54,349 nucleotides of DNA from assembly GCA_003265685.1 (NCBI GenBank), contig KZ836117.1, positions 3,989-58,337 on the forward strand, in the 5' to 3' direction. Shown here one piece after another: positions 1-54,349 of the stretch. The stretch is from Piscinibacter caeni. Its GTDB lineage: Bacteria; Pseudomonadota; Gammaproteobacteria; Burkholderiales; Burkholderiaceae_C. Each line of letters opens with the position of its first letter. Within the stretch, counting starts at the first letter, position 1. The position numbers and the translations under genes were made by a program. Under the pieces are notes generated by a model that saw only the letters and a list, made by a program, of their open reading frames with translations, was not told where the DNA came from and did not search any database.

Positions 1-90
1 TTGCTGCAATACTTGTCGTCCAACGACGACCCGGCGCTGAGCGCTCACTTCGCGAGCGTCGCGACGTATCGGGAGCGGTACGGAGTCTGA
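1..90 (+). CDS. pyrE: Orotate phosphoribosyltransferase, C-terminal fragment
   Basis: The frame is open from the first base to a TGA at 88-90 and encodes 29 residues. The ending (ALSAHFASVATYRERYGV) resembles the C-terminus of bacterial PyrE, where E. coli has a similar MAEHLAAVKAYREEFGV ending. PyrE makes orotidine monophosphate from orotate and PRPP in pyrimidine synthesis. Everything upstream lies outside the window, including the PRPP-binding motif, so the call rests on the tail alone. The next gene starts on the base after the stop. Confidence 0.75.
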   Translation: MLQYLSSNDDPALSAHFASVATYRERYGV

Positions 91-801
91 ATGCGCCCAT
101 CCCAGCTCGCTGTTCCGGCCGCCTTCGCAGCCCTGCTGTTGCTGGGCGGCGGCGCGCCGGCGCGGGCCCAGGGCATCTACAGCTGCGAGGTCAACGGCAA
201 GCGCATCACGTCGGACCGGCCGATCGCCGAGTGCCTGACGCGCGAGCAGCGCCTGCTGAACTCCGACGGCTCGGTGCGCCGCATCGTGCCGCCCACCATG
301 ACCGCCGACGAGCGCGCCGCGGCCGAGGAGCGCGAGGCGCAGGCCGCGCTGGAGCGCGCCAACCGGCGCGAATGGGTGCGGCGCGACCGCAACCTGCTGC
401 AGCGCTTCCCGACCCAGGCCGCGCACGACAAGGCGCGCGAGGCGGCGCTGGAAGACGTGCGCAAGGGCCTGAAGGTGTCCGAGGCGCGCCTCGAGCGGCT
501 GCAGAAGGAACGCAAGCCGCTGAACGACGAGACCGAGTTCTACGTCGGCAAGCCGCTGCCGGTGAAGCTCAAGCAGCAGATCGAGGGCAACGAGGCGGCC
601 ACCGAGGCGCAGCGCACGCTGATCGCCAACCAGCAGACCGAGCTGGTGCGCATCAACGCGCTGTACGACGCCGAACTCGAGCGCCTGCGCAAGCTCTGGG
701 CCGGCGCCCTGCCCGGCACGCTGGGGCCGCTGCCGACCGCGGTGCCGGCCGGCGCGCCGCCGGCCTCCGCGCCGAATGCCGGCGCGAAGTCACCCGCCTA
801 G
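91..801 (+). CDS. Secreted DUF4124-like protein with coiled coil
   Basis: A 236-residue protein of unknown function. Residues 1-26 form a signal peptide ending in ARA-Q, so it is probably periplasmic. Residues 28-50 ([18 protein letters not shown]) look like the short DUF4124-type beta motif found at the start of many betaproteobacterial envelope proteins. Residues about 75-200 are rich in Glu, Arg and Ala and should form a long coiled coil, followed by a Pro/Ala-rich tail. It starts directly after the pyrE stop, and its last 12 bases overlap the convergent gatB. The family assignment is by motif appearance only. Confidence 0.7.
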
Positions 802-2241
802 CTTCTTCTTCAGCAGCTCGTTGACCTGGGCCGGGTTGGCCTTGCCCTTGCTCGCCTTCATGGCCTGGCCGACCAGCGCGTTGAAGGCCTTCTCCTTGCC
901 GGCGCGGAATTCCTCGACGGACTTCGCGTTGGCGGCCAGCACCGCGTCGACGATGGCGGAGAGCTCGCCGGTGTCGGACATCTGCCTCAGGCCGCGCGCC
1001 TCGATCACCGCGTCGACCTCGCTGCCCGCGCCGCTCCACAACGCCTCGAACACCTGCCTGGCGCCGTTGTTGGAGATCGTGCCGTCGCTGATGCGGCCGA
1101 TCAGCGCGGCCAGCTGCGCCGCCGAGACCGGGCTCGCGTCGATCGACTTGTCCTCGGCGTTCAGGCGCCGCGAGACCTCGCCCATCAGCCAGTTGGCCGC
1201 CAGCTTGGGCTGCCCGCAGGCCCGGGCGGTCGCCTCGAAGAAGGCGCCGAAGGCCTTGGACTGGGTCATCATCGTCGCGTCGTAGGCCGGCAGGCCGTAC
1301 TCGCGCTGGAAGCGCTCGCCCATCGCACGCGGCAGCTCGGGCATCTCGCCCTTCACGCGCTCGACCCACTCGGGCGCGATCACCAGCGGCGGCAGGTCGG
1401 GATCGGGGAAGTAGCGGTAGTCGTGCGCGTCTTCCTTGGTGCGCATCGCGCGTGTCTCGCCGGTGGCCGGGTCGAACAGCACGGTGGCCTGCTGGACGCT
1501 GCCGCCGTCCTCGATCAGGTCGATCTGCCACTGCACCTCGAAGTCGATCGCCTGCTGCAGGAACTTGAAGCTGTTCAGGTTCTTGATCTCGCGCCGCGTG
1601 CCGAACGGCGCGCCGGGCCGGCGCACCGAGACGTTGGCGTCGCAGCGGAACGAACCTTCCTGCATGTTGCCGTCGCAGATGTCGAGCCAGACCACGAGCG
1701 CGTGCAGCGCCTTCGCGTAGGCCGCGGCCTCGGCCGAGCTGCGCATGTCGGGCTCGGTGACGATCTCCAGCAGCGGCGTGCCGGCGCGGTTCAGGTCGAT
1801 GCCGGTCAGGCCGTGGTAGTCCTCGTGCAGCGACTTGCCGGCGTCCTCCTCGAGGTGGGCTCGGGTCAGGTGCACCACGTGGCGCGCCTCGCCGACGTAG
1901 AACTCGACCTCGCCGCCCTGCACGACGGGCGTCTCGTACTGGCTGATCTGGTAGCCCTTGGGCAGGTCGGGGTAGAAGTAGTTCTTGCGCGCGAAGATCG
2001 ACAGCGGCGCGACCGTGGCGCCCACCGCGAGGCCGAAGCGGATGGCGCGTTCGACGGCGCCGCGGTTGAGCACCGGCAGCGTGCCGGGCAGCGCGAGGTC
2101 CACCGCGCAGGCCTGGGTGTTGGGCGCCGCGCCGAAGCGCGTGCTGGCGCCGCTGAAGGCCTTGGACTGGGTCGAGAGCTGGGCATGCGTCTCGAGGCCG
2201 ATGACGACCTCGTAGCCGCGGATCAGGGCGGGCTTGCTCAT
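790..2241 (-). CDS. gatB: Asp-tRNA(Asn)/Glu-tRNA(Gln) amidotransferase subunit B
   Basis: GatB (483 aa) binds the mischarged tRNA and carries the kinase site that activates Glu/Asp on tRNA for amidation by ammonia from GatA. The N-terminus ([21 protein letters not shown]) is the family signature, and the body has the conserved [12 protein letters not shown] and EIKNLNS segments. The C-terminal 150 residues form the helical YqeY-like tRNA-binding domain ending in LLKKKLGG. The ATG at 2241 is chosen because the family begins at this point; the open frame extends far upstream only as a shadow of gatA. It lies 5 bases after the gatA stop in a gatC-gatA-gatB operon. Confidence 0.97.
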
Positions 2242-2246
2242 GGTGA

Positions 2247-3737
2247 TCAGTACCCCGCGGGCACGCGGCGGTGCCAGTCGGTGGCCTGCTGGAAGGCGTG
2301 TGCCGCATGCAGCAGCGCGCCCTCCTGGAAGTAGTTGCCGATCAGCTGCAGGCCCACCGGCATGCCCACTTCGCCGAAACCGGCCGGCACGCTCATGCCG
2401 GGCAGACCGGCCAGGCTGGCAGGCAGGGTGAAGATGTCGGCCAGGTAGGCGGCGACCGGGTCGTTCTCCTGTGCGCCGAGCTTCCAGGCCACCGAGGGCG
2501 CCACCGGGCCGGCGATCACATCGCACTGGGTGAAGCAGCGCTGGAAGTCGTCCGCGATCATGCGGCGCAGCTTCTGCGCCTGCAGGTAGTAGGCGTCGTA
2601 GTAGCCGTGGCTGAGCACGTAGGTGCCGATCATGATGCGGCGCTTGACCTCCGGGCCGAAGCCTTCGCTGCGGCTCTTCTTGTACATGTCCAGCAGGTCC
2701 TTGTACTGCGCCGCGCGGTGGCCGTAGCGCACCCCGTCGAAGCGCGACAGGTTCGAGCTGGCCTCGGCCGGCGCGATGATGTAGTAGACGGGGATCGAGA
2801 GCTCGGTGCGCGGCAGGCTCACGTCCACCAGCGTGGCGCCGAGCTTCTCGAGTTCGGCCAGCGCCGCGCGCACGGCGCCGTCCACGTCGGCCGCCAGCGC
2901 GGCGGGGAAGAACTCCCGCGGCAGGCCGATGCGCAGGCCCTGCAGCGGCCGGCCGGCGCCCGCGCCCGGGCGCGGCGCGAGCATCTGCGCGTGGAAATCG
3001 GGCGCCGGGCGCTCGGCGCTGGTGGCGTCCAGCGGGTCGAAGCCGCTCATCGCGGACAGCAGCAGCGCGCAGTCGGCCGCCGAGCGCGCCATCGGGCCGG
3101 CCTGGTCGAGGCTGGAGGCGAAGGCCACCATGCCGTAGCGCGAGCAGGTGCCGTAGGTCGGCTTGATGCCGGTGATGCCGGAGAAGCTGGCCGGCTGGCG
3201 GATCGAGCCGCCGGTGTCGGTGCCGGTGGCCGCCGGCACCAGGCGCGCGGCCACCGCGGCCGCCGAGCCGCCCGAGGAGCCGCCGGGCACCCGGCTCGTG
3301 TCCCACGGGTTGCGCACCGGGCCCCAGGCCGAGTTCTCGTTGGACGAACCCATCGCGAACTCATCGCAGTTCAGCTTGGCCAGCGTCACGGTGCCGGCCT
3401 CGGCCAGGCGGCGCACGACGGTGGCGTCGAACGGGCTGCGGTAGCCCTCGAGCATCTTCGAGCCGGCGCTGGTGGGCAGGCCCTCGGTGACGAAGATGTC
3501 CTTGTGCGCGATCGGCACGCCCAGCAGGGCGCCGGCCTCGCCGGCGGCACGCCGCGCGTCGGCGGCACGGGCCTGGGCGAGGGCCGCCTCGGCGTCGCTG
3601 GCCAGCACGGCACCCAGGCCGCGGTGCGCGTCGAGCCGGGCCAGGAAGTGCGTCGTCAGCTCGACGCTGGAGAGCTCGCCGGCCGCGAGCGCGCGGCCCA
3701 GATCGGCCACGCCGAGTTCGTGCAGCGCGGCGCTCAT
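2247..3737 (-). CDS. gatA: Asp-tRNA(Asn)/Glu-tRNA(Gln) amidotransferase subunit A
   Basis: GatA (496 aa) is the amidase-signature subunit that hydrolyses glutamine and passes ammonia to GatB. The Ser-cisSer-Lys triad is intact and at canonical spacing: Lys79 (IAHKDIF), Ser154 in GGSSGGS and Ser178 in TDTGGSIR. These are the same numbers as in the well-studied Staphylococcus aureus enzyme. The start at 3737 overlaps the gatC stop as ATGA, so translation is probably coupled. The gene is complete with a normal length for the family. Confidence 0.97.
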
Positions 3738-4033
3738 TCGATGACCTTGGGCACCAGGAACAGCCCGTCCTCGACGGCTGGGGCGCTGCGCTGGTTGGTC
3801 TTGCGCCGGTCGGACTCGGTGACCGCATCCTCGCGCAGCCGCAACGCGACCTGCTGTACCGCCGACAGCGGCGTGTACAGCGGCTCGACGCCGCCGGTGT
3901 CCACCGCGCTCATCTGCTCGACGATCGAGAAGAAGCCGTTGAGTTGCGCCAGCAGCGCGGCCTGCTCGGCGGGCGTGAGCTCCAGCCGGGCGAGGTGGGC
4001 GATGCGGCTGACGTCCTGCGGTGTCAGGGCCAT
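3734..4033 (-). CDS. gatC: Asp-tRNA(Asn)/Glu-tRNA(Gln) amidotransferase subunit C
   Basis: GatC (99 aa) is the small subunit that wraps around GatA and stabilises the GatCAB complex. The N-terminal segment ([19 protein letters not shown]) and the C-terminal [10 protein letters not shown] are typical of the family. It is the first gene of the minus-strand gatCAB operon and its stop overlaps the gatA start by four bases. It is divergent from mreB, with 148 bases between the two start codons. Confidence 0.95.
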
Positions 4034-4094
4034 GAAGGATGACTCGGAAGGGGCTCGGAAACAGGGTGAAAGCGGCCCTGTTCGTGGTCAATGA

Positions 4095-5225
<1,131 letters not shown>

Positions 5226-5243
5226 ACGGTGTCACCCGGAACG

Positions 5244-5274
5244 GCCGGCACGTGACCCACGTGGCCGGCTTTTT
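5244..5274 (+). terminator. Intrinsic terminator between mreB and mreC
   Basis: Arms GCCGGCACGTG (5244-5254) and CACGTGGCCGGC (5258-5269) pair with a single bulge around a 3-base loop and are followed by five T residues. It begins 18 bases after the mreB stop, inside what otherwise looks like one operon. Partial termination here would give more MreB than MreC/MreD. Confidence 0.8.
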
Positions 5275-5303
5275 CGCTTCCGGGATCTGACCAGCAGCAG
5301 GCC

Positions 5304-6215
5304 ATGCCCCTCGGCACCCTCGACCGGACCCCGCCGCCCTTCTTCCGCCAGGGCCCCTCGGCGCTGACGAAGCTGACCTTCTTCGCGGCGCTGGCGCTGT
5401 TCCTGATGGTGGCCGACACGCGCTTCAAGCTCACCGTGCCGCTGCGTGCCGGCGTGGCGACCGTGCTGCACCCGATCGAGCGGGCCCTGCTGGTGCCGGT
5501 GGAGATGGTGCGCGGCGGCGGCACCTACCTGCTCGGCCTGCGCCAGGCGCTGGCCAGCGAGGAGCAGGCGCGGCGCGACCTGGCGGGCCAGGCCGAGCGG
5601 GCGCTGCGCGTGGAGCAGTTGCAGGCCGAGAACGGCCGGCTGCGCGCGCTGCTCGAGCTGCGGCCGGCGCTGACGGTCCGCTCTCTCGCCGCCGAGGTGC
5701 TGTACGACGCGCCGGACCCGTTCTCGCGCAAGGTGATCATCGACCGCGGCGCGACCCACGGCGTGGCGCTGGCCGCCCCGGTGATCAACGAGGCCGGCGT
5801 GCTCGGCCAGGTGACGCGTGTCTACCCGCTGTCCTCGGAGGTGACGCTGCTGACCGACAAGGACGCGGCCATCCCGGTGCTGAACACCCGCAACCTGCTG
5901 CGCGGCGCGGCCTTCGGCGCGCGCACCGGCATGGAGCTGCGCTTCATGGCCGGCAACGCCGACGTGCAGGTCGGCGACCTGCTGACCTCCTCCGGCTTCG
6001 ACGGCGTCTACCCGCCGGGTCTGCCGGTGGCCCGGGTGACGCTGGTGGACCGCAAGGTCGACTCCGGCTTCGCGCGCATCCTGCTCGAGCCGGTGGCCTC
6101 GGCCGACGCGGTGCGCCACGTGCTGGTGCTCGAGCCGCTGGGCCTGCAGATGCCGCGCCTGCCCGCGCCGGCGGAGGACACGCCGGCGCCGCCACGGCGG
6201 GGAGGGCGCAAGTGA
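5304..6215 (+). CDS. mreC: Rod-shape-determining protein MreC
   Basis: MreC (303 aa) is a bitopic membrane protein whose periplasmic beta domain links MreB to PBP2 and RodA. The sequence shows a short cytoplasmic N-terminus, one membrane segment at about 22-37, and a coiled coil at about 82-118 (the dimerisation helix). A beta-barrel region with the RGATHGVALAAPV segment follows, and the tail is Pro/Arg-rich. The stop overlaps the mreD start as GTGA. It is preceded by the hairpin after mreB, so it may depend on read-through or on an unseen promoter in the 78-base gap. Confidence 0.95.
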   Translation: MPLGTLDRTPPPFFRQGPSALTKLTFFAALALFLMVADTRFKLTVPLRAGVATVLHPIERALLVPVEMVRGGGTYLLGLRQALASEEQARRDLAGQAERALRVEQLQAENGRLRALLELRPALTVRSLAAEVLYDAPDPFSRKVIIDRGATHGVALAAPVINEAGVLGQVTRVYPLSSEVTLLTDKDAAIPVLNTRNLLRGAAFGARTGMELRFMAGNADVQVGDLLTSSGFDGVYPPGLPVARVTLVDRKVDSGFARILLEPVASADAVRHVLVLEPLGLQMPRLPAPAEDTPAPPRRGGRK

Positions 6216-6730
6216 TCCTGCCGCGTGGCGACGCCCTGCTGCTGCCGGCGAACCCGCTGTTTGTCTGGTTCACGCTGCTGCTGGCCTTCCTGCTGAACCT
6301 GGTGCCGCTGGGCCGGGTGCCGGCGATGCCGGACTTCCTGGCCGTGGTGCTGGTGTTCTGGAACGTGCACCAGGCGCGCCGGGTCGGCGTCGGCGCGGCC
6401 TTCCTGTTCGGGCTGATGATGGACGTTCACGACGGCGCCGTGCTGGGCCAGCATGCGCTGGCCTACACGCTGCTGAGCTTCTTCGCGATCACCATCCACC
6501 GCCGGCTGCTGTGGTTCACGGTGCCGTCGCAGGCGGTGCAGATCCTGCCGCTGTTCTTCGCCGCGCACCTGGTGTCGCTCGTCGTGCGGATGTTGGCAGG
6601 CGGCATGTTCCCGGGCTGGAACCTGCTCGTCGCACCGGTGATCGAAGCGCTGCTGTGGCCGATTGCCACCTGGCTGCTGCTCGCCCCGCAGCGCCGGCCG
6701 CCCGACCCGGACGAGAATAGACCCCTGTGA
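6212..6730 (+). CDS. mreD: Rod-shape-determining protein MreD
   Basis: MreD (172 aa) is a small polytopic inner-membrane partner of MreC. The sequence is almost entirely hydrophobic, with about five membrane segments, and includes LNLVPLGRVPAMPDFLAVVL and GLMMDVHDGAVLGQHAL, typical of the family. It starts with GTG at 6212, overlapping the mreC stop, with a GGAGGG Shine-Dalgarno at 6201-6206 inside mreC. It ends in a GTGA overlap with mrdA. Confidence 0.93.
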   Translation: MILPRGDALLLPANPLFVWFTLLLAFLLNLVPLGRVPAMPDFLAVVLVFWNVHQARRVGVGAAFLFGLMMDVHDGAVLGQHALAYTLLSFFAITIHRRLLWFTVPSQAVQILPLFFAAHLVSLVVRMLAGGMFPGWNLLVAPVIEALLWPIATWLLLAPQRRPPDPDENRPL

Positions 6731-8724
6731 CCGAGATCCGGAACGTCGAGCAGGAACTGTCGCGTTTCAACACGCGGCTGGTCGCCGCTGCGCTGTTCGT
6801 GCTGTTCGCCTTCGGCCTGCTCGCCGCGCGGCTGGTGCACCTGCAGATCTACAAGCACGACGAACTCGCGACCCAGGCCGAGAACAACCGCATCGCCGTG
6901 GTGCCGATCGTGCCCAACCGCGGGCTGATCGTCGACCGCAACGGCGTCATCCTGGCCAATAACTACTCGGCCTACACGCTGGAGATCACGCCGGCCAAGG
7001 CCGGCGAGCTCGAGCCGCTGATCGACCGGCTGGCCGAGATCGTCGACATCCAGACGCGCGACCGCAAGCGCTTCCGCCGGCTGCTGGAGGAGAGCAAGAG
7101 CATCGAGTCGCTGCCGATCCGCACCAAGCTCTCCGACGAGGAGGTGGCGCGCTTCACCGCGCAGCGCTTCCGCTTCCCGGGCGTGGAGATCAAGGCGCGG
7201 CTGTTCCGCAACTACCCGCTGGGCGACACCGGCAGCCACCTGCTCGGCTACATCGGGCGCATCAACCAGGCCGAGAAGGAGAAGATCGACGAGTCGGATG
7301 AGGCGGCCAACTACCGCGGCACCGAGTACATCGGCAAGCTCGGCATCGAGCAGAGCTACGAGGCCGAGCTGCACGGCACCACCGGCTTCGAGGAGGTCGA
7401 GACCAGCGCCGGCGGGCGCCCGGTGCGGCGCCTGAAGAGCAACCCGGCGACGCCCGGCAACATGGTGATCCTGTCGGTCGACATCCGGCTGCAGGCGCTG
7501 GTCGAGCAGATGTTCGGCGAGCGGCGCGGCGCGCTGGTGGCGCTGGACCCGCGCAGCGGCGAGGTGCTCGCCTTCGTCAGCAAGCCGACCTTCGACCCGA
7601 ACCTGTTCGTCGACGGCATCGACACGGACTCCTGGAAGGAGCTCAACGAGTCGATCGACAAGCCGCTGCTGAACCGGGCCCTGCGCGGCACCTACCCGCC
7701 GGGCTCGACCTTCAAGCCCTTCATGGCGATGGCGGCGCTGAACACCGGCAAGCGCAGCCCGAGCACGATCATCCAGGACAACGGCAGCTTCGTGTTCGGC
7801 AACCACACCTTCCGCAGCCACGGCGACCACGGGCTCGGGCCGGTGGACATGGTCAGGAGCATCGTCAAGTCGAGCAACGTCTACTACTACTCGCTGGCCA
7901 ACGAGATGGGCGTGGACCTGATGCACGACCAGCTCGAGCCCTTCGGCTTCGGCCGCAAGACCGGCATCGACGTCGACGGCGAGGTCACCGGGCTGCTGCC
8001 TTCCACCGAGTGGAAGCGCCGCGCCTACAAGAAGCCGGAGCTGCAGAAGTGGTACGCCGGCGAGACCATCTCGCTGGGCATCGGCCAGGGCTACAACAAC
8101 TTCACGATGCTGCAGATGGCCGCGGCGACGGCCACGCTGGTCTCCGGCGGCCAGCGCTACAAGCCGCGCCTGGTGCGCGAGATCGAGGACGTGGTGACGC
8201 GCGAGCGCCGGCGCATCGCCAGCGACGCGCTGGAGCCGCTGCCGCTCAAGCCCGAGCATGTCGAGCTGATCAACCGCGCGCTTTACGGCGTCACGCAGGA
8301 AGGCACCTCGGTGCGCTCCTTCATCGGCGCGCCGTACAAGTCCGGCGGGAAGACCGGCACCGCGCAGGCCATCGGCGTGCGGGCCAACGAGAAGTACAAC
8401 GCCGCCAAGCTCGAGGAGCACCAGCGCGACCATTCGCTGTACATGGCCTTCGCGCCGCTCGAGGCACCGAGCATCGCGGTCGCGGTGATCGTCGAGAACG
8501 CCGGCTGGGGCTCGGACTCCGCCGCGCCGATGAGCCGGCGCGTTTTCGACTACGTGCTCTCGGGCACCGTGCCGAGCGAGGAGGACCTGGCGCTGACGCG
8601 CGAGGGCAAGTCCACCACGCCGGTGGGCAAGCCGCGCCCGGCTGCCGAGGTGCTGCTGCCCGGCGCGGCGACCATCGACCTGTCCACCGGCGCGAAGCTG
8701 GCGCAGCAGGAGGTGCCGAGATGA
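6727..8724 (+). CDS. mrdA: Peptidoglycan DD-transpeptidase PBP2
   Basis: PBP2 (665 aa) cross-links new glycan strands in the elongasome together with RodA. A membrane anchor lies at about 17-37, followed by the pedestal domain with the PNRGLIVDRNG motif. The transpeptidase domain has the nucleophile Ser327 in GSTFKPF, the KSSN motif and the KTGTA motif. The start is GTG, overlapping the mreD stop. Its 3' end overlaps rodA as ATGA, consistent with a stoichiometric PBP2-RodA pair. Length is close to other betaproteobacterial PBP2 proteins. Confidence 0.97.
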   Translation: MTEIRNVEQELSRFNTRLVAAALFVLFAFGLLAARLVHLQIYKHDELATQAENNRIAVVPIVPNRGLIVDRNGVILANNYSAYTLEITPAKAGELEPLIDRLAEIVDIQTRDRKRFRRLLEESKSIESLPIRTKLSDEEVARFTAQRFRFPGVEIKARLFRNYPLGDTGSHLLGYIGRINQAEKEKIDESDEAANYRGTEYIGKLGIEQSYEAELHGTTGFEEVETSAGGRPVRRLKSNPATPGNMVILSVDIRLQALVEQMFGERRGALVALDPRSGEVLAFVSKPTFDPNLFVDGIDTDSWKELNESIDKPLLNRALRGTYPPGSTFKPFMAMAALNTGKRSPSTIIQDNGSFVFGNHTFRSHGDHGLGPVDMVRSIVKSSNVYYYSLANEMGVDLMHDQLEPFGFGRKTGIDVDGEVTGLLPSTEWKRRAYKKPELQKWYAGETISLGIGQGYNNFTMLQMAAATATLVSGGQRYKPRLVREIEDVVTRERRRIASDALEPLPLKPEHVELINRALYGVTQEGTSVRSFIGAPYKSGGKTGTAQAIGVRANEKYNAAKLEEHQRDHSLYMAFAPLEAPSIAVAVIVENAGWGSDSAAPMSRRVFDYVLSGTVPSEEDLALTREGKSTTPVGKPRPAAEVLLPGAATIDLSTGAKLAQQEVPR

Positions 8725-9896
8725 ACACCCGGCCGGCCGGCATCGGCGTGGCGTTCGAGAAGCCCTCGCTGCTGCAGCGCATCGGGCCGGTGTTCAGCGG
8801 CTTCGACCTGACGCTGCTGCTGGCCGTGGTGCTGCTCGCCGCGGTCGGGCTGGTGACGATGTACTCGGCCGGCTTCGACCACGGCACCCGCTTCGTCGAC
8901 CATGGCCGCAACATGCTGATCGCGCTGGCCCTGCTGTTCCTGGTGGCGCAGGTGCCGCCGCAGAGGCTGATGGCGCTGGCGCTGCCGCTCTACACCGTCG
9001 GCGTGGCGCTGCTGATCGCCACCGCGCTGTTCGGCGTCACCAAGAAGGGCGCGACGCGCTGGCTCAACGTGGGCATCGTCATCCAGCCCAGCGAGATGCT
9101 GAAGATCGCCACGCCGCTGATGCTGGCCTGGTGGTTCCAGCGCCGCGAGGGGCAGCTGCGCGTGCCGGACTTCCTGATCGCCACCGTCATCCTCGCGATC
9201 CCGGTCGGCCTGATCGCCAAGCAGCCCGACCTGGGCACCGCGATCCTGGTGCTGTCGGCGGGGCTGTTCGTGATCTTCTTCGCCGGGCTGTCGTGGAAGC
9301 TCATCGTCCCGGTGATGCTGGCCGGCGCCGTGGGCATCACCGCGCTCGTGCTCTCGGGCGACCGCATCTGCGAGCCCGACGTCAAGTGGCCGGTGCTGCG
9401 CGATTACCAGAAGCACCGCGTCTGCACGCTGCTCGACCCGACCAAGGACCCGCTGGGCAAGGGTTTCCACACCATCCAGGGCATGATCGCGATCGGCTCG
9501 GGCGGCGTCGAGGGCAAGGGTTTCATGAAGGGCACGCAGACGCACCTGGAGTTCATTCCCGAGCGCACCACCGACTTCGTGTTCGCCGCCTTCGCCGAGG
9601 AGTTCGGCCTGGTCGGCTGCAGCGTGCTGCTGCTGCTGTTCACCTTCCTGCTGTTCCGCGGGCTGATGATCGCGGCCGACGCGCCGACGATGTTCACCCG
9701 GCTGATGGCCGGGGCGATCACGCTGAGCCTGTTCACCTACATCTTCGTCAACATGGGCATGGTCAGCGGCATCCTGCCGGTGGTGGGCGTGCCGCTGCCG
9801 TTCGTCAGCTACGGCGGCACGGCGATGGTGACGCTCGGCCTCGGGCTCGGCATCCTGATGTCGATCGCGCGGCACCGAAGGCTCGTGCAGACCTGA
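8721..9896 (+). CDS. rodA: Peptidoglycan glycosyltransferase RodA (SEDS family)
   Basis: RodA (391 aa) is the SEDS glycosyltransferase that polymerises lipid II during elongation. The protein has about ten membrane segments. The signature FIPERTTDFVFAAFAEEFG carries the conserved Asp needed for activity in this family, and GVPLPFVSYGG near the end is typical. The ATG at 8721 overlaps the mrdA stop and has a strong AGGAGGTG ribosome-binding site at 8707-8714; the upstream part of the open frame is only a shadow of mrdA. The stop overlaps the next gene by one base. Confidence 0.97.
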   Translation: MNTRPAGIGVAFEKPSLLQRIGPVFSGFDLTLLLAVVLLAAVGLVTMYSAGFDHGTRFVDHGRNMLIALALLFLVAQVPPQRLMALALPLYTVGVALLIATALFGVTKKGATRWLNVGIVIQPSEMLKIATPLMLAWWFQRREGQLRVPDFLIATVILAIPVGLIAKQPDLGTAILVLSAGLFVIFFAGLSWKLIVPVMLAGAVGITALVLSGDRICEPDVKWPVLRDYQKHRVCTLLDPTKDPLGKGFHTIQGMIAIGSGGVEGKGFMKGTQTHLEFIPERTTDFVFAAFAEEFGLVGCSVLLLLFTFLLFRGLMIAADAPTMFTRLMAGAITLSLFTYIFVNMGMVSGILPVVGVPLPFVSYGGTAMVTLGLGLGILMSIARHRRLVQT

Positions 9897-10768
9897 TGCG
9901 GCGCGTCGGGCTGGTCGGCATCGGCAACATGGGCTGGGGCATGGCCCGGCGGCTGCAGGGCTGCGGCTTCGAGGTGGCGGTGCGCGACATCGACCCGGCG
10001 CGCGAGGCGCTGGCGCACGAGGCCGGCCTGGCGGTGCTGCCCGATCCGGCCGCGCTGGCCTCGCGCTGCGAGGCGCTGATCGTCGCCGTGGTGGACGCCG
10101 CGCAGACCGACGCGGTGCTGTTCGGCGCCGACGGCGCGGCCGCCGCGCTGCCGCCCGGCGCGCCCGTGCTGCTGTGCCCGACGATCGCGCCCGACGACGT
10201 CGAGCGCTGCGCCGCGCGCCTGGCCGAGCGCGGGCTGGCGCCGATCGACGCGCCGATGTCCGGCGGCCCGCAGCGCGCGCTCGACGGCACGATGAGCCTG
10301 ATGGTGGCCTGCGCGCCGGCGGCCTTCGAGCGCACCCGCGGCGTGATCGAGGCGCTGTCGAGCCAGGTGTTCCGCCTCGGCGAGCGGCCGGGCGACGGCG
10401 CACGTGCCAAGCTGGTCAACAACCTGCTGGCGGCGATCAACTTGGCCGGTGCCGCCGAGGCGCTGGCGCTGGCCGACCATGTCGGGCTCGACCCGGCGGC
10501 GGCGCTGGCGGTGATCGAGCGCTCCTCGGGCCAGAGCTGGATCGGCTCGGACCGGATGCACCGCGCCCTGGCCGGCGACCTGGCGCCGCGCGCCCACACC
10601 ACGCTGCTGGCCAAGGACAGCCGGCTGGCGCTGGCGATGGCCCGTGCCGCGGGCCGCGAGCCGGCCCTCGGGGCCGTGGCCGCGGACCTTTTCGCGCAGG
10701 CCTGCCGCGAGGGCTGCGCCACGCTGGACGACGCCAGCCTGTACGGCTGGCTACGGCGCCGCGGGTAG
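9896..10768 (+). CDS. NAD(P)-dependent beta-hydroxyacid dehydrogenase
   Basis: A 290-residue member of the 3-hydroxyisobutyrate dehydrogenase superfamily. A Rossmann GLVGIGNMG motif lies at residues 5-13, followed by an acidic residue after the second strand (Asp31), which suggests NAD rather than NADP. The substrate loop DAPMSGGP (118-125) and the catalytic Lys172 in AKLVNN are intact. The substrate cannot be read from the sequence; tartronate semialdehyde, 3-hydroxyisobutyrate and succinic semialdehyde are all used by relatives. The start codon overlaps the rodA stop (TGATG), so it appears to be the last gene of the rod-shape operon. Its 3' end overlaps the convergent kinase gene by 18 bases. 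Confidence 0.88.
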   Translation: MRRVGLVGIGNMGWGMARRLQGCGFEVAVRDIDPAREALAHEAGLAVLPDPAALASRCEALIVAVVDAAQTDAVLFGADGAAAALPPGAPVLLCPTIAPDDVERCAARLAERGLAPIDAPMSGGPQRALDGTMSLMVACAPAAFERTRGVIEALSSQVFRLGERPGDGARAKLVNNLLAAINLAGAAEALALADHVGLDPAAALAVIERSSGQSWIGSDRMHRALAGDLAPRAHTTLLAKDSRLALAMARAAGREPALGAVAADLFAQACREGCATLDDASLYGWLRRRG

Positions 10769-12280
10769 CGCTGCTGCCGGCTCCGATGGCAGCGCCGGGA
10801 AGCGCAGCGTGAAGCGCGCGCCCGGGCCGAACGGCGCGCCGGCGTGGTCCGACAGCCCGTGGCGCGGGCGCAGGTTGGCGTCCTCGAGCTGGACCTGCGC
10901 GCCGTGCTGGGCGGCGATCTCGCTGACGATCGCCAGGCCCAGCCCGCTGCCGTCCACGTTCGTGCCCAGCGTGCGGTAGAACGGCCGGAACACCGCCTCG
11001 CGCTCGGCCGGCGGGATGCCGGGGCCGGAATCCTCGACCTGCAGCACCACCACCTGGCCGAACGGATCCTCGATCAGGCGCACCGTCACCGTGCCGCCCT
11101 CGGGCGTGTACTGCAGGGCGTTGTCGACCAGGTTGCGGATCAGCTCGCGCAGCAGCAGCGGGTTGCCGTTGACCAGCGCGCGCGGCCCGTGGCCGGCATG
11201 GCGGCCCGTCTCGGGCCCCTCGTAGCCGAGGTCGATGCGCTTTTCCATCGCACGCGGCACGAAGTCGTGCACCGTCTCGGTGGCCAGCCGGGCCAGGTTG
11301 ACCGGCTGGCGCTGCGCCTGCTGCTCCTGGTTCTCGGCGCGTGCCATCGCCAGCAGCTGATTGACCATGTGTGCCGCACTCTGGCTCGAATGCGCGATCT
11401 GCTGCAGCGACTTCTTCAGCGCCTGCGGCTCGCGCTGGCCGGCGTCGATCTCGCGCTGCGCCAGCTCGGCCTGCGTGCGCAGGCCGGCCAGCGGCGTCTT
11501 CAGCTGGTGGGCCGCGTCGGCCAGGAAGTGCTTCTGCGTGGCGATCGACTGGTCCAGCCGCGCCAGCAGGTCGTTGATCGCGCGCACCAGCGGCGAGACT
11601 TCCTCGGGCGCCTCGCGCTCGTCGATCGGCGAGAGGTCGTTGCTGTCGCGCCGGCGGATGCGCTGCTGCAGCTCGTTCAGCGGCGCGATGCCGCGCGCCA
11701 GCGCGAACCACACCAGCAGCACCGCCACCGGCAGGATCACGAACTGCGGCAGGATCACGCCCTTGATGATCTCGGTGGCCAGGCGCGAGCGCTTGCCCAG
11801 CGTCTCGGCCACCTGCACCAGCGCCACCCCGTCGGCGCCGCCGCTGGGCTGCACCCAGACGTAGGCGACGCGCACGTCGTCGCGGTCCATCGTGGCGTCG
11901 CGGAAGCGCAGCTCGCCGGCCGGCGGACGCTCCTCGTCCGAGGGCAGGGGCAGCAGGCGGTCGCCGCTGAGCAACTCGCCGCGCAGTCCGAGCACCTGGT
12001 AGTAGACGTCGTCCTCGTCGGTGTGCAGCACCTCGGCGGCGCTGGCCGGCAGCGTGAACTCGGCCACCGCCGCGCCGGTCTCGGTGCGGCGCACCGCCAC
12101 CTGCTTGGCCAGCACCCGCGCCATCGCGGCGAGCTCGCGGTCGTAGGGCTTGTGGGCGATGTTCTGCGCCACCAGCCAGGTCAGCGCGACGCTCATCGGC
12201 CACAGCAGCAGCAGCGGCGCGAGCATCCAGTCGAGGATCTCGCCGAACAGCGAGCGCTGCTCCTTGGGAGTACCGGGCAT
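10751..12280 (-). CDS. Sensor histidine kinase (TctE/QseC-like)
   Basis: A 509-residue membrane sensor kinase. Membrane segments at about 20-40 and 175-195 flank a periplasmic domain of the 2CSK_N type. A HAMP-like linker comes next, then the phospho-acceptor His258 in DAAHQLKTPL and the ATPase boxes NLVDNALQYTPEGG, DSGPGIP and GSGLGLAI. The stimulus is unknown. The gene follows its response regulator by 37 bases on the same strand and converges with the dehydrogenase gene. Arrangement and sequence resemble TctDE, which in other bacteria responds to tricarboxylates; that function should not be assumed here. Confidence 0.93.
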   Translation of the reverse strand: MPGTPKEQRSLFGEILDWMLAPLLLLWPMSVALTWLVAQNIAHKPYDRELAAMARVLAKQVAVRRTETGAAVAEFTLPASAAEVLHTDEDDVYYQVLGLRGELLSGDRLLPLPSDEERPPAGELRFRDATMDRDDVRVAYVWVQPSGGADGVALVQVAETLGKRSRLATEIIKGVILPQFVILPVAVLLVWFALARGIAPLNELQQRIRRRDSNDLSPIDEREAPEEVSPLVRAINDLLARLDQSIATQKHFLADAAHQLKTPLAGLRTQAELAQREIDAGQREPQALKKSLQQIAHSSQSAAHMVNQLLAMARAENQEQQAQRQPVNLARLATETVHDFVPRAMEKRIDLGYEGPETGRHAGHGPRALVNGNPLLLRELIRNLVDNALQYTPEGGTVTVRLIEDPFGQVVVLQVEDSGPGIPPAEREAVFRPFYRTLGTNVDGSGLGLAIVSEIAAQHGAQVQLEDANLRPRHGLSDHAGAPFGPGARFTLRFPALPSEPAAALPAAP

Positions 12281-12317
12281 GCGCGTCAGGATAGCCCGGC
12301 CTGCTCCGGGAGCCGGC

Positions 12318-12989
12318 TCAGGCGGCGATCTTCTCGAGGCAGTAGCCCAGGCCGCGCACGGTCGCGATCCGCACGGGGCCCTGCTCGATCTTCTTGCGCA
12401 GGCGGTGGATGTAGACCTCGATCGCGTTGTTGCTGACCTCTTCGCCCCACTCGCACAGCCGCTCGACCAGCTGGTCCTTGCTGACCAGGCGCCCGGCGCG
12501 CTGCAGCAGCACCTCGAGTAGCGACAGCTCGCGTGCCGACAGTTCGATCATCTGGTCGTTGATGTAGGCCACGCGGCCGGTGGCGTCGAAGGTCAGCGGC
12601 CCGTGCTTGATCACCGTCGAGGCGGTGCCCAGGCCGCGGCGCGTCAGCGCACGCACGCGCGCCTCGAGCTCCTGCAGCGAGAAGGGCTTGGCCATGTAGT
12701 CGTCGGCGCCCAGGTCCAGGCCCTTGACGCGCTGCTCGACGCTGTCGGCCGCGGTGAGGATCAGCACCGGCACCGATGAACCGCGGGCGCGCAGCTTGCG
12801 CAGCACCTCCAGGCCGTGCATCTTGGGCAGGCCCAGGTCGAGGATCAGCAGGTCGAATTCGTGCGAGGCGAGCGCCGCGTCGGCCTCGCTGCCGCTGGCG
12901 ACACGATCGACGGCATACCCGCCGTTGCGCAGCGATCGCAGCAGACCGTCGGCCAGGACTTGATCGTCTTCGGCGACCAGGATGCGCAT
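12318..12989 (-). CDS. OmpR-family response regulator
   Basis: A 223-residue regulator with a receiver domain (acidic pair at 8-9, phospho-acceptor Asp51, Thr79, Lys101) and a C-terminal winged helix (about 130-220) containing [14 protein letters not shown] and [10 protein letters not shown], typical of the TctD/QseB/PmrA group. The start at 12989 ([10 protein letters not shown]) is the family start; the longer open frame reads into the recA promoter region. It is divergent from recA with 183 bases between, and the kinase gene follows. The regulon is unknown. Confidence 0.93.
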
Positions 12990-13040
12990 GCTTGTCTCCG
13001 TCGGGCCGCCGGTCCGTACGCCTGCCAGCGGTGTGGCGAC

Positions 13041-13046
13041 ATTGTA
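13041..13046 (-). promoter_or_regulatory. Candidate -10 element for the response regulator
   Basis: On the minus strand TACAAT matches the -10 consensus at five of six positions, 51 bases before the regulator ATG. No good -35 lies 16-18 bases upstream. A perfect TTGACA (13079-13084, minus strand) exists but is 32 bases away. Confidence 0.3.
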
Positions 13047-13118
13047 GGCAGCGAGGGTGCGGCAGCACGCTTGCGCAATGTCAAGCGCCGGCCTGTCCCC
13101 AAGAACGAGGCCATGGGT

Positions 13119-13138
13119 TACTGTACAAACATCCAGCT
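13119..13138 (+). promoter_or_regulatory. LexA (SOS) box of recA
   Basis: The core CTG-N10-CAG (13121-13136), flanked by TA on the left, fits the LexA operator consensus used by gamma- and betaproteobacteria. It overlaps the -35 region of the recA promoter, so LexA binding would block RNA polymerase. It indicates SOS control of recA and probably of recX. Confidence 0.85.
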
Positions 13139-13149
13139 TTTGCCATAAT
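13122..13149 (+). promoter_or_regulatory. recA: recA promoter
   Basis: A -10 element CATAAT (13144-13149) with a weak -35 TGTACA (13122-13127) at 16 bases spacing, 23 bases before the recA ATG. The -35 lies inside the LexA box. A GGAG ribosome-binding site sits at 13163-13166. Confidence 0.55.
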
Positions 13150-13172
13150 CGCGCCGAACACCGGAGACCCTC

Positions 13173-14216
<1,044 letters not shown>

Positions 14217-14223
14217 CGCGCCC

Positions 14224-14793
14224 TTGGGCTCGGACGAGCGCCCCCCGCCGCCGCTGCGCAGCGTGCGTGGCGGGCCGCTCGCCGCGCCGGCGCCGCTGCG
14301 CTCGCTGAAGGCGCGCGCGCTGCAGTGGCTCGCTCAGCGCGAGCACAGCCGCTCCGAGCTGCGCCGCAAGCTGCTGCCGCACGCCCGGGCGCTGGCCGCG
14401 ATGGGGGAGTCTGGCGACGATGGCGGCGCAGACCCGGCGGCCCGTGTCGACGCCCTGCTCGACTGGCTGCAGGCCCAGCGCCACCTGAGCGAGGAGCGCT
14501 TCGTCGAGTCGCGCATCCACGCCCGCGCGGCGCGCTACGGCAACCGCCGCATCACCCAGGAACTGGCGCAGCATGGGCTGGCCCTGGATGCCCGGTCGGC
14601 CGAGCAGCTGCGCCAGAGCGAGCGTGACCGTGCACGCGAGGTATGGGCCCGGAAGTTCGGCCGGCCGGCGGCCGATGCGGCCGAGCGGGCCCGCCAGGCT
14701 CGCTTCCTGACCGCGCGCGGCTTCTCGGCCGAGGTCGTCCGCCAGGTGCTGCGCGAGGCCGGCTCCGGCGCCGACGACGAGCTGTTGGGCTGA
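14224..14793 (+). CDS. recX: RecA modulator RecX
   Basis: RecX (about 189 aa) caps and inhibits RecA filaments. The three-helix repeats of the family are visible: [19 protein letters not shown], then [20 protein letters not shown], then [18 protein letters not shown]. No ATG is available near the start. The TTG at 14224 is chosen because a GGAG at 14210-14213 lies 10 bases upstream; GTG at 14263 is the alternative and would remove 13 residues. It directly follows recA and probably shares its SOS-controlled transcript. Confidence 0.9.
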
Positions 14794-14795
14794 GC

Positions 14796-14820
14796 GCGCC
14801 GCGCCGGTGCGGCGCCAGTT
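14796..14820 (+). terminator. Possible terminator after recX
   Basis: Seven-base perfect arms GCGCCGC (14796-14802) and GCGGCGC (14809-14815) with a 6-base loop lie 3 bases after the recX stop. Only a weak T stretch follows, so efficiency is doubtful. Confidence 0.35.
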
Positions 14821-14933
14821 TCCCGTCAGGCTTGACGCAGCGCAGCATGCTACATTGCGCGCCGATTGCGCGGGTTCCAGCGAGGTTACGGCCGGCCGGA
14901 TGACGCGTCTGCCACTGCCCCCAACGCCCCGCC

Positions 14934-15539
14934 ATGGCCCTGCCGCCCGCCGCGCCCGAGCGCCAGCTCAAGCACCGTCGCCGCATCGACGTGCAGGTGC
15001 ATTCCCGTGGCGGCGGGCTGTGGGAGGTCGACGCCGAGATCAGCGACGTCAAGACGCGCGACGTGCTGCTCGCCGGCGGCACGCGGGCGGCCGGCGAGCC
15101 GATCCACGACATGCTGCTGCGTGTCGTCGTCGACGAATCCTTCAACATCGTCGCGGCGGGCTCCGAGACCCGCGCCATGCCCTATCCCGGCCAGTGCGAC
15201 GACCATGAGGACGCCTACGCCCGGCTGGTCGGCCTGAACCTGATGCGGGGTTTCCGCCACGCCGTGCGCGAGCGGCTCGGCGGCGTGGCTGGCTGCACCC
15301 ACCTGACCGAGCTGACGCAGGTGCTGCCCACCGCCGTCGTGCAGGCCTTCGCCGGCGAGGTGCTGAACACCCGCGAAGGCGGCGATTCCGACCAGCAGCC
15401 GTTCCAGATCGACCGCTGCCATGCGCTGCGCGCCGACGGGCCGGTCGTCCAGCAGTTCTATCCGCGCTGGTACCGGGGCACGTCAGACCCCGCGGCCGCG
15501 CCATCCCTCTCGAAACCTGAGCAAGCGAGACAGCCATGA
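14934..15539 (+). CDS. DUF2889 domain protein
   Basis: A 201-residue soluble protein of unknown function. Most of it matches the DUF2889 family pattern as I know it: [20 protein letters not shown] near the start, [23 protein letters not shown] in the middle, and a Cys-containing [15 protein letters not shown] segment. It has no signal peptide or membrane segment. Its stop overlaps the sucC ATG as ATGA, so it is coupled to the TCA-cycle pair. The role in that context is not established. A TACATT at 14853-14858 may be its -10 element. Confidence 0.75.
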
Positions 15540-16696
15540 AGATCCATGAGTACCAGGGCAAGGAAATCCTGCGCCAGTTCGGCGTGCCCGTGCCGCGCGG
15601 CTATCCGGCCTTCAGCGTGCGCGAGGCGAGCGAGGCCGCGCAGAAGCTCGGCGGACCGGTGTGGGTCGTCAAGGCGCAGATCCACGCCGGCGGCCGCGGC
15701 AAGGGCGGCGGCGTCAAGGTCGCCAAGACGCTGGACGATGTGGCGACGCTGTCCGGCCAGATCCTCGGCATGCAGCTGAAGACGCACCAGACCGGCCCCG
15801 AGGGCCAGAAGGTGCGCCGCCTCTACATCGAGGAAGGCGCGGACATCAAGAAGGAGTACTACGTCTCGCTGGTGACCGACCGCGCCTCGCAGAAGGTGGC
15901 ATTCATCGCGTCGAGCGAAGGCGGCATGGACATCGAGGAGGTCGCGCACAAGACCCCCGAGAAGATCATCACCGAGCTGATCGACCCGCTCGCCGGCCTC
16001 GGCGAGGCGCAGGCGAAGAAGATCGCGGCGGCCGTCGGACTGCCCGAGGGCTCGCACGCGCAGGCGGCCACGCTGTTCCAGAACCTGTACCGCTGCTACA
16101 TGGAGACGGACGCCTCGCTGGTCGAGATCAACCCGCTGAACTGCGACAGCAAGGGCAACCTGATCGCGCTGGACGCGAAGTTCAACTTCGATGCCAACGC
16201 GCTGTTCCGCCACCCGGAGATCGTCGCCTACCGCGACCTCGACGAAGAGGACCCGGCCGAGATCGAGGCGAGCAAGTTCGACCTCGCCTACATCCAGCTC
16301 GACGGCAACATCGGCTGTCTGGTCAACGGCGCCGGCCTGGCAATGGCGACCATGGACACCATCAAGCTGTTCGGCGGCGAGCCGGCCAACTTCCTCGACG
16401 TCGGCGGCGGTGCCACCGCGGAGAAGGTGACCGAGGCCTTCAAGATCATGCTGTCCTCGCCCAAGGTGAAGGCCATCCTCGTGAACATCTTCGGCGGCAT
16501 CATGCGCTGCGACACCATCGCCGAGGGCGTGATCGCGGCCTGCAAGGCGGTCAACCTGAAGGTGCCGCTGGTGGTGCGCATGAAGGGCACGAACGAGGAA
16601 CTGGGCAAGAAGATGCTGGCCGAATCGGGCCTGCCGATCATCAGCGCCGACACGATGGCCGAAGCCGCGACGAAGATCGTCGCCGCCGTGAAGTAA
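15536..16696 (+). CDS. sucC: Succinyl-CoA synthetase beta subunit
   Basis: SucC (386 aa) is the ATP-grasp subunit of succinyl-CoA synthetase, which makes ATP or GTP from succinyl-CoA in the TCA cycle. The N-terminal [20 protein letters not shown], the nucleotide-binding [16 protein letters not shown] stretch and the C-terminal [10 protein letters not shown] power-helix region are canonical. It overlaps the upstream DUF2889 gene by four bases, and sucD follows after 11 bases with an AGGGAG ribosome-binding site between them. Confidence 0.98.
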
Positions 16697-16707
16697 GGGA
16701 GACGAGC

Positions 16708-17601
16708 ATGAGCATCCTGATCAACAAGGACACCAAGGTCATCACCCAGGGCATCACGGGCAAGACCGGCCAGTTCCACACCAAGGGCTGCCAGGCCTAC
16801 GCGAACGGCAAGAACTGCTTCGTCGCCGGCGTCAACCCGAAGAAGGCGGGCGAGAGCTTCGAGGGCATCCCGATCCACGCCAGCGTGAAGGACGCCAAGG
16901 CCGCCACTGGTGCCACCGTCAGCGTGATCTACGTGCCGCCGGCCGGCGCCGCCGCGGCCATCTGGGAGGCCGTCGAGGCCGACCTCGACCTGGTGGTCTG
17001 CATCACCGAAGGCATTCCCATCAAAGACATGCTGATCGTGCGCAACAAGATGAAGGCCAAGGAGGCCGCCGGCGGCAAGAAGACGCTGCTGCTGGGCCCC
17101 AACTGCCCGGGCCTGATCACGCCCGACGAGATCAAGATCGGCATCATGCCGGGCCACATCCACAAGAAGGGCCGCATCGGCGTGGTGTCGCGCTCCGGCA
17201 CGCTGACCTACGAGGCGGTGGCGCAGCTGACCGAGATCGGCCTGGGCCAGTCCAGCGCGGTGGGCATCGGCGGCGACCCGATCAACGGCCTGAAGCACAT
17301 CGACGTGATGAAGGCCTTCAACGACGACCCGGACACCGACGCCGTGATCATGATCGGCGAGATCGGCGGCCCGGACGAGGCCGACGCCGCGCGCTGGTGC
17401 AAGGCCAACATGAAGAAGCCGATCGTCGGCTTCATCGCCGGCGTGACCGCGCCTCCGGGCAAGCGCATGGGCCACGCCGGCGCGCTGATCTCCGGCGGCG
17501 CCGACACCGCCGATGCCAAGCTCGCCATCATGGAGGAGTGCGGCTTCACGGTGACGCGCAATCCGTCCGAGATGGGCCGCCTGCTCAAGGGCCTGCTCTG
17601 A
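16708..17601 (+). CDS. sucD: Succinyl-CoA synthetase alpha subunit
   Basis: SucD (297 aa) binds CoA and carries the phosphohistidine intermediate, His256 in [13 protein letters not shown]. The N-terminal CoA-binding Rossmann fold ([16 protein letters not shown]) and the [13 protein letters not shown] motif are present. It forms the alpha2beta2 enzyme with SucC. The ATG at 16708 is the family start; the longer frame upstream is a sucC shadow. A 13-base perfect inverted repeat begins 10 bases after its stop. Confidence 0.98.
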
Positions 17602-17610
17602 GTCCGGCGG

Positions 17611-17640
17611 GGCCACGTTCGTAGTAGTACGAACGTGGCC
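17611..17640. promoter_or_regulatory. 13-base perfect inverted repeat between sucD and terC
   Basis: Arms 17611-17623 (GGCCACGTTCGTA) and 17628-17640 (its exact complement) surround a 4-base spacer. No T tract follows, so it is not a textbook intrinsic terminator. It ends 15 bases before a candidate -10 TAGAAT (17656-17661), covering the place where a -35 would be. It may be an operator for an unseen regulator or a U-less terminator for sucD. Confidence 0.6.
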
Positions 17641-17680
17641 GACGGCCGCGCTCCCTAGAATTCACGGCAGCTCGCGACAA

Positions 17681-17700
17681 GGAGGGCCCAGCGGCCCTCC
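17681..17700 (+). promoter_or_regulatory. Short hairpin in the leader of the first terC gene
   Basis: Perfect 8-base arms GGAGGGCC and GGCCCTCC with a CAGC loop, about 28 bases before the terC ATG. The leader lacks the conserved bases of the yybP-ykoY riboswitch that precedes the second terC gene. Confidence 0.4.
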
Positions 17701-17728
17701 GACCCCTTCCTACAACACGGGCCGTGCC

Positions 17729-18415
17729 ATGGATCTCTCTTCCGGCGCCTTCTGGGCCGCCCTCGGTTCGATCATCCTCGCCAACATCGTGCTGTCGGGA
17801 GACAACGCGGTGGTGATCGCGCTGGCAGCCCGTTCGCTGCCGCCGCAGCAGCAGAAGCAGGCCATCATCTGGGGCAGTGCGGCGGCGATCGTGATGCGCA
17901 TCGTGCTGACGCTGATCGCCGTGGAGATGCTCAAGTGGCCGTGGCTGAAGGTGATCGGCGCGCTGCTGCTGCTGTACATCGGCGTCTCGCTGCTGCTGGA
18001 GGACGAGGGTGGCGACGGCGAGCACCACGAGGCCGGCGGCATGCTCGCGGCGATCCGCACCATCCTCGTGGCCGACCTGGTGATGAGCCTGGACAACGTG
18101 CTCGCCGTGGCCGCCGCCGCCAAGGGCGACACGCCGCTGCTGGTGATCGGCCTGGCGATCAGCATCCCGCTGATCGTGTTCGGCAGCACGCTGCTGCTGA
18201 AGGTGATGCAGCGCTTCCCGATCATCATCACGCTCGGGGCCGCGTTGCTCGGCTTCCTGGCCGGCGAGATGATGTTCACCGACCCGGCGGTGACGGCCCG
18301 GTTCGGCGAACTGCCGCACGATGTCGTCAACGCGGCCGGTGCCGTGGGCGCGGTGCTGGTGGTCGCGGTCGGCCTGTGGCTGCAGAAGCGCGCCCGCGAA
18401 CGCGCCACGGCCTGA
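17729..18415 (+). CDS. TerC-family integral membrane protein (paralogue 1)
   Basis: A 228-residue protein with about seven membrane segments and both family motifs: ANIVLSGDNAVVIALAAR near the N-terminus and VMSLDNVLAVAAAAKGD in the middle. The acidic DN pairs lie within membrane segments and are thought to bind metal. TerC-family proteins are implicated in Mn2+ export or metalation of exported enzymes. A soluble acidic loop (EDEGGDGEHHEAGG) separates the halves. It is a tandem paralogue of the gene at 18724 but lacks the riboswitch. Start choice: the first ATG fitting the family; no clear Shine-Dalgarno. Confidence 0.88.
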   Translation: MDLSSGAFWAALGSIILANIVLSGDNAVVIALAARSLPPQQQKQAIIWGSAAAIVMRIVLTLIAVEMLKWPWLKVIGALLLLYIGVSLLLEDEGGDGEHHEAGGMLAAIRTILVADLVMSLDNVLAVAAAAKGDTPLLVIGLAISIPLIVFGSTLLLKVMQRFPIIITLGAALLGFLAGEMMFTDPAVTARFGELPHDVVNAAGAVGAVLVVAVGLWLQKRARERATA

Positions 18416-18439
18416 GCCGGCATTTCGGTTTCCACGCAC

Positions 18440-18469
18440 TTGCCCGGCGCGGAGCCGGGCCCCTATACT
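18440..18469 (+). promoter_or_regulatory. Promoter for the riboswitch-terC2 transcript
   Basis: A -35 TTGCCC (18440-18445) and a -10 TATACT (18464-18469) with 18-base spacing sit just upstream of the yybP-ykoY aptamer. The spacer contains a perfect GC-rich hairpin (18442-18448 with 18454-18460), which may also act as the end of the first terC transcript. Confidence 0.6.
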
Positions 18470-18477
18470 GCGCCGCA

Positions 18478-18610
18478 GAAGGGGAGTAGCTCGACTCCAC
18501 CGCGCGGGCCCGGTCCGAGGCGGCAGTTGCGACAGATCGTCAATACGAAGCGAAGCGACGCTTCCGGTCTGTCGGGCCATAACAAACACTCCAAGCCGAG
18601 CAAGACCTTC
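18478..18610 (+). promoter_or_regulatory. yybP-ykoY Mn2+ riboswitch upstream of terC2
   Basis: The conserved blocks of the yybP-ykoY aptamer appear in order: GAAGGGGAGTAGC at the 5' side (18478-18490), CGTCAATACG (18538-18547) in the middle, and GAGCAAGACCTTC at the 3' side (18598-18610). The P1 helix closes by GAAGG with CCTTC. This RNA class senses Mn2+ and typically controls TerC/Alx and MntP genes. AACACTCCA (18585-18593), inside the aptamer, is perfectly complementary to the terC2 ribosome-binding region TGGAGTGTT (18714-18722). An alternative stem 18607-18613 with 18635-18641 would compete with P1. Translational control is the likely mechanism. Confidence 0.92.
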
Positions 18611-18723
18611 GATGCAGGCCGCTGATGCGGCAGGATCGAAGCCGTCGACATCCGTCCCCGCGCCCGCGTTCCTGCCGCACCAGCCACCTGCACCGTTCGT
18701 CGTGCAACGTTGCTGGAGTGTTC

Positions 18724-19422
18724 ATGGAATTCCTTTCCCCCGCGTGGCTGTCGGCCCTGCTGGCGATCGTGCTGATCGACCTGGTGCTGGCCGGCGACAA
18801 CGCCATCGTCATCGCGCTGGCCGCGCGCAACCTGCCTGCCCACCTGCAGAAGCGCGCCATCGTCTGGGGCACGGTCGGGGCCATCGCCGTACGCTCGGCG
18901 ATGACGATCGGCGTGGTCTGGTTGCTGAAGATCCCCGGCCTGATGCTGGTCGGCGGGCTCGGCCTGGTGTGGATCGCCTACAGGCTGCTTGCCTCCAACC
19001 CGGCGGGCGAGGAAGGCGGCCACCACCCCACCGCCAACACCTTCTGGGGTGCGATGCGCACCATTGTCATCGCCGACGCGCTGATGGGCATCGACAACGT
19101 GCTGGGCGTGGCCGGCGCGGCCAAGGGCAGCATCGAGCTGGTGGTGCTGGGCCTGCTGATCAGCGTGCCGATCGTCGTCTGGGGCAGCACGCTGGTGCTC
19201 AAGCTGGTCGACCGCTTCCCGATCATCACCTACCTCGGCGCCGGTGTGCTGGCCTACACGGCCGCCCACATGATCGTCAGCGAACCGGTGCTCGACGCGG
19301 TGTTCGACCCGAGCCTGGCCAACCGCGTCGCCACCTACGTGCTGCTGGTCGCCGGCGTGCTCGCGGCCGGCTGGTGGGCCACGCGCCGCCGACCCGCCGA
19401 CGAGGCTGCCTCGCCGACCTGA
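18724..19422 (+). CDS. TerC-family integral membrane protein (paralogue 2, riboswitch-controlled)
   Basis: A 232-residue membrane protein with the same layout as paralogue 1: DLVLAGDNAIVIALAARNLP near the N-terminus and DALMGIDNVLGVAGAAKG mid-sequence, seven or so membrane segments, and a His-containing loop (EEGGHHPTANTF). The ATG at 18724 is supported by GGAG at 18715-18718; the open frame upstream runs through the leader and is not family-like. The Mn2+ riboswitch upstream points to a role in Mn2+ efflux or Mn2+-dependent metalation. It is separated from the next gene by 42 bases. Confidence 0.92.
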   Translation: MEFLSPAWLSALLAIVLIDLVLAGDNAIVIALAARNLPAHLQKRAIVWGTVGAIAVRSAMTIGVVWLLKIPGLMLVGGLGLVWIAYRLLASNPAGEEGGHHPTANTFWGAMRTIVIADALMGIDNVLGVAGAAKGSIELVVLGLLISVPIVVWGSTLVLKLVDRFPIITYLGAGVLAYTAAHMIVSEPVLDAVFDPSLANRVATYVLLVAGVLAAGWWATRRRPADEAASPT

Positions 19423-19464
19423 ACCAAGCCCCGGACCGCCCGCGTCCACTGCAGGAGAAGCTCG

Positions 19465-19914
19465 ATGGAAAAGATCGCCGTCTTCGTCAACGACGCCGAG
19501 CATGCCCGGCACCTGCTGCAGCCGATGCTGCGTGGCGCCGGCCCGACGCACTGGGTGCTCGTGGCCTGCGCGCCGACCCTGACGCGCCACATCGGCCGCT
19601 GGGTCACGCAGTCGGCCCGCCAGCAATGGCTCGAGCGCTGGAGCGTCGAGCTGTTCGCCCAGCTCGAGCCCGAGCTGCGCAGCGTTGCCGGCAGCCAGGT
19701 CGAGAAGCTGCTGGCGCGCAAGCCGCTGATCGACGTCAGCCGCCGCCTCAGCGCCCGGCTCGGGCCCGTGCGCCTGCTCGACGCGCGCCGCCCGCAGGTC
19801 GGGCGGGTCGACGAGCCGATCAGCGACCAGCAGCCCGCCGGCGCCGCCAGCCGCTGGGCCGCGCCGGTGGCCGCCACCACCGGACTGGCTGCGATGCTGA
19901 CGCTGGCCGACTGA
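19465..19914 (+). CDS. Unknown conserved-looking small protein
   Basis: A 149-residue protein I do not recognise. Residues 1-60 look like an alpha/beta fold (IAVFVNDAEHARHLLQPML, then WVLVACAPTLTRHIGRWV), the middle is charged and helical, and the last 20 residues are Ala-rich and mildly hydrophobic (WAAPVAATTGLAAMLTLAD), possibly a membrane-associating tail. There is no signal peptide. It sits between terC2 (42 bases away) and the membrane Ser/Thr kinase (88 bases downstream), so it could belong to either. Codon use and GC match the neighbours. Confidence 0.7.
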   Translation: MEKIAVFVNDAEHARHLLQPMLRGAGPTHWVLVACAPTLTRHIGRWVTQSARQQWLERWSVELFAQLEPELRSVAGSQVEKLLARKPLIDVSRRLSARLGPVRLLDARRPQVGRVDEPISDQQPAGAASRWAAPVAATTGLAAMLTLAD

Positions 19915-20001
19915 CGCCCAGGCCAAGCGCACCCTGTGCTAACGTGCCTGCCGGATGAGCAGGCACCCACTCGAAGTCGGCGGGCTGCAGGAGCGGGCGG
20001 G

Positions 20002-21243
20002 ATGAATCCGACCGGCGTGTCCCTGCCCGCCCTGCTCGGCGCCCTGGCCGCCTGCCTCGGCGTGGCAGCCTATCTCGCCTGGGGCCTGCCGCGCCTGTCC
20101 CGACCGGTCGGGCGCCTGCTCAGCGCGGCGCTCGTGGCGGCCGGCCTGCTGGCCTCCCTGGCCTGGCCGGCGGCGCATGCCCTGCTCCTGCCGGTCGTGG
20201 GCCTGCTGTTCGGCCACCTCGGGCGCGAACTCGGCCCGTGGGCGACGCGTCCCGCGGTGCGTGCCGGCGATCCGGTCGGCGCCAGCCACCCGAGCCGCCC
20301 CGGCCCGACGACCCTGCCGGGCCAGCCCTCGCGGACGCAGGCACCGGCCACGCTGGGCCGCTACCGCGTCGACTCGGAGATCGGCCGCGGCTCGATGGGC
20401 GCGGTCTACCTCGGGCACGACCCGCAGATCGGCCGCCGCGTCGCCATCAAGACGATGGCGCTCAGCCGCGAGTTCCACGGCGACCAGCTGGTCGAGGCGC
20501 GGGCGCGCTTCTTCCGCGAGGCCGAGACTGCCGGGCGGCTGCAGCACCCGGACATCGTCACCATCTTCGATGCCGGCGAGAGCGGCGAACTGGCCTGGAT
20601 CGCGATGGAGTACATCCAGGGCCACGACCTGCAGCGCTACACCGTGCTGCGCCGGCTGCTGCCGCTGGCGCAGCTGCTGCCGATCGTCGCCCGGGTGGCC
20701 GACGCGCTGGCCTATGCGCACCGCCAGGGCATCGTGCACCGCGACATCAAGCCGGCCAACGTGATGATCGACCCGGACACCGACCTGGTGAAGGTGATGG
20801 ATTTCGGCGTCGCCCGCATGGCCGACGCGACCAGCACCCGCACCGGGCTGGTCATCGGCACGCCCTCGTTCATGTCGCCCGAGCAGATGGCCGGACGGCC
20901 GGCCGACCGCCGCAGCGACCTCTACTCGCTCGGCGTGATGCTGTTCCAGCTGCTGACCGGCCGGCTGCCGCACGAGGGCGACACCATGGCCCGGCTGATG
21001 CACCAGATCGCCCACGAGGCGGCGCCCGACGTGCGCACCCTGCGCCCGGACGTGCCCGAGGCGCTGGCCGACATCGTCGCCCTCGCGCTGGAGAAGCGCA
21101 TCGAGGTGCGCTACGCCGACGGGCAGCAGCTCGCCGCCGACCTGCGCGCGGTGCACGCCTCGCTCGCGGTCGAGCCGCCGGACCCCTTCGAGCGAACCGT
21201 GACGTTTTCACGCGACGAACCGAGGCACAATTCCGCGACATGA
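20002..21243 (+). CDS. Membrane-anchored Hanks-type Ser/Thr protein kinase
   Basis: A 413-residue kinase. The N-terminus has two hydrophobic segments (about 7-29 and 40-73), then a Pro/Ser-rich linker and a complete kinase domain from about 121. The domain has the G-loop GRGSMG (128-133), catalytic Lys150 (VAIK), HRDIKPAN (246-253), DFG (267-269) and GTPSFMSPEQ in the activation segment. The membrane segments precede the kinase, the reverse of the PknB layout, and no sensor domain is visible outside. ATG 20002 has an AGGAG at 19989-19993. PP2C phosphatase and FHA genes follow, giving a kinase-phosphatase-reader set. Confidence 0.93.
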   Translation: MNPTGVSLPALLGALAACLGVAAYLAWGLPRLSRPVGRLLSAALVAAGLLASLAWPAAHALLLPVVGLLFGHLGRELGPWATRPAVRAGDPVGASHPSRPGPTTLPGQPSRTQAPATLGRYRVDSEIGRGSMGAVYLGHDPQIGRRVAIKTMALSREFHGDQLVEARARFFREAETAGRLQHPDIVTIFDAGESGELAWIAMEYIQGHDLQRYTVLRRLLPLAQLLPIVARVADALAYAHRQGIVHRDIKPANVMIDPDTDLVKVMDFGVARMADATSTRTGLVIGTPSFMSPEQMAGRPADRRSDLYSLGVMLFQLLTGRLPHEGDTMARLMHQIAHEAAPDVRTLRPDVPEALADIVALALEKRIEVRYADGQQLAADLRAVHASLAVEPPDPFERTVTFSRDEPRHNSAT

Positions 21244-21278
21244 GACGGTAGCCGTCCCCCAGCGACGGCCCGCTGCCG

Positions 21279-22082
21279 ATGACCGAGCCACTACCGACGA
21301 TGACCCTGGAGTTCCACAGCGCGACCGACACCGGCCGGGCGCGCAACAACAACGAGGACTCGGTGGCGCTGGACGAGGCCTGCGGGCTGATCGTGCTGGC
21401 CGACGGCATGGGCGGCTACAACGCCGGCGAGGTGGCCAGCAGCATGGCCACCTCGTTCATCAAGACCGAGCTTGGCCGCTGGCTGACGGAGGCCTCCGAC
21501 AACGCCTCCGACACCGACGTGCGGCGCGCGATGGACATCTGCGTGGACAACGCCAACCGGGCGATCTTCAACGCCGCCAACTCCAACCCGCAGTACGCAG
21601 GCATGGGCACGACGCTGGTGGTGGGCGTGTTCCGCGACGGCCGGCTGCTGATGGGCCACGTGGGCGACTCGCGCGGCTACCGCCTGCGCGGCGGGCGCCT
21701 GACGCAGATCACGCACGACCACTCGCTGCTGCAGGAGCAGATCGACTCCGGCCTGATCACCGCCGAGCAGGCCGCGTTCTCGGCCAACAAGAACCTCGTG
21801 ACGCGGGCGGTCGGGGTCGAGGACACCGTGCTGCTCGAGACCCACCTGCACGACGTGCTGCCCGGCGACATGTACCTGCTGTGCTCGGACGGCCTGTCCG
21901 ACATGCTGGACGACGATTCCATCGCGCAGCTGTTGCAGGGCCACGACGCCTTGTCCGACGTGGCATCTGCCTTGGTGGAGGCCGCCAACGACGCAGGCGG
22001 AAAGGATAATATCTCGGTGGTCCTTGCCAGGGTGCGTGGGCCGGCCGGGCCATCCCGTTCATGGTGGCCGTTCCGGCGCTGA
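21279..22082 (+). CDS. PP2C-type Ser/Thr protein phosphatase
   Basis: A 267-residue PPM/PP2C phosphatase, the likely antagonist of the kinase upstream. The metal-binding motifs are present: RNNNEDS near 23-29, VLADGMGGYNAGE near 39-51, GHVGDSRGYRLR near 127-138, the SDGLSDML motif, and GGKDNISVVL at the end. It is soluble with no membrane segment. The start is either ATG 21279 or ATG 21300; neither has a strong ribosome-binding site. The gene is 35 bases after the kinase stop and 53 bases before the FHA gene. Confidence 0.94.
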   Translation: MTEPLPTMTLEFHSATDTGRARNNNEDSVALDEACGLIVLADGMGGYNAGEVASSMATSFIKTELGRWLTEASDNASDTDVRRAMDICVDNANRAIFNAANSNPQYAGMGTTLVVGVFRDGRLLMGHVGDSRGYRLRGGRLTQITHDHSLLQEQIDSGLITAEQAAFSANKNLVTRAVGVEDTVLLETHLHDVLPGDMYLLCSDGLSDMLDDDSIAQLLQGHDALSDVASALVEAANDAGGKDNISVVLARVRGPAGPSRSWWPFRR

Positions 22083-22135
22083 GGTCGAGACGCAGGCGCC
22101 CGAGAGACGACAACGAGACACGAGGACGCGAAAGC

Positions 22136-22807
22136 ATGGGCAAGCTGGTCGTATCGCTGGACGGTGTGGTGATCAAGGAGGTGCAGATCACCAAGGACAA
22201 GACCACGCTCGGTCGGCGGCCCTACAACGACATCGTGATCGACAACCTCGCCGTCAGCGGCGAGCACGCGGTGCTGCAGATGGTCGGTGCGGACGTCTTC
22301 ATCGAGGACCTGAACAGCACCAACGGCACCTACATCAACGGCAAGGCGATCAAGAAGCAGCTGTTGAGCCACAACGACACCGTCGAGATCGGCAAGTACA
22401 AGATCAAGTACCTGGTCGAGGACGGCACCGACTACGAAAAGACGATGATCATGAAGCCCGGCGCCTCGGCCAACGCCGCGGCGGCGGCCTATTCGCCCAC
22501 GGTCGGCTTCGGTGCCTCGGGCTTCGGCTCGCTCGGCTCGGGCAACGGCCCGGCCTCGATCAAGGTGCTCAACGGCGCGGCGGCCGGCCGCGAGGTGCAG
22601 CTGACCAAGGTCGTTACCACGGTCGGCAAGCCCGGCGTGCAGGTGGCCTCCATCACCAAGCGGCCGGGCGGCTACGTGCTGGCCCACGTCGAGGGCGCGC
22701 TGCGCCCGACGGTCAACGGCAACCCCGTGATGGGCGAGACCGTGCATCTGAAGAACGGCGACGTGGTCGAGCTCGCCGGCACGCAGATGCAGTTCGTGCA
22801 GAACTGA
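22136..22807 (+). CDS. FHA-domain protein with a degenerate second FHA-like domain
   Basis: A 223-residue soluble protein. Residues about 24-95 form an FHA domain with the phosphothreonine-binding residues in place: GRRPYND (26-32), SGEH (41-44) and NSTNG (60-64). Residues about 140-222 repeat the fold (ASIKVLNGAAAGREVQL, then TVNGNPV, then HLKNGDVVELAG) but lack the GR and SxxH residues, so this copy probably does not bind phosphothreonine. The linker holds Thr103 (YEKTMIMKPG), a plausible phosphorylation site. ATG 22136 is preceded by GAGGA; it follows the PP2C gene by 53 bases. Confidence 0.92.
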   Translation: MGKLVVSLDGVVIKEVQITKDKTTLGRRPYNDIVIDNLAVSGEHAVLQMVGADVFIEDLNSTNGTYINGKAIKKQLLSHNDTVEIGKYKIKYLVEDGTDYEKTMIMKPGASANAAAAAYSPTVGFGASGFGSLGSGNGPASIKVLNGAAAGREVQLTKVVTTVGKPGVQVASITKRPGGYVLAHVEGALRPTVNGNPVMGETVHLKNGDVVELAGTQMQFVQN

Positions 22808-22826
22808 GCCTGCGGCGCCCGCGCGC

Positions 22827-24989
22827 ATGGGCGCCCGCGGCTGGCGGTTCGTGCGCGCCGCCCTGGTGGCGGCCCTCTTCCTGTTGCTGTTCGGCCATGC
22901 GGCCGAGGTTCTGAACTGGCGGCCGCTGAGCCAGCTCGACCAGGCCATCGACGACACCCGGCTGCGCGCCGCCATGCCGCGGACGCCCCACGAACGCGTC
23001 GTGATCGTCGACATCGACGAGGCCAGCCTCGCCCGCCTCGGCCGCTGGCCCTGGCCGCGCGCGCGCATGGCGGCGCTGGCCGACGAGCTGGTCGAACGCC
23101 AGCGTGCCGCGGTGGTGGGCTTCGACATCATGTTCACCGAGCCCGAGGCCGACGACGCACGGCTGGCGGCCGCGCTCGCCGGCCGTCCCGCCGTGCTGGG
23201 CTTCTACCTGAGCAACGCGGCCGAGTCCGGACGGGTCGGCCGCCTGCCCGAGCCGGCCTTCGACGCCGCGCTGCTGCGCGGCCAGCCGGGCTCGTTCACC
23301 CGCTGGCGAGCCTACGCCGGCAACGTTGCCGTCGTCGCGCAGGCGGCGCCGCAGGCCGGATTCATCAACACGCTGCCCGATGCCGACGGCAACCTGCGCC
23401 GCATGCCGCTGATCGCCGAGCTCGACGGCCGCCACTACGAGACGCTGGCGCTGGCCATGTTCCGCCGCTACACGGGCCAGCCGGCGCTGGAGCCGGTGTT
23501 CCCGCCGCCGCGCCCGCTGCGCTCGCCCTACCCGGGCCTGTCGGCCCTGATGCTGGTGCAGGGTGCGGCGCGCGATGCGATCCCGGTCGATGCGCAGACC
23601 ATGCTGCGCGTGCCGTACCGCAGCCCTGGCGGGCCGGGCGGCGGCGGCTTCCGCTACCTGTCCGCGGCCGACCTGATCGAGGGGCGCATCGCGCCCGGCT
23701 CGCTGGCCGGCACGCTCGTGCTCGTCGGGACGACGGCCCCGGGCCTGTACGACCTGCGCAGCACGCCGGTGGCGGGCGCCTTTCCCGGCGTGGAGGTGCA
23801 CGCCAACCTGCTCGCCCGCCTGCTGGACGGCCGCGGGCCGTTCGTGCCCGACTGGGCCGCCGGCTTCGAGGAGGTCCAGCTGCTCGTCGTGCTCGCGCTG
23901 CTCGTGCTGCTGCTGCCGCGCCTGTCGGCGCTGCGCGGCATCGTCGCCACGGCCGTGCTGCTCGCCGCGCTGGTGGGGCTGAACGCCTGGGCCTACCAGG
24001 CCCGCCAGTGGGTGCTGCCGCTCGCCTCGGGGCTGGTGCTCGCGCTGCTGCTCCTGGCGCTGCACATCGGCTGGGGCTACGTCACCGAGGCGCGCACGCG
24101 CCGCTCGCTGGCGCGCCTGTTCGGCACCTACGTGCCGCCCGAGCTGGTCGAGCAGATGGCACGCGACCCGCAGCGCTACACCATGCAGGCCGAGAACCGC
24201 GTGCTGACCATCATGTTCTGCGACATGCGCAACTTCACGCGTGTGTCCGAGGCGCTGCCGCCCGAGGAGCTGCGCGCGCTGATCAACCGCTTCTTCTCGG
24301 CCATGACGCAGGCCATCCGGGCGCGCCGCGGCACGCTCGACAAGTACATCGGCGACGCGATCATGGCCTTCTGGGGCGCGCCGGTGGCCGACGAGCGGCA
24401 CGCCGCCCATGCGGTGGCCGCGGCGCTGGCGATGGTCGAGGGCCTCGGCGAGCTCAATGCGATGCTGCGTGCGCGCGGCCTGCCCGAGATCGGCGTGGGT
24501 ATCGGGCTGAACACCGGCCTGGTGTGCGTCGGCGACATGGGCTCGGACATCCGCCGCAGCTACACCGTGATGGGCGACGCGGTGAACCTGGCCTCGCGCA
24601 TCGAGGCGCTGACGCGCCACTACGGCGTCGACATCCTGGCCGGCGAGACCACCGTGGCCGCGGCCGGCGCGCAGGCCGTGTTCATCGAGGTCGACCGCGT
24701 GCGCGTCAAGGGCAAGGAGGCCGCCGTGACTCTTTTCACGCCGGTGCCCGAGGCCCTGGCACGCAACGCCTCCTTTGACGAGGAAATGCGACTTTGGCGC
24801 CTTGCACTCACCGCCTACCGAGCCCAAGATGCTCCGCAGGCGCTGGCTGCGCTGCAGGAACTGCGCACCCGCTTCGCGGCGTCGCCCTGGCGCGGCCTGC
24901 ACGAGCGGCTCGGCGAGCGTGTGGCGCGCTGGGCCCACGAGCCCCCGCCGCCCGGTTGGGACGGCACCCACACCTTCGACAGCAAGTGA
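22827..24989 (+). CDS. CHASE2-domain class III adenylate cyclase
   Basis: A 720-residue membrane protein. An N-terminal membrane segment (about 8-24) precedes a large periplasmic CHASE2 sensor domain (about 30-335). Three membrane segments (about 345-420) and a C-terminal class III cyclase domain (about 445-640) follow. The two metal aspartates are present: Asp466 in MFCDMRNFTR and Asp510 in LDKYIGDAIMAFWG. The Lys of LDKYIGD and the Thr of SYTVMGDAVN form the Lys-Thr specificity pair of class IIIb adenylate cyclases, so cAMP is the expected product. A short helical tail follows. The phosphodiesterase gene begins 7 bases after the stop. Confidence 0.93.
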   Translation: MGARGWRFVRAALVAALFLLLFGHAAEVLNWRPLSQLDQAIDDTRLRAAMPRTPHERVVIVDIDEASLARLGRWPWPRARMAALADELVERQRAAVVGFDIMFTEPEADDARLAAALAGRPAVLGFYLSNAAESGRVGRLPEPAFDAALLRGQPGSFTRWRAYAGNVAVVAQAAPQAGFINTLPDADGNLRRMPLIAELDGRHYETLALAMFRRYTGQPALEPVFPPPRPLRSPYPGLSALMLVQGAARDAIPVDAQTMLRVPYRSPGGPGGGGFRYLSAADLIEGRIAPGSLAGTLVLVGTTAPGLYDLRSTPVAGAFPGVEVHANLLARLLDGRGPFVPDWAAGFEEVQLLVVLALLVLLLPRLSALRGIVATAVLLAALVGLNAWAYQARQWVLPLASGLVLALLLLALHIGWGYVTEARTRRSLARLFGTYVPPELVEQMARDPQRYTMQAENRVLTIMFCDMRNFTRVSEALPPEELRALINRFFSAMTQAIRARRGTLDKYIGDAIMAFWGAPVADERHAAHAVAAALAMVEGLGELNAMLRARGLPEIGVGIGLNTGLVCVGDMGSDIRRSYTVMGDAVNLASRIEALTRHYGVDILAGETTVAAAGAQAVFIEVDRVRVKGKEAAVTLFTPVPEALARNASFDEEMRLWRLALTAYRAQDAPQALAALQELRTRFAASPWRGLHERLGERVARWAHEPPPPGWDGTHTFDSK

Positions 24990-24996
24990 CTGCAGG

Positions 24997-25779
24997 ATGA
25001 TCGTTCAGGTTCTCGGCTGCTCGGGCGCGATCGCTGCCGGCTGCAGGACGACGGCCTTCCTGCTCGACGACGACGTGCTGATCGACGCCGGCACGGGGGT
25101 CGGCGACCTGGCGCTCGACGCGCTGGCGCGCATCGACCACATCCTGATCAGCCATTCGCACCTCGACCACGTGCTCGCCATCGGCCTGCTGGCCGACAGC
25201 GTGATGCGGCAGCGCCGCGCCGACGGGCGCGGCCCGATTCGCGTGCATGCGCTGCCCGAGACGCTGGCCGCACTGCGGGCGCACATCTTCAACGGCGTGA
25301 TCTGGCCGGACTTCACCCGCCTGCCCAGCGCCGAGCACCCGGTGCTCGAGTTCGTGCCCTTCGCCGTCGGCGAAGTGCTCAGGCTGGACGCGCGCCGCGT
25401 CGAGGTGCTGCCGGCGCAGCACACCGTGCCGGCCTGTGGGTTCGCCGTCGACGGCGGCGAGGCCGGCGCCTGGGTCTACACCGGCGACACCGGGCCGAAC
25501 CCGGCGCTGTGGATGCGCCTGCGCGGCATGAAGGTGGCGCACCTGGTCATCGAGACGGCGTTCTCCGACGAGGAGCGCCAGCTCGCCTACATCAGCCGCC
25601 ACTTGTGCCCGGCGGCGCTCGGCCACGAACTCGCGCAGCTCGGCGGCAGCGTGGACGTGCACATCACCCACATCAAGCCCGGCGAACTGCAGGCGGTGAT
25701 GCAGGAGATCGGCCGCCTGACCAGCCCGCACCGAATCCGCGCGCTGGCGGCGGGCCAGACCATCGCGCTCGGCGGCTGA
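24997..25779 (+). CDS. Class II 3',5'-cyclic-nucleotide phosphodiesterase (metallo-beta-lactamase fold)
   Basis: A 260-residue soluble metallohydrolase. The zinc motif is SHSHLDH (52-58), with further ligand candidates in TGDTGPN and near ITHIKPGE at the end. The GVIWPDFTRLPS segment and overall layout fit the class II cyclic-nucleotide phosphodiesterases (PDEase_II family) rather than lactonases or RNase Z, though specificity cannot be proved by eye. The ATG at 24997 lies just after the cyclase stop and the open frame upstream is a shadow. Its position suggests it degrades the cAMP made by the neighbour. Confidence 0.85.
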   Translation: MIVQVLGCSGAIAAGCRTTAFLLDDDVLIDAGTGVGDLALDALARIDHILISHSHLDHVLAIGLLADSVMRQRRADGRGPIRVHALPETLAALRAHIFNGVIWPDFTRLPSAEHPVLEFVPFAVGEVLRLDARRVEVLPAQHTVPACGFAVDGGEAGAWVYTGDTGPNPALWMRLRGMKVAHLVIETAFSDEERQLAYISRHLCPAALGHELAQLGGSVDVHITHIKPGELQAVMQEIGRLTSPHRIRALAAGQTIALGG

Positions 25780-25802
25780 TCGGGCCGCGACAGCTGGGAA
25801 AT

Positions 25803-25824
25803 GCGGGCCTGCGGGCCCGCTTTT
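25803..25824 (+). terminator. Terminator after the signalling block
   Basis: Arms GCGGGCC (25803-25809) and GGCCCGC (25814-25820), a 4-base loop, and four T residues, located 24 bases after the phosphodiesterase stop. Confidence 0.75.
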
Positions 25825-25851
25825 CGTTGGAGCGGGGCTCGTCGATCCGGG

Positions 25852-25866
25852 TGACGATATTCGTCA
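25852..25866. promoter_or_regulatory. Palindrome upstream of the pilin sigma-54 promoter
   Basis: TGACGA and its exact complement TCGTCA flank TAT. The site is about 95 bases upstream of the sigma-54 promoter, where enhancer-binding regulators such as PilR normally bind. Its match to a known PilR site is not established. Confidence 0.4.
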
Positions 25867-25958
25867 GTCGTGACCGGGCGGGTCGCGGCGCTGGCCCGGC
25901 CGGTGACTGTTTGTGTCAGCTGCGCGGGTGCATTTCACGGTTCCCTGGCCCGGTATGC

Positions 25959-25975
25959 GTGGCACGCCCTTCGCA
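25959..25975 (+). promoter_or_regulatory. Sigma-54 promoter of the first pilin gene
   Basis: GTGGCACGCCCTTCGCA matches the RpoN consensus (TGGCACG, then TTGC-like), with the invariant GG (25961-25962) and GC (25973-25974) exactly 10 bases apart. It predicts a transcript start near 25986, about 37 bases before the ATG. RpoN plus PilR control of pilA is established in Pseudomonas and others. Confidence 0.8.
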
Positions 25976-26022
25976 TCTGTTCGGCCGTGTCCCTCACCCA
26001 CCACCTCTCAGGAGTGTCTTTC

Positions 26023-26574
26023 ATGAAGCGTCGTGTCCAACAAGGTTTCACCCTCATCGAACTGATGATCGTCGTGGCGATCATCGGCATCCTGGCGGCG
26101 GTTGCGCTGCCTGCGTACCAGGACTACACGGTCCGTTCGCGCATCACGGAAGGTCTGTCGCTGTCCGGTGACGCCAAGTCGGCCGTGAGCACCAACGCCA
26201 CGACCCAGAACGACCTGAACACGGCTGCCAACACGTTCAACGGCGCGTTCACGCCGACCAAGTACGTGCAGGGCCTGGCGATCACCGCCGCCAACGGCGC
26301 GACGCAAGGCGAAATCGTCGTGACCTTCAACGCCGCCAACGTCGGTCGCATCCCGGCCGCCGCGACGCTGGTCATCAGCCCGTACATCAACGCCGGTGGC
26401 GCCCCGGTCGCCCTGGGTACTGCGCTGGCCGCCGTGCCGCCGACCGTCGGCAACGTCGACTGGGCTTGCCACTCGGTGGGTGTCGCGACCGCGACCAACC
26501 GCGGCGTGGGTGCCATCGCCGGTGTGACGGCAGCCACCCTGCCGGCCAACTTCGCGCCGAACGAGTGCCGCTGA
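26023..26574 (+). CDS. pilA: Type IV major pilin-like protein (copy 1)
   Basis: A 183-residue type IVa prepilin. The leader MKRRVQQG is cleaved before the methylated Phe of [20 protein letters not shown], with the required Glu5 in the mature protein. The variable domain carries a Cys pair (about 149 and 182), with DWACHS and the C-terminal NECR forming the disulfide-bonded D-loop. The ATG at 26023 has an AGGAG at 26010-26014 and is behind a sigma-54 promoter, and the gene has its own terminator. This arrangement suggests it is the strongly expressed major pilin. Confidence 0.94.
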
Positions 26575-26603
26575 TCGGGAGGGCCTAGCCCTTCAGGATC
26601 GAG

Positions 26604-26628
26604 AAGGCGGCCCACGGGCCGCCTTTTT
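26604..26628 (+). terminator. Terminator after the first pilin gene
   Basis: Arms AAGGCGGCCC and GGGCCGCCTT around an AC loop, followed by further T residues (T run 26624-26628). Strong intrinsic terminator 30 bases after the stop. Confidence 0.9.
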
Positions 26629-26683
26629 CTTGGCCCGCTCCGGCCCCCGGTTCCGACAATAAATACCAGCTCAGGGATGTCGT

Positions 26684-27223
26684 ATGGGAACCAGAAAGTC
26701 CACCAGTCGCCTCCAGCGCGGCTTCACCTTGATCGAGCTGATGATCGTCGTCGCGATCGTCGGCATCCTGTCCGCCGTCGCGCTGCCGGCCTACCAGGAC
26801 TACATCGTGCGCAGCCGCATCACCGAAGGCCTGGCGGTCGCGGCCGAAGCCAAGGTGGTGATCAACAGCGGCGCCTCGGTCGGCGATCTCGCCACCGCGG
26901 CCGGCACCTTCAACGCGTCGTTCACGCCGACCAAGTACGTGCGCTCGCGCACGATGGATCCGGTGAGCGGCGTGCTGACGGTGACCTTCAACGAGGTCAA
27001 CATCGGCCGCATTCCGGCCAATGCCACGATCACGATGAGCCCGTACCTGAACAACGCCGTGCCGGTCGCCCTGCAGGCTGCGCTGGCCGCCAACATGATG
27101 GGCGTGGTCGACTGGATCTGCCAGTCCACCACCGCCAACACGGCGGCCTCGCGCGGCCTCGCGGCGCTGGCCGTTTCGCCCGGCACCTTGCCGGCCCAGT
27201 TCGCGCCGAATGAGTGTCGCTAA
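26684..27223 (+). CDS. Type IV pilin-like protein (copy 2)
   Basis: A 179-residue prepilin paralogous to copy 1. The leader is [13 protein letters not shown], longer than in copy 1, followed by [20 protein letters not shown] with Glu5. Shared downstream features include [30 protein letters not shown] and the same FAPNECR ending, so the two arose by tandem duplication. It lies behind the terminator of copy 1, has no visible sigma-54 promoter, and overlaps or abuts the accessory gene. This suggests separate, probably lower or conditional, expression. Confidence 0.92.
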
Positions 27224-27272
27224 CATCCGCGGTCCGTCGTTCCAGCCCCCAAGCGGGGCGCCCGCGAGTCTC

Positions 27273-28034
27273 GTGAAGTCCGATCGTCTCAAGGCCCGCC
27301 TGCACGCCGCAGGCTGGCACCTGCTGGTGTCCTGCGTCGTCGCCGCGTTGTCGGCGGCCCTGGTGTTCGGGCTCTGGTACCCCGGCGCGTTCCGGCACAT
27401 GGCCGGCGGCCAGGGCCTGTTCATTCTCGTCGTCAGCGTCGACGTGGTGCTCGGCCCGCTGCTGACCCTCGTGGCCTACGACATCGCCAAGGGCTGGCCG
27501 CACCTGCGACGCGACCTGGCCGTGATCGCGGCGCTGCAGCTCGCCGGGCTGGCCTACGGGCTGCACACGGTGTACGTTGTCCGCCCGGTGGCGATCGCCT
27601 TCGAGTTCACGCGCTTTCGCGTGGTCTCGGCGGGCGACGTCTTCACGCCCGAACTGCTCGCTGCGCCTCCCGAGTACCAGCGCCTGCCGCTGACCGGTCC
27701 GTGGACGCTCGCCGTGCGCCCCGCCGAGGCCGGCTCGGAGCGCACCAAGGCGATCGAGATGGGCCTGAAGGGCGTCGACACCAGCCAGCGGCCCGGTTTC
27801 TGGCGGCCCTACACTGAGGCCCGTTCCGAAGCCCTGGCCGCCGCCCGTCCGCTCATGACCCTGCTCAACCGCGAAGCCGGCCGCCGCGCCGAGCTCGAGA
27901 AGATCCTCGCCGACGCCGGTGTCGACCCGGCCACCGCCCGCTTCCTGCCGGTGATGGCGCGCGGCGACTGGAGCGTGGTGCTCGACGCCACCGGCAACAT
28001 CGCGACCTACCTGCCCGCCGACGGCTTCAAGTGA
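27273..28034 (+). CDS. TfpX/TfpZ-family type IV pilin accessory protein
   Basis: A 253-residue inner-membrane protein. It has several hydrophobic segments, with LVFGLWYPGAFRHMAGGQGLFILVV-type and VDVVLGPLLTLVAYD-type stretches near residues 30-75 that are hallmarks of TfpX/TfpZ proteins encoded beside pilins. These proteins are linked to pilin stability or assembly; the mechanism is not settled. I prefer GTG 27273 because the family begins with a short Lys/Arg-rich segment before the first membrane helix. ATG 27210 would overlap the pilin by 14 bases and add 21 residues. The stop overlaps the next start (TGATG). Confidence 0.82.
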   Translation: MKSDRLKARLHAAGWHLLVSCVVAALSAALVFGLWYPGAFRHMAGGQGLFILVVSVDVVLGPLLTLVAYDIAKGWPHLRRDLAVIAALQLAGLAYGLHTVYVVRPVAIAFEFTRFRVVSAGDVFTPELLAAPPEYQRLPLTGPWTLAVRPAEAGSERTKAIEMGLKGVDTSQRPGFWRPYTEARSEALAAARPLMTLLNREAGRRAELEKILADAGVDPATARFLPVMARGDWSVVLDATGNIATYLPADGFK

Positions 28035-29749
28035 TGCGGGCGCAGGGCCCCGCCGAGGCGTCCGCGTCCGGCGCGTGGTGGCTCGCCGCGCTGCTGGCCG
28101 TCGCGCTGCCGCCGCTGCTGGCGTTCAATCTCCCGCCCTCGTCGACCTTCCTCAACCAGGCGGCCGCGCTGATCGGCTGGTCGCTCTGGCTGCTGCTGCT
28201 GGCCGGCGTGCTGCCGCGGCCGGCGCGGCCGGGCCCGGGCCTCGCGGCGCTGCTGGGCGCCTTCGCGGTGATCGGCCTGGCCGCGCTCGGCTCGATGGCC
28301 TGGGCTGGCCTGCCCGGCACGCTCGGCCTGTCCGCCCTCGGCCTGCTCGCGGCGGCCGCGCTGACCGCCTGGATCGCCGCCGCGCTGTGCAGCGCCGGGC
28401 ACGGCGAGCGCGCCTTCGAGGCCTTCTGCGGCGCGCTGGTGCTGGCCGGCGCGCTCAGCACGGTGGTCGGCCTGGTGCAGGCCTTCGCGCCCGAGCTTGC
28501 GGACGGCTTCTGGGTGGCCGCCACCGGCGCCGGTGGGCGCGCGGTCGGCAACCTGCGCCAGCCCAACCACCTGAGCAGCCTGCTGCTGTGGGCCATGATC
28601 GCCGTCGTCCCGCTGCTGCGCACGCGCCGCCTGCCCTGGCCGGTGGCGCTGCCGCTGTTCCTGCTGATGCTGTTCGGCGTGGTGCTGACCGGCTCGCGCA
28701 CCGGGCTGCTGGGCACCTTGCTGCTGGCCGCCTGGGGCGCGCTGGACCGCAGCCTGGAGCGCCGCACCCGGCTGATGCTGGTGCTCGCGCCGGTGGCCGG
28801 CGCGCTGCTGTGGCTCGGCATGGCCGAGTGGGCGCGGCTGCACGACAGCGTGTTCGCCGGCGAGGCGCAGCTGCGCCAGGCGGACCCGAGCAGCTCGCGC
28901 TTCGGCATCTGGAAGAACACCCTGAGCCTGATCGCGATGCATCCGTGGCTGGGCGTGGGCTTCGGCGAGTTCAATTTCGCCTGGACGCTGACGCCGTTCC
29001 CGGGCCGCCCGGTGGCCTTCTTCGACCACACGCACAACCTGGAGCTGCAGCTGGCCGTCGAGCTGGGCCTGCCGCTGGCGGCACTGGTGCTGGCGCTGCT
29101 GGCGCGTGCGCTGTGGGAGGCCTGGCGGGCGGCGCGCGCGGCGCCGACGCTGCGCGCCGCGCTGGTGCTGGTGCTGATGGCGGCGCTGCACTCGCAGTTC
29201 GAGTACCCGCTGTGGTACGCCTACTTCCTGCTGCCGGCCGCCTTCGCGTTCGGCCTGTGCCTGGGCGAGCCGGCATCCGGCGCCGCCAGCGGGCGCTGGC
29301 CGGCCGGCGTGGCCGCGGCGCTGCTGCTGCTGCTGGGCAGCCTGGCCTCGGTGGCCGACTACTGGCGCGTCGTCGTGATCTTCCAGCCGCCGGCGGGCGC
29401 GCCCTCGCTCGCCCAGCGCATCGAGGACGGGCGGCGCAGCTGGCTGTTCGGCCACCATGGCGACTACGCGGCCGCCACCGTGTCCGAGCATCCCTCGCAG
29501 GTGATGCCGGCGTTCGACCGCGCCACGCACTACCTGCTCGACACCCGGCTGATGATGGCCTGGGCCAACGCGCTGGCCGAGTCCGGGCAGATCGACCGGG
29601 CGCGTCACCTCGCGCAGCGCCTGCGCGAGTTCCGCAACGAGCAGTCGGCGGAGTACTTCGCCGACTGCGACGACGCGCCGATGGCCGACCGCCGGCCCTA
29701 CCAGTGCGTGCCGCCGGCGGTGCAGCTCGACTACCGCGCGTTCAGGTAG
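28034..29749 (+). CDS. PglL/TfpO-type pilin O-oligosaccharyltransferase
   Basis: A 571-residue protein with about twelve membrane segments. The N-terminal [18 protein letters not shown] matches the PglL_A region, [15 protein letters not shown] and [19 protein letters not shown] match the Wzy_C ligase domain (including the conserved His of the periplasmic loop), and a soluble C-terminal tail follows. Such enzymes transfer lipid-linked glycan to Ser/Thr of pilin. The position after two pilins and TfpX supports a pilin substrate, although PglL enzymes can be general. The start is ATG 28034, or GTG 28031 directly before it. The 3' end overlaps convergent moaC by 8 bases. Confidence 0.88.
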
Positions 29750-30233
29750 CCGCGGCCACCCAGTCGCCGCTCTTGCCGCCGTGTTTCTCGAGCACGCGGA
29801 TGCCGTCCATGACCATGCCGCGGTCGGCGGCCTTGCACATGTCGTAGACGGTCAGCAGGCCCACCTGCACGGCCGTCAGTGCCTCCATCTCGACGCCGGT
29901 GCGGCCGAGCGTCTCGACCTGCGCGGTGCAATGCACGCTGCTGGCCGCCGCGTCGAGCACGAACTCGACGGCGACGCGCGTGATCGGCAGCGGGTGGCAC
30001 AGCGGCACCAGCTCGCTGGTGCGCTTGGCCGCCTGGATGGCGGCGATGCGCGCCACGCCGAGCACGTCGCCCTTCTTCGCGCTGCCCGAGGCGATCAGCG
30101 CCAGCGTGGCCGGCTGCATGCGGATCGTGCCGGTGGCGCGCGCGACGCGGTGCGTCTCGGCCTTGGCCGAGACGTCCACCATGTGGGCCTGGCCCTGGGC
30201 ATCGAAATGGGTCAGCGGGCTGGGATCGGACAT
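29742..30233 (-). CDS. moaC: Cyclic pyranopterin monophosphate synthase MoaC
   Basis: MoaC (163 aa) completes cyclic pyranopterin monophosphate in molybdenum-cofactor synthesis, acting after MoaA. Active-site segments are intact: HMVDVSAK near the N-terminus, LCHPLPIT with the conserved His, [10 protein letters not shown] with the two Glu, and MCKAADRGM with the Asp and Lys. The ATG at 30233 ([20 protein letters not shown]) is the family start. It stands alone on the minus strand between pglL and the M48 protease, with no other moa gene in view. Confidence 0.96.
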
Positions 30234-30295
30234 GGAAACACGTGGGAAACGAATCCGGCGCATCATAGCCAGCCGTTTCACGCCGCCCGCTTGGT

Positions 30296-31882
30296 TTGTC
30301 CCTTCCCGCCTCCCGCTTCCGCCGCCCCGTCGTGGCCGCCTGCGTGGCCGCGCTGCTGGCCGCGTCCTGGCCCGCGCAGGCGCAGGTCAACCTGCCCGCG
30401 CTGGGCGATTCGGCCAACGAGGATTTCGCCGTCTCGACCGAGCGCCGCGTCGGCGAGCAGATCATGCGCGAGATCCGGCGTGACCCGGACTACCTCGACG
30501 ACCCGCTGCTGCTCGAGTACCTGCGCACGCTGTGGTCGCCGCTGGTCGCGCAGGCGCGCGCCAACGGCAGCATCACGCCCGACATCGACCCGCGCTTCGC
30601 CTGGGAGGCCTTCCTGGTGCGCGACCGCAGCGTCAACGCCTTCGCGCTGCCCGGCGGCTATGTCGGCGTGCACCTGGGGCTGATCGCCATCACCGCCACG
30701 CGTGATGAGCTGGCCTCGGTGCTGGCGCACGAGCTGACGCACGTCACGCAGCGGCACATCGCGCGCAGCATCACCAACAGCAAGCGCCAGTCGCTGATCG
30801 GCATCGCGGCGATGATCATCGGCGTGATCGCCGCGTCCCGCTCGCGCAATACCGACGGGGCCAACGCGGCCATCATGGGCGGCCAGGCGGCGGCGATCCA
30901 GGGCCAGCTCAACTTCTCGCGCGACATGGAGCGCGAGGCCGACCGCATCGGCTTCCAGGTGATGACCGGCGCCGGCTTTGCGCCCTGGGGCATGGCCGCG
31001 ATGTTCGAGAAGCTCGACCATGCCGCGCGCCTGAACGACAACGGCAGCTACCCCTACCTGCGCACCCACCCGCTGACCAGCGAGCGCATCGGCGAGGCGC
31101 GCGCCCGCATGGGCACCGACGCAGCCGGGGCGCTCGACCGCCTGCCCGGCACCGGCAACCCGTTCGAGCACGCGCTGGCGCAGGCGCGCGCCCAGGTGCT
31201 GATGGACGCCCGGGTCGACGCGCTGCGCCGCGCCCAGTCGCTCGACGCGCCGCGTGCCGACGCGAGCCCCGCGCAGCGTCTGGCCGACTACTACGCCAGC
31301 GCGCTGGCCTCGCTGCTGCTGAAGGAGCCGGCGCGGGTCGACGCGGCGCTCGGCCGCGCCGAGGCGGTGCTGGCCAACAACCCGCGCCAGGAGCCGCGCG
31401 CGCAGCGCACGCTCGCCTTCCTGCGCGCCCAGCTGCAGCTCGGCCGCGGCGACGCGCGTGCGGCGCTGGCCACGCTCGCGCCCTATACCGGCGACGGCTC
31501 GCGTGCCGGCGCGCTCGCGCTGGCCGAGGTGGCCCTGGCGCTGCCCGCCGACGACCCGGCCGTCAAGCGCAGCGCCGACGAGCTGCAGACGCGCGTGGCC
31601 GGCCAGCCGGGCGACGCCACCTCGTGGAACCTGCTGTCGCGCCTGTGGGGCCGGCTCGACCAGCCGCTGCGCGCGCTGCGCGCCGAGGGCGAGGCGCAGT
31701 ACGCGCTGGGCGACCTGCCCGGCGCGCTCGACCGCTGGCGCGCCGGCCAGCGCCTGGCGCGCGGCGGCGGCAACCGGCCGGCCGACTTCATCGAGGCCTC
31801 GGTGATCGACGCGCGGGTGCGCGACGTGCAGGCCCAGCTGCGCGCGCTGGCGATCGAGCAGGGGCGGCTGCCGCCGCAGTGA
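30296..31882 (+). CDS. Secreted M48-family metalloprotease with TPR tail (BepA-like)
   Basis: A 528-residue periplasmic protease resembling BepA, which degrades or chaperones misassembled outer-membrane proteins. It has a signal peptide (1-30, ending AQAQ), an M48 domain with zinc motif HELTH (145-149) and the third ligand in EREADRIG, and a C-terminal half of helical TPR-like repeats. No ATG exists at the start; TTG 30296 gives a complete signal peptide and is chosen for that reason. Alternative GTG codons nearby would truncate it. It is divergent from moaC with 62 bases between, and 42 bases separate it from the next gene. Confidence 0.9.
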
Positions 31883-31924
31883 GCTGGGCCTAGACTCGCG
31901 CGCAACGGCAGCGCGGAGTCCTCC

Positions 31925-34900
31925 ATGCGGGTATCGGTTCGATGCGGGTTCGCGGCGGCGGCGGCGCTGCTGGCGCCACTCGTGCACGCGGTCACGATCG
32001 CCGCGGCCAGCCCGCAGGGCGAGGTGGCCCAGGTGCGCCAGGTGGCGGTGCGCTTCAGCGAGGCGGTGGTGCCGCTGGGCGATCTGCGCCAGGCCGACCC
32101 AATGGCCATCGCCTGCCAGGGGGCGGTGTTTCCCGGCAGCGGCCGCTGGGCCAACGAGCGGCAGTGGCTGTACGACTTCGCCGAGCCCCTGCCGCCGGGG
32201 GTGCGCTGCAGCGTCAGGCTGCGCCCCGGCTGGAAGCCGCTGACCGGCAACCTGAGTGGCGCGAGCGAGTTCGCTTTCTCCACCGGCGGGCCGGCGGTGA
32301 TCGTTGCCGACCCCTACGCGGGATCGACCATCGAGGAAGACCAGCATGTGCTGCTGCGCCTGAACGGCCCGGCCGTGGCCGAGAGCGTGGCGGCCAACGC
32401 CTGGTGCGAGGTCGAGGGCATCGGGGAACGGGTGCCGCTGCGCCTCGTCGGCGGGCCCGAGCGCGAGGCGGTGCTGAAGGCGCGCCGGCTCGACGCCAAG
32501 GCGGCCGCGCGGGCCCTGCTCGTCACCTGCCAGCGCCCGCTGCCACCCGAGGCGCGGGTGCGCCTGGTGTGGGGCAAGGGCATCGCGGCGCAACTCGACC
32601 CGAAGGTGCTGACCAGCGTCGAGCAGCGCTTCGACTACACCGTGCGCGCCCGGTTCACCGCCGAGTTCAGCTGCGAGCGCGAGCGTGCCGAGGCGCCCTG
32701 CCTGCCGATCCGCCCGCTGGTCGTGCGCTTCTCGGCCCCGGTGCCGCGGGCGCAGGTGCAGCAGGTGCGCCTGGTGCCCGAGGGGGGTGCTGCGGTGGCG
32801 CCGAAATTCGACAAGGACGACAAGGCGGCCGAAGTGTCGGAGCTGCAGTTCCCGGTGCCGCAGGCCGAGAACGCGCGCTTTCGCATCGAGTTGCCGGCCG
32901 GCCTGAAGGACACCAGCGGCCGTGCGCTCGCCAACGCCGCGAGCCTTCCGCTCGCCGTGGCCACCGGCGCCGCGCCGCCGATCGCCAAGTTCGCCGCCGC
33001 GCCCTTCGGCGTGATCGAGCGGGCCGATCCGGTGCTGCCGATCACGCTGCGCCACGTGCAGGGCGACCTGCGGCCCGGCGCGCCGCTGGGCCAGGTGCGC
33101 GACCGGCGCCTGACCAGCGACGAGGACATCCTCGCCTGGCTGGGCAAGCTGCGCCGCTACCACGAGACCCAGCTCAGCGCGCGCGAGGCCGGCCTGCCGG
33201 AGCGCGAGTGGTTCGAGACGGTGGAGGAGACCAACGCCAAGGGCAAGCGGGTGCAGCGCAAGGTCGAGCGCTACGTCGCCACACGCGAGCTGGCGCTGCT
33301 CGCCAAGGACACGCAGGCGCGCCGCCTCGAGCTGCCGCAGCTCGCGGGCGGTGACCCGCGGCCCTTCGAGGTGGTGGGCATCCCGCTGTCCGAGCCGGGT
33401 TACCACGTGGTCGAGGTCGAGTCGCGCCGCCTGGGCAAAGCGCTGCTCGACAAGCAGGCGCCGATGTACGTGCGCACCGGCGTGCTGGTCACCAACCTCG
33501 GCGTGCACCTGAAGCAGGGGCGCGAGAACACGGTCGTCTGGGTGACCACGCTGGACCGCGGCAAGCCGGTGGCCGGCGCCGAGGTGACGATCCGCGATTG
33601 CCGCGGCGAGCAACTGTGGAGCGGCCGCACCGGTGCCGACGGCCTGGCGCGCGCGCCGCAGGGCTTCGAGGTCTCGGTCGAAGGCTGCATCGCCGACGAG
33701 GGCCTGTTCGTCAGCGCGCGCCACACGGATGCCCAGGGCGTCACCGACCTGGCCTTCGTGTTCGGCAGCTGGCAGCAAGGCATCGAGCCCTGGCGCTTCA
33801 ACCTGCCGGTGGCGCAGGGCCCGGAGCCGGACCTGCGCGTGCACAGCGTGCTCGACCGCAGCCTGCTGCGCGCCGGCGAGACGGTCTCGATGAAGCACTT
33901 CGTGCGCGTCGAGACGTCCACCGGCCTCACGATGCCCAAGGCCGAAAGCCTGCCCGACCGCGTGAAGATCATCCACGAGGGCAGCGGCCAGGAGTTCGTG
34001 CAGCCGCTGGCCTGGAAGGCCGGTGCGCGCAGCGCGGTGTCGAGCTGGAACATCCCGGCCGCTGCCAGGCTGGGCAGCTACCGCATCGTGCTGGAGGACA
34101 GCCGCGCCGGCGAGGAGCGGCCGCGCCGCTGGGAGAGCGGCGAGTTCCGCGTCGAGGAGTTCCGCGTGCCGCTGGTCGACGCGCGCCTCGTGCCGCCGAA
34201 GGAGGCGGCCATCGCGCCGGCCACGCTCAGCCTGGCCGGCCAGCTCAACCACATGAGCGGCGGCGCGATGGCCGGCGCGCCGGTCAAGGTGAGCGCCCTG
34301 CAGCGCCCGCGCGATGCGGCGCCGGCCGGCTACGACGAGTTCTCGTTCGCGCCGCCGCGCGACCTCGCCCGGATGGAGGTCGATCCGGACGAGAACGCCG
34401 CCGCCCGCGGCCGCATCGTGGCCGACAAGCTCGCGCTCGCCACCGATGCGCAGGGCGCCGTCGCCATCGTGCTGAAGGACCTGCCCGCGGTCACGCGCCC
34501 GAGCGAGCTGGTCACCGAGCTGACCTACAACGATCCGAACGGCGAGGCGCAGACCCTCGGCACCACCGTGCCGCTGTGGCCGGCGGCGGTGGTGCCGGGC
34601 ATCCAGGCGGCCTCGTGGGCCAGCGAGCGCGGCTCTGCGCGCTTCAGCGCGATCGCGCTCGACACGTCCGGCAAGCCGCTCGCCGGCCAGGCGCTCGAGG
34701 TGCGCGGCCGGCTCGCCCAGATCATCAGCACGCGCAAGCGCCTGGTCGGCGGCTTCTATGCCTACGACAACCGCACCGAGGTGCAGGAGCTCGGCACCCT
34801 GTGCAGCGGCAAGACCGACGAGCGCGGCCTGCTGCGCTGCGAGGCCGAGCTCAAGACCGCCGGCCAGGTGGAGCTGATCGTGCAGGCGAAGGACGCGCAG

Positions 34901-37750
34901 GGCCGCGCCGCGCAGGCCGCCACCAGCGTGTGGGTCACGCGCCAGGGCGAGCTCTGGTTCGCGCAGGACAACGACGACCGCATCGACCTGCTGCCCGAGA
35001 AGAAGCGCTACGAACCCGGCGAGACCGCGAAGCTGCAGCTGCGCATGCCGTTCCGCGAGGCGACCGCGCTGCTCGCCATCGAGCGCGAGGGCGTGATCGA
35101 AACGCGGGTCCTCACCGTGCGCGGCGACGATCCGACCATCGAGCTGAAGATCGACAAGGCCTGGGCGCCGAACGTCTATGTCAGCGTGCTGGCGCTGCGC
35201 GGGCGCATCCGCGAGGTGCCGTGGTACTCGTTCTTCCGCTGGGGCTGGCGCGCGCCGCTCGAATGGTGGCGCGCCTGGCGCGACGAGGGGCCGGCCTTCC
35301 AGGTGCCCACGGCGATGGTCGATCTCTCCAAGCCGGCCTTCAAGCTCGGCGTGGCGCAGCTGAAGGTGGGCCTGGCCGCGCACGAGCTGCAGGTGGCGGT
35401 GACGGCCGACCAGCCGCAGTACACGGTGCGCGGCACGGTGAAGGCGCGCGTGAAGGTCACGCAGGGTGGCCAGCCGATGGCGGGTGCCGAGGTCGCGTTC
35501 GCCGCGGTGGACGAGGGCCTGCTCGCGCTGCGCGAGAACACCAGCTGGGACCTGCTCTCCGCCATGCTGCGCCAGCGCGCCTGGGGCGTGGCAACGGCCA
35601 CCGGGCAGAGCGAGATCATCGGCCGGCGCCACTACGGCCGCAAGGCAGTGGCCGCGGGCGGCGGCGGCGGACGCGGCGGTGTGCGCGAGCTGTTCGACAC
35701 GCTGCTGCTGTGGCAGCCGAACGTGGCGCTCGATGCCAACGGCGAGGCGCTGATCGAGGTGCCGCTGAACGACTCGCTGACCAGCTTCCGCCTCGTCGCG
35801 GTGGCCGATGCGGGCGTGCAGCAATTCGGCAGCGGCTTCACGCGCGTGCGCGTGACGCAGGACCTGCAGGTGCTCTCCGGCCTGCCGCCGCTGGTGCGCG
35901 AGGGCGACCGTTTCGCCGCGATGCTGACCTTGCGCAACACCACCACGCGGCCGATGAAGGTCCGCGCGAGCCTGGCCGGCACGGTCAACGCGGGCGAGCA
36001 GATCGCGCGCACGCCGCTCGCCTTTCCGCCGCAGGAGCTGAGTCTCGCGGCCGGGGCCGCGCAGGAGATCCGCTGGCCGGTGGACGTGCCGGCCGAGGCC
36101 TTCAGCATCGCCTGGGAGGCGGCGGCCGAGGAGGTCGGCGGAAGCGCGAAAGACCGGCTCAAGCTCACGCAGCTGGTCACGAGCGCGGTGCCGCTGCGCG
36201 TGCTGCAGGCCACCCTGCAGCAGCTCGACGGCATCGCCACGCTGCCGGTGGCCGCGCCGGCCGATGCGCTGCCGACCAGCGGCCCGAAACGCGGCGGCCT
36301 GATCGTCGGCCTGCAGCCGAAACTGAGTGGCGCGCTGCCCGGCGTGCGGCGCTTCTTCGAAACCTACCCCTTCGTCTGCCTGGAGCAGAGAACCTCCAAG
36401 GCGGTCGGCCTGAAGGACGCAGCGCTGTGGGCGCTTCTGGCCAACCAGCTGCCGACCTACCTCGACGGTGACGGCCTCGCGAACTACTTCCCGCCGCGCG
36501 CCGACGACGGCAACCGCGGCAGCGACCGGCTCACCGCCTACGTGCTGGCGGCCACGCACGAGGCCGGCTTCGCGCTGCCCGAGGGCGCGCGCGACGCGAT
36601 GCTCGACGGGCTGACGGCGTTTGTCGAAGGCCGCATCCAACGCCGCTTCTGGTCGCCGCGGCCCGATGGCGACGTGCGCAAGCTCGCCGCGCTGGAGGCG
36701 CTCTCGCGCTACGGCCGGGTGCAGCCCAAGATGCTCGGCTCGATCAACCTCACGCCCAACGTGTGGCCTACCGCCGCAGTGATCGACTGGCTGCGCATCC
36801 TGCAGCGCGTCGAGGCCATTCCCGAGCGCGGCAAACGTATTGCCGAGGCGCAGCAGATCCTGCGCTCGCGCCTGAGCTACGGCGGCACGACGCTGCGCTT
36901 CTCCACCGAGGACGACGACTTCTGGTGGTGGCTGATGGAATCGGCCGACGCGAATGCGGCCAAGCTGATCCTCGCGGTGATCGACGAGCCGGACTGGAAG
37001 GACGACATTCCGCGCATGGTGGTGGGCAGCCTGGCGCGCCAGAAGCGGGGCGCCTGGCTCACGACCACGGCGAACCTGTGGGGTGCGCTGGCGCTCGACC
37101 GGTTCGCGGCGAAGTTCGAATCGCAGGCGGTCGGCGGGCGCAGCAGTGCGACGACCGGTGGCACCGCGCAGTCGCTCGACTGGGCACGCAACGCCAACGG
37201 CGGAAAGCTCAACCTGCCGTGGCCGGAAGGCGAGGGCAGCCTGAAGCTCACGCACGAGGGCGCCGGCAAGCCCTGGCTCAGCGTGCAGGCGCTCGCGGCG
37301 ATCCCGCTGAAGGAGCCGCTGCGCGCGGGCTACACGATCACGCGCAGCGTCAGCGCCGTCGAGCAGAAGAACCAGGCCGGCTGGTCGCGCGGCGACGTGC
37401 TGCGGGTGCGCCTGGAGATCGAGGCCCAGGGCGACATGACCTGGGTGGTGCTCAGCGACCCGGTGCCCGGCGGCGCCACCGTGCTCGGCTCCGGCCTCGC
37501 GCGCGATTCGCAGATCGCCACGCGCAACGAGCGGAAGGATGGCTCCGCCTGGGCGGCGTTCGAGGAGCGCAGCTTCGAGGCCTACCGCGCGTATTACGAA
37601 TACCTGCCGCGCGGCAAGCATGTCGTCGAGTACACCGTGCGGCTCAACAACCCGGGCCGCTTCGCGCTGCCGCCCACGCGTGTCGAGGCGATGTACGCGC
37701 CGGAGACCTTCGGCGAACTGCCCAACGCGCCCGTGGAGGTGGCCCCGTGA
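31925..37750 (+). CDS. Bacterial alpha-2-macroglobulin (YfhM-like) with thioester
   Basis: A 1941-residue periplasmic protease inhibitor. After a signal peptide (about 1-24, ending VHA) come many macroglobulin-type beta domains, then the A2M family region with the thioester motif CLEQ at Cys1485 and a helical thioester domain. E. coli YfhM/ECAM also has a CLEQ and works beside PBP1C, protecting the periplasm from foreign proteases. Here no lipobox Cys follows the signal peptide, so the protein may not be lipid-anchored as in E. coli. ATG 31925 has GGAG at 31915-31918. Its stop overlaps the pbpC start as GTGA. Confidence 0.94.
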   Translation: MRVSVRCGFAAAAALLAPLVHAVTIAAASPQGEVAQVRQVAVRFSEAVVPLGDLRQADPMAIACQGAVFPGSGRWANERQWLYDFAEPLPPGVRCSVRLRPGWKPLTGNLSGASEFAFSTGGPAVIVADPYAGSTIEEDQHVLLRLNGPAVAESVAANAWCEVEGIGERVPLRLVGGPEREAVLKARRLDAKAAARALLVTCQRPLPPEARVRLVWGKGIAAQLDPKVLTSVEQRFDYTVRARFTAEFSCERERAEAPCLPIRPLVVRFSAPVPRAQVQQVRLVPEGGAAVAPKFDKDDKAAEVSELQFPVPQAENARFRIELPAGLKDTSGRALANAASLPLAVATGAAPPIAKFAAAPFGVIERADPVLPITLRHVQGDLRPGAPLGQVRDRRLTSDEDILAWLGKLRRYHETQLSAREAGLPEREWFETVEETNAKGKRVQRKVERYVATRELALLAKDTQARRLELPQLAGGDPRPFEVVGIPLSEPGYHVVEVESRRLGKALLDKQAPMYVRTGVLVTNLGVHLKQGRENTVVWVTTLDRGKPVAGAEVTIRDCRGEQLWSGRTGADGLARAPQGFEVSVEGCIADEGLFVSARHTDAQGVTDLAFVFGSWQQGIEPWRFNLPVAQGPEPDLRVHSVLDRSLLRAGETVSMKHFVRVETSTGLTMPKAESLPDRVKIIHEGSGQEFVQPLAWKAGARSAVSSWNIPAAARLGSYRIVLEDSRAGEERPRRWESGEFRVEEFRVPLVDARLVPPKEAAIAPATLSLAGQLNHMSGGAMAGAPVKVSALQRPRDAAPAGYDEFSFAPPRDLARMEVDPDENAAARGRIVADKLALATDAQGAVAIVLKDLPAVTRPSELVTELTYNDPNGEAQTLGTTVPLWPAAVVPGIQAASWASERGSARFSAIALDTSGKPLAGQALEVRGRLAQIISTRKRLVGGFYAYDNRTEVQELGTLCSGKTDERGLLRCEAELKTAGQVELIVQAKDAQGRAAQAATSVWVTRQGELWFAQDNDDRIDLLPEKKRYEPGETAKLQLRMPFREATALLAIEREGVIETRVLTVRGDDPTIELKIDKAWAPNVYVSVLALRGRIREVPWYSFFRWGWRAPLEWWRAWRDEGPAFQVPTAMVDLSKPAFKLGVAQLKVGLAAHELQVAVTADQPQYTVRGTVKARVKVTQGGQPMAGAEVAFAAVDEGLLALRENTSWDLLSAMLRQRAWGVATATGQSEIIGRRHYGRKAVAAGGGGGRGGVRELFDTLLLWQPNVALDANGEALIEVPLNDSLTSFRLVAVADAGVQQFGSGFTRVRVTQDLQVLSGLPPLVREGDRFAAMLTLRNTTTRPMKVRASLAGTVNAGEQIARTPLAFPPQELSLAAGAAQEIRWPVDVPAEAFSIAWEAAAEEVGGSAKDRLKLTQLVTSAVPLRVLQATLQQLDGIATLPVAAPADALPTSGPKRGGLIVGLQPKLSGALPGVRRFFETYPFVCLEQRTSKAVGLKDAALWALLANQLPTYLDGDGLANYFPPRADDGNRGSDRLTAYVLAATHEAGFALPEGARDAMLDGLTAFVEGRIQRRFWSPRPDGDVRKLAALEALSRYGRVQPKMLGSINLTPNVWPTAAVIDWLRILQRVEAIPERGKRIAEAQQILRSRLSYGGTTLRFSTEDDDFWWWLMESADANAAKLILAVIDEPDWKDDIPRMVVGSLARQKRGAWLTTTANLWGALALDRFAAKFESQAVGGRSSATTGGTAQSLDWARNANGGKLNLPWPEGEGSLKLTHEGAGKPWLSVQALAAIPLKEPLRAGYTITRSVSAVEQKNQAGWSRGDVLRVRLEIEAQGDMTWVVLSDPVPGGATVLGSGLARDSQIATRNERKDGSAWAAFEERSFEAYRAYYEYLPRGKHVVEYTVRLNNPGRFALPPTRVEAMYAPETFGELPNAPVEVAP

Positions 37751-39879
37751 CCTGGCGCGCCGCGTGCGTGCTCGCCGCCACGCTGGCGGCCGGCGCGGCG
37801 CACGCGGTGCCGAGCTTCGCCGCGGTGCGCGCCGCGCACCGGCCGAGCGACCTGACCCTGCTCGACCGCCGCGGCGAGCCGATCCAGACCCTGCGCGTGG
37901 ACGACAGCGTGCGCCGCCTGCCCTGGGTGCCGCTGGAGCACATGTCGCCGGCGCTGCGCAACGCCATCGTGCTGAGCGAGGACCGGCGCTTCTGGCAGCA
38001 CGGCGGCATCGACTGGCGCGCCGTGGCCGCGAGTGCCTGGGCCAACGCGTGGAACCAGCGTACCCGCGGCGCCTCGACCCTGACGATGCAGCTTGCCGGC
38101 CTGCTCGATGCCGGCCTGGCGCGGCCGGCGGGCGGGCGCAGCGTGGCGCAGAAGATCGGCCAGGCCGTCACCGCGCTGCAGCTCGAACAGGCGTGGAAGA
38201 AGAGCGAGATCCTCGAGGCCTACCTCAACAGCGTGCCGCTGCGCGGCGAGCTGGTGGGCATCGGTGCGCTCTCGCAGACCCTGTTCGGCAAGCACGCCAG
38301 CGGGCTGGACGAGCAGGAAGCCGCCATCGCCGCCGTGCTGGTGCGTGCGCCCAACGCGCCCGCCGCCCAGGTGGCGCAGCGCGCCTGCGGCCTGCTCAAG
38401 GAGCAGCGGCTCGGCTGCACCGGCGTCGAGGCGCTGGCGCTCACCGCGCTCGCCCGGCCGGGCGGCATGCCGCTCGGCGAGCAGCTCGCACCGCATTTCG
38501 CGCGCAAGGTGATCGACCCGGCCGGCCCGGCCGAGCAGCGCAGCACGCTCGACGCGCGGCTGCAGCGCTTCGCGATCGCCGCGCTGCGCACGCAGCTCGC
38601 CGAGCTGCGCGGCCGGCAGGTGGAGGACGGGGCGATCGTCGTGCTCGACAACGCCAGCGGCGCGGTGCTCGCCTGGGTCGGCGCCAACGGCGCGACCTCG
38701 GCGGCCGCGCAGGTCGACGGCGTGACCGCGCGGCGCCAGCCGGGCTCGACCATCAAGCCCTTCGTCTACGAACTCGCGTTCGAGAAGAAGCTGATCACCC
38801 CCGCCAGCCTGCTCGACGATTCGCCGGCGCAGCTCGGTACCGCGCACGGCCTGTACCTGCCGCAGAACTACGACCGCGACTTCAAGGGTTGGGTCAGCGC
38901 CCGCACCGCGCTCGGTGCGAGCCTGAACGTGCCGGCGGTGCGCGTCGGCGCGATGCTCGGGCCCGATGCGGTGTTCGAGCGCCTCGTCGCGCTCGGCCTC
39001 GCGCCGTCTGAATCGGCCGGCTTCCACGGCTACGCGCTGGCGCTCGGCAGTGCGGACGTCACGCTGCTCGCGCTGACCAACGCCTACCGCGCGTTCGCCA
39101 ACGGCGGCGTCTGGAGCGCGCCGTCGCTCACGGGCGAGGCGATGCCGAAGCGCCGCGTGGCCGACGCCGCGGCCGTTCACCTGGTGACCGACGTGCTGGC
39201 CGACAACAACGCGCGGGCGCTCACCTTCGGCCTGGACAGCCAGCTCGCCACGCGCGGCTTCGCGGCGGTGAAGACCGGCACCAGCAAGGACCTGCGCGAC
39301 AACTGGTGTGTCGGCTTCACCGAGCGCTACACGGTCGGCGTGTGGGTCGGCAACGCCAGCGGCGCGGCGATGCACGAGGTCAGCGGCGTGTCCGGCGCGG
39401 CGCCGCTGTGGCATGCGCTCGTCACGCGCCTGCACGCCGGCCGGCCGTCGAAGCCGCCGGCGGCCCCCGCCGGCGTGCTGCGCCAGGCCATCCGCTTCGA
39501 CGGTGCGGCCGAGGCGGCGCGCGAGGAACTGTTCGTCGCCGGCACCGGCCAGGTGGTGTGGCGCGCCGGCGCGGCGACGGGCGAGCCGCGCCGCTTCGGC
39601 ATCCTGAACCCGCGCGACGGCAGCCGCTTCGCGCTCGACCCGGACATCCCGCCGCGTGCGCAGCAGATCGTCTTCGAGGGCGAGGCCGGCACCTGGGTGC
39701 TCGACGGCAAGCCGCTCGGGCGCGGCGAGAAGCTCTCCTGGGCGCCCTGGCCCGGGCGTCACCGGCTCGAGCTGCGCGGCGCGGGCGGCCGCATGCTCGA
39801 GGCGGTGCAGTTCGAGGTGCGGGGGGCGGACCTCAAGCCGACTGCGACCGGAACACCTGCTCCATCGCCACGTCGATGA
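37747..39879 (+). CDS. pbpC: Penicillin-binding protein 1C
   Basis: PBP1C (710 aa) is a bifunctional class A PBP found beside bacterial alpha-2-macroglobulin. The signal/anchor is at 1-18. The GT51 domain follows, with SEDRRFWQHGGIDW (catalytic Glu) and RGASTLTMQLAGL. The transpeptidase domain has Ser334 in GSTIKPF, SLN in ALGASLNVPA, and KTGTS. The C-terminal 90 residues form the BiPBP_C beta domain characteristic of PBP1C. The start is GTG at 37747, coupled to the A2M gene. The 3' end overlaps the convergent holin-like gene by 47 bases. Confidence 0.95.
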   Translation: MTWRAACVLAATLAAGAAHAVPSFAAVRAAHRPSDLTLLDRRGEPIQTLRVDDSVRRLPWVPLEHMSPALRNAIVLSEDRRFWQHGGIDWRAVAASAWANAWNQRTRGASTLTMQLAGLLDAGLARPAGGRSVAQKIGQAVTALQLEQAWKKSEILEAYLNSVPLRGELVGIGALSQTLFGKHASGLDEQEAAIAAVLVRAPNAPAAQVAQRACGLLKEQRLGCTGVEALALTALARPGGMPLGEQLAPHFARKVIDPAGPAEQRSTLDARLQRFAIAALRTQLAELRGRQVEDGAIVVLDNASGAVLAWVGANGATSAAAQVDGVTARRQPGSTIKPFVYELAFEKKLITPASLLDDSPAQLGTAHGLYLPQNYDRDFKGWVSARTALGASLNVPAVRVGAMLGPDAVFERLVALGLAPSESAGFHGYALALGSADVTLLALTNAYRAFANGGVWSAPSLTGEAMPKRRVADAAAVHLVTDVLADNNARALTFGLDSQLATRGFAAVKTGTSKDLRDNWCVGFTERYTVGVWVGNASGAAMHEVSGVSGAAPLWHALVTRLHAGRPSKPPAAPAGVLRQAIRFDGAAEAAREELFVAGTGQVVWRAGAATGEPRRFGILNPRDGSRFALDPDIPPRAQQIVFEGEAGTWVLDGKPLGRGEKLSWAPWPGRHRLELRGAGGRMLEAVQFEVRGADLKPTATGTPAPSPRR

Positions 39880-40192
39880 TCATCCCGCACACGGTGTAGA
39901 TCAGCGAGCCGATCAGCGCGGCGGCGAAGCCGTTGACCGAGAAGCCGTCCAGCAGCTCGGCCGCGGCCCAGAACATCAGCGCGTTGATGACGAACAGGAA
40001 CAGGCCGAGCGTCAGCAGCGTGACCGGCAGCGTCAGCAGCACCAGCAGCGGCCGCAGCAGCGTGTTGAACAGCCCGATCACGAAGGCCGCGATCATCGCC
40101 GAGCCGAAGCTCTTCACGATGACGCCGGGGTAGAGATTGGCCACCAGCAGCAGGGCGGCGGCCAGCAGGAGCCAGCGGACGATGATCTTCAT
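39833..40192 (-). CDS. Small membrane protein of the phage_holin_4_2 (YvlD-like) family
   Basis: A 119-residue protein with four membrane segments: residues about 5-25, 30-55, 58-80 and 88-110. Segments such as NLYPGVIV, FVIGLFNTLLRPLLVLLTLPVTLLTLG-type and FVINALMFWAAAEL match the phage_holin_4_2 group, which despite its name is common in bacterial chromosomes without phage. No phage genes are nearby. Function is unknown. It runs convergent to pbpC, overlapping its last 47 bases, and its start faces the riboswitch leader of the Alx-like gene. Confidence 0.85.
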   Translation of the reverse strand: MKIIVRWLLLAAALLLVANLYPGVIVKSFGSAMIAAFVIGLFNTLLRPLLVLLTLPVTLLTLGLFLFVINALMFWAAAELLDGFSVNGFAAALIGSLIYTVCGMIIDVAMEQVFRSQSA

Positions 40193-40261
40193 GCCGCGAA
40201 GATTACCGGATTCCCGTAGAACCCTTGGGGAAAATCGGTCGCTGCGATGATCCGCCCCGCT

Positions 40262-40390
40262 GAAGAGGGAGTAGCGAACGGTGCAAAGCCGTCGCGCCGC
40301 CCGTCAATCCGGATGCCGCCGTCTGGCGCGCATCCCGGGCCCGCAGTCCCGCGGGGCGCAGACCGCCCCGGGGCTCCCGCAAGACTCTTC
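40262..40390 (+). promoter_or_regulatory. yybP-ykoY Mn2+ riboswitch upstream of the Alx-like gene
   Basis: The conserved blocks are present in order: GAAGAGGGAGTAGC (40262-40275), CCGTCAATCCGG (40301-40312) and GCAAGACTCTTC at the 3' side (40379-40390). P1 closes by GAAGAG with CTCTTC. The 3' P1 strand GACTCTTC (40383-40390) can instead pair along all 8 bases (one G-U) with GAGGAGTC (40442-40449), which contains the ribosome-binding site. Mn2+ stabilising P1 would free the site, so a translational ON switch is predicted, as known for E. coli alx and mntP leaders. Confidence 0.92.
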
Positions 40391-40455
40391 GGCACCTGGC
40401 TGGCCGCGCCATGTGCGCGCGCCGTTCACGTGCATCGAAACGAGGAGTCCTTGGC

Positions 40456-41439
40456 ATGAGTTCCATTGCGCCCATGTGGCTGTGGGGTGTTTTCGTCGCG
40501 GCGGTTCTCGTCGCGCTGTTCGTCGACTTCGTCGTGCTGAAGAAGCAGGGCGCGCACGAGGTCACCGTACCCGAAGCGCTGAAGTGGTCGGTGATCTGGG
40601 TCGCGCTCAGCTTCGCCTTCAACGCGCTGTTCTGGTGGGCGCTCAAGACCCACGACGACCCGGCCGTCGCGGCCGAGGCCAACACGCGCGCCGTCGAGTT
40701 CCTGACCGGCTACCTGATCGAGAAGAGCCTCGCGGTCGACAACATCTTCGTCTTCCTGATGATCTTCACCTACTTCGCGGTGCCGCCGGCGTACCAGAAG
40801 CGGGTGCTGATGATCGGCATCGTCGGCGCGATCGTGCTGCGCACCGTGATGATCCTGCTGGGCAGCTGGCTGATCTCGAGCTTCCACTGGATCCTCTACG
40901 TGTTCGGCGCGTTCCTGCTGCTGACCGGTATCAAGATGTGGTGGGCCGCCGGCAAGGAGCAGAGCCTGGACGACAACCCGGCGCTCAAGCTGCTGCGCCG
41001 CGTGATGCCGGTGTCCAAGAACTTCGACGGCGAGAAGTTCTGGACCGTGGAGAACGGCAAGCGCATCGCCACGCCGCTGCTGATGGTGGTGGTGCTGGTG
41101 GGCATCACCGACGTGATCTTCGCGGTCGACTCGATCCCGGCGATCTTCGCGATCACCGACGACCCGTTCATCGTGCTGACGTCCAACGTGTTCGCGATCC
41201 TCGGCCTGCGCGCGATGTTCTTCCTGCTCGCGGCGATGGCCACCAAGTTCCACCTGCTGAGCTACGGCCTGGCGGTGATCCTGGTCTTCATCGGCACCAA
41301 GATGCTGCTGATCGACGTCTACAAGATCCCGGTGCTGGTGTCGCTCGGCGTGGTGATCGGCATCCTGGCGGTGACGATGATCTGGAGCGTGCGCACCGCG
41401 CCGCGCCTGCCGGAGGGCCGACAGGTGACGCAGAGCTAA
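40456..41439 (+). CDS. Alx-like TerC-family Mn2+ exporter
   Basis: A 327-residue membrane protein of the long TerC subgroup, similar in length and motif pattern to E. coli Alx (321 aa), a Mn2+ exporter. About nine membrane segments are visible, with EKSLAVDNIFVFLMIF and VFAVDSIPAIFAITDDPF-like motifs carrying the acidic residues thought to bind metal, then FAILGLRAMFFLL. The ATG at 40456 follows a GAGGAG at 40442-40447 after 8 bases and gives the family start MSSIAPMWLW. It is controlled by the riboswitch directly upstream. A Fur-like site begins at the last base of its stop codon. Confidence 0.93.
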   Translation: MSSIAPMWLWGVFVAAVLVALFVDFVVLKKQGAHEVTVPEALKWSVIWVALSFAFNALFWWALKTHDDPAVAAEANTRAVEFLTGYLIEKSLAVDNIFVFLMIFTYFAVPPAYQKRVLMIGIVGAIVLRTVMILLGSWLISSFHWILYVFGAFLLLTGIKMWWAAGKEQSLDDNPALKLLRRVMPVSKNFDGEKFWTVENGKRIATPLLMVVVLVGITDVIFAVDSIPAIFAITDDPFIVLTSNVFAILGLRAMFFLLAAMATKFHLLSYGLAVILVFIGTKMLLIDVYKIPVLVSLGVVIGILAVTMIWSVRTAPRLPEGRQVTQS

Positions 41440-41457
41440 ATAAGAATGATTCGTGTT
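41439..41457 (+). promoter_or_regulatory. Candidate Fur box of the tonB-exbBD-fiu operon
   Basis: AATAAGAATGATTCGTGTT contains the palindromic core GAAT-G-ATTC found in many proteobacterial Fur sites. It lies in the 53-base gap between the Alx-like gene and tonB, beginning at the stop codon of the former. The downstream genes are classic Fur targets, which strengthens the call. Confidence 0.65.
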
Positions 41458-41492
41458 AACCTTGATCCCGGATTGTTTCTCCGGGACCTTCG

Positions 41493-42182
41493 TTGACACG
41501 CACGCTGCGCTCTGCCGCTGACGAACTGCCGCCCGCTCACAAGCGGGCGGTGGTGCTTGCGATCGTCGCGCTGCACGGCCTGGCGGGCTGGGCGCTGCTG
41601 CAGGTGGCGCCGGTGCGGGCCGCACTCGCGCAGGCCGCGCCGATGATGGTGGACCTGCTCGCCCCGCCGGCGCCCGAGCCGCCGCGCGAGCAGCCGCCGG
41701 CCCCGCCCCCGCCGCCCCAGCCGGTGGCGAAGAAGCCGCCGCCACCCGCGCCGGTGATCGCGGCCGCGCCGTCGCCGGCCCCCGCGCCCTTCGTCGTGCC
41801 CGAGGCGCCGCCCGAGCCGGCACCCCCGACATCGCCGGAGCCGGTGGAAGCGGTCGTGGCCGCGCCACCCGCGCCGCCGGCCCCGCCGCCGCCGCCCAGG
41901 GAGATTCCACCCGCGGCGATCCAGTACCTCGAGCCGCCGTCACCGAGCTACCCGCGCCTGTCGCGCCGGCTGGGCGAAAGCGGGCTCGTGATCGTGCGTG
42001 TGTTCGTCGACGTCGACGGCCTGCCGCGCACGGTGCAGATCGCGCAGTCCAGCGGTTTCGCGCGGCTGGACGAAGCCGCGCTCGAGGGCGTGCGCCGCGC
42101 GCGCTTCAAGCCCTATGCCGAGAACGGACGGCCCAGCGCGGGCTGGGCACGCATCCCGATCCCCTTCGAACTGGAGAAATGA
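41493..42182 (+). CDS. tonB: Energy transducer TonB
   Basis: TonB (229 aa) transmits proton-motive force from ExbBD to outer-membrane receptors. An N-terminal membrane anchor (about 18-38) is followed by a long Pro/Ala-rich periplasmic spacer (about 55-145). The C-terminal TonB domain comes next, with SPSYPRLSRRLGESGLVIVRVFV-type start and the DEAALEGVRRARFKPY segment. The only start in a suitable place is TTG 41493, giving MTRTLRSA. It is the first gene of an iron-uptake run and its stop overlaps the exbB start region (ATGAACATG). Confidence 0.93.
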   Translation: MTRTLRSAADELPPAHKRAVVLAIVALHGLAGWALLQVAPVRAALAQAAPMMVDLLAPPAPEPPREQPPAPPPPPQPVAKKPPPPAPVIAAAPSPAPAPFVVPEAPPEPAPPTSPEPVEAVVAAPPAPPAPPPPPREIPPAAIQYLEPPSPSYPRLSRRLGESGLVIVRVFVDVDGLPRTVQIAQSSGFARLDEAALEGVRRARFKPYAENGRPSAGWARIPIPFELEK

Positions 42183-42184
42183 AC

Positions 42185-42934
42185 ATGAACCCGGACACCC
42201 CCCTCGGCTTTACCCACTTCATCGCGCAGAGCGATGCGGTGGGCAAGACGCTGCTCGTGCTGCTGCTGGCGATGTCGGTGCTATCGTGGATCATCATCGC
42301 GCTCAAGGGCCTGACGCTGGCGCTGCGCAAGCGCCGCAGCGACACGTTCCTCAACCTGTTCTGGAACGCCCGCTCGCTGGACGAGGTGGCGCACGAGATC
42401 GCCACGCACGGCGCGCGCGATCCGTTCTCGCACCTGGCCAGCCATGCGATGCACGCGCAGTCGCACCACGCCCGCTACGGCGCAGCCAGGCTGGCCGAGG
42501 CCGGCACGGCGAGCGACTTCGTCACCCGCACGATCAAGAAGGTGCTGGACGAGGAGAACACCCGGCTCGAGAACGGCCTGACCCTGCTCGCGACGGTGGG
42601 TGCCACCGCGCCCTTCGTCGGCCTGTTCGGCACCGTCTGGGGCGTGTACCACGCGCTGGTGGCCATCGGCATGAGCGGCGCCGGCACGCTCGACAAAGTG
42701 GCCGGCCCGGTGGGCGAGGCGCTGATCATGACCGGCCTCGGCCTCGCGGTCGCGATCCCCGCGGTGGTGGGCTACAACTGGTTCACCCGTGCCAACCGGG
42801 TGATCGTGTCGCGGCTGGATGCCTTCGCGTACGAGCTGCACACCTTCGTCTCGATGGGGCAGCCGCTGTCCGGCTCGGCCGGGCCGGCGGGTGCCAACGT
42901 CAAGCCGATGCCGGTGCGCCCGGCCGCGGCCTGA
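42185..42934 (+). CDS. exbB: Biopolymer transporter ExbB
   Basis: ExbB (249 aa) forms the pentameric proton channel scaffold with ExbD. Three membrane segments are visible, with the MotA/TolQ/ExbB region LLATVGATAPFVGLFGTVWG and EALIMTGLGLAVAIPAVVGYN. ATG 42185 is preferred because the GGAG at 42173-42176 is 8 bases upstream; ATG 42179, two codons earlier and overlapping the tonB stop, is too close to it. exbD follows after 12 bases. Confidence 0.95.
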   Translation: MNPDTPLGFTHFIAQSDAVGKTLLVLLLAMSVLSWIIIALKGLTLALRKRRSDTFLNLFWNARSLDEVAHEIATHGARDPFSHLASHAMHAQSHHARYGAARLAEAGTASDFVTRTIKKVLDEENTRLENGLTLLATVGATAPFVGLFGTVWGVYHALVAIGMSGAGTLDKVAGPVGEALIMTGLGLAVAIPAVVGYNWFTRANRVIVSRLDAFAYELHTFVSMGQPLSGSAGPAGANVKPMPVRPAAA

Positions 42935-42946
42935 GCGGAGGCGTCC

Positions 42947-43366
42947 ATGGCCTTCGCCAGCTTCGACCAACGCCACGCCAGCGCGCCGGTCGCGGAGATC
43001 AACATGGTCCCGCTGATCGACGTGATGCTGGTGCTGCTCGTCATCTTCATCATCACCGCGCCGCTGCTGACGCATGCCGTCAAGCTCGAGCTGCCCAAGG
43101 CGAGCGCGCAGCCCAACCCGAGCGTGCCGGAGAAGGTCGAGATCGCGATCGACGCCGCCGGCAGCCTGTACTGGAACGGCGAGCGCCTGGCGCGGCCCGA
43201 GCTGGCGCAGCGTTTCGTGCAGGCCGGGCAGCGCCAGCCGCAGCCTGAAGTCCACCTCAAGGCCGACCAGTCGGTGGCCTACCGCGTGGTGGCGCAGACG
43301 CTTGCCGACGCCGCGCGCGCCGGGCTCACCAAGCTGGGCTTCGTCAGCGAGCCCGAGACCCGCTGA
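42947..43366 (+). CDS. exbD: Biopolymer transporter ExbD
   Basis: ExbD (139 aa) is the single-span partner of ExbB. The membrane helix begins MVPLIDVMLVLLVIF, with the proton-carrying Asp25 at the same number as in E. coli ExbD. A periplasmic domain with VHLKADQSVAYRVVAQTLADA follows. A GGAGGC ribosome-binding site sits 8 bases before the ATG. The receptor gene follows after 81 bases that hold no other gene. Confidence 0.95.
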   Translation: MAFASFDQRHASAPVAEINMVPLIDVMLVLLVIFIITAPLLTHAVKLELPKASAQPNPSVPEKVEIAIDAAGSLYWNGERLARPELAQRFVQAGQRQPQPEVHLKADQSVAYRVVAQTLADAARAGLTKLGFVSEPETR

Positions 43367-43447
43367 CTTACCGTTCCCTTCTTCAACCGCCATGCACCAG
43401 CCAGCCCCTCGCCAGCCCGTGCCCACACGACACCCCGAGGAGCTGAC

Positions 43448-45685
43448 ATGTCTTCCAAGCTGCTGCCGCTGGGCGCACTCGCCGCCGGCTTCGGCCTGAT
43501 CCAGCCGCACGCGCTGGCCCAGGCCACCCCCGAAACCACGCTCGCCCCGGTGCCGGTGCGCGCCAAGACCGAGACCGACAAGGAATCGGTGCGCGCCACC
43601 ACCACCACCATCGGCAAGGGCGTGCAGGAACTGCGCGACGTGCCGCAGTCCGTCACCGTCATCACCGAGAAGCTGATCGACGACCGCAACCTCGACACCC
43701 TGAAGGACGCGCTGCGCAACACCGCCGGCATCACCTTCCAGGCCGCCGAGGGCGGCGAGGAGGACATCCGCCTGCGCGGCTTCTCGCTCGCGAGCACCGG
43801 CGACATCTTCATCGACGGCATGCGCGACCCGGCTTTCTACGAGCGCGATTCGTTCAACTGGGAGCGCCTCGAGCTGCTGCGCGGCTCGGCCTCGATGCTG
43901 TTCGGCCGCGGCTCGACCGGCGGTGCGGTCAACCAGGTGACCAAGCAGCCCCGCCTGCTGAACCAGAACGAGCTGGCGGTGACGATCGGCAACCTCGGCT
44001 ACATGCGCAGCACCGGCGACTTCAACCTGAAGACCGGCGAGAACTCGGCCGTGCGGCTCGGCGCCATGCTGACCCAGGCCGACAACGCCGGCGCGAAGAT
44101 CGACAAGTGGGGCATCGCGCCGACCTTGCGCCTGGGCATCGGCACGGCCGACGAGGTGTCGCTCGGGCTGTACCACCTGGTCAACGAGAACGGTGTCCAC
44201 TACGGCCTGCCCTGGTTGACGCCGGGCGCGGCGAGCGGCGGCAACTGGCTCTGGACCACCGACCCGAAGAACGTCTACGGCATGGCCAGCGACTATGCGC
44301 ACACCGGCACCTCGCAGGGCACGGCCACGCACGTGCACCGCTTCGGCGAAGGCCGCGAGCTGCGCACCGCGCTTCGCCTGGCGAGCTATTGGCGCGACCA
44401 GCGGGCCAGTGCGATCCGCTTCGCGGCGGCCGAACTGCAGCCCGACGGCCAGGAGGTCAGCGCCGACACCTTCGGGCCCGGCACGGTGCTGACACGCTCC
44501 GGCGGCGACCGGGTGCACCTGAAGAACATGTCGATGGACACCGTCTCGCTGCAGAGCGACTACAGCGGCACGCATCGCTGGTTCGGCCGGTCGCACGCGG
44601 TGCTCGCGGGCGTGGACGCGGCCCATGAACAGTTCGAGAACCTCGGGCTGGCGAGCGACTCGCCGGTGCTGCTCAAGCCCAACACCACCGTCGGCACGCC
44701 CGACGACGGCGCCACGATCAACGAGGCCTCGCGCCGCCTGGTCAAGACCCGGACCTTCGACGCCAAGGCGCTGGGCGTCTACGTGCAGGACCTGCTCGAG
44801 CTGGCGCCGATGTGGAAGCTGCTCGCCGGCCTGCGCTGGGACCGCTTCGAGGGCCGCTACGAGAACATCGCCCAGGTGCCGAACGCCGGCCCGGGCGGGC
44901 CGAACGCCTGCGCCACGCAGCCGGGCACGCGGCTCTCGCGCAGCGACTCGCTGTGGAGCAAGCGCTTCGGCGTGCTGTTCCAGCCGAGCGAGCGGCAGAG
45001 CTACCACTTCTCCTACGGCACCTCGTTCAACACCTCGGGCGACACCTACCAGTACGACCCCGGCACCTCCAGCACCGCGCCGGAGTCGAGCCGCAACCTC
45101 GAGCTCGGCGCGCGGCTGGATTCGGCGGGCGGCAACTTCACCAGCCGCGTGGCGCTGTTCCGCTCCACCAAGTACAACGAACGCAACCGCGACAGCGATT
45201 CCGCCAACGCCTGCAACTACGTGCTCTCGGGCGAGCGCCACACCGCCGGCGTGGAGCTGGACCTGACCGGCCGCATCACGCCGCAGTGGGAGGTGTTCGG
45301 GTCCTACGCCTTCATCCCGGTGGCCAGCGTCGACGCCTCGTCGGGCGCGCCGGGCACCGAGGTGGTCGGCTCGCGTCCCGGCCTGACGCCGCGCCACAGC
45401 GGCACGATCTGGACCACCTGGCGCGTCACGCCGCAATGGCGCGTCGGCGCCGGTCTGAACGCACGCGGCAAGGACCGGCCGGCGGGCCTCGCGCCGGAGT
45501 CGGAGGTGGTCGCGCCGAGCTTCGTCACCGCCGACCTGATGGCCGAGTACACCCAGGGCCCGCTGGCCATGAAGCTGAACCTCACCAACGTCTCGGACAA
45601 GCACTACGCCGACCAGCTCTACCGCGGCCACTACATCCCCGGCAAGCCGCGCACCGTGCAGCTGACCGGCACGATGAGCTTCTGA
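43448..45685 (+). CDS. fiu: TonB-dependent catecholate siderophore receptor (Fiu-like)
   Basis: A 745-residue outer-membrane receptor. It has a signal peptide (1-24, ending ALAQA), a TonB-box-like stretch (TTLAPVPVRA), the plug domain (RDVPQSVTVITEKLIDDRN, then LRNTAGITF, GEEDIRLRGF and LFGRGSTGGAVNQVTK), and a 22-strand barrel ending in Phe (LTGTMSF). Sequence style and the adjacent piuC match the fiu-ybiX pair of E. coli, whose receptor takes up monomeric catechol-iron complexes. The exact ligand is inferred. It lies behind tonB-exbBD and the Fur-like box. Confidence 0.9.
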   Translation: MSSKLLPLGALAAGFGLIQPHALAQATPETTLAPVPVRAKTETDKESVRATTTTIGKGVQELRDVPQSVTVITEKLIDDRNLDTLKDALRNTAGITFQAAEGGEEDIRLRGFSLASTGDIFIDGMRDPAFYERDSFNWERLELLRGSASMLFGRGSTGGAVNQVTKQPRLLNQNELAVTIGNLGYMRSTGDFNLKTGENSAVRLGAMLTQADNAGAKIDKWGIAPTLRLGIGTADEVSLGLYHLVNENGVHYGLPWLTPGAASGGNWLWTTDPKNVYGMASDYAHTGTSQGTATHVHRFGEGRELRTALRLASYWRDQRASAIRFAAAELQPDGQEVSADTFGPGTVLTRSGGDRVHLKNMSMDTVSLQSDYSGTHRWFGRSHAVLAGVDAAHEQFENLGLASDSPVLLKPNTTVGTPDDGATINEASRRLVKTRTFDAKALGVYVQDLLELAPMWKLLAGLRWDRFEGRYENIAQVPNAGPGGPNACATQPGTRLSRSDSLWSKRFGVLFQPSERQSYHFSYGTSFNTSGDTYQYDPGTSSTAPESSRNLELGARLDSAGGNFTSRVALFRSTKYNERNRDSDSANACNYVLSGERHTAGVELDLTGRITPQWEVFGSYAFIPVASVDASSGAPGTEVVGSRPGLTPRHSGTIWTTWRVTPQWRVGAGLNARGKDRPAGLAPESEVVAPSFVTADLMAEYTQGPLAMKLNLTNVSDKHYADQLYRGHYIPGKPRTVQLTGTMSF

Positions 45686-45698
45686 GGGAAGGCGCGCC

Positions 45699-46379
45699 AT
45701 GCTGCTCGAGATCGCCGACCTGCTGAACACCGACGAGCTGCGGCGCGTTCGTGCGCTGCTCGGCGAGGGCGAGTGGGTCGACGGCCGCGAGACCGCCGGA
45801 GTGCAGGCGGCGCGGGTCAAGTACAACGAGCAGCTGGCGCCGCGCTGCGCGGCGGCGCGGGCGCTGCAGGAGATCGTGCTGGCGGCGCTCGGCCGGCACG
45901 CCGGCTTCTTCTCGGCGGTGCTGCCCAAGCGCGTGCTGCCGCCCTTCTTCAACCGCTACCGCGGCGACGGCAGCCACTACGGCAACCACGTCGACCAGGC
46001 GGTGCGCTTCGCACCCGACGGCACGCGCGTGCGCTGCGATGTCTCCTGCACCGTGTTCCTGAGCGACCCGGCCGAGTACGACGGCGGCGAGCTGGTGGTC
46101 GAAACCGACACCGGCACGCGCCGCCTCAAGCTGCCGGCGGGCGCCGCGGTGGTCTACCCCTCCGGCAGCGTGCACCGCGTCGAGCCGGTGACCCGCGGCG
46201 CGCGGCTGGCGAGCTTCTTCTGGATCGAGAGCATGGTGCGCAGCCCCGAGCAGCGGCGCCTGCTGCACGACCTCGACCGCACCCTGATCGCGCTGCGCGA
46301 ACGCGACCCGGCGTCGCCCGAGTCGGTGGCGCTGACCGGCACGTACCACAACCTGCTGCGGATGTGGGCGGACACGTGA
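45699..46379 (+). CDS. piuC: PiuC-type Fe(II)/2-oxoglutarate dioxygenase
   Basis: A 226-residue PKHD-type dioxygenase of the PiuC/YbiX family, encoded next to Fiu/PiuA receptors in many bacteria. The iron ligands His97, Asp99 (GNHVDQAVR) and His159 (GSVHRVEPV), and the 2-oxoglutarate-binding Arg169, sit at the family positions. The N-terminus (MLLEIADLLNTDELRRVRALL) is typical. Its substrate is not known; a role in processing imported siderophores has been proposed. It begins 13 bases after the receptor stop and overlaps the next gene as GTGA. Confidence 0.95.
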   Translation: MLLEIADLLNTDELRRVRALLGEGEWVDGRETAGVQAARVKYNEQLAPRCAAARALQEIVLAALGRHAGFFSAVLPKRVLPPFFNRYRGDGSHYGNHVDQAVRFAPDGTRVRCDVSCTVFLSDPAEYDGGELVVETDTGTRRLKLPAGAAVVYPSGSVHRVEPVTRGARLASFFWIESMVRSPEQRRLLHDLDRTLIALRERDPASPESVALTGTYHNLLRMWADT

Positions 46380-47455
46380 GCGCGGGCCGGGCAGGTCCGG
46401 ACGAGGTCGAGGCGCAGGCGCGCGCGTGCCTGCCCGAGCCGGTCTGGGCCTGGCTCGCCGGCGGCGCGGCCGACGAGATCAGCCTGCGCGGCAACCGTGC
46501 GGCCTGGGAGACGCTCGCGCTGTGGCCAGGCGTGCTGCGCCCGCTGTGCGGCGCGCACACCCGCTCGGTGCTGCTCGGGCGCGAACTGGCCACGCCGCTG
46601 CTGCTCGCCCCCGCCGCCTACCAGCGCCTGCTGCACCCGCTCGGCGAGGCCGGCAGCGCGCTGGCCGCCGCCACCCAGGGCACCGGCGTGGTGCTCAGCG
46701 GCATGACCAGCGTGCCGCTGGAGCAGGTGGCGCACCACGTGCTCGCCGAGCCGGGCCGCGGGCCGCTGTGGTTCCAGCTCTACCTGAGCGGCGACCGCGG
46801 CTTCGACCGCGCGCTCGTCGACCGTGCCCGTGCCGCCGGCTTCGAGGCGCTCGTGCTGACCGTCGACGCGCCGGTGCAGGGCCCGCGCGAACGTGAGTGG
46901 CGCGCCGGCTTCCGCATCCCCGCGGGCATCGCCGCCGTGCACTACGACGACCGGCCGGTGCCTGCAGTCTCGCCCGGTGCGCTGTGCGGCGGCCTCGTCG
47001 AGCACGCGCCGACCTGGGACGACGTGGCCTGGCTGCGCGACACCGCGGGCCTGCCGCTGCTGCTCAAGGGCGTGCTGCGCGCCGACGACGCGCGCCGTGC
47101 CCACGCGCTCGGCGCTGCCGGACTGATCGTCTCCAACCATGGCGGGCGCACGCTCGATACGGTCACCCCTACCGCGGCCGCGCTGCCGCGCATCGCCGAT
47201 GCGCTGGGCGGCGCGCTGCCGCTGCTGGTGGACGGCGGCATCCGCCGCGGCACCGACGTGCTGAAGGCGCTCGCGCTCGGCGCGAATGCGGTGCTGGTGG
47301 GCCGCAGCGCGCTCTTCGCCTATGCGGCCGGCGGCCCGCAGGGCCTCGCGCAGGCGCTGCGCCGACTGCGCGACGAGCTCGAGATCGCGCTCGCGCTGTG
47401 CGGCTGCGCGCGCCTCGAGCAGGTCTCGCGCACGCTGCTAGACGCGCAGCAGTGA
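46376..47455 (+). CDS. FMN-dependent alpha-hydroxyacid oxidase/dehydrogenase
   Basis: A 359-residue TIM-barrel flavoenzyme of the glycolate/lactate oxidase family. The FMN and catalytic residues are present: LWFQLYL, VDAPVQGPRERE, Lys231 in LLLKGV, the base His255 and Arg258 in SNHGGRTLD, and DGGIRRGTDVLKALALGANAV. The N-terminal substrate-binding Tyr (DYY in plant glycolate oxidase) aligns with a Trp (VWAWLAGGAADE), so the substrate may differ from glycolate or lactate. The start is GTG 46376, overlapping the piuC stop; the longer frame is a shadow of piuC. It is the last gene of the iron run. Confidence 0.9.
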   Translation: MSAGRAGPDEVEAQARACLPEPVWAWLAGGAADEISLRGNRAAWETLALWPGVLRPLCGAHTRSVLLGRELATPLLLAPAAYQRLLHPLGEAGSALAAATQGTGVVLSGMTSVPLEQVAHHVLAEPGRGPLWFQLYLSGDRGFDRALVDRARAAGFEALVLTVDAPVQGPREREWRAGFRIPAGIAAVHYDDRPVPAVSPGALCGGLVEHAPTWDDVAWLRDTAGLPLLLKGVLRADDARRAHALGAAGLIVSNHGGRTLDTVTPTAAALPRIADALGGALPLLVDGGIRRGTDVLKALALGANAVLVGRSALFAYAAGGPQGLAQALRRLRDELEIALALCGCARLEQVSRTLLDAQQ

Positions 47456-47484
47456 CGTTGCGCAGCGACAAAACCGTCGCTCTC

Positions 47485-47509
47485 CTCTGAAGAATGCGTG
47501 TTTTCAGAG
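47485..47509. repeat. Imperfect dyad after the iron-uptake run
   Basis: Arms CTCTGAA (47485-47491) and TTCAGAG (47503-47509) with an 11-base gap, without a T tract. CTCTGA recurs at 47529-47534. It could be a weak end-of-operon structure or a regulator site for the H1-SWIB gene; the rest of the 183-base gap shows only a TGTTAT (47562-47567) as a possible -10. Confidence 0.3.
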
Positions 47510-47638
47510 TGAAAACCCCTTCTCTCACCTCTGAGCACGCAGTACCATTCGCACCGCGCGGTGTTATGGAGAAATGAGGTCTCACGTGGATCTCGCCCAT
47601 CCCGGGCACATCAACAACTCTTGATGGAGAGAATCAAC

Positions 47639-48049
47639 ATGGCAACTGCGAAGAAGGCTGCGGCCAAGAAGGCCCCGGCGAAGAAGGCGGCTCCGGCCAA
47701 GAAGGCCGCTGCGAAGAAGGCCCCCGCCAAGAAGGCGGCCCCGGCGAAGAAGGCGGCCCCGGCCAAGAAGGCCGCCGCGAAGAAGGCGCCGGCCAAGAAG
47801 CGCACCCCGAACGCCGCCTTCATGAAGGCGATGACCCCGAGCGAAGCGCTGGCCGCCGTGATCGGCAAGGGCCCGTACCCGCGCACCGAGGTCACGAAGA
47901 AGGTGTGGGACTACATCAAGTCCAACAAGCTCCAGGACCAGGCCAAGAAGACGATGATCAACGCCGACGCCCGGCTGAAGGAGATCTTCAAGAAGGCGCA
48001 GGTCTCGATGTTCGAGATGACCAAGCTGATCAACAGCCACCTGAAGTGA
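47639..48049 (+). CDS. Histone-H1-like tail fused to a SWIB/MDM2 domain
   Basis: A 136-residue protein of two parts. Residues 4-54 are tandem AKKA/PAKK-type repeats, a highly basic H1-like DNA-binding tail. Residues about 56-135 (TPNAAFMKAMTPSEALAAVIG through SMFEMTKLINSHLK) form a SWIB domain, a fold known from eukaryotic chromatin remodelling and also found in Chlamydiae and some Proteobacteria. A role as a nucleoid-associated protein is likely but unproven. ATG 47639 has GGAGAG 8 bases upstream; ATG 47624 is the alternative. A strong terminator follows, so it is probably monocistronic. Confidence 0.92.
   Translation: MATAKKAAAKKAPAKKAAPAKKAAAKKAPAKKAAPAKKAAPAKKAAAKKAPAKKRTPNAAFMKAMTPSEALAAVIGKGPYPRTEVTKKVWDYIKSNKLQDQAKKTMINADARLKEIFKKAQVSMFEMTKLINSHLK
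47648..47800 (+). repeat. Codon-level tandem repeat in the H1-like tail
   Basis: About 150 bases of repeated GCC/AAG/AAG/GCN units, with 9-, 12- and 15-base periods mixed, encoding the Lys/Ala/Pro repeats. Such tracts are prone to length change by slippage in units of three bases. Confidence 0.85.
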
Positions 48050-48082
48050 AGCGCCGCGGCCTGCCGGCCGCAGCGACGCAAG

Positions 48083-48108
48083 AGCCGGTGCCTCGCACCG
48101 GCTTTTTT
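48083..48108 (+). terminator. Terminator after the H1-SWIB gene
   Basis: Perfect arms AGCCGGTGC (48083-48091) and GCACCGGCT (48095-48103) with a CTC loop and a run of six T residues (48103-48108). It abuts the stop codon of the convergent amidohydrolase gene. Confidence 0.93.
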
Positions 48109-48983
48109 CATTCCGGCGCGGCGGGAAGTCCGAACAGCCGCGCCCCGTTGTCCCAGGCGATGCGCCGCGCCACCGGCGCCGGCAGGTCGGCCAGCCAGCG
48201 CCGCGCATCGGCCATCAGGCCCTCGTAGCCGGCCCAGCGCGCGTTGATCCAGGTGTCCGAGCCGAGCAGGAAGCGCTCGGGAAAGGCCGTCAGCAGCGCC
48301 TTCCATTCCGCGCTCAGCGCGCCGCCGCCGGCGGTCAGGCCCGGGCGGTACGAGAGCTCGCCCATCAGCGTCGGGTAGCGCTCGAGCAGCGCGCGCACCC
48401 GCTCGACGCTCGCGCCGCCGATGCCGGTGTGGGCCCAGATCAGCCGCGCGCGCGGGGCATGCGCCATCAGCAGGTCGATCGCCGTGTCGTCCACGTGCGC
48501 CAGCACGGCCAGGTTGCGCTCCTGCGCCAGCTGCATCAGCTTCTTCGCCACCGGGCCGTTCGCGTTGGCGCTGTCGTAGAGGTGGAACTCGCCGAGGCCG
48601 CGGTACGCGCCCGCGGCCGTGCCGGCCGCCAGCTCCGACACCACCATCGTGTGGATGCTCTCGTCCGCGAACCAGCCGGTGTAGTCGGCCCGGTTGCGGT
48701 ACAGCCGCACGAAGGGCACCACCGTGATGCCGGCGGCGCGGGTCTGCTCGCGCGCTGCGGCCAGCGTCTTCGTGCCGTCGTTCGGCCGGCTGTTGGCGAT
48801 CGCCGCGCGCACGCCGCTCCTCTGCAGCCGGCCGATCACGTCGCTCAGCGTGTGCTCGGCCTGCCAGGCTTCGTCGTTGTAGTGCAGGTGGGCGTCGAAC
48901 AGCGGGCCGGTGTAGGCCTGCGCCCGCACCGCGCCGGCTGACGCGAGCAGGGCAATCAGCAGGGCGGGGAGCAGCGCGCGCAT
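48108..48983 (-). CDS. Secreted amidohydrolase-2 family metal hydrolase
   Basis: A 291-residue TIM-barrel hydrolase. A signal peptide (1-22, ending VRAQA) is followed by the metal motif FDAHLHYND (His32, His34), [21 protein letters not shown] and LLGSDTWI, which fit the amidohydrolase-2 (aminocarboxymuconate semialdehyde decarboxylase-like) group. The substrate is unknown and periplasmic export is unusual for that group. The start at 48983 is chosen because it gives the signal peptide; the open frame further upstream shadows the next gene. It lies 5 bases after the isomerase gene on the same strand. Confidence 0.85.
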
Positions 48984-48988
48984 CACGC

Positions 48989-49594
48989 TCAGCCGCGGGC
49001 GAGGCGCCGCTGCAGGAAGTCGAGCCGGTCCTGCCCCCAGAAGATCTCGCCGTCCACCACGTAGCTCGGCGCGCCGAACACGCCGGCCTCGATGGCGCGC
49101 TGGCTGTCGGCCTCGTAGCGCTCGTGCACGGCCTGCGACATCGATTCCTCGAGGCGGCGCGGGTCGAGCCCCTCCTCGGCCAGCATCGCGGCCAGCTCGC
49201 GCGCGTCGGCGATGTTGCGCTCGTCGACCCACACGCCGCGCAGGATGCGGCCGGCCAGGCGCATCGCGGCGGAGGGGCCGTCGGCCAGGTCGACCGCGAT
49301 GATCAGCTTGGCCGCGTCGTCGGCGGAGACCGGAAAGTACTTCGGCTGCAGCACGATCGGCCGGCCGAGGAACTCGCTGAAGCGCCTCAGCTCGAGCAGC
49401 CGGTAGGCCTGGCGCTGCGGCGCGCGCTTGGCCAGCGGCAGACCGCCGGAGACCGGGAACACCTTGCCGCCGAGATCCACCGGCAGCACGTTGATGCGGG
49501 CGCCGGCCGCCTTGGCGATCTCGGCGAAGCGCTCGTGGCCGAGGTAGGTCCAGGGCGAGTTGGGCGCGAAGTAGTAGTCGATGCTCAGGGCCAT
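48989..49594 (-). CDS. 2-hydroxychromene-2-carboxylate isomerase (DsbA/GST-kappa fold)
   Basis: A 201-residue soluble protein of the HCCA isomerase family, which uses glutathione in naphthalene breakdown and related steps. The N-terminal [19 protein letters not shown] with the SPW motif, the central insertion [20 protein letters not shown] and the C-terminal [21 protein letters not shown] are family features. Family members often have unknown substrates. ATG 49594 has a strong GGAGGAG upstream. It leads a two-gene minus-strand unit with the amidohydrolase and is divergent from the polyamine-binding gene. Confidence 0.9.
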
Positions 49595-49661
49595 GGCGTC
49601 TCCTCCAGGTGGCGCGAGTCTAGCCAGCGGCCTTGCCCACGCCCGCGCAGGGGAACTTTCG

Positions 49662-49673
49662 TGCCCCGGGGCA
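49662..49673. promoter_or_regulatory. 12-base palindrome in the isomerase/polyamine-binding gene gap
   Basis: TGCCCCGGGGCA is a perfect palindrome about 40 bases before the polyamine-binding protein start, in the 118-base divergent region. It could be an operator for either gene; in GC-rich DNA chance occurrence is not excluded. Confidence 0.25.
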
Positions 49674-49712
49674 ACCCTGAGGCCTGTCGATCCACTGCCC
49701 CGAGGAGGCGCC

Positions 49713-50807
49713 ATGAAGCGTTTCGTCACCGCCCTGCTGGCCGCGCTGTGCACCGGCCTCGCGATCGCCGACGCCGAGCCGCCGGTGCTCAACGTCTACA
49801 ACTGGTCCGACTACATCGCCGAGGACACGCTCGCCAATTTCGAGAAGGAGACGGGCATCAAGGTGCGCTACGACAACTACGACACCAACGAGATCCTGCA
49901 CGCCAAGCTGGTGGCCGGCAGGAGCGGCTACGACATCGTGGTGCCGAGCGCGCATTTCGCCAAGCAGCAGATCGAGGGCGGGCTGTTCCGCCCGCTCGAC
50001 CGCGCACAGCTGCCGAACTGGAAGAACCTCGACCCGGCGCTGCTGGCGCAGCTCGGCAAGGTCGACCCCGGCAACAAGTACCTGGTGAACTGGCTGTGGG
50101 GCTACATCACCGTCGGCATCCACCGGCCCAAGGTCGAGAAGGCGCTCGGCGGCATGCCGCTGCCGGAGAACCCGTGGTCGCTGATCTTCGACCCGAAGTA
50201 CGCGAGCAAGCTCAAGAGCTGCGGCATCAGCCTGCTCGACTCGGCCTCCGAGGTGCTGCCGGTGGCGATGATCTACGCCGGCAAGCCGGGCTACAGCCGC
50301 AACGCGGTCGACTACCCGGCCGCGGCGGGGGTGCTGAAGGCGATCCGCCCGTACGTCACGCGCTTCTCGTCCTCGGGTTACATCAACGAGCTGGCCGGAG
50401 GCTCGCTGTGCGTGGTGATGGGCTACTCGGGCGACATCAACATCGCGCGCGCCCGCGCGATTGCCGCCAAGCAGGGCCCGGTGGTCGAGGCGCTGGTGCC
50501 CAAGACCGGCGCGACGCTGTTCTTCGACTCGATGGCGATCCCCGCCGACGCGCCGCACCCGGGCAACGCGCACAAGTTCATCAACTACATCCTGCGGCCC
50601 GAGGTGCACGCCTCGCTGACCAACAAGGTCTTCTACGCCAACCCGAACCAGGCCTCGCTGCCGTTCGTGAAGCCCGACGTGGCGGCGAACAAGACGATCT
50701 TCCTGTCCGACGCGGACAAGGCCAACCTGGTGGCGCCGGACTCGGTGCCGCAGGAGATCCGCCGCGTGCAGACGCGGCTGTTCACGCAGTTCAAGACCGG
50801 TTCGTGA
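49713..50807 (+). CDS. Periplasmic polyamine-binding protein (PotF/PotD type)
   Basis: A 364-residue solute-binding protein for putrescine or spermidine uptake. The signal peptide is 1-20 (ending IADA). PVLNVYNWSDYIAEDTLANFE and the SGYDIVVPSAHF segment are typical, with Trp and Asp residues known to hold the polyamine amines in PotF. ATG 49713 follows a strong GAGGAGG at 49702-49708. No ABC ATPase or permease is adjacent, so it is an orphan binding protein within this window. The region after it (50808-50888) contains GC-rich hairpins without a T tract. Confidence 0.92.
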   Translation: MKRFVTALLAALCTGLAIADAEPPVLNVYNWSDYIAEDTLANFEKETGIKVRYDNYDTNEILHAKLVAGRSGYDIVVPSAHFAKQQIEGGLFRPLDRAQLPNWKNLDPALLAQLGKVDPGNKYLVNWLWGYITVGIHRPKVEKALGGMPLPENPWSLIFDPKYASKLKSCGISLLDSASEVLPVAMIYAGKPGYSRNAVDYPAAAGVLKAIRPYVTRFSSSGYINELAGGSLCVVMGYSGDINIARARAIAAKQGPVVEALVPKTGATLFFDSMAIPADAPHPGNAHKFINYILRPEVHASLTNKVFYANPNQASLPFVKPDVAANKTIFLSDADKANLVAPDSVPQEIRRVQTRLFTQFKTGS

Positions 50808-50888
50808 TGGAACCCCCGGCCGCGGCGACCCGCGGCCACCCCCGTGGGGGTCGGCCGGCCGCTTGGGAGCGGCCCGGCGCTGGCCGGC

Positions 50889-53783
<2,895 letters not shown>

Positions 53784-53808
53784 CGGTGACGCTGGGCGCA
53801 AACCGCCC

Positions 53809-53814
53809 ATGATA
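53809..53814 (-). promoter_or_regulatory. Candidate -10 element for uvrA
   Basis: On the minus strand TATCAT matches the -10 consensus at five of six positions, 25 bases before the uvrA ATG. No good -35 is visible. Confidence 0.35.
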
Positions 53815-53835
53815 GCCACGCGGCCCGGCGTGCGA

Positions 53836-54349
53836 TCAGGGGCCCAGGGCGTCGAGCGCGGTGACGATCGTCGCGGTCTGCGCGCCGGAGAGCTCGGCCG
53901 ATTCGGTCTTGCCGAAGCGGTCCAGCCGCAGGCCCTTCGGGCCGATGCGCAGCGTGGCCTTGAGGCTGCCGTCGCGCAGGAAGCGCAAGGTCGTCGTGGC
54001 GCCGTCGCCGGCGGCCGGGCCGGGGTTCCAGTGCGGGCGCGACGTGCGGTCGGCCAGCGCGATCCAGTCCTGCATCGCGTCGTCCATCGGGCGTTCGGGG
54101 CCGCCGTCGCGCTGCCAGGTCCAGGCCTGCGCACGCGGCTTGATCTCGAAGCGCAGGTTGCTGAGCGACGGCGTCTCGATCGTGCCGACCGAGGCGCGCG
54201 CGCGCAGGCCACCGACCAGCCCCGACGGCGCGGCGCCCAGGGCCGAGGCCGCCGGGGGCGCGGCGGACAGGGCCGGCTGCGCAGGGGCCGTGGCCTCGGC
54301 ACGCCGCTCGAGCAGGCTCCGGTTCGCGGCCTCCGCATCCGCAGCCCGC
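53836..54349 (-). CDS. Unknown protein, 5' part outside the window
   Basis: The frame ending at TCA 53836-53838 (minus strand) is open all the way to the window edge, giving at least 171 residues without a stop. It reads as a charged Ala/Glu-rich stretch, an Ala/Pro-rich linker, then a plausible folded part including [36 protein letters not shown] and a C-terminal [21 protein letters not shown] do not recognise it. An internal ATG at 54087 would leave only 83 residues, but the conserved-looking coding sequence upstream suggests the gene starts beyond the window. Confidence 0.6.

Follow-up and report, generated by a model that had tools for sequence, protein, structure and literature searches.

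A probable yybP-ykoY manganese riboswitch that would switch on translation of terC2 in Piscinibacter caeni

The terC1-terC2 pair and its intergenic leader

The window, meaning the whole stretch of 54,349 nucleotides analysed here, is a section of contig C39 in a draft genome of 6.87 Mb and 310 contigs. It contains a tandem pair of TerC genes, terC1 and terC2, with a promoter between them:

17729-18415, plus strand: terC1, a TerC-family membrane protein of the YjbE subfamily (Pfam TerC 165.8 bits; NCBIfam TIGR03717)
18440-18469, plus strand: promoter, TTGCCC at 18440-18445, an 18-nt spacer and TATACT at 18464-18469
18724-19422, plus strand: terC2, 232 aa, TerC family, YjbE subfamily (Pfam TerC 158.3 bits)

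TerC2 also belongs to NCBIfam TIGR03717 (221.4 bits, cut-off 134.8), whose name, 'R_switched_YjbE', appears to be a record of riboswitch control and suggests that the association between gene and riboswitch is already known. As in the yybP-ykoY class, the leader precedes a Mn2+/metal-homeostasis gene, terC2 being of the TerC family. The promoter, recognized by an earlier sequence-only reading of this DNA, is indeed present and is the sole promoter-like match within 18380-18760; its TATACT box is retained, by eye, in the leaders L002-L007 and in a second copy, L153. RNA synthesis is expected to start near 18475-18477, and since the promoter lies between terC1 and terC2, terC2 should own a leader of about 248 nt that begins at the aptamer. 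The promoter spacer region also carries a GC-rich inverted repeat, GCCCGG at 18442-18447 and CCGGGC at 18455-18460 (18442-18460 overall), which could be a 3' hairpin of terC1 or an operator; several genus relatives show other inverted repeats at the equivalent position, by eye.

Related leaders were gathered from 96 inspected loci, namely 16 homologous ones and the best 80 of 582 from a TerC2 protein scan, with Rhizobacter, Azohydromonas and Ramlibacter among the sources of TerC2 relatives. The aptamer pattern was found before a TerC gene in 61 of these loci and was absent, by regular expression, from 35; removal of three duplicates left 58 leaders. Searching the DNA of 8 genomes from the genus and 399 from the family yielded 29 further loci (L147-L175), 16 of them new leaders and four more with the pattern but without a parsable TerC2 start, and after removal of the mis-cut L175 the set comprised 73 leaders altogether. 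For the aptamer alignment, 48 of 53 non-redundant aptamers were used: L036, L039, L059, L076 and L088, irregular or mis-cut, were taken out by eye, and L091 was retained despite a mis-cut 3' end. The near clade consists of 19 leaders picked by eye for alignability, L158 being left out as nearly identical to L157. In 18 of the 19 near-clade loci there is a TerC-like motif upstream, the exception, L155, being close to a contig end. The permutation tests reported below ignore the tree.

A complete aptamer and the models that detect it

Comparative analysis indicates that the terC2 leader (18475-18723) contains a complete yybP-ykoY aptamer, built as follows:

18478-18482, plus strand: 5' strand of the switch helix P1.1, GAAGG, partner CCUUC at 18606-18610
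18483-18488, plus strand: 5' part of L1, GGAGUA, within the block GGGGAGUAG (18481-18489), which is the same in all 48 leaders
18489-18492, plus strand: 5' strand of P1.2, GCUC, partner GAGC at 18598-18601
18531-18573, plus strand: P3 arm, with P3.1 (18531-18539/18565-18573) and P3.2 (18547-18551/18560-18564)
18540-18546, plus strand: L3, UCAAUAC, with A18542 at the position of the Mn2+-contacting adenosine
18575-18597, plus strand: P4, 18575-18577/18595-18597, with a 17-nt loop at 18578-18594
18606-18610, plus strand: 3' strand of P1.1, CCUUC, of which 18607-18610 are common to P5

The conserved yybP-ykoY blocks on which the class assignment had been based are all in place, GGGGAGUAG at 18481-18489, GUCAAUACG at 18539-18547, CCGG at 18564-18567 and GCAAGACC at 18600-18607, and support membership. 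RNAalifold, run on the 48 leaders without a given structure, returned P1.1-L1-P1.2-P3.1-L3-P3.2-P4 with double changes in 15 of 27 pairs; the P1.1-L1-P1.2 leg, the P3 leg with L3, and P4 come together in one junction in these leaders, P2 being variable. Across the 48 leaders, 95.4% of aptamer cells were paired against 87.3% in shuffled alignments, double-change cells numbered 132 against 26.6, and the covariation score was 0.346 against 0.181, with none of 500 shuffles reaching the real value in any of the three measures. The covariation signal was lost when the partners were slid against each other. The free fold of 18475-18753 has an energy of -128.1 kcal/mol (z -4.61; 0/200 shuffles).

The positions that define the metal site, GGGGAGUAG of L1 and the GUCA and CCGG elements of L3, including A18542, are invariant in all 48 leaders. 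When the L3 registers are compared, A18542 aligns with A41 of the L. lactis element UCA41AU43UC as given in the text of PMC6754395, and in L. lactis an adenosine of L3 is reported to contact Mn2+ (PMC6754395). We infer that the terC2 leader binds Mn2+. The same scaffold could be sensing another metal, or pH: the E. coli alx leader answers to alkaline pH as well as to Mn2+ (PMC9603457, PMC3874183), and alx is the best match outside the terC2 leaders for the covariance model described below. We nevertheless consider this improbable, given the invariance of L1 and L3, A18542 included, and the description of TerC relatives as Mn2+ exporters (PMC13274385).

The Rfam family model behaved differently. 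RF00080 gave no match in the whole window at its own cut-off, nor in 17401-19000 at E 10. In 100 relatives searched with stricter filters, the places of L003-L017 were absent, by eye, among the matches listed, and with permissive filters the homologous leaders of L005, L011, L013 and L015 were not matched either. RF00080 ('Manganese', Rfam release 15) spans 177 positions and, as its structure line reads, has no P1 helix. It scores E. coli mntP at 41.6 bits, below its cut-off of 45, and returns no match for E. coli alx; because it fails on both, we regard it as an unfair arbiter for the terC2 leader and rejected it in that role, since it excludes members reported to be Mn2+-responsive. The sequence-only reading had named a family-model score below threshold as a result that would refute it: the score is indeed below threshold, but it has no force as a refutation when E. 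coli alx and mntP fail too.

We then relied on R1, a covariance model made solely from the 48 terC2-type leaders. R1 detected E. coli alx over its full length (45.2 bits, E 4e-11), E. coli mntP (23.6 bits, E 9e-5) and 29 of 29 supplied loci that RF00080 had found (L116-L144, each E < 1e-3), which links the terC2 leaders by homology to experimentally shown class members. At E <= 0.001 and with strict filters, R1 had matches in 42 of 100 relatives. No aptamer ahead of terC1 was found by R1 in its search of the window. Its search of the genome listed two places, the terC2 leader and L177; absent from that listing were L001 and a second leader of the window, both of which a direct search detects. 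L001, a canonical leader of the same genome and class that precedes an apparent UPF0016/TMEM165-type gene (by eye), scores 34.4 bits with R1 and 103.7 bits with RF00080, in contrast to the terC2 leader, which RF00080 leaves undetected.

The suggestion that there is no riboswitch here, merely a GC-rich leader with chance hairpins, can point to the RF00080 result and to the GC-richness of the sequence. It is already contradicted by the aptamer covariation in 48 leaders and by the R1 matches, alx at E 4e-11 among them, and the fold z-score of -4.61 with 0/200 shuffles also stands against it; we give it next to no probability.

Several other leaders came to light. The second aptamer-like leader of the window (40260-40390, plus strand; R1 26.9 bits, E 1e-5; no RF00080 match) precedes the gene 40456-41436, an Alx-type TerC (TIGR03718, 404 bits); there P1.1 carries a compensated change (GAAGAG/CUCUUC), and the SD region, 40441-40452, is paired in the free fold with 40381-40391 on the 3' side of P1.1. 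L177 (G000:C29:29540-29653, minus strand; R1 41.6 bits) is a Mn2+-aptamer-like leader that precedes not a transporter but a small ORF with an apparent signal peptide and an EF-hand-like motif, DTNKDGLISPEE; such a motif was absent from the 11 parsed aptamer loci of the 16 other genome regions inspected. In L011 and L015, Mn2+-aptamer-like leaders (by motif) occur as divergent pairs, one before terC2 and one before an Alx-type TerC on the opposite strand, by eye.

Three downstream helices competing with the aptamer

Downstream of, and partly within, the aptamer lie the elements of a putative expression platform:

18585-18593, plus strand: anti-SD AACACUCCA, inside the P4 loop
18607-18641, plus strand: P5, an anti-P1 hairpin with a perfect 7-bp stem, CTTCGAT at 18607-18613 and ATCGAAG at 18635-18641
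18613-18635, plus strand: 5' strand of P7, conserved core 18613-18618
18670-18692, plus strand: 3' strand of P7, conserved core 18687-18692
18689-18706, plus strand: hairpin P6, UGCAC at 18689-18693 and GUGCA at 18702-18706, competing with P7
18714-18722, plus strand: UGGAGUGUU with the Shine-Dalgarno GGAG at 18715-18718, ahead of the ATG at 18724

The 9-base complementarity that first drew attention to this leader is exact and spans the ribosome-binding site: AACACTCCA at 18585-18593 is the Watson-Crick complement of TGGAGTGTT at 18714-18722. An exact run of at least nine against the RBS region arose in 25 of 3000 dinucleotide shuffles of 18476-18700, about 0.8%, so the match is unusual but not extreme. 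The anti-SD does lie within the aptamer, as had been proposed, in the P4 loop, but it overlaps none of the aptamer stems. Being in a 17-nt loop, it excludes the aptamer solely through continuation of the helix, and in the predicted fold the excluding part is the inward continuation of 18595-18611 with 18694-18713. The free fold of 18475-18753 contains one long OFF hairpin that consumes the 3' half of the aptamer, running from anti-SD:SD through the imperfect 18595-18611/18694-18713 helix to P7. As that reading had expected, the SD is sequestered in the fold predicted without ligand, where it pairs with the 24 nt preceding CAAGACC at P = 1.00.

Among relatives the arrangement is kept in part. 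The nine-pair match is peculiar to this genome: in the remaining 18 near-clade leaders there are 4-8 contiguous pairs, G-U included, with the exception of L156, which has a mismatch in the anti-SD core; the idea that relatives share all nine was rejected, contiguous outer pairs occurring in L002 (4) and L003 (2) only. The CUYC:GGAG core is nearly unvaried in the near clade, and RNAalifold, unprompted, gave four anti-SD:SD pairs together with P5 and P6 for these 19 leaders. On the flanks, contiguous pairs counted on both sides were equalled in 72 of 20000 permutations of the 19 sequences, the inner side alone in 229 and the outer side, which is not significant, in 3232; looser counts were weaker (both sides 246, inner 1570, outer 2260, each of 20000). 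Restricted to representatives, the both-sides figure was 92 (n = 15), 61 (n = 9) and 428 (n = 7) of 20000. These data suggest that the anti-SD flanks co-vary modestly among the near-clade leaders. In five of the 19 (L153, L161, L159, L008 and L037), the inner side of the core has no contiguous pairs.

Pairing of the SD with the P4 region, measured to the 24 nt before CAAGACC, was at least 0.5 in eight of the 58 leaders (L002-L006, L036, L043 and L097); of the 10 near-clade leaders among the 58, 6 reached this level. The value was 0.00 in L007, which belongs to the genus, and in L008, L037 and L039 of the near clade. Where this pairing is lacking, the SD tends to be occupied by other leader segments. 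An RNAduplex swap test of the same 24 nt against the RBS was set aside as evidence, as it weakened from 3 of 5000 permutations (58 leaders) to 236 of 5000 on 38 representatives. With those representatives, other segments performed about equally well: the 24 nt downstream gave 98, the P1 5' strand 170, the stretches 72-48 and 48-24 upstream 514 and 959, and the 24 nt cut into halves 1006 and 873, each of 5000.

P5 was correctly foreseen as an alternative stem: it is perfect and overlaps the P1.1 3' strand (18606-18610). Its columns are present in 18 of 19 near-clade leaders, L036 lacking P5, and in those 18 leaders six P5 pairs form in 100% of cells; its covariation within the clade is slight because it hardly varies there. 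Beyond the near clade, P1.1 and P5 change jointly, as in Cupriavidus leaders where CCUUU faces AAAGG on both sides, by eye. L036 has a long insertion in P4, no P5 3' strand, and P1 followed directly by P7 (by eye), and to judge from its sequence P5 looks dispensable there.

P7 shares the inner strand of P5, and the two are mutually exclusive. In the near clade, 147 of 171 P7 cells are paired against 136.0 +/- 2.1 with permuted partners (0/20000); with fewer sequences the counts were 11 of 20000 (n = 9, under 75% identity) and 59 of 20000 (n = 7). For the whole OFF structure in the near clade, double-change cells numbered 13 against 4.0 (0/500), while pairs with double changes (107/500) and pair types (79/500) were not unusual.

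The sequence-only reading had envisaged two mutually exclusive folds. We find instead three competing downstream helices, P5, P7 and anti-SD:SD, and the two-state reading, aptamer against anti-SD alone, was rejected because P5 and P7 are mutually exclusive and the near clade has both. Taken together, sequence and comparison show a complete covarying aptamer, a P5 that uses the 3' strand of P1.1, a covarying P7 that uses the inner strand of P5, and a match between the SD and the P4 loop whose core is retained in the near clade.

The aptamer could be real and Mn2+-responsive with an anti-SD that is incidental, control running through P5 and P7 in the manner of alx, through Rho or through RNA stability, and the 9-nt match reflecting chance and SD-likeness. 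CUCC pairs with any GGAG, runs of at least nine came up in 25/3000 shuffles, in 50 of 58 leaders the P4 region is not the main partner of the SD, P7 has better support than the anti-SD, and Rho also controls E. coli mntP (PMC11647493). However, the flanks of CUYC:GGAG co-vary (72/20000, and 61/20000 among nine diverged sequences), with AUG/CAU, ACG/CGU and AG/CU as examples adjoining the core, and the four core pairs were returned by RNAalifold unprompted. We hold an incidental anti-SD to be unlikely, while leaving it a minor share of the probability.

Predicted order of folding and probable direction of switching

Folding of growing 5' fragments of the window sequence placed P1.1 at ends 18610-18640, P5 at 18650-18680, P1.1 again at 18690-18700, and anti-SD capture from 18720. 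P1.1 returned after P5 in 16 of 19 near-clade and 25 of 54 other leaders. When the stretch between P5 and the RBS was shuffled (near clade n = 18, L036 excluded), the return was seen in 16 of 18 real leaders against 15% of 360 shuffles, the best of 20 replicates reaching 5 of 18; for the other leaders it was 25 of 54 against 10% of 216 shuffles. Anti-SD capture appeared in 12 of the 19 near-clade leaders and in 2 of the 54 others. Set against the shuffles, the near clade without L036 gave 11 of 18 compared with 22%, and the others 2 of 54 compared with 1%. It is from these growing-chain folds that P7 is predicted to undo P5.

Our best reading is a translational ON switch whose decision would be taken during transcription. 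In the absence of Mn2+, P5 would displace P1.1 as the RNA grows and would next be displaced by P7; the freed 3' strands of P4, P1.2 and P1.1 would be captured by 18694-18722, and the anti-SD would close on the SD (OFF). When Mn2+ is present, the docked aptamer would hold P1.1, P1.2 and P4 closed and keep the capture from extending, leaving the SD more open (ON).

The direction rests on several lines. Forcing P1.1 and P1.2 opened the SD in 15 of 19 near-clade leaders, its mean openness rising from 0.16 to 0.35; of the 54 other leaders, 27 responded in this way, with means of 0.31 before and 0.40 after. Mn2+ is reported to stabilise P1.1 in this class (PMC6754395, PMC11087558) and to activate translational reporters of mntP and alx (PMC9603457), and together with the forced-fold opening this makes ON with Mn2+ the likely direction for terC2. 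A Vibrio terC behind a predicted yybP-ykoY riboswitch is also described as Mn2+-induced (PMC13274385).

The forced aptamer fold of this sequence lies 18.8 kcal/mol (30 nt of coding sequence) or 14.9 kcal/mol (12 nt) above the free MFE, with a near-clade mean gap of 10.2 kcal/mol. A single ion is unlikely to make up such a difference at equilibrium. The model would therefore depend on kinetic control, the outcome probably being set during RNA synthesis and not at equilibrium. Even in the forced fold of this sequence, the SD is partly paired with 18680-18682 and with coding bases, 18715-18716 remaining 97% paired elsewhere. Little separates the fold combining P5 with the anti-SD (-108.0) from the aptamer fold (-109.3), and an alx-like OFF state with P5 is therefore also possible.

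In L. lactis yybP, P1.1 is likewise a switch helix overlapped by a competing downstream hairpin, there a transcriptional terminator (PMC11087558), which raises the possibility that P5 or P7 of the terC2 leader terminates transcription and that Mn2+ allows read-through. We rejected this reading as decidedly improbable: no terminator-like site was found on the plus strand of 18380-18760, T-runs are absent after P5 and after P7, and in the OFF fold the pairing includes the SD itself. Overall, we think it quite likely that terC2 translation is switched on by a yybP-ykoY Mn2+ riboswitch transcribed from its own promoter within the terC1-terC2 pair.

Among the closest known systems is the E. coli alx leader, the pH-responsive element PRE, of the same aptamer class (R1 45.2 bits). 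In alx, hairpin C forms in the inactive and the C/D pairing in the active form, the RBS is exposed in the active form only, and pausing exerts control (PMC3874183); that paper makes no mention of manganese. On our mapping of the sequences, P5 is the counterpart of hairpin C and P7 that of stem C/D. Two parts of an alx-type platform are found in the terC2 leader, a hairpin overlapping the P1.1 3' strand (P5) and a distal pairing that would undo it (P7; 0/20000 for the pairing, growing-chain folds for the undoing), and on this mapping the published alx leader would work, in outline, like that of terC2. The two differ in that the SD region of alx is predicted to pair partly with the aptamer 5' strand, on the L1/P1.2 side, and that of terC2 with the P4 loop. 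In the growing-chain fold of alx, P1.1 is followed by hairpin C and comes back only once, briefly and in part, with 2 of 4 pairs at 174 nt. E. coli mntP, of the same class (R1 23.6 bits) but of another gene family, has its RBS freed by Mn2+ (PMC11647493); the terC2 leader differs from L. lactis yybP in that no terminator was found.

More tentatively, the leader may be a two-checkpoint riboswitch, in which P1.1 is offered, removed by P5, offered again through P7 and lost to the anti-SD, so that Mn2+ would be tested twice; such a relay might be conserved in the TerC-type Mn2+ riboswitches of Burkholderiales and shared in outline with E. coli alx, a possibility we put forward as a conjecture with the balance against it.

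Already known are the class itself, its association with TerC and the concealment of the RBS. As far as titles and the beginnings of abstracts show, with partial coverage, what is new are the leaders missed by Rfam, the P4-loop anti-SD kept within a clade, and the covarying anti-P5 helix that would give an alx-like relay; no title dealt with a manganese riboswitch with such an anti-SD arrangement. In the papers cited, decisions during transcription were studied in alx and L. lactis yybP (PMC3874183, PMC11087558), and the nested P1/P5/P7/anti-SD design, with a covarying P7, offers many natural variants on which such decisions could be tested. A set of TerC leaders with Mn2+ aptamers escapes the Rfam release used, so their genes may look unregulated in database-driven annotation, and genomes annotated with RF00080 of release 15 may be short of members of this class.
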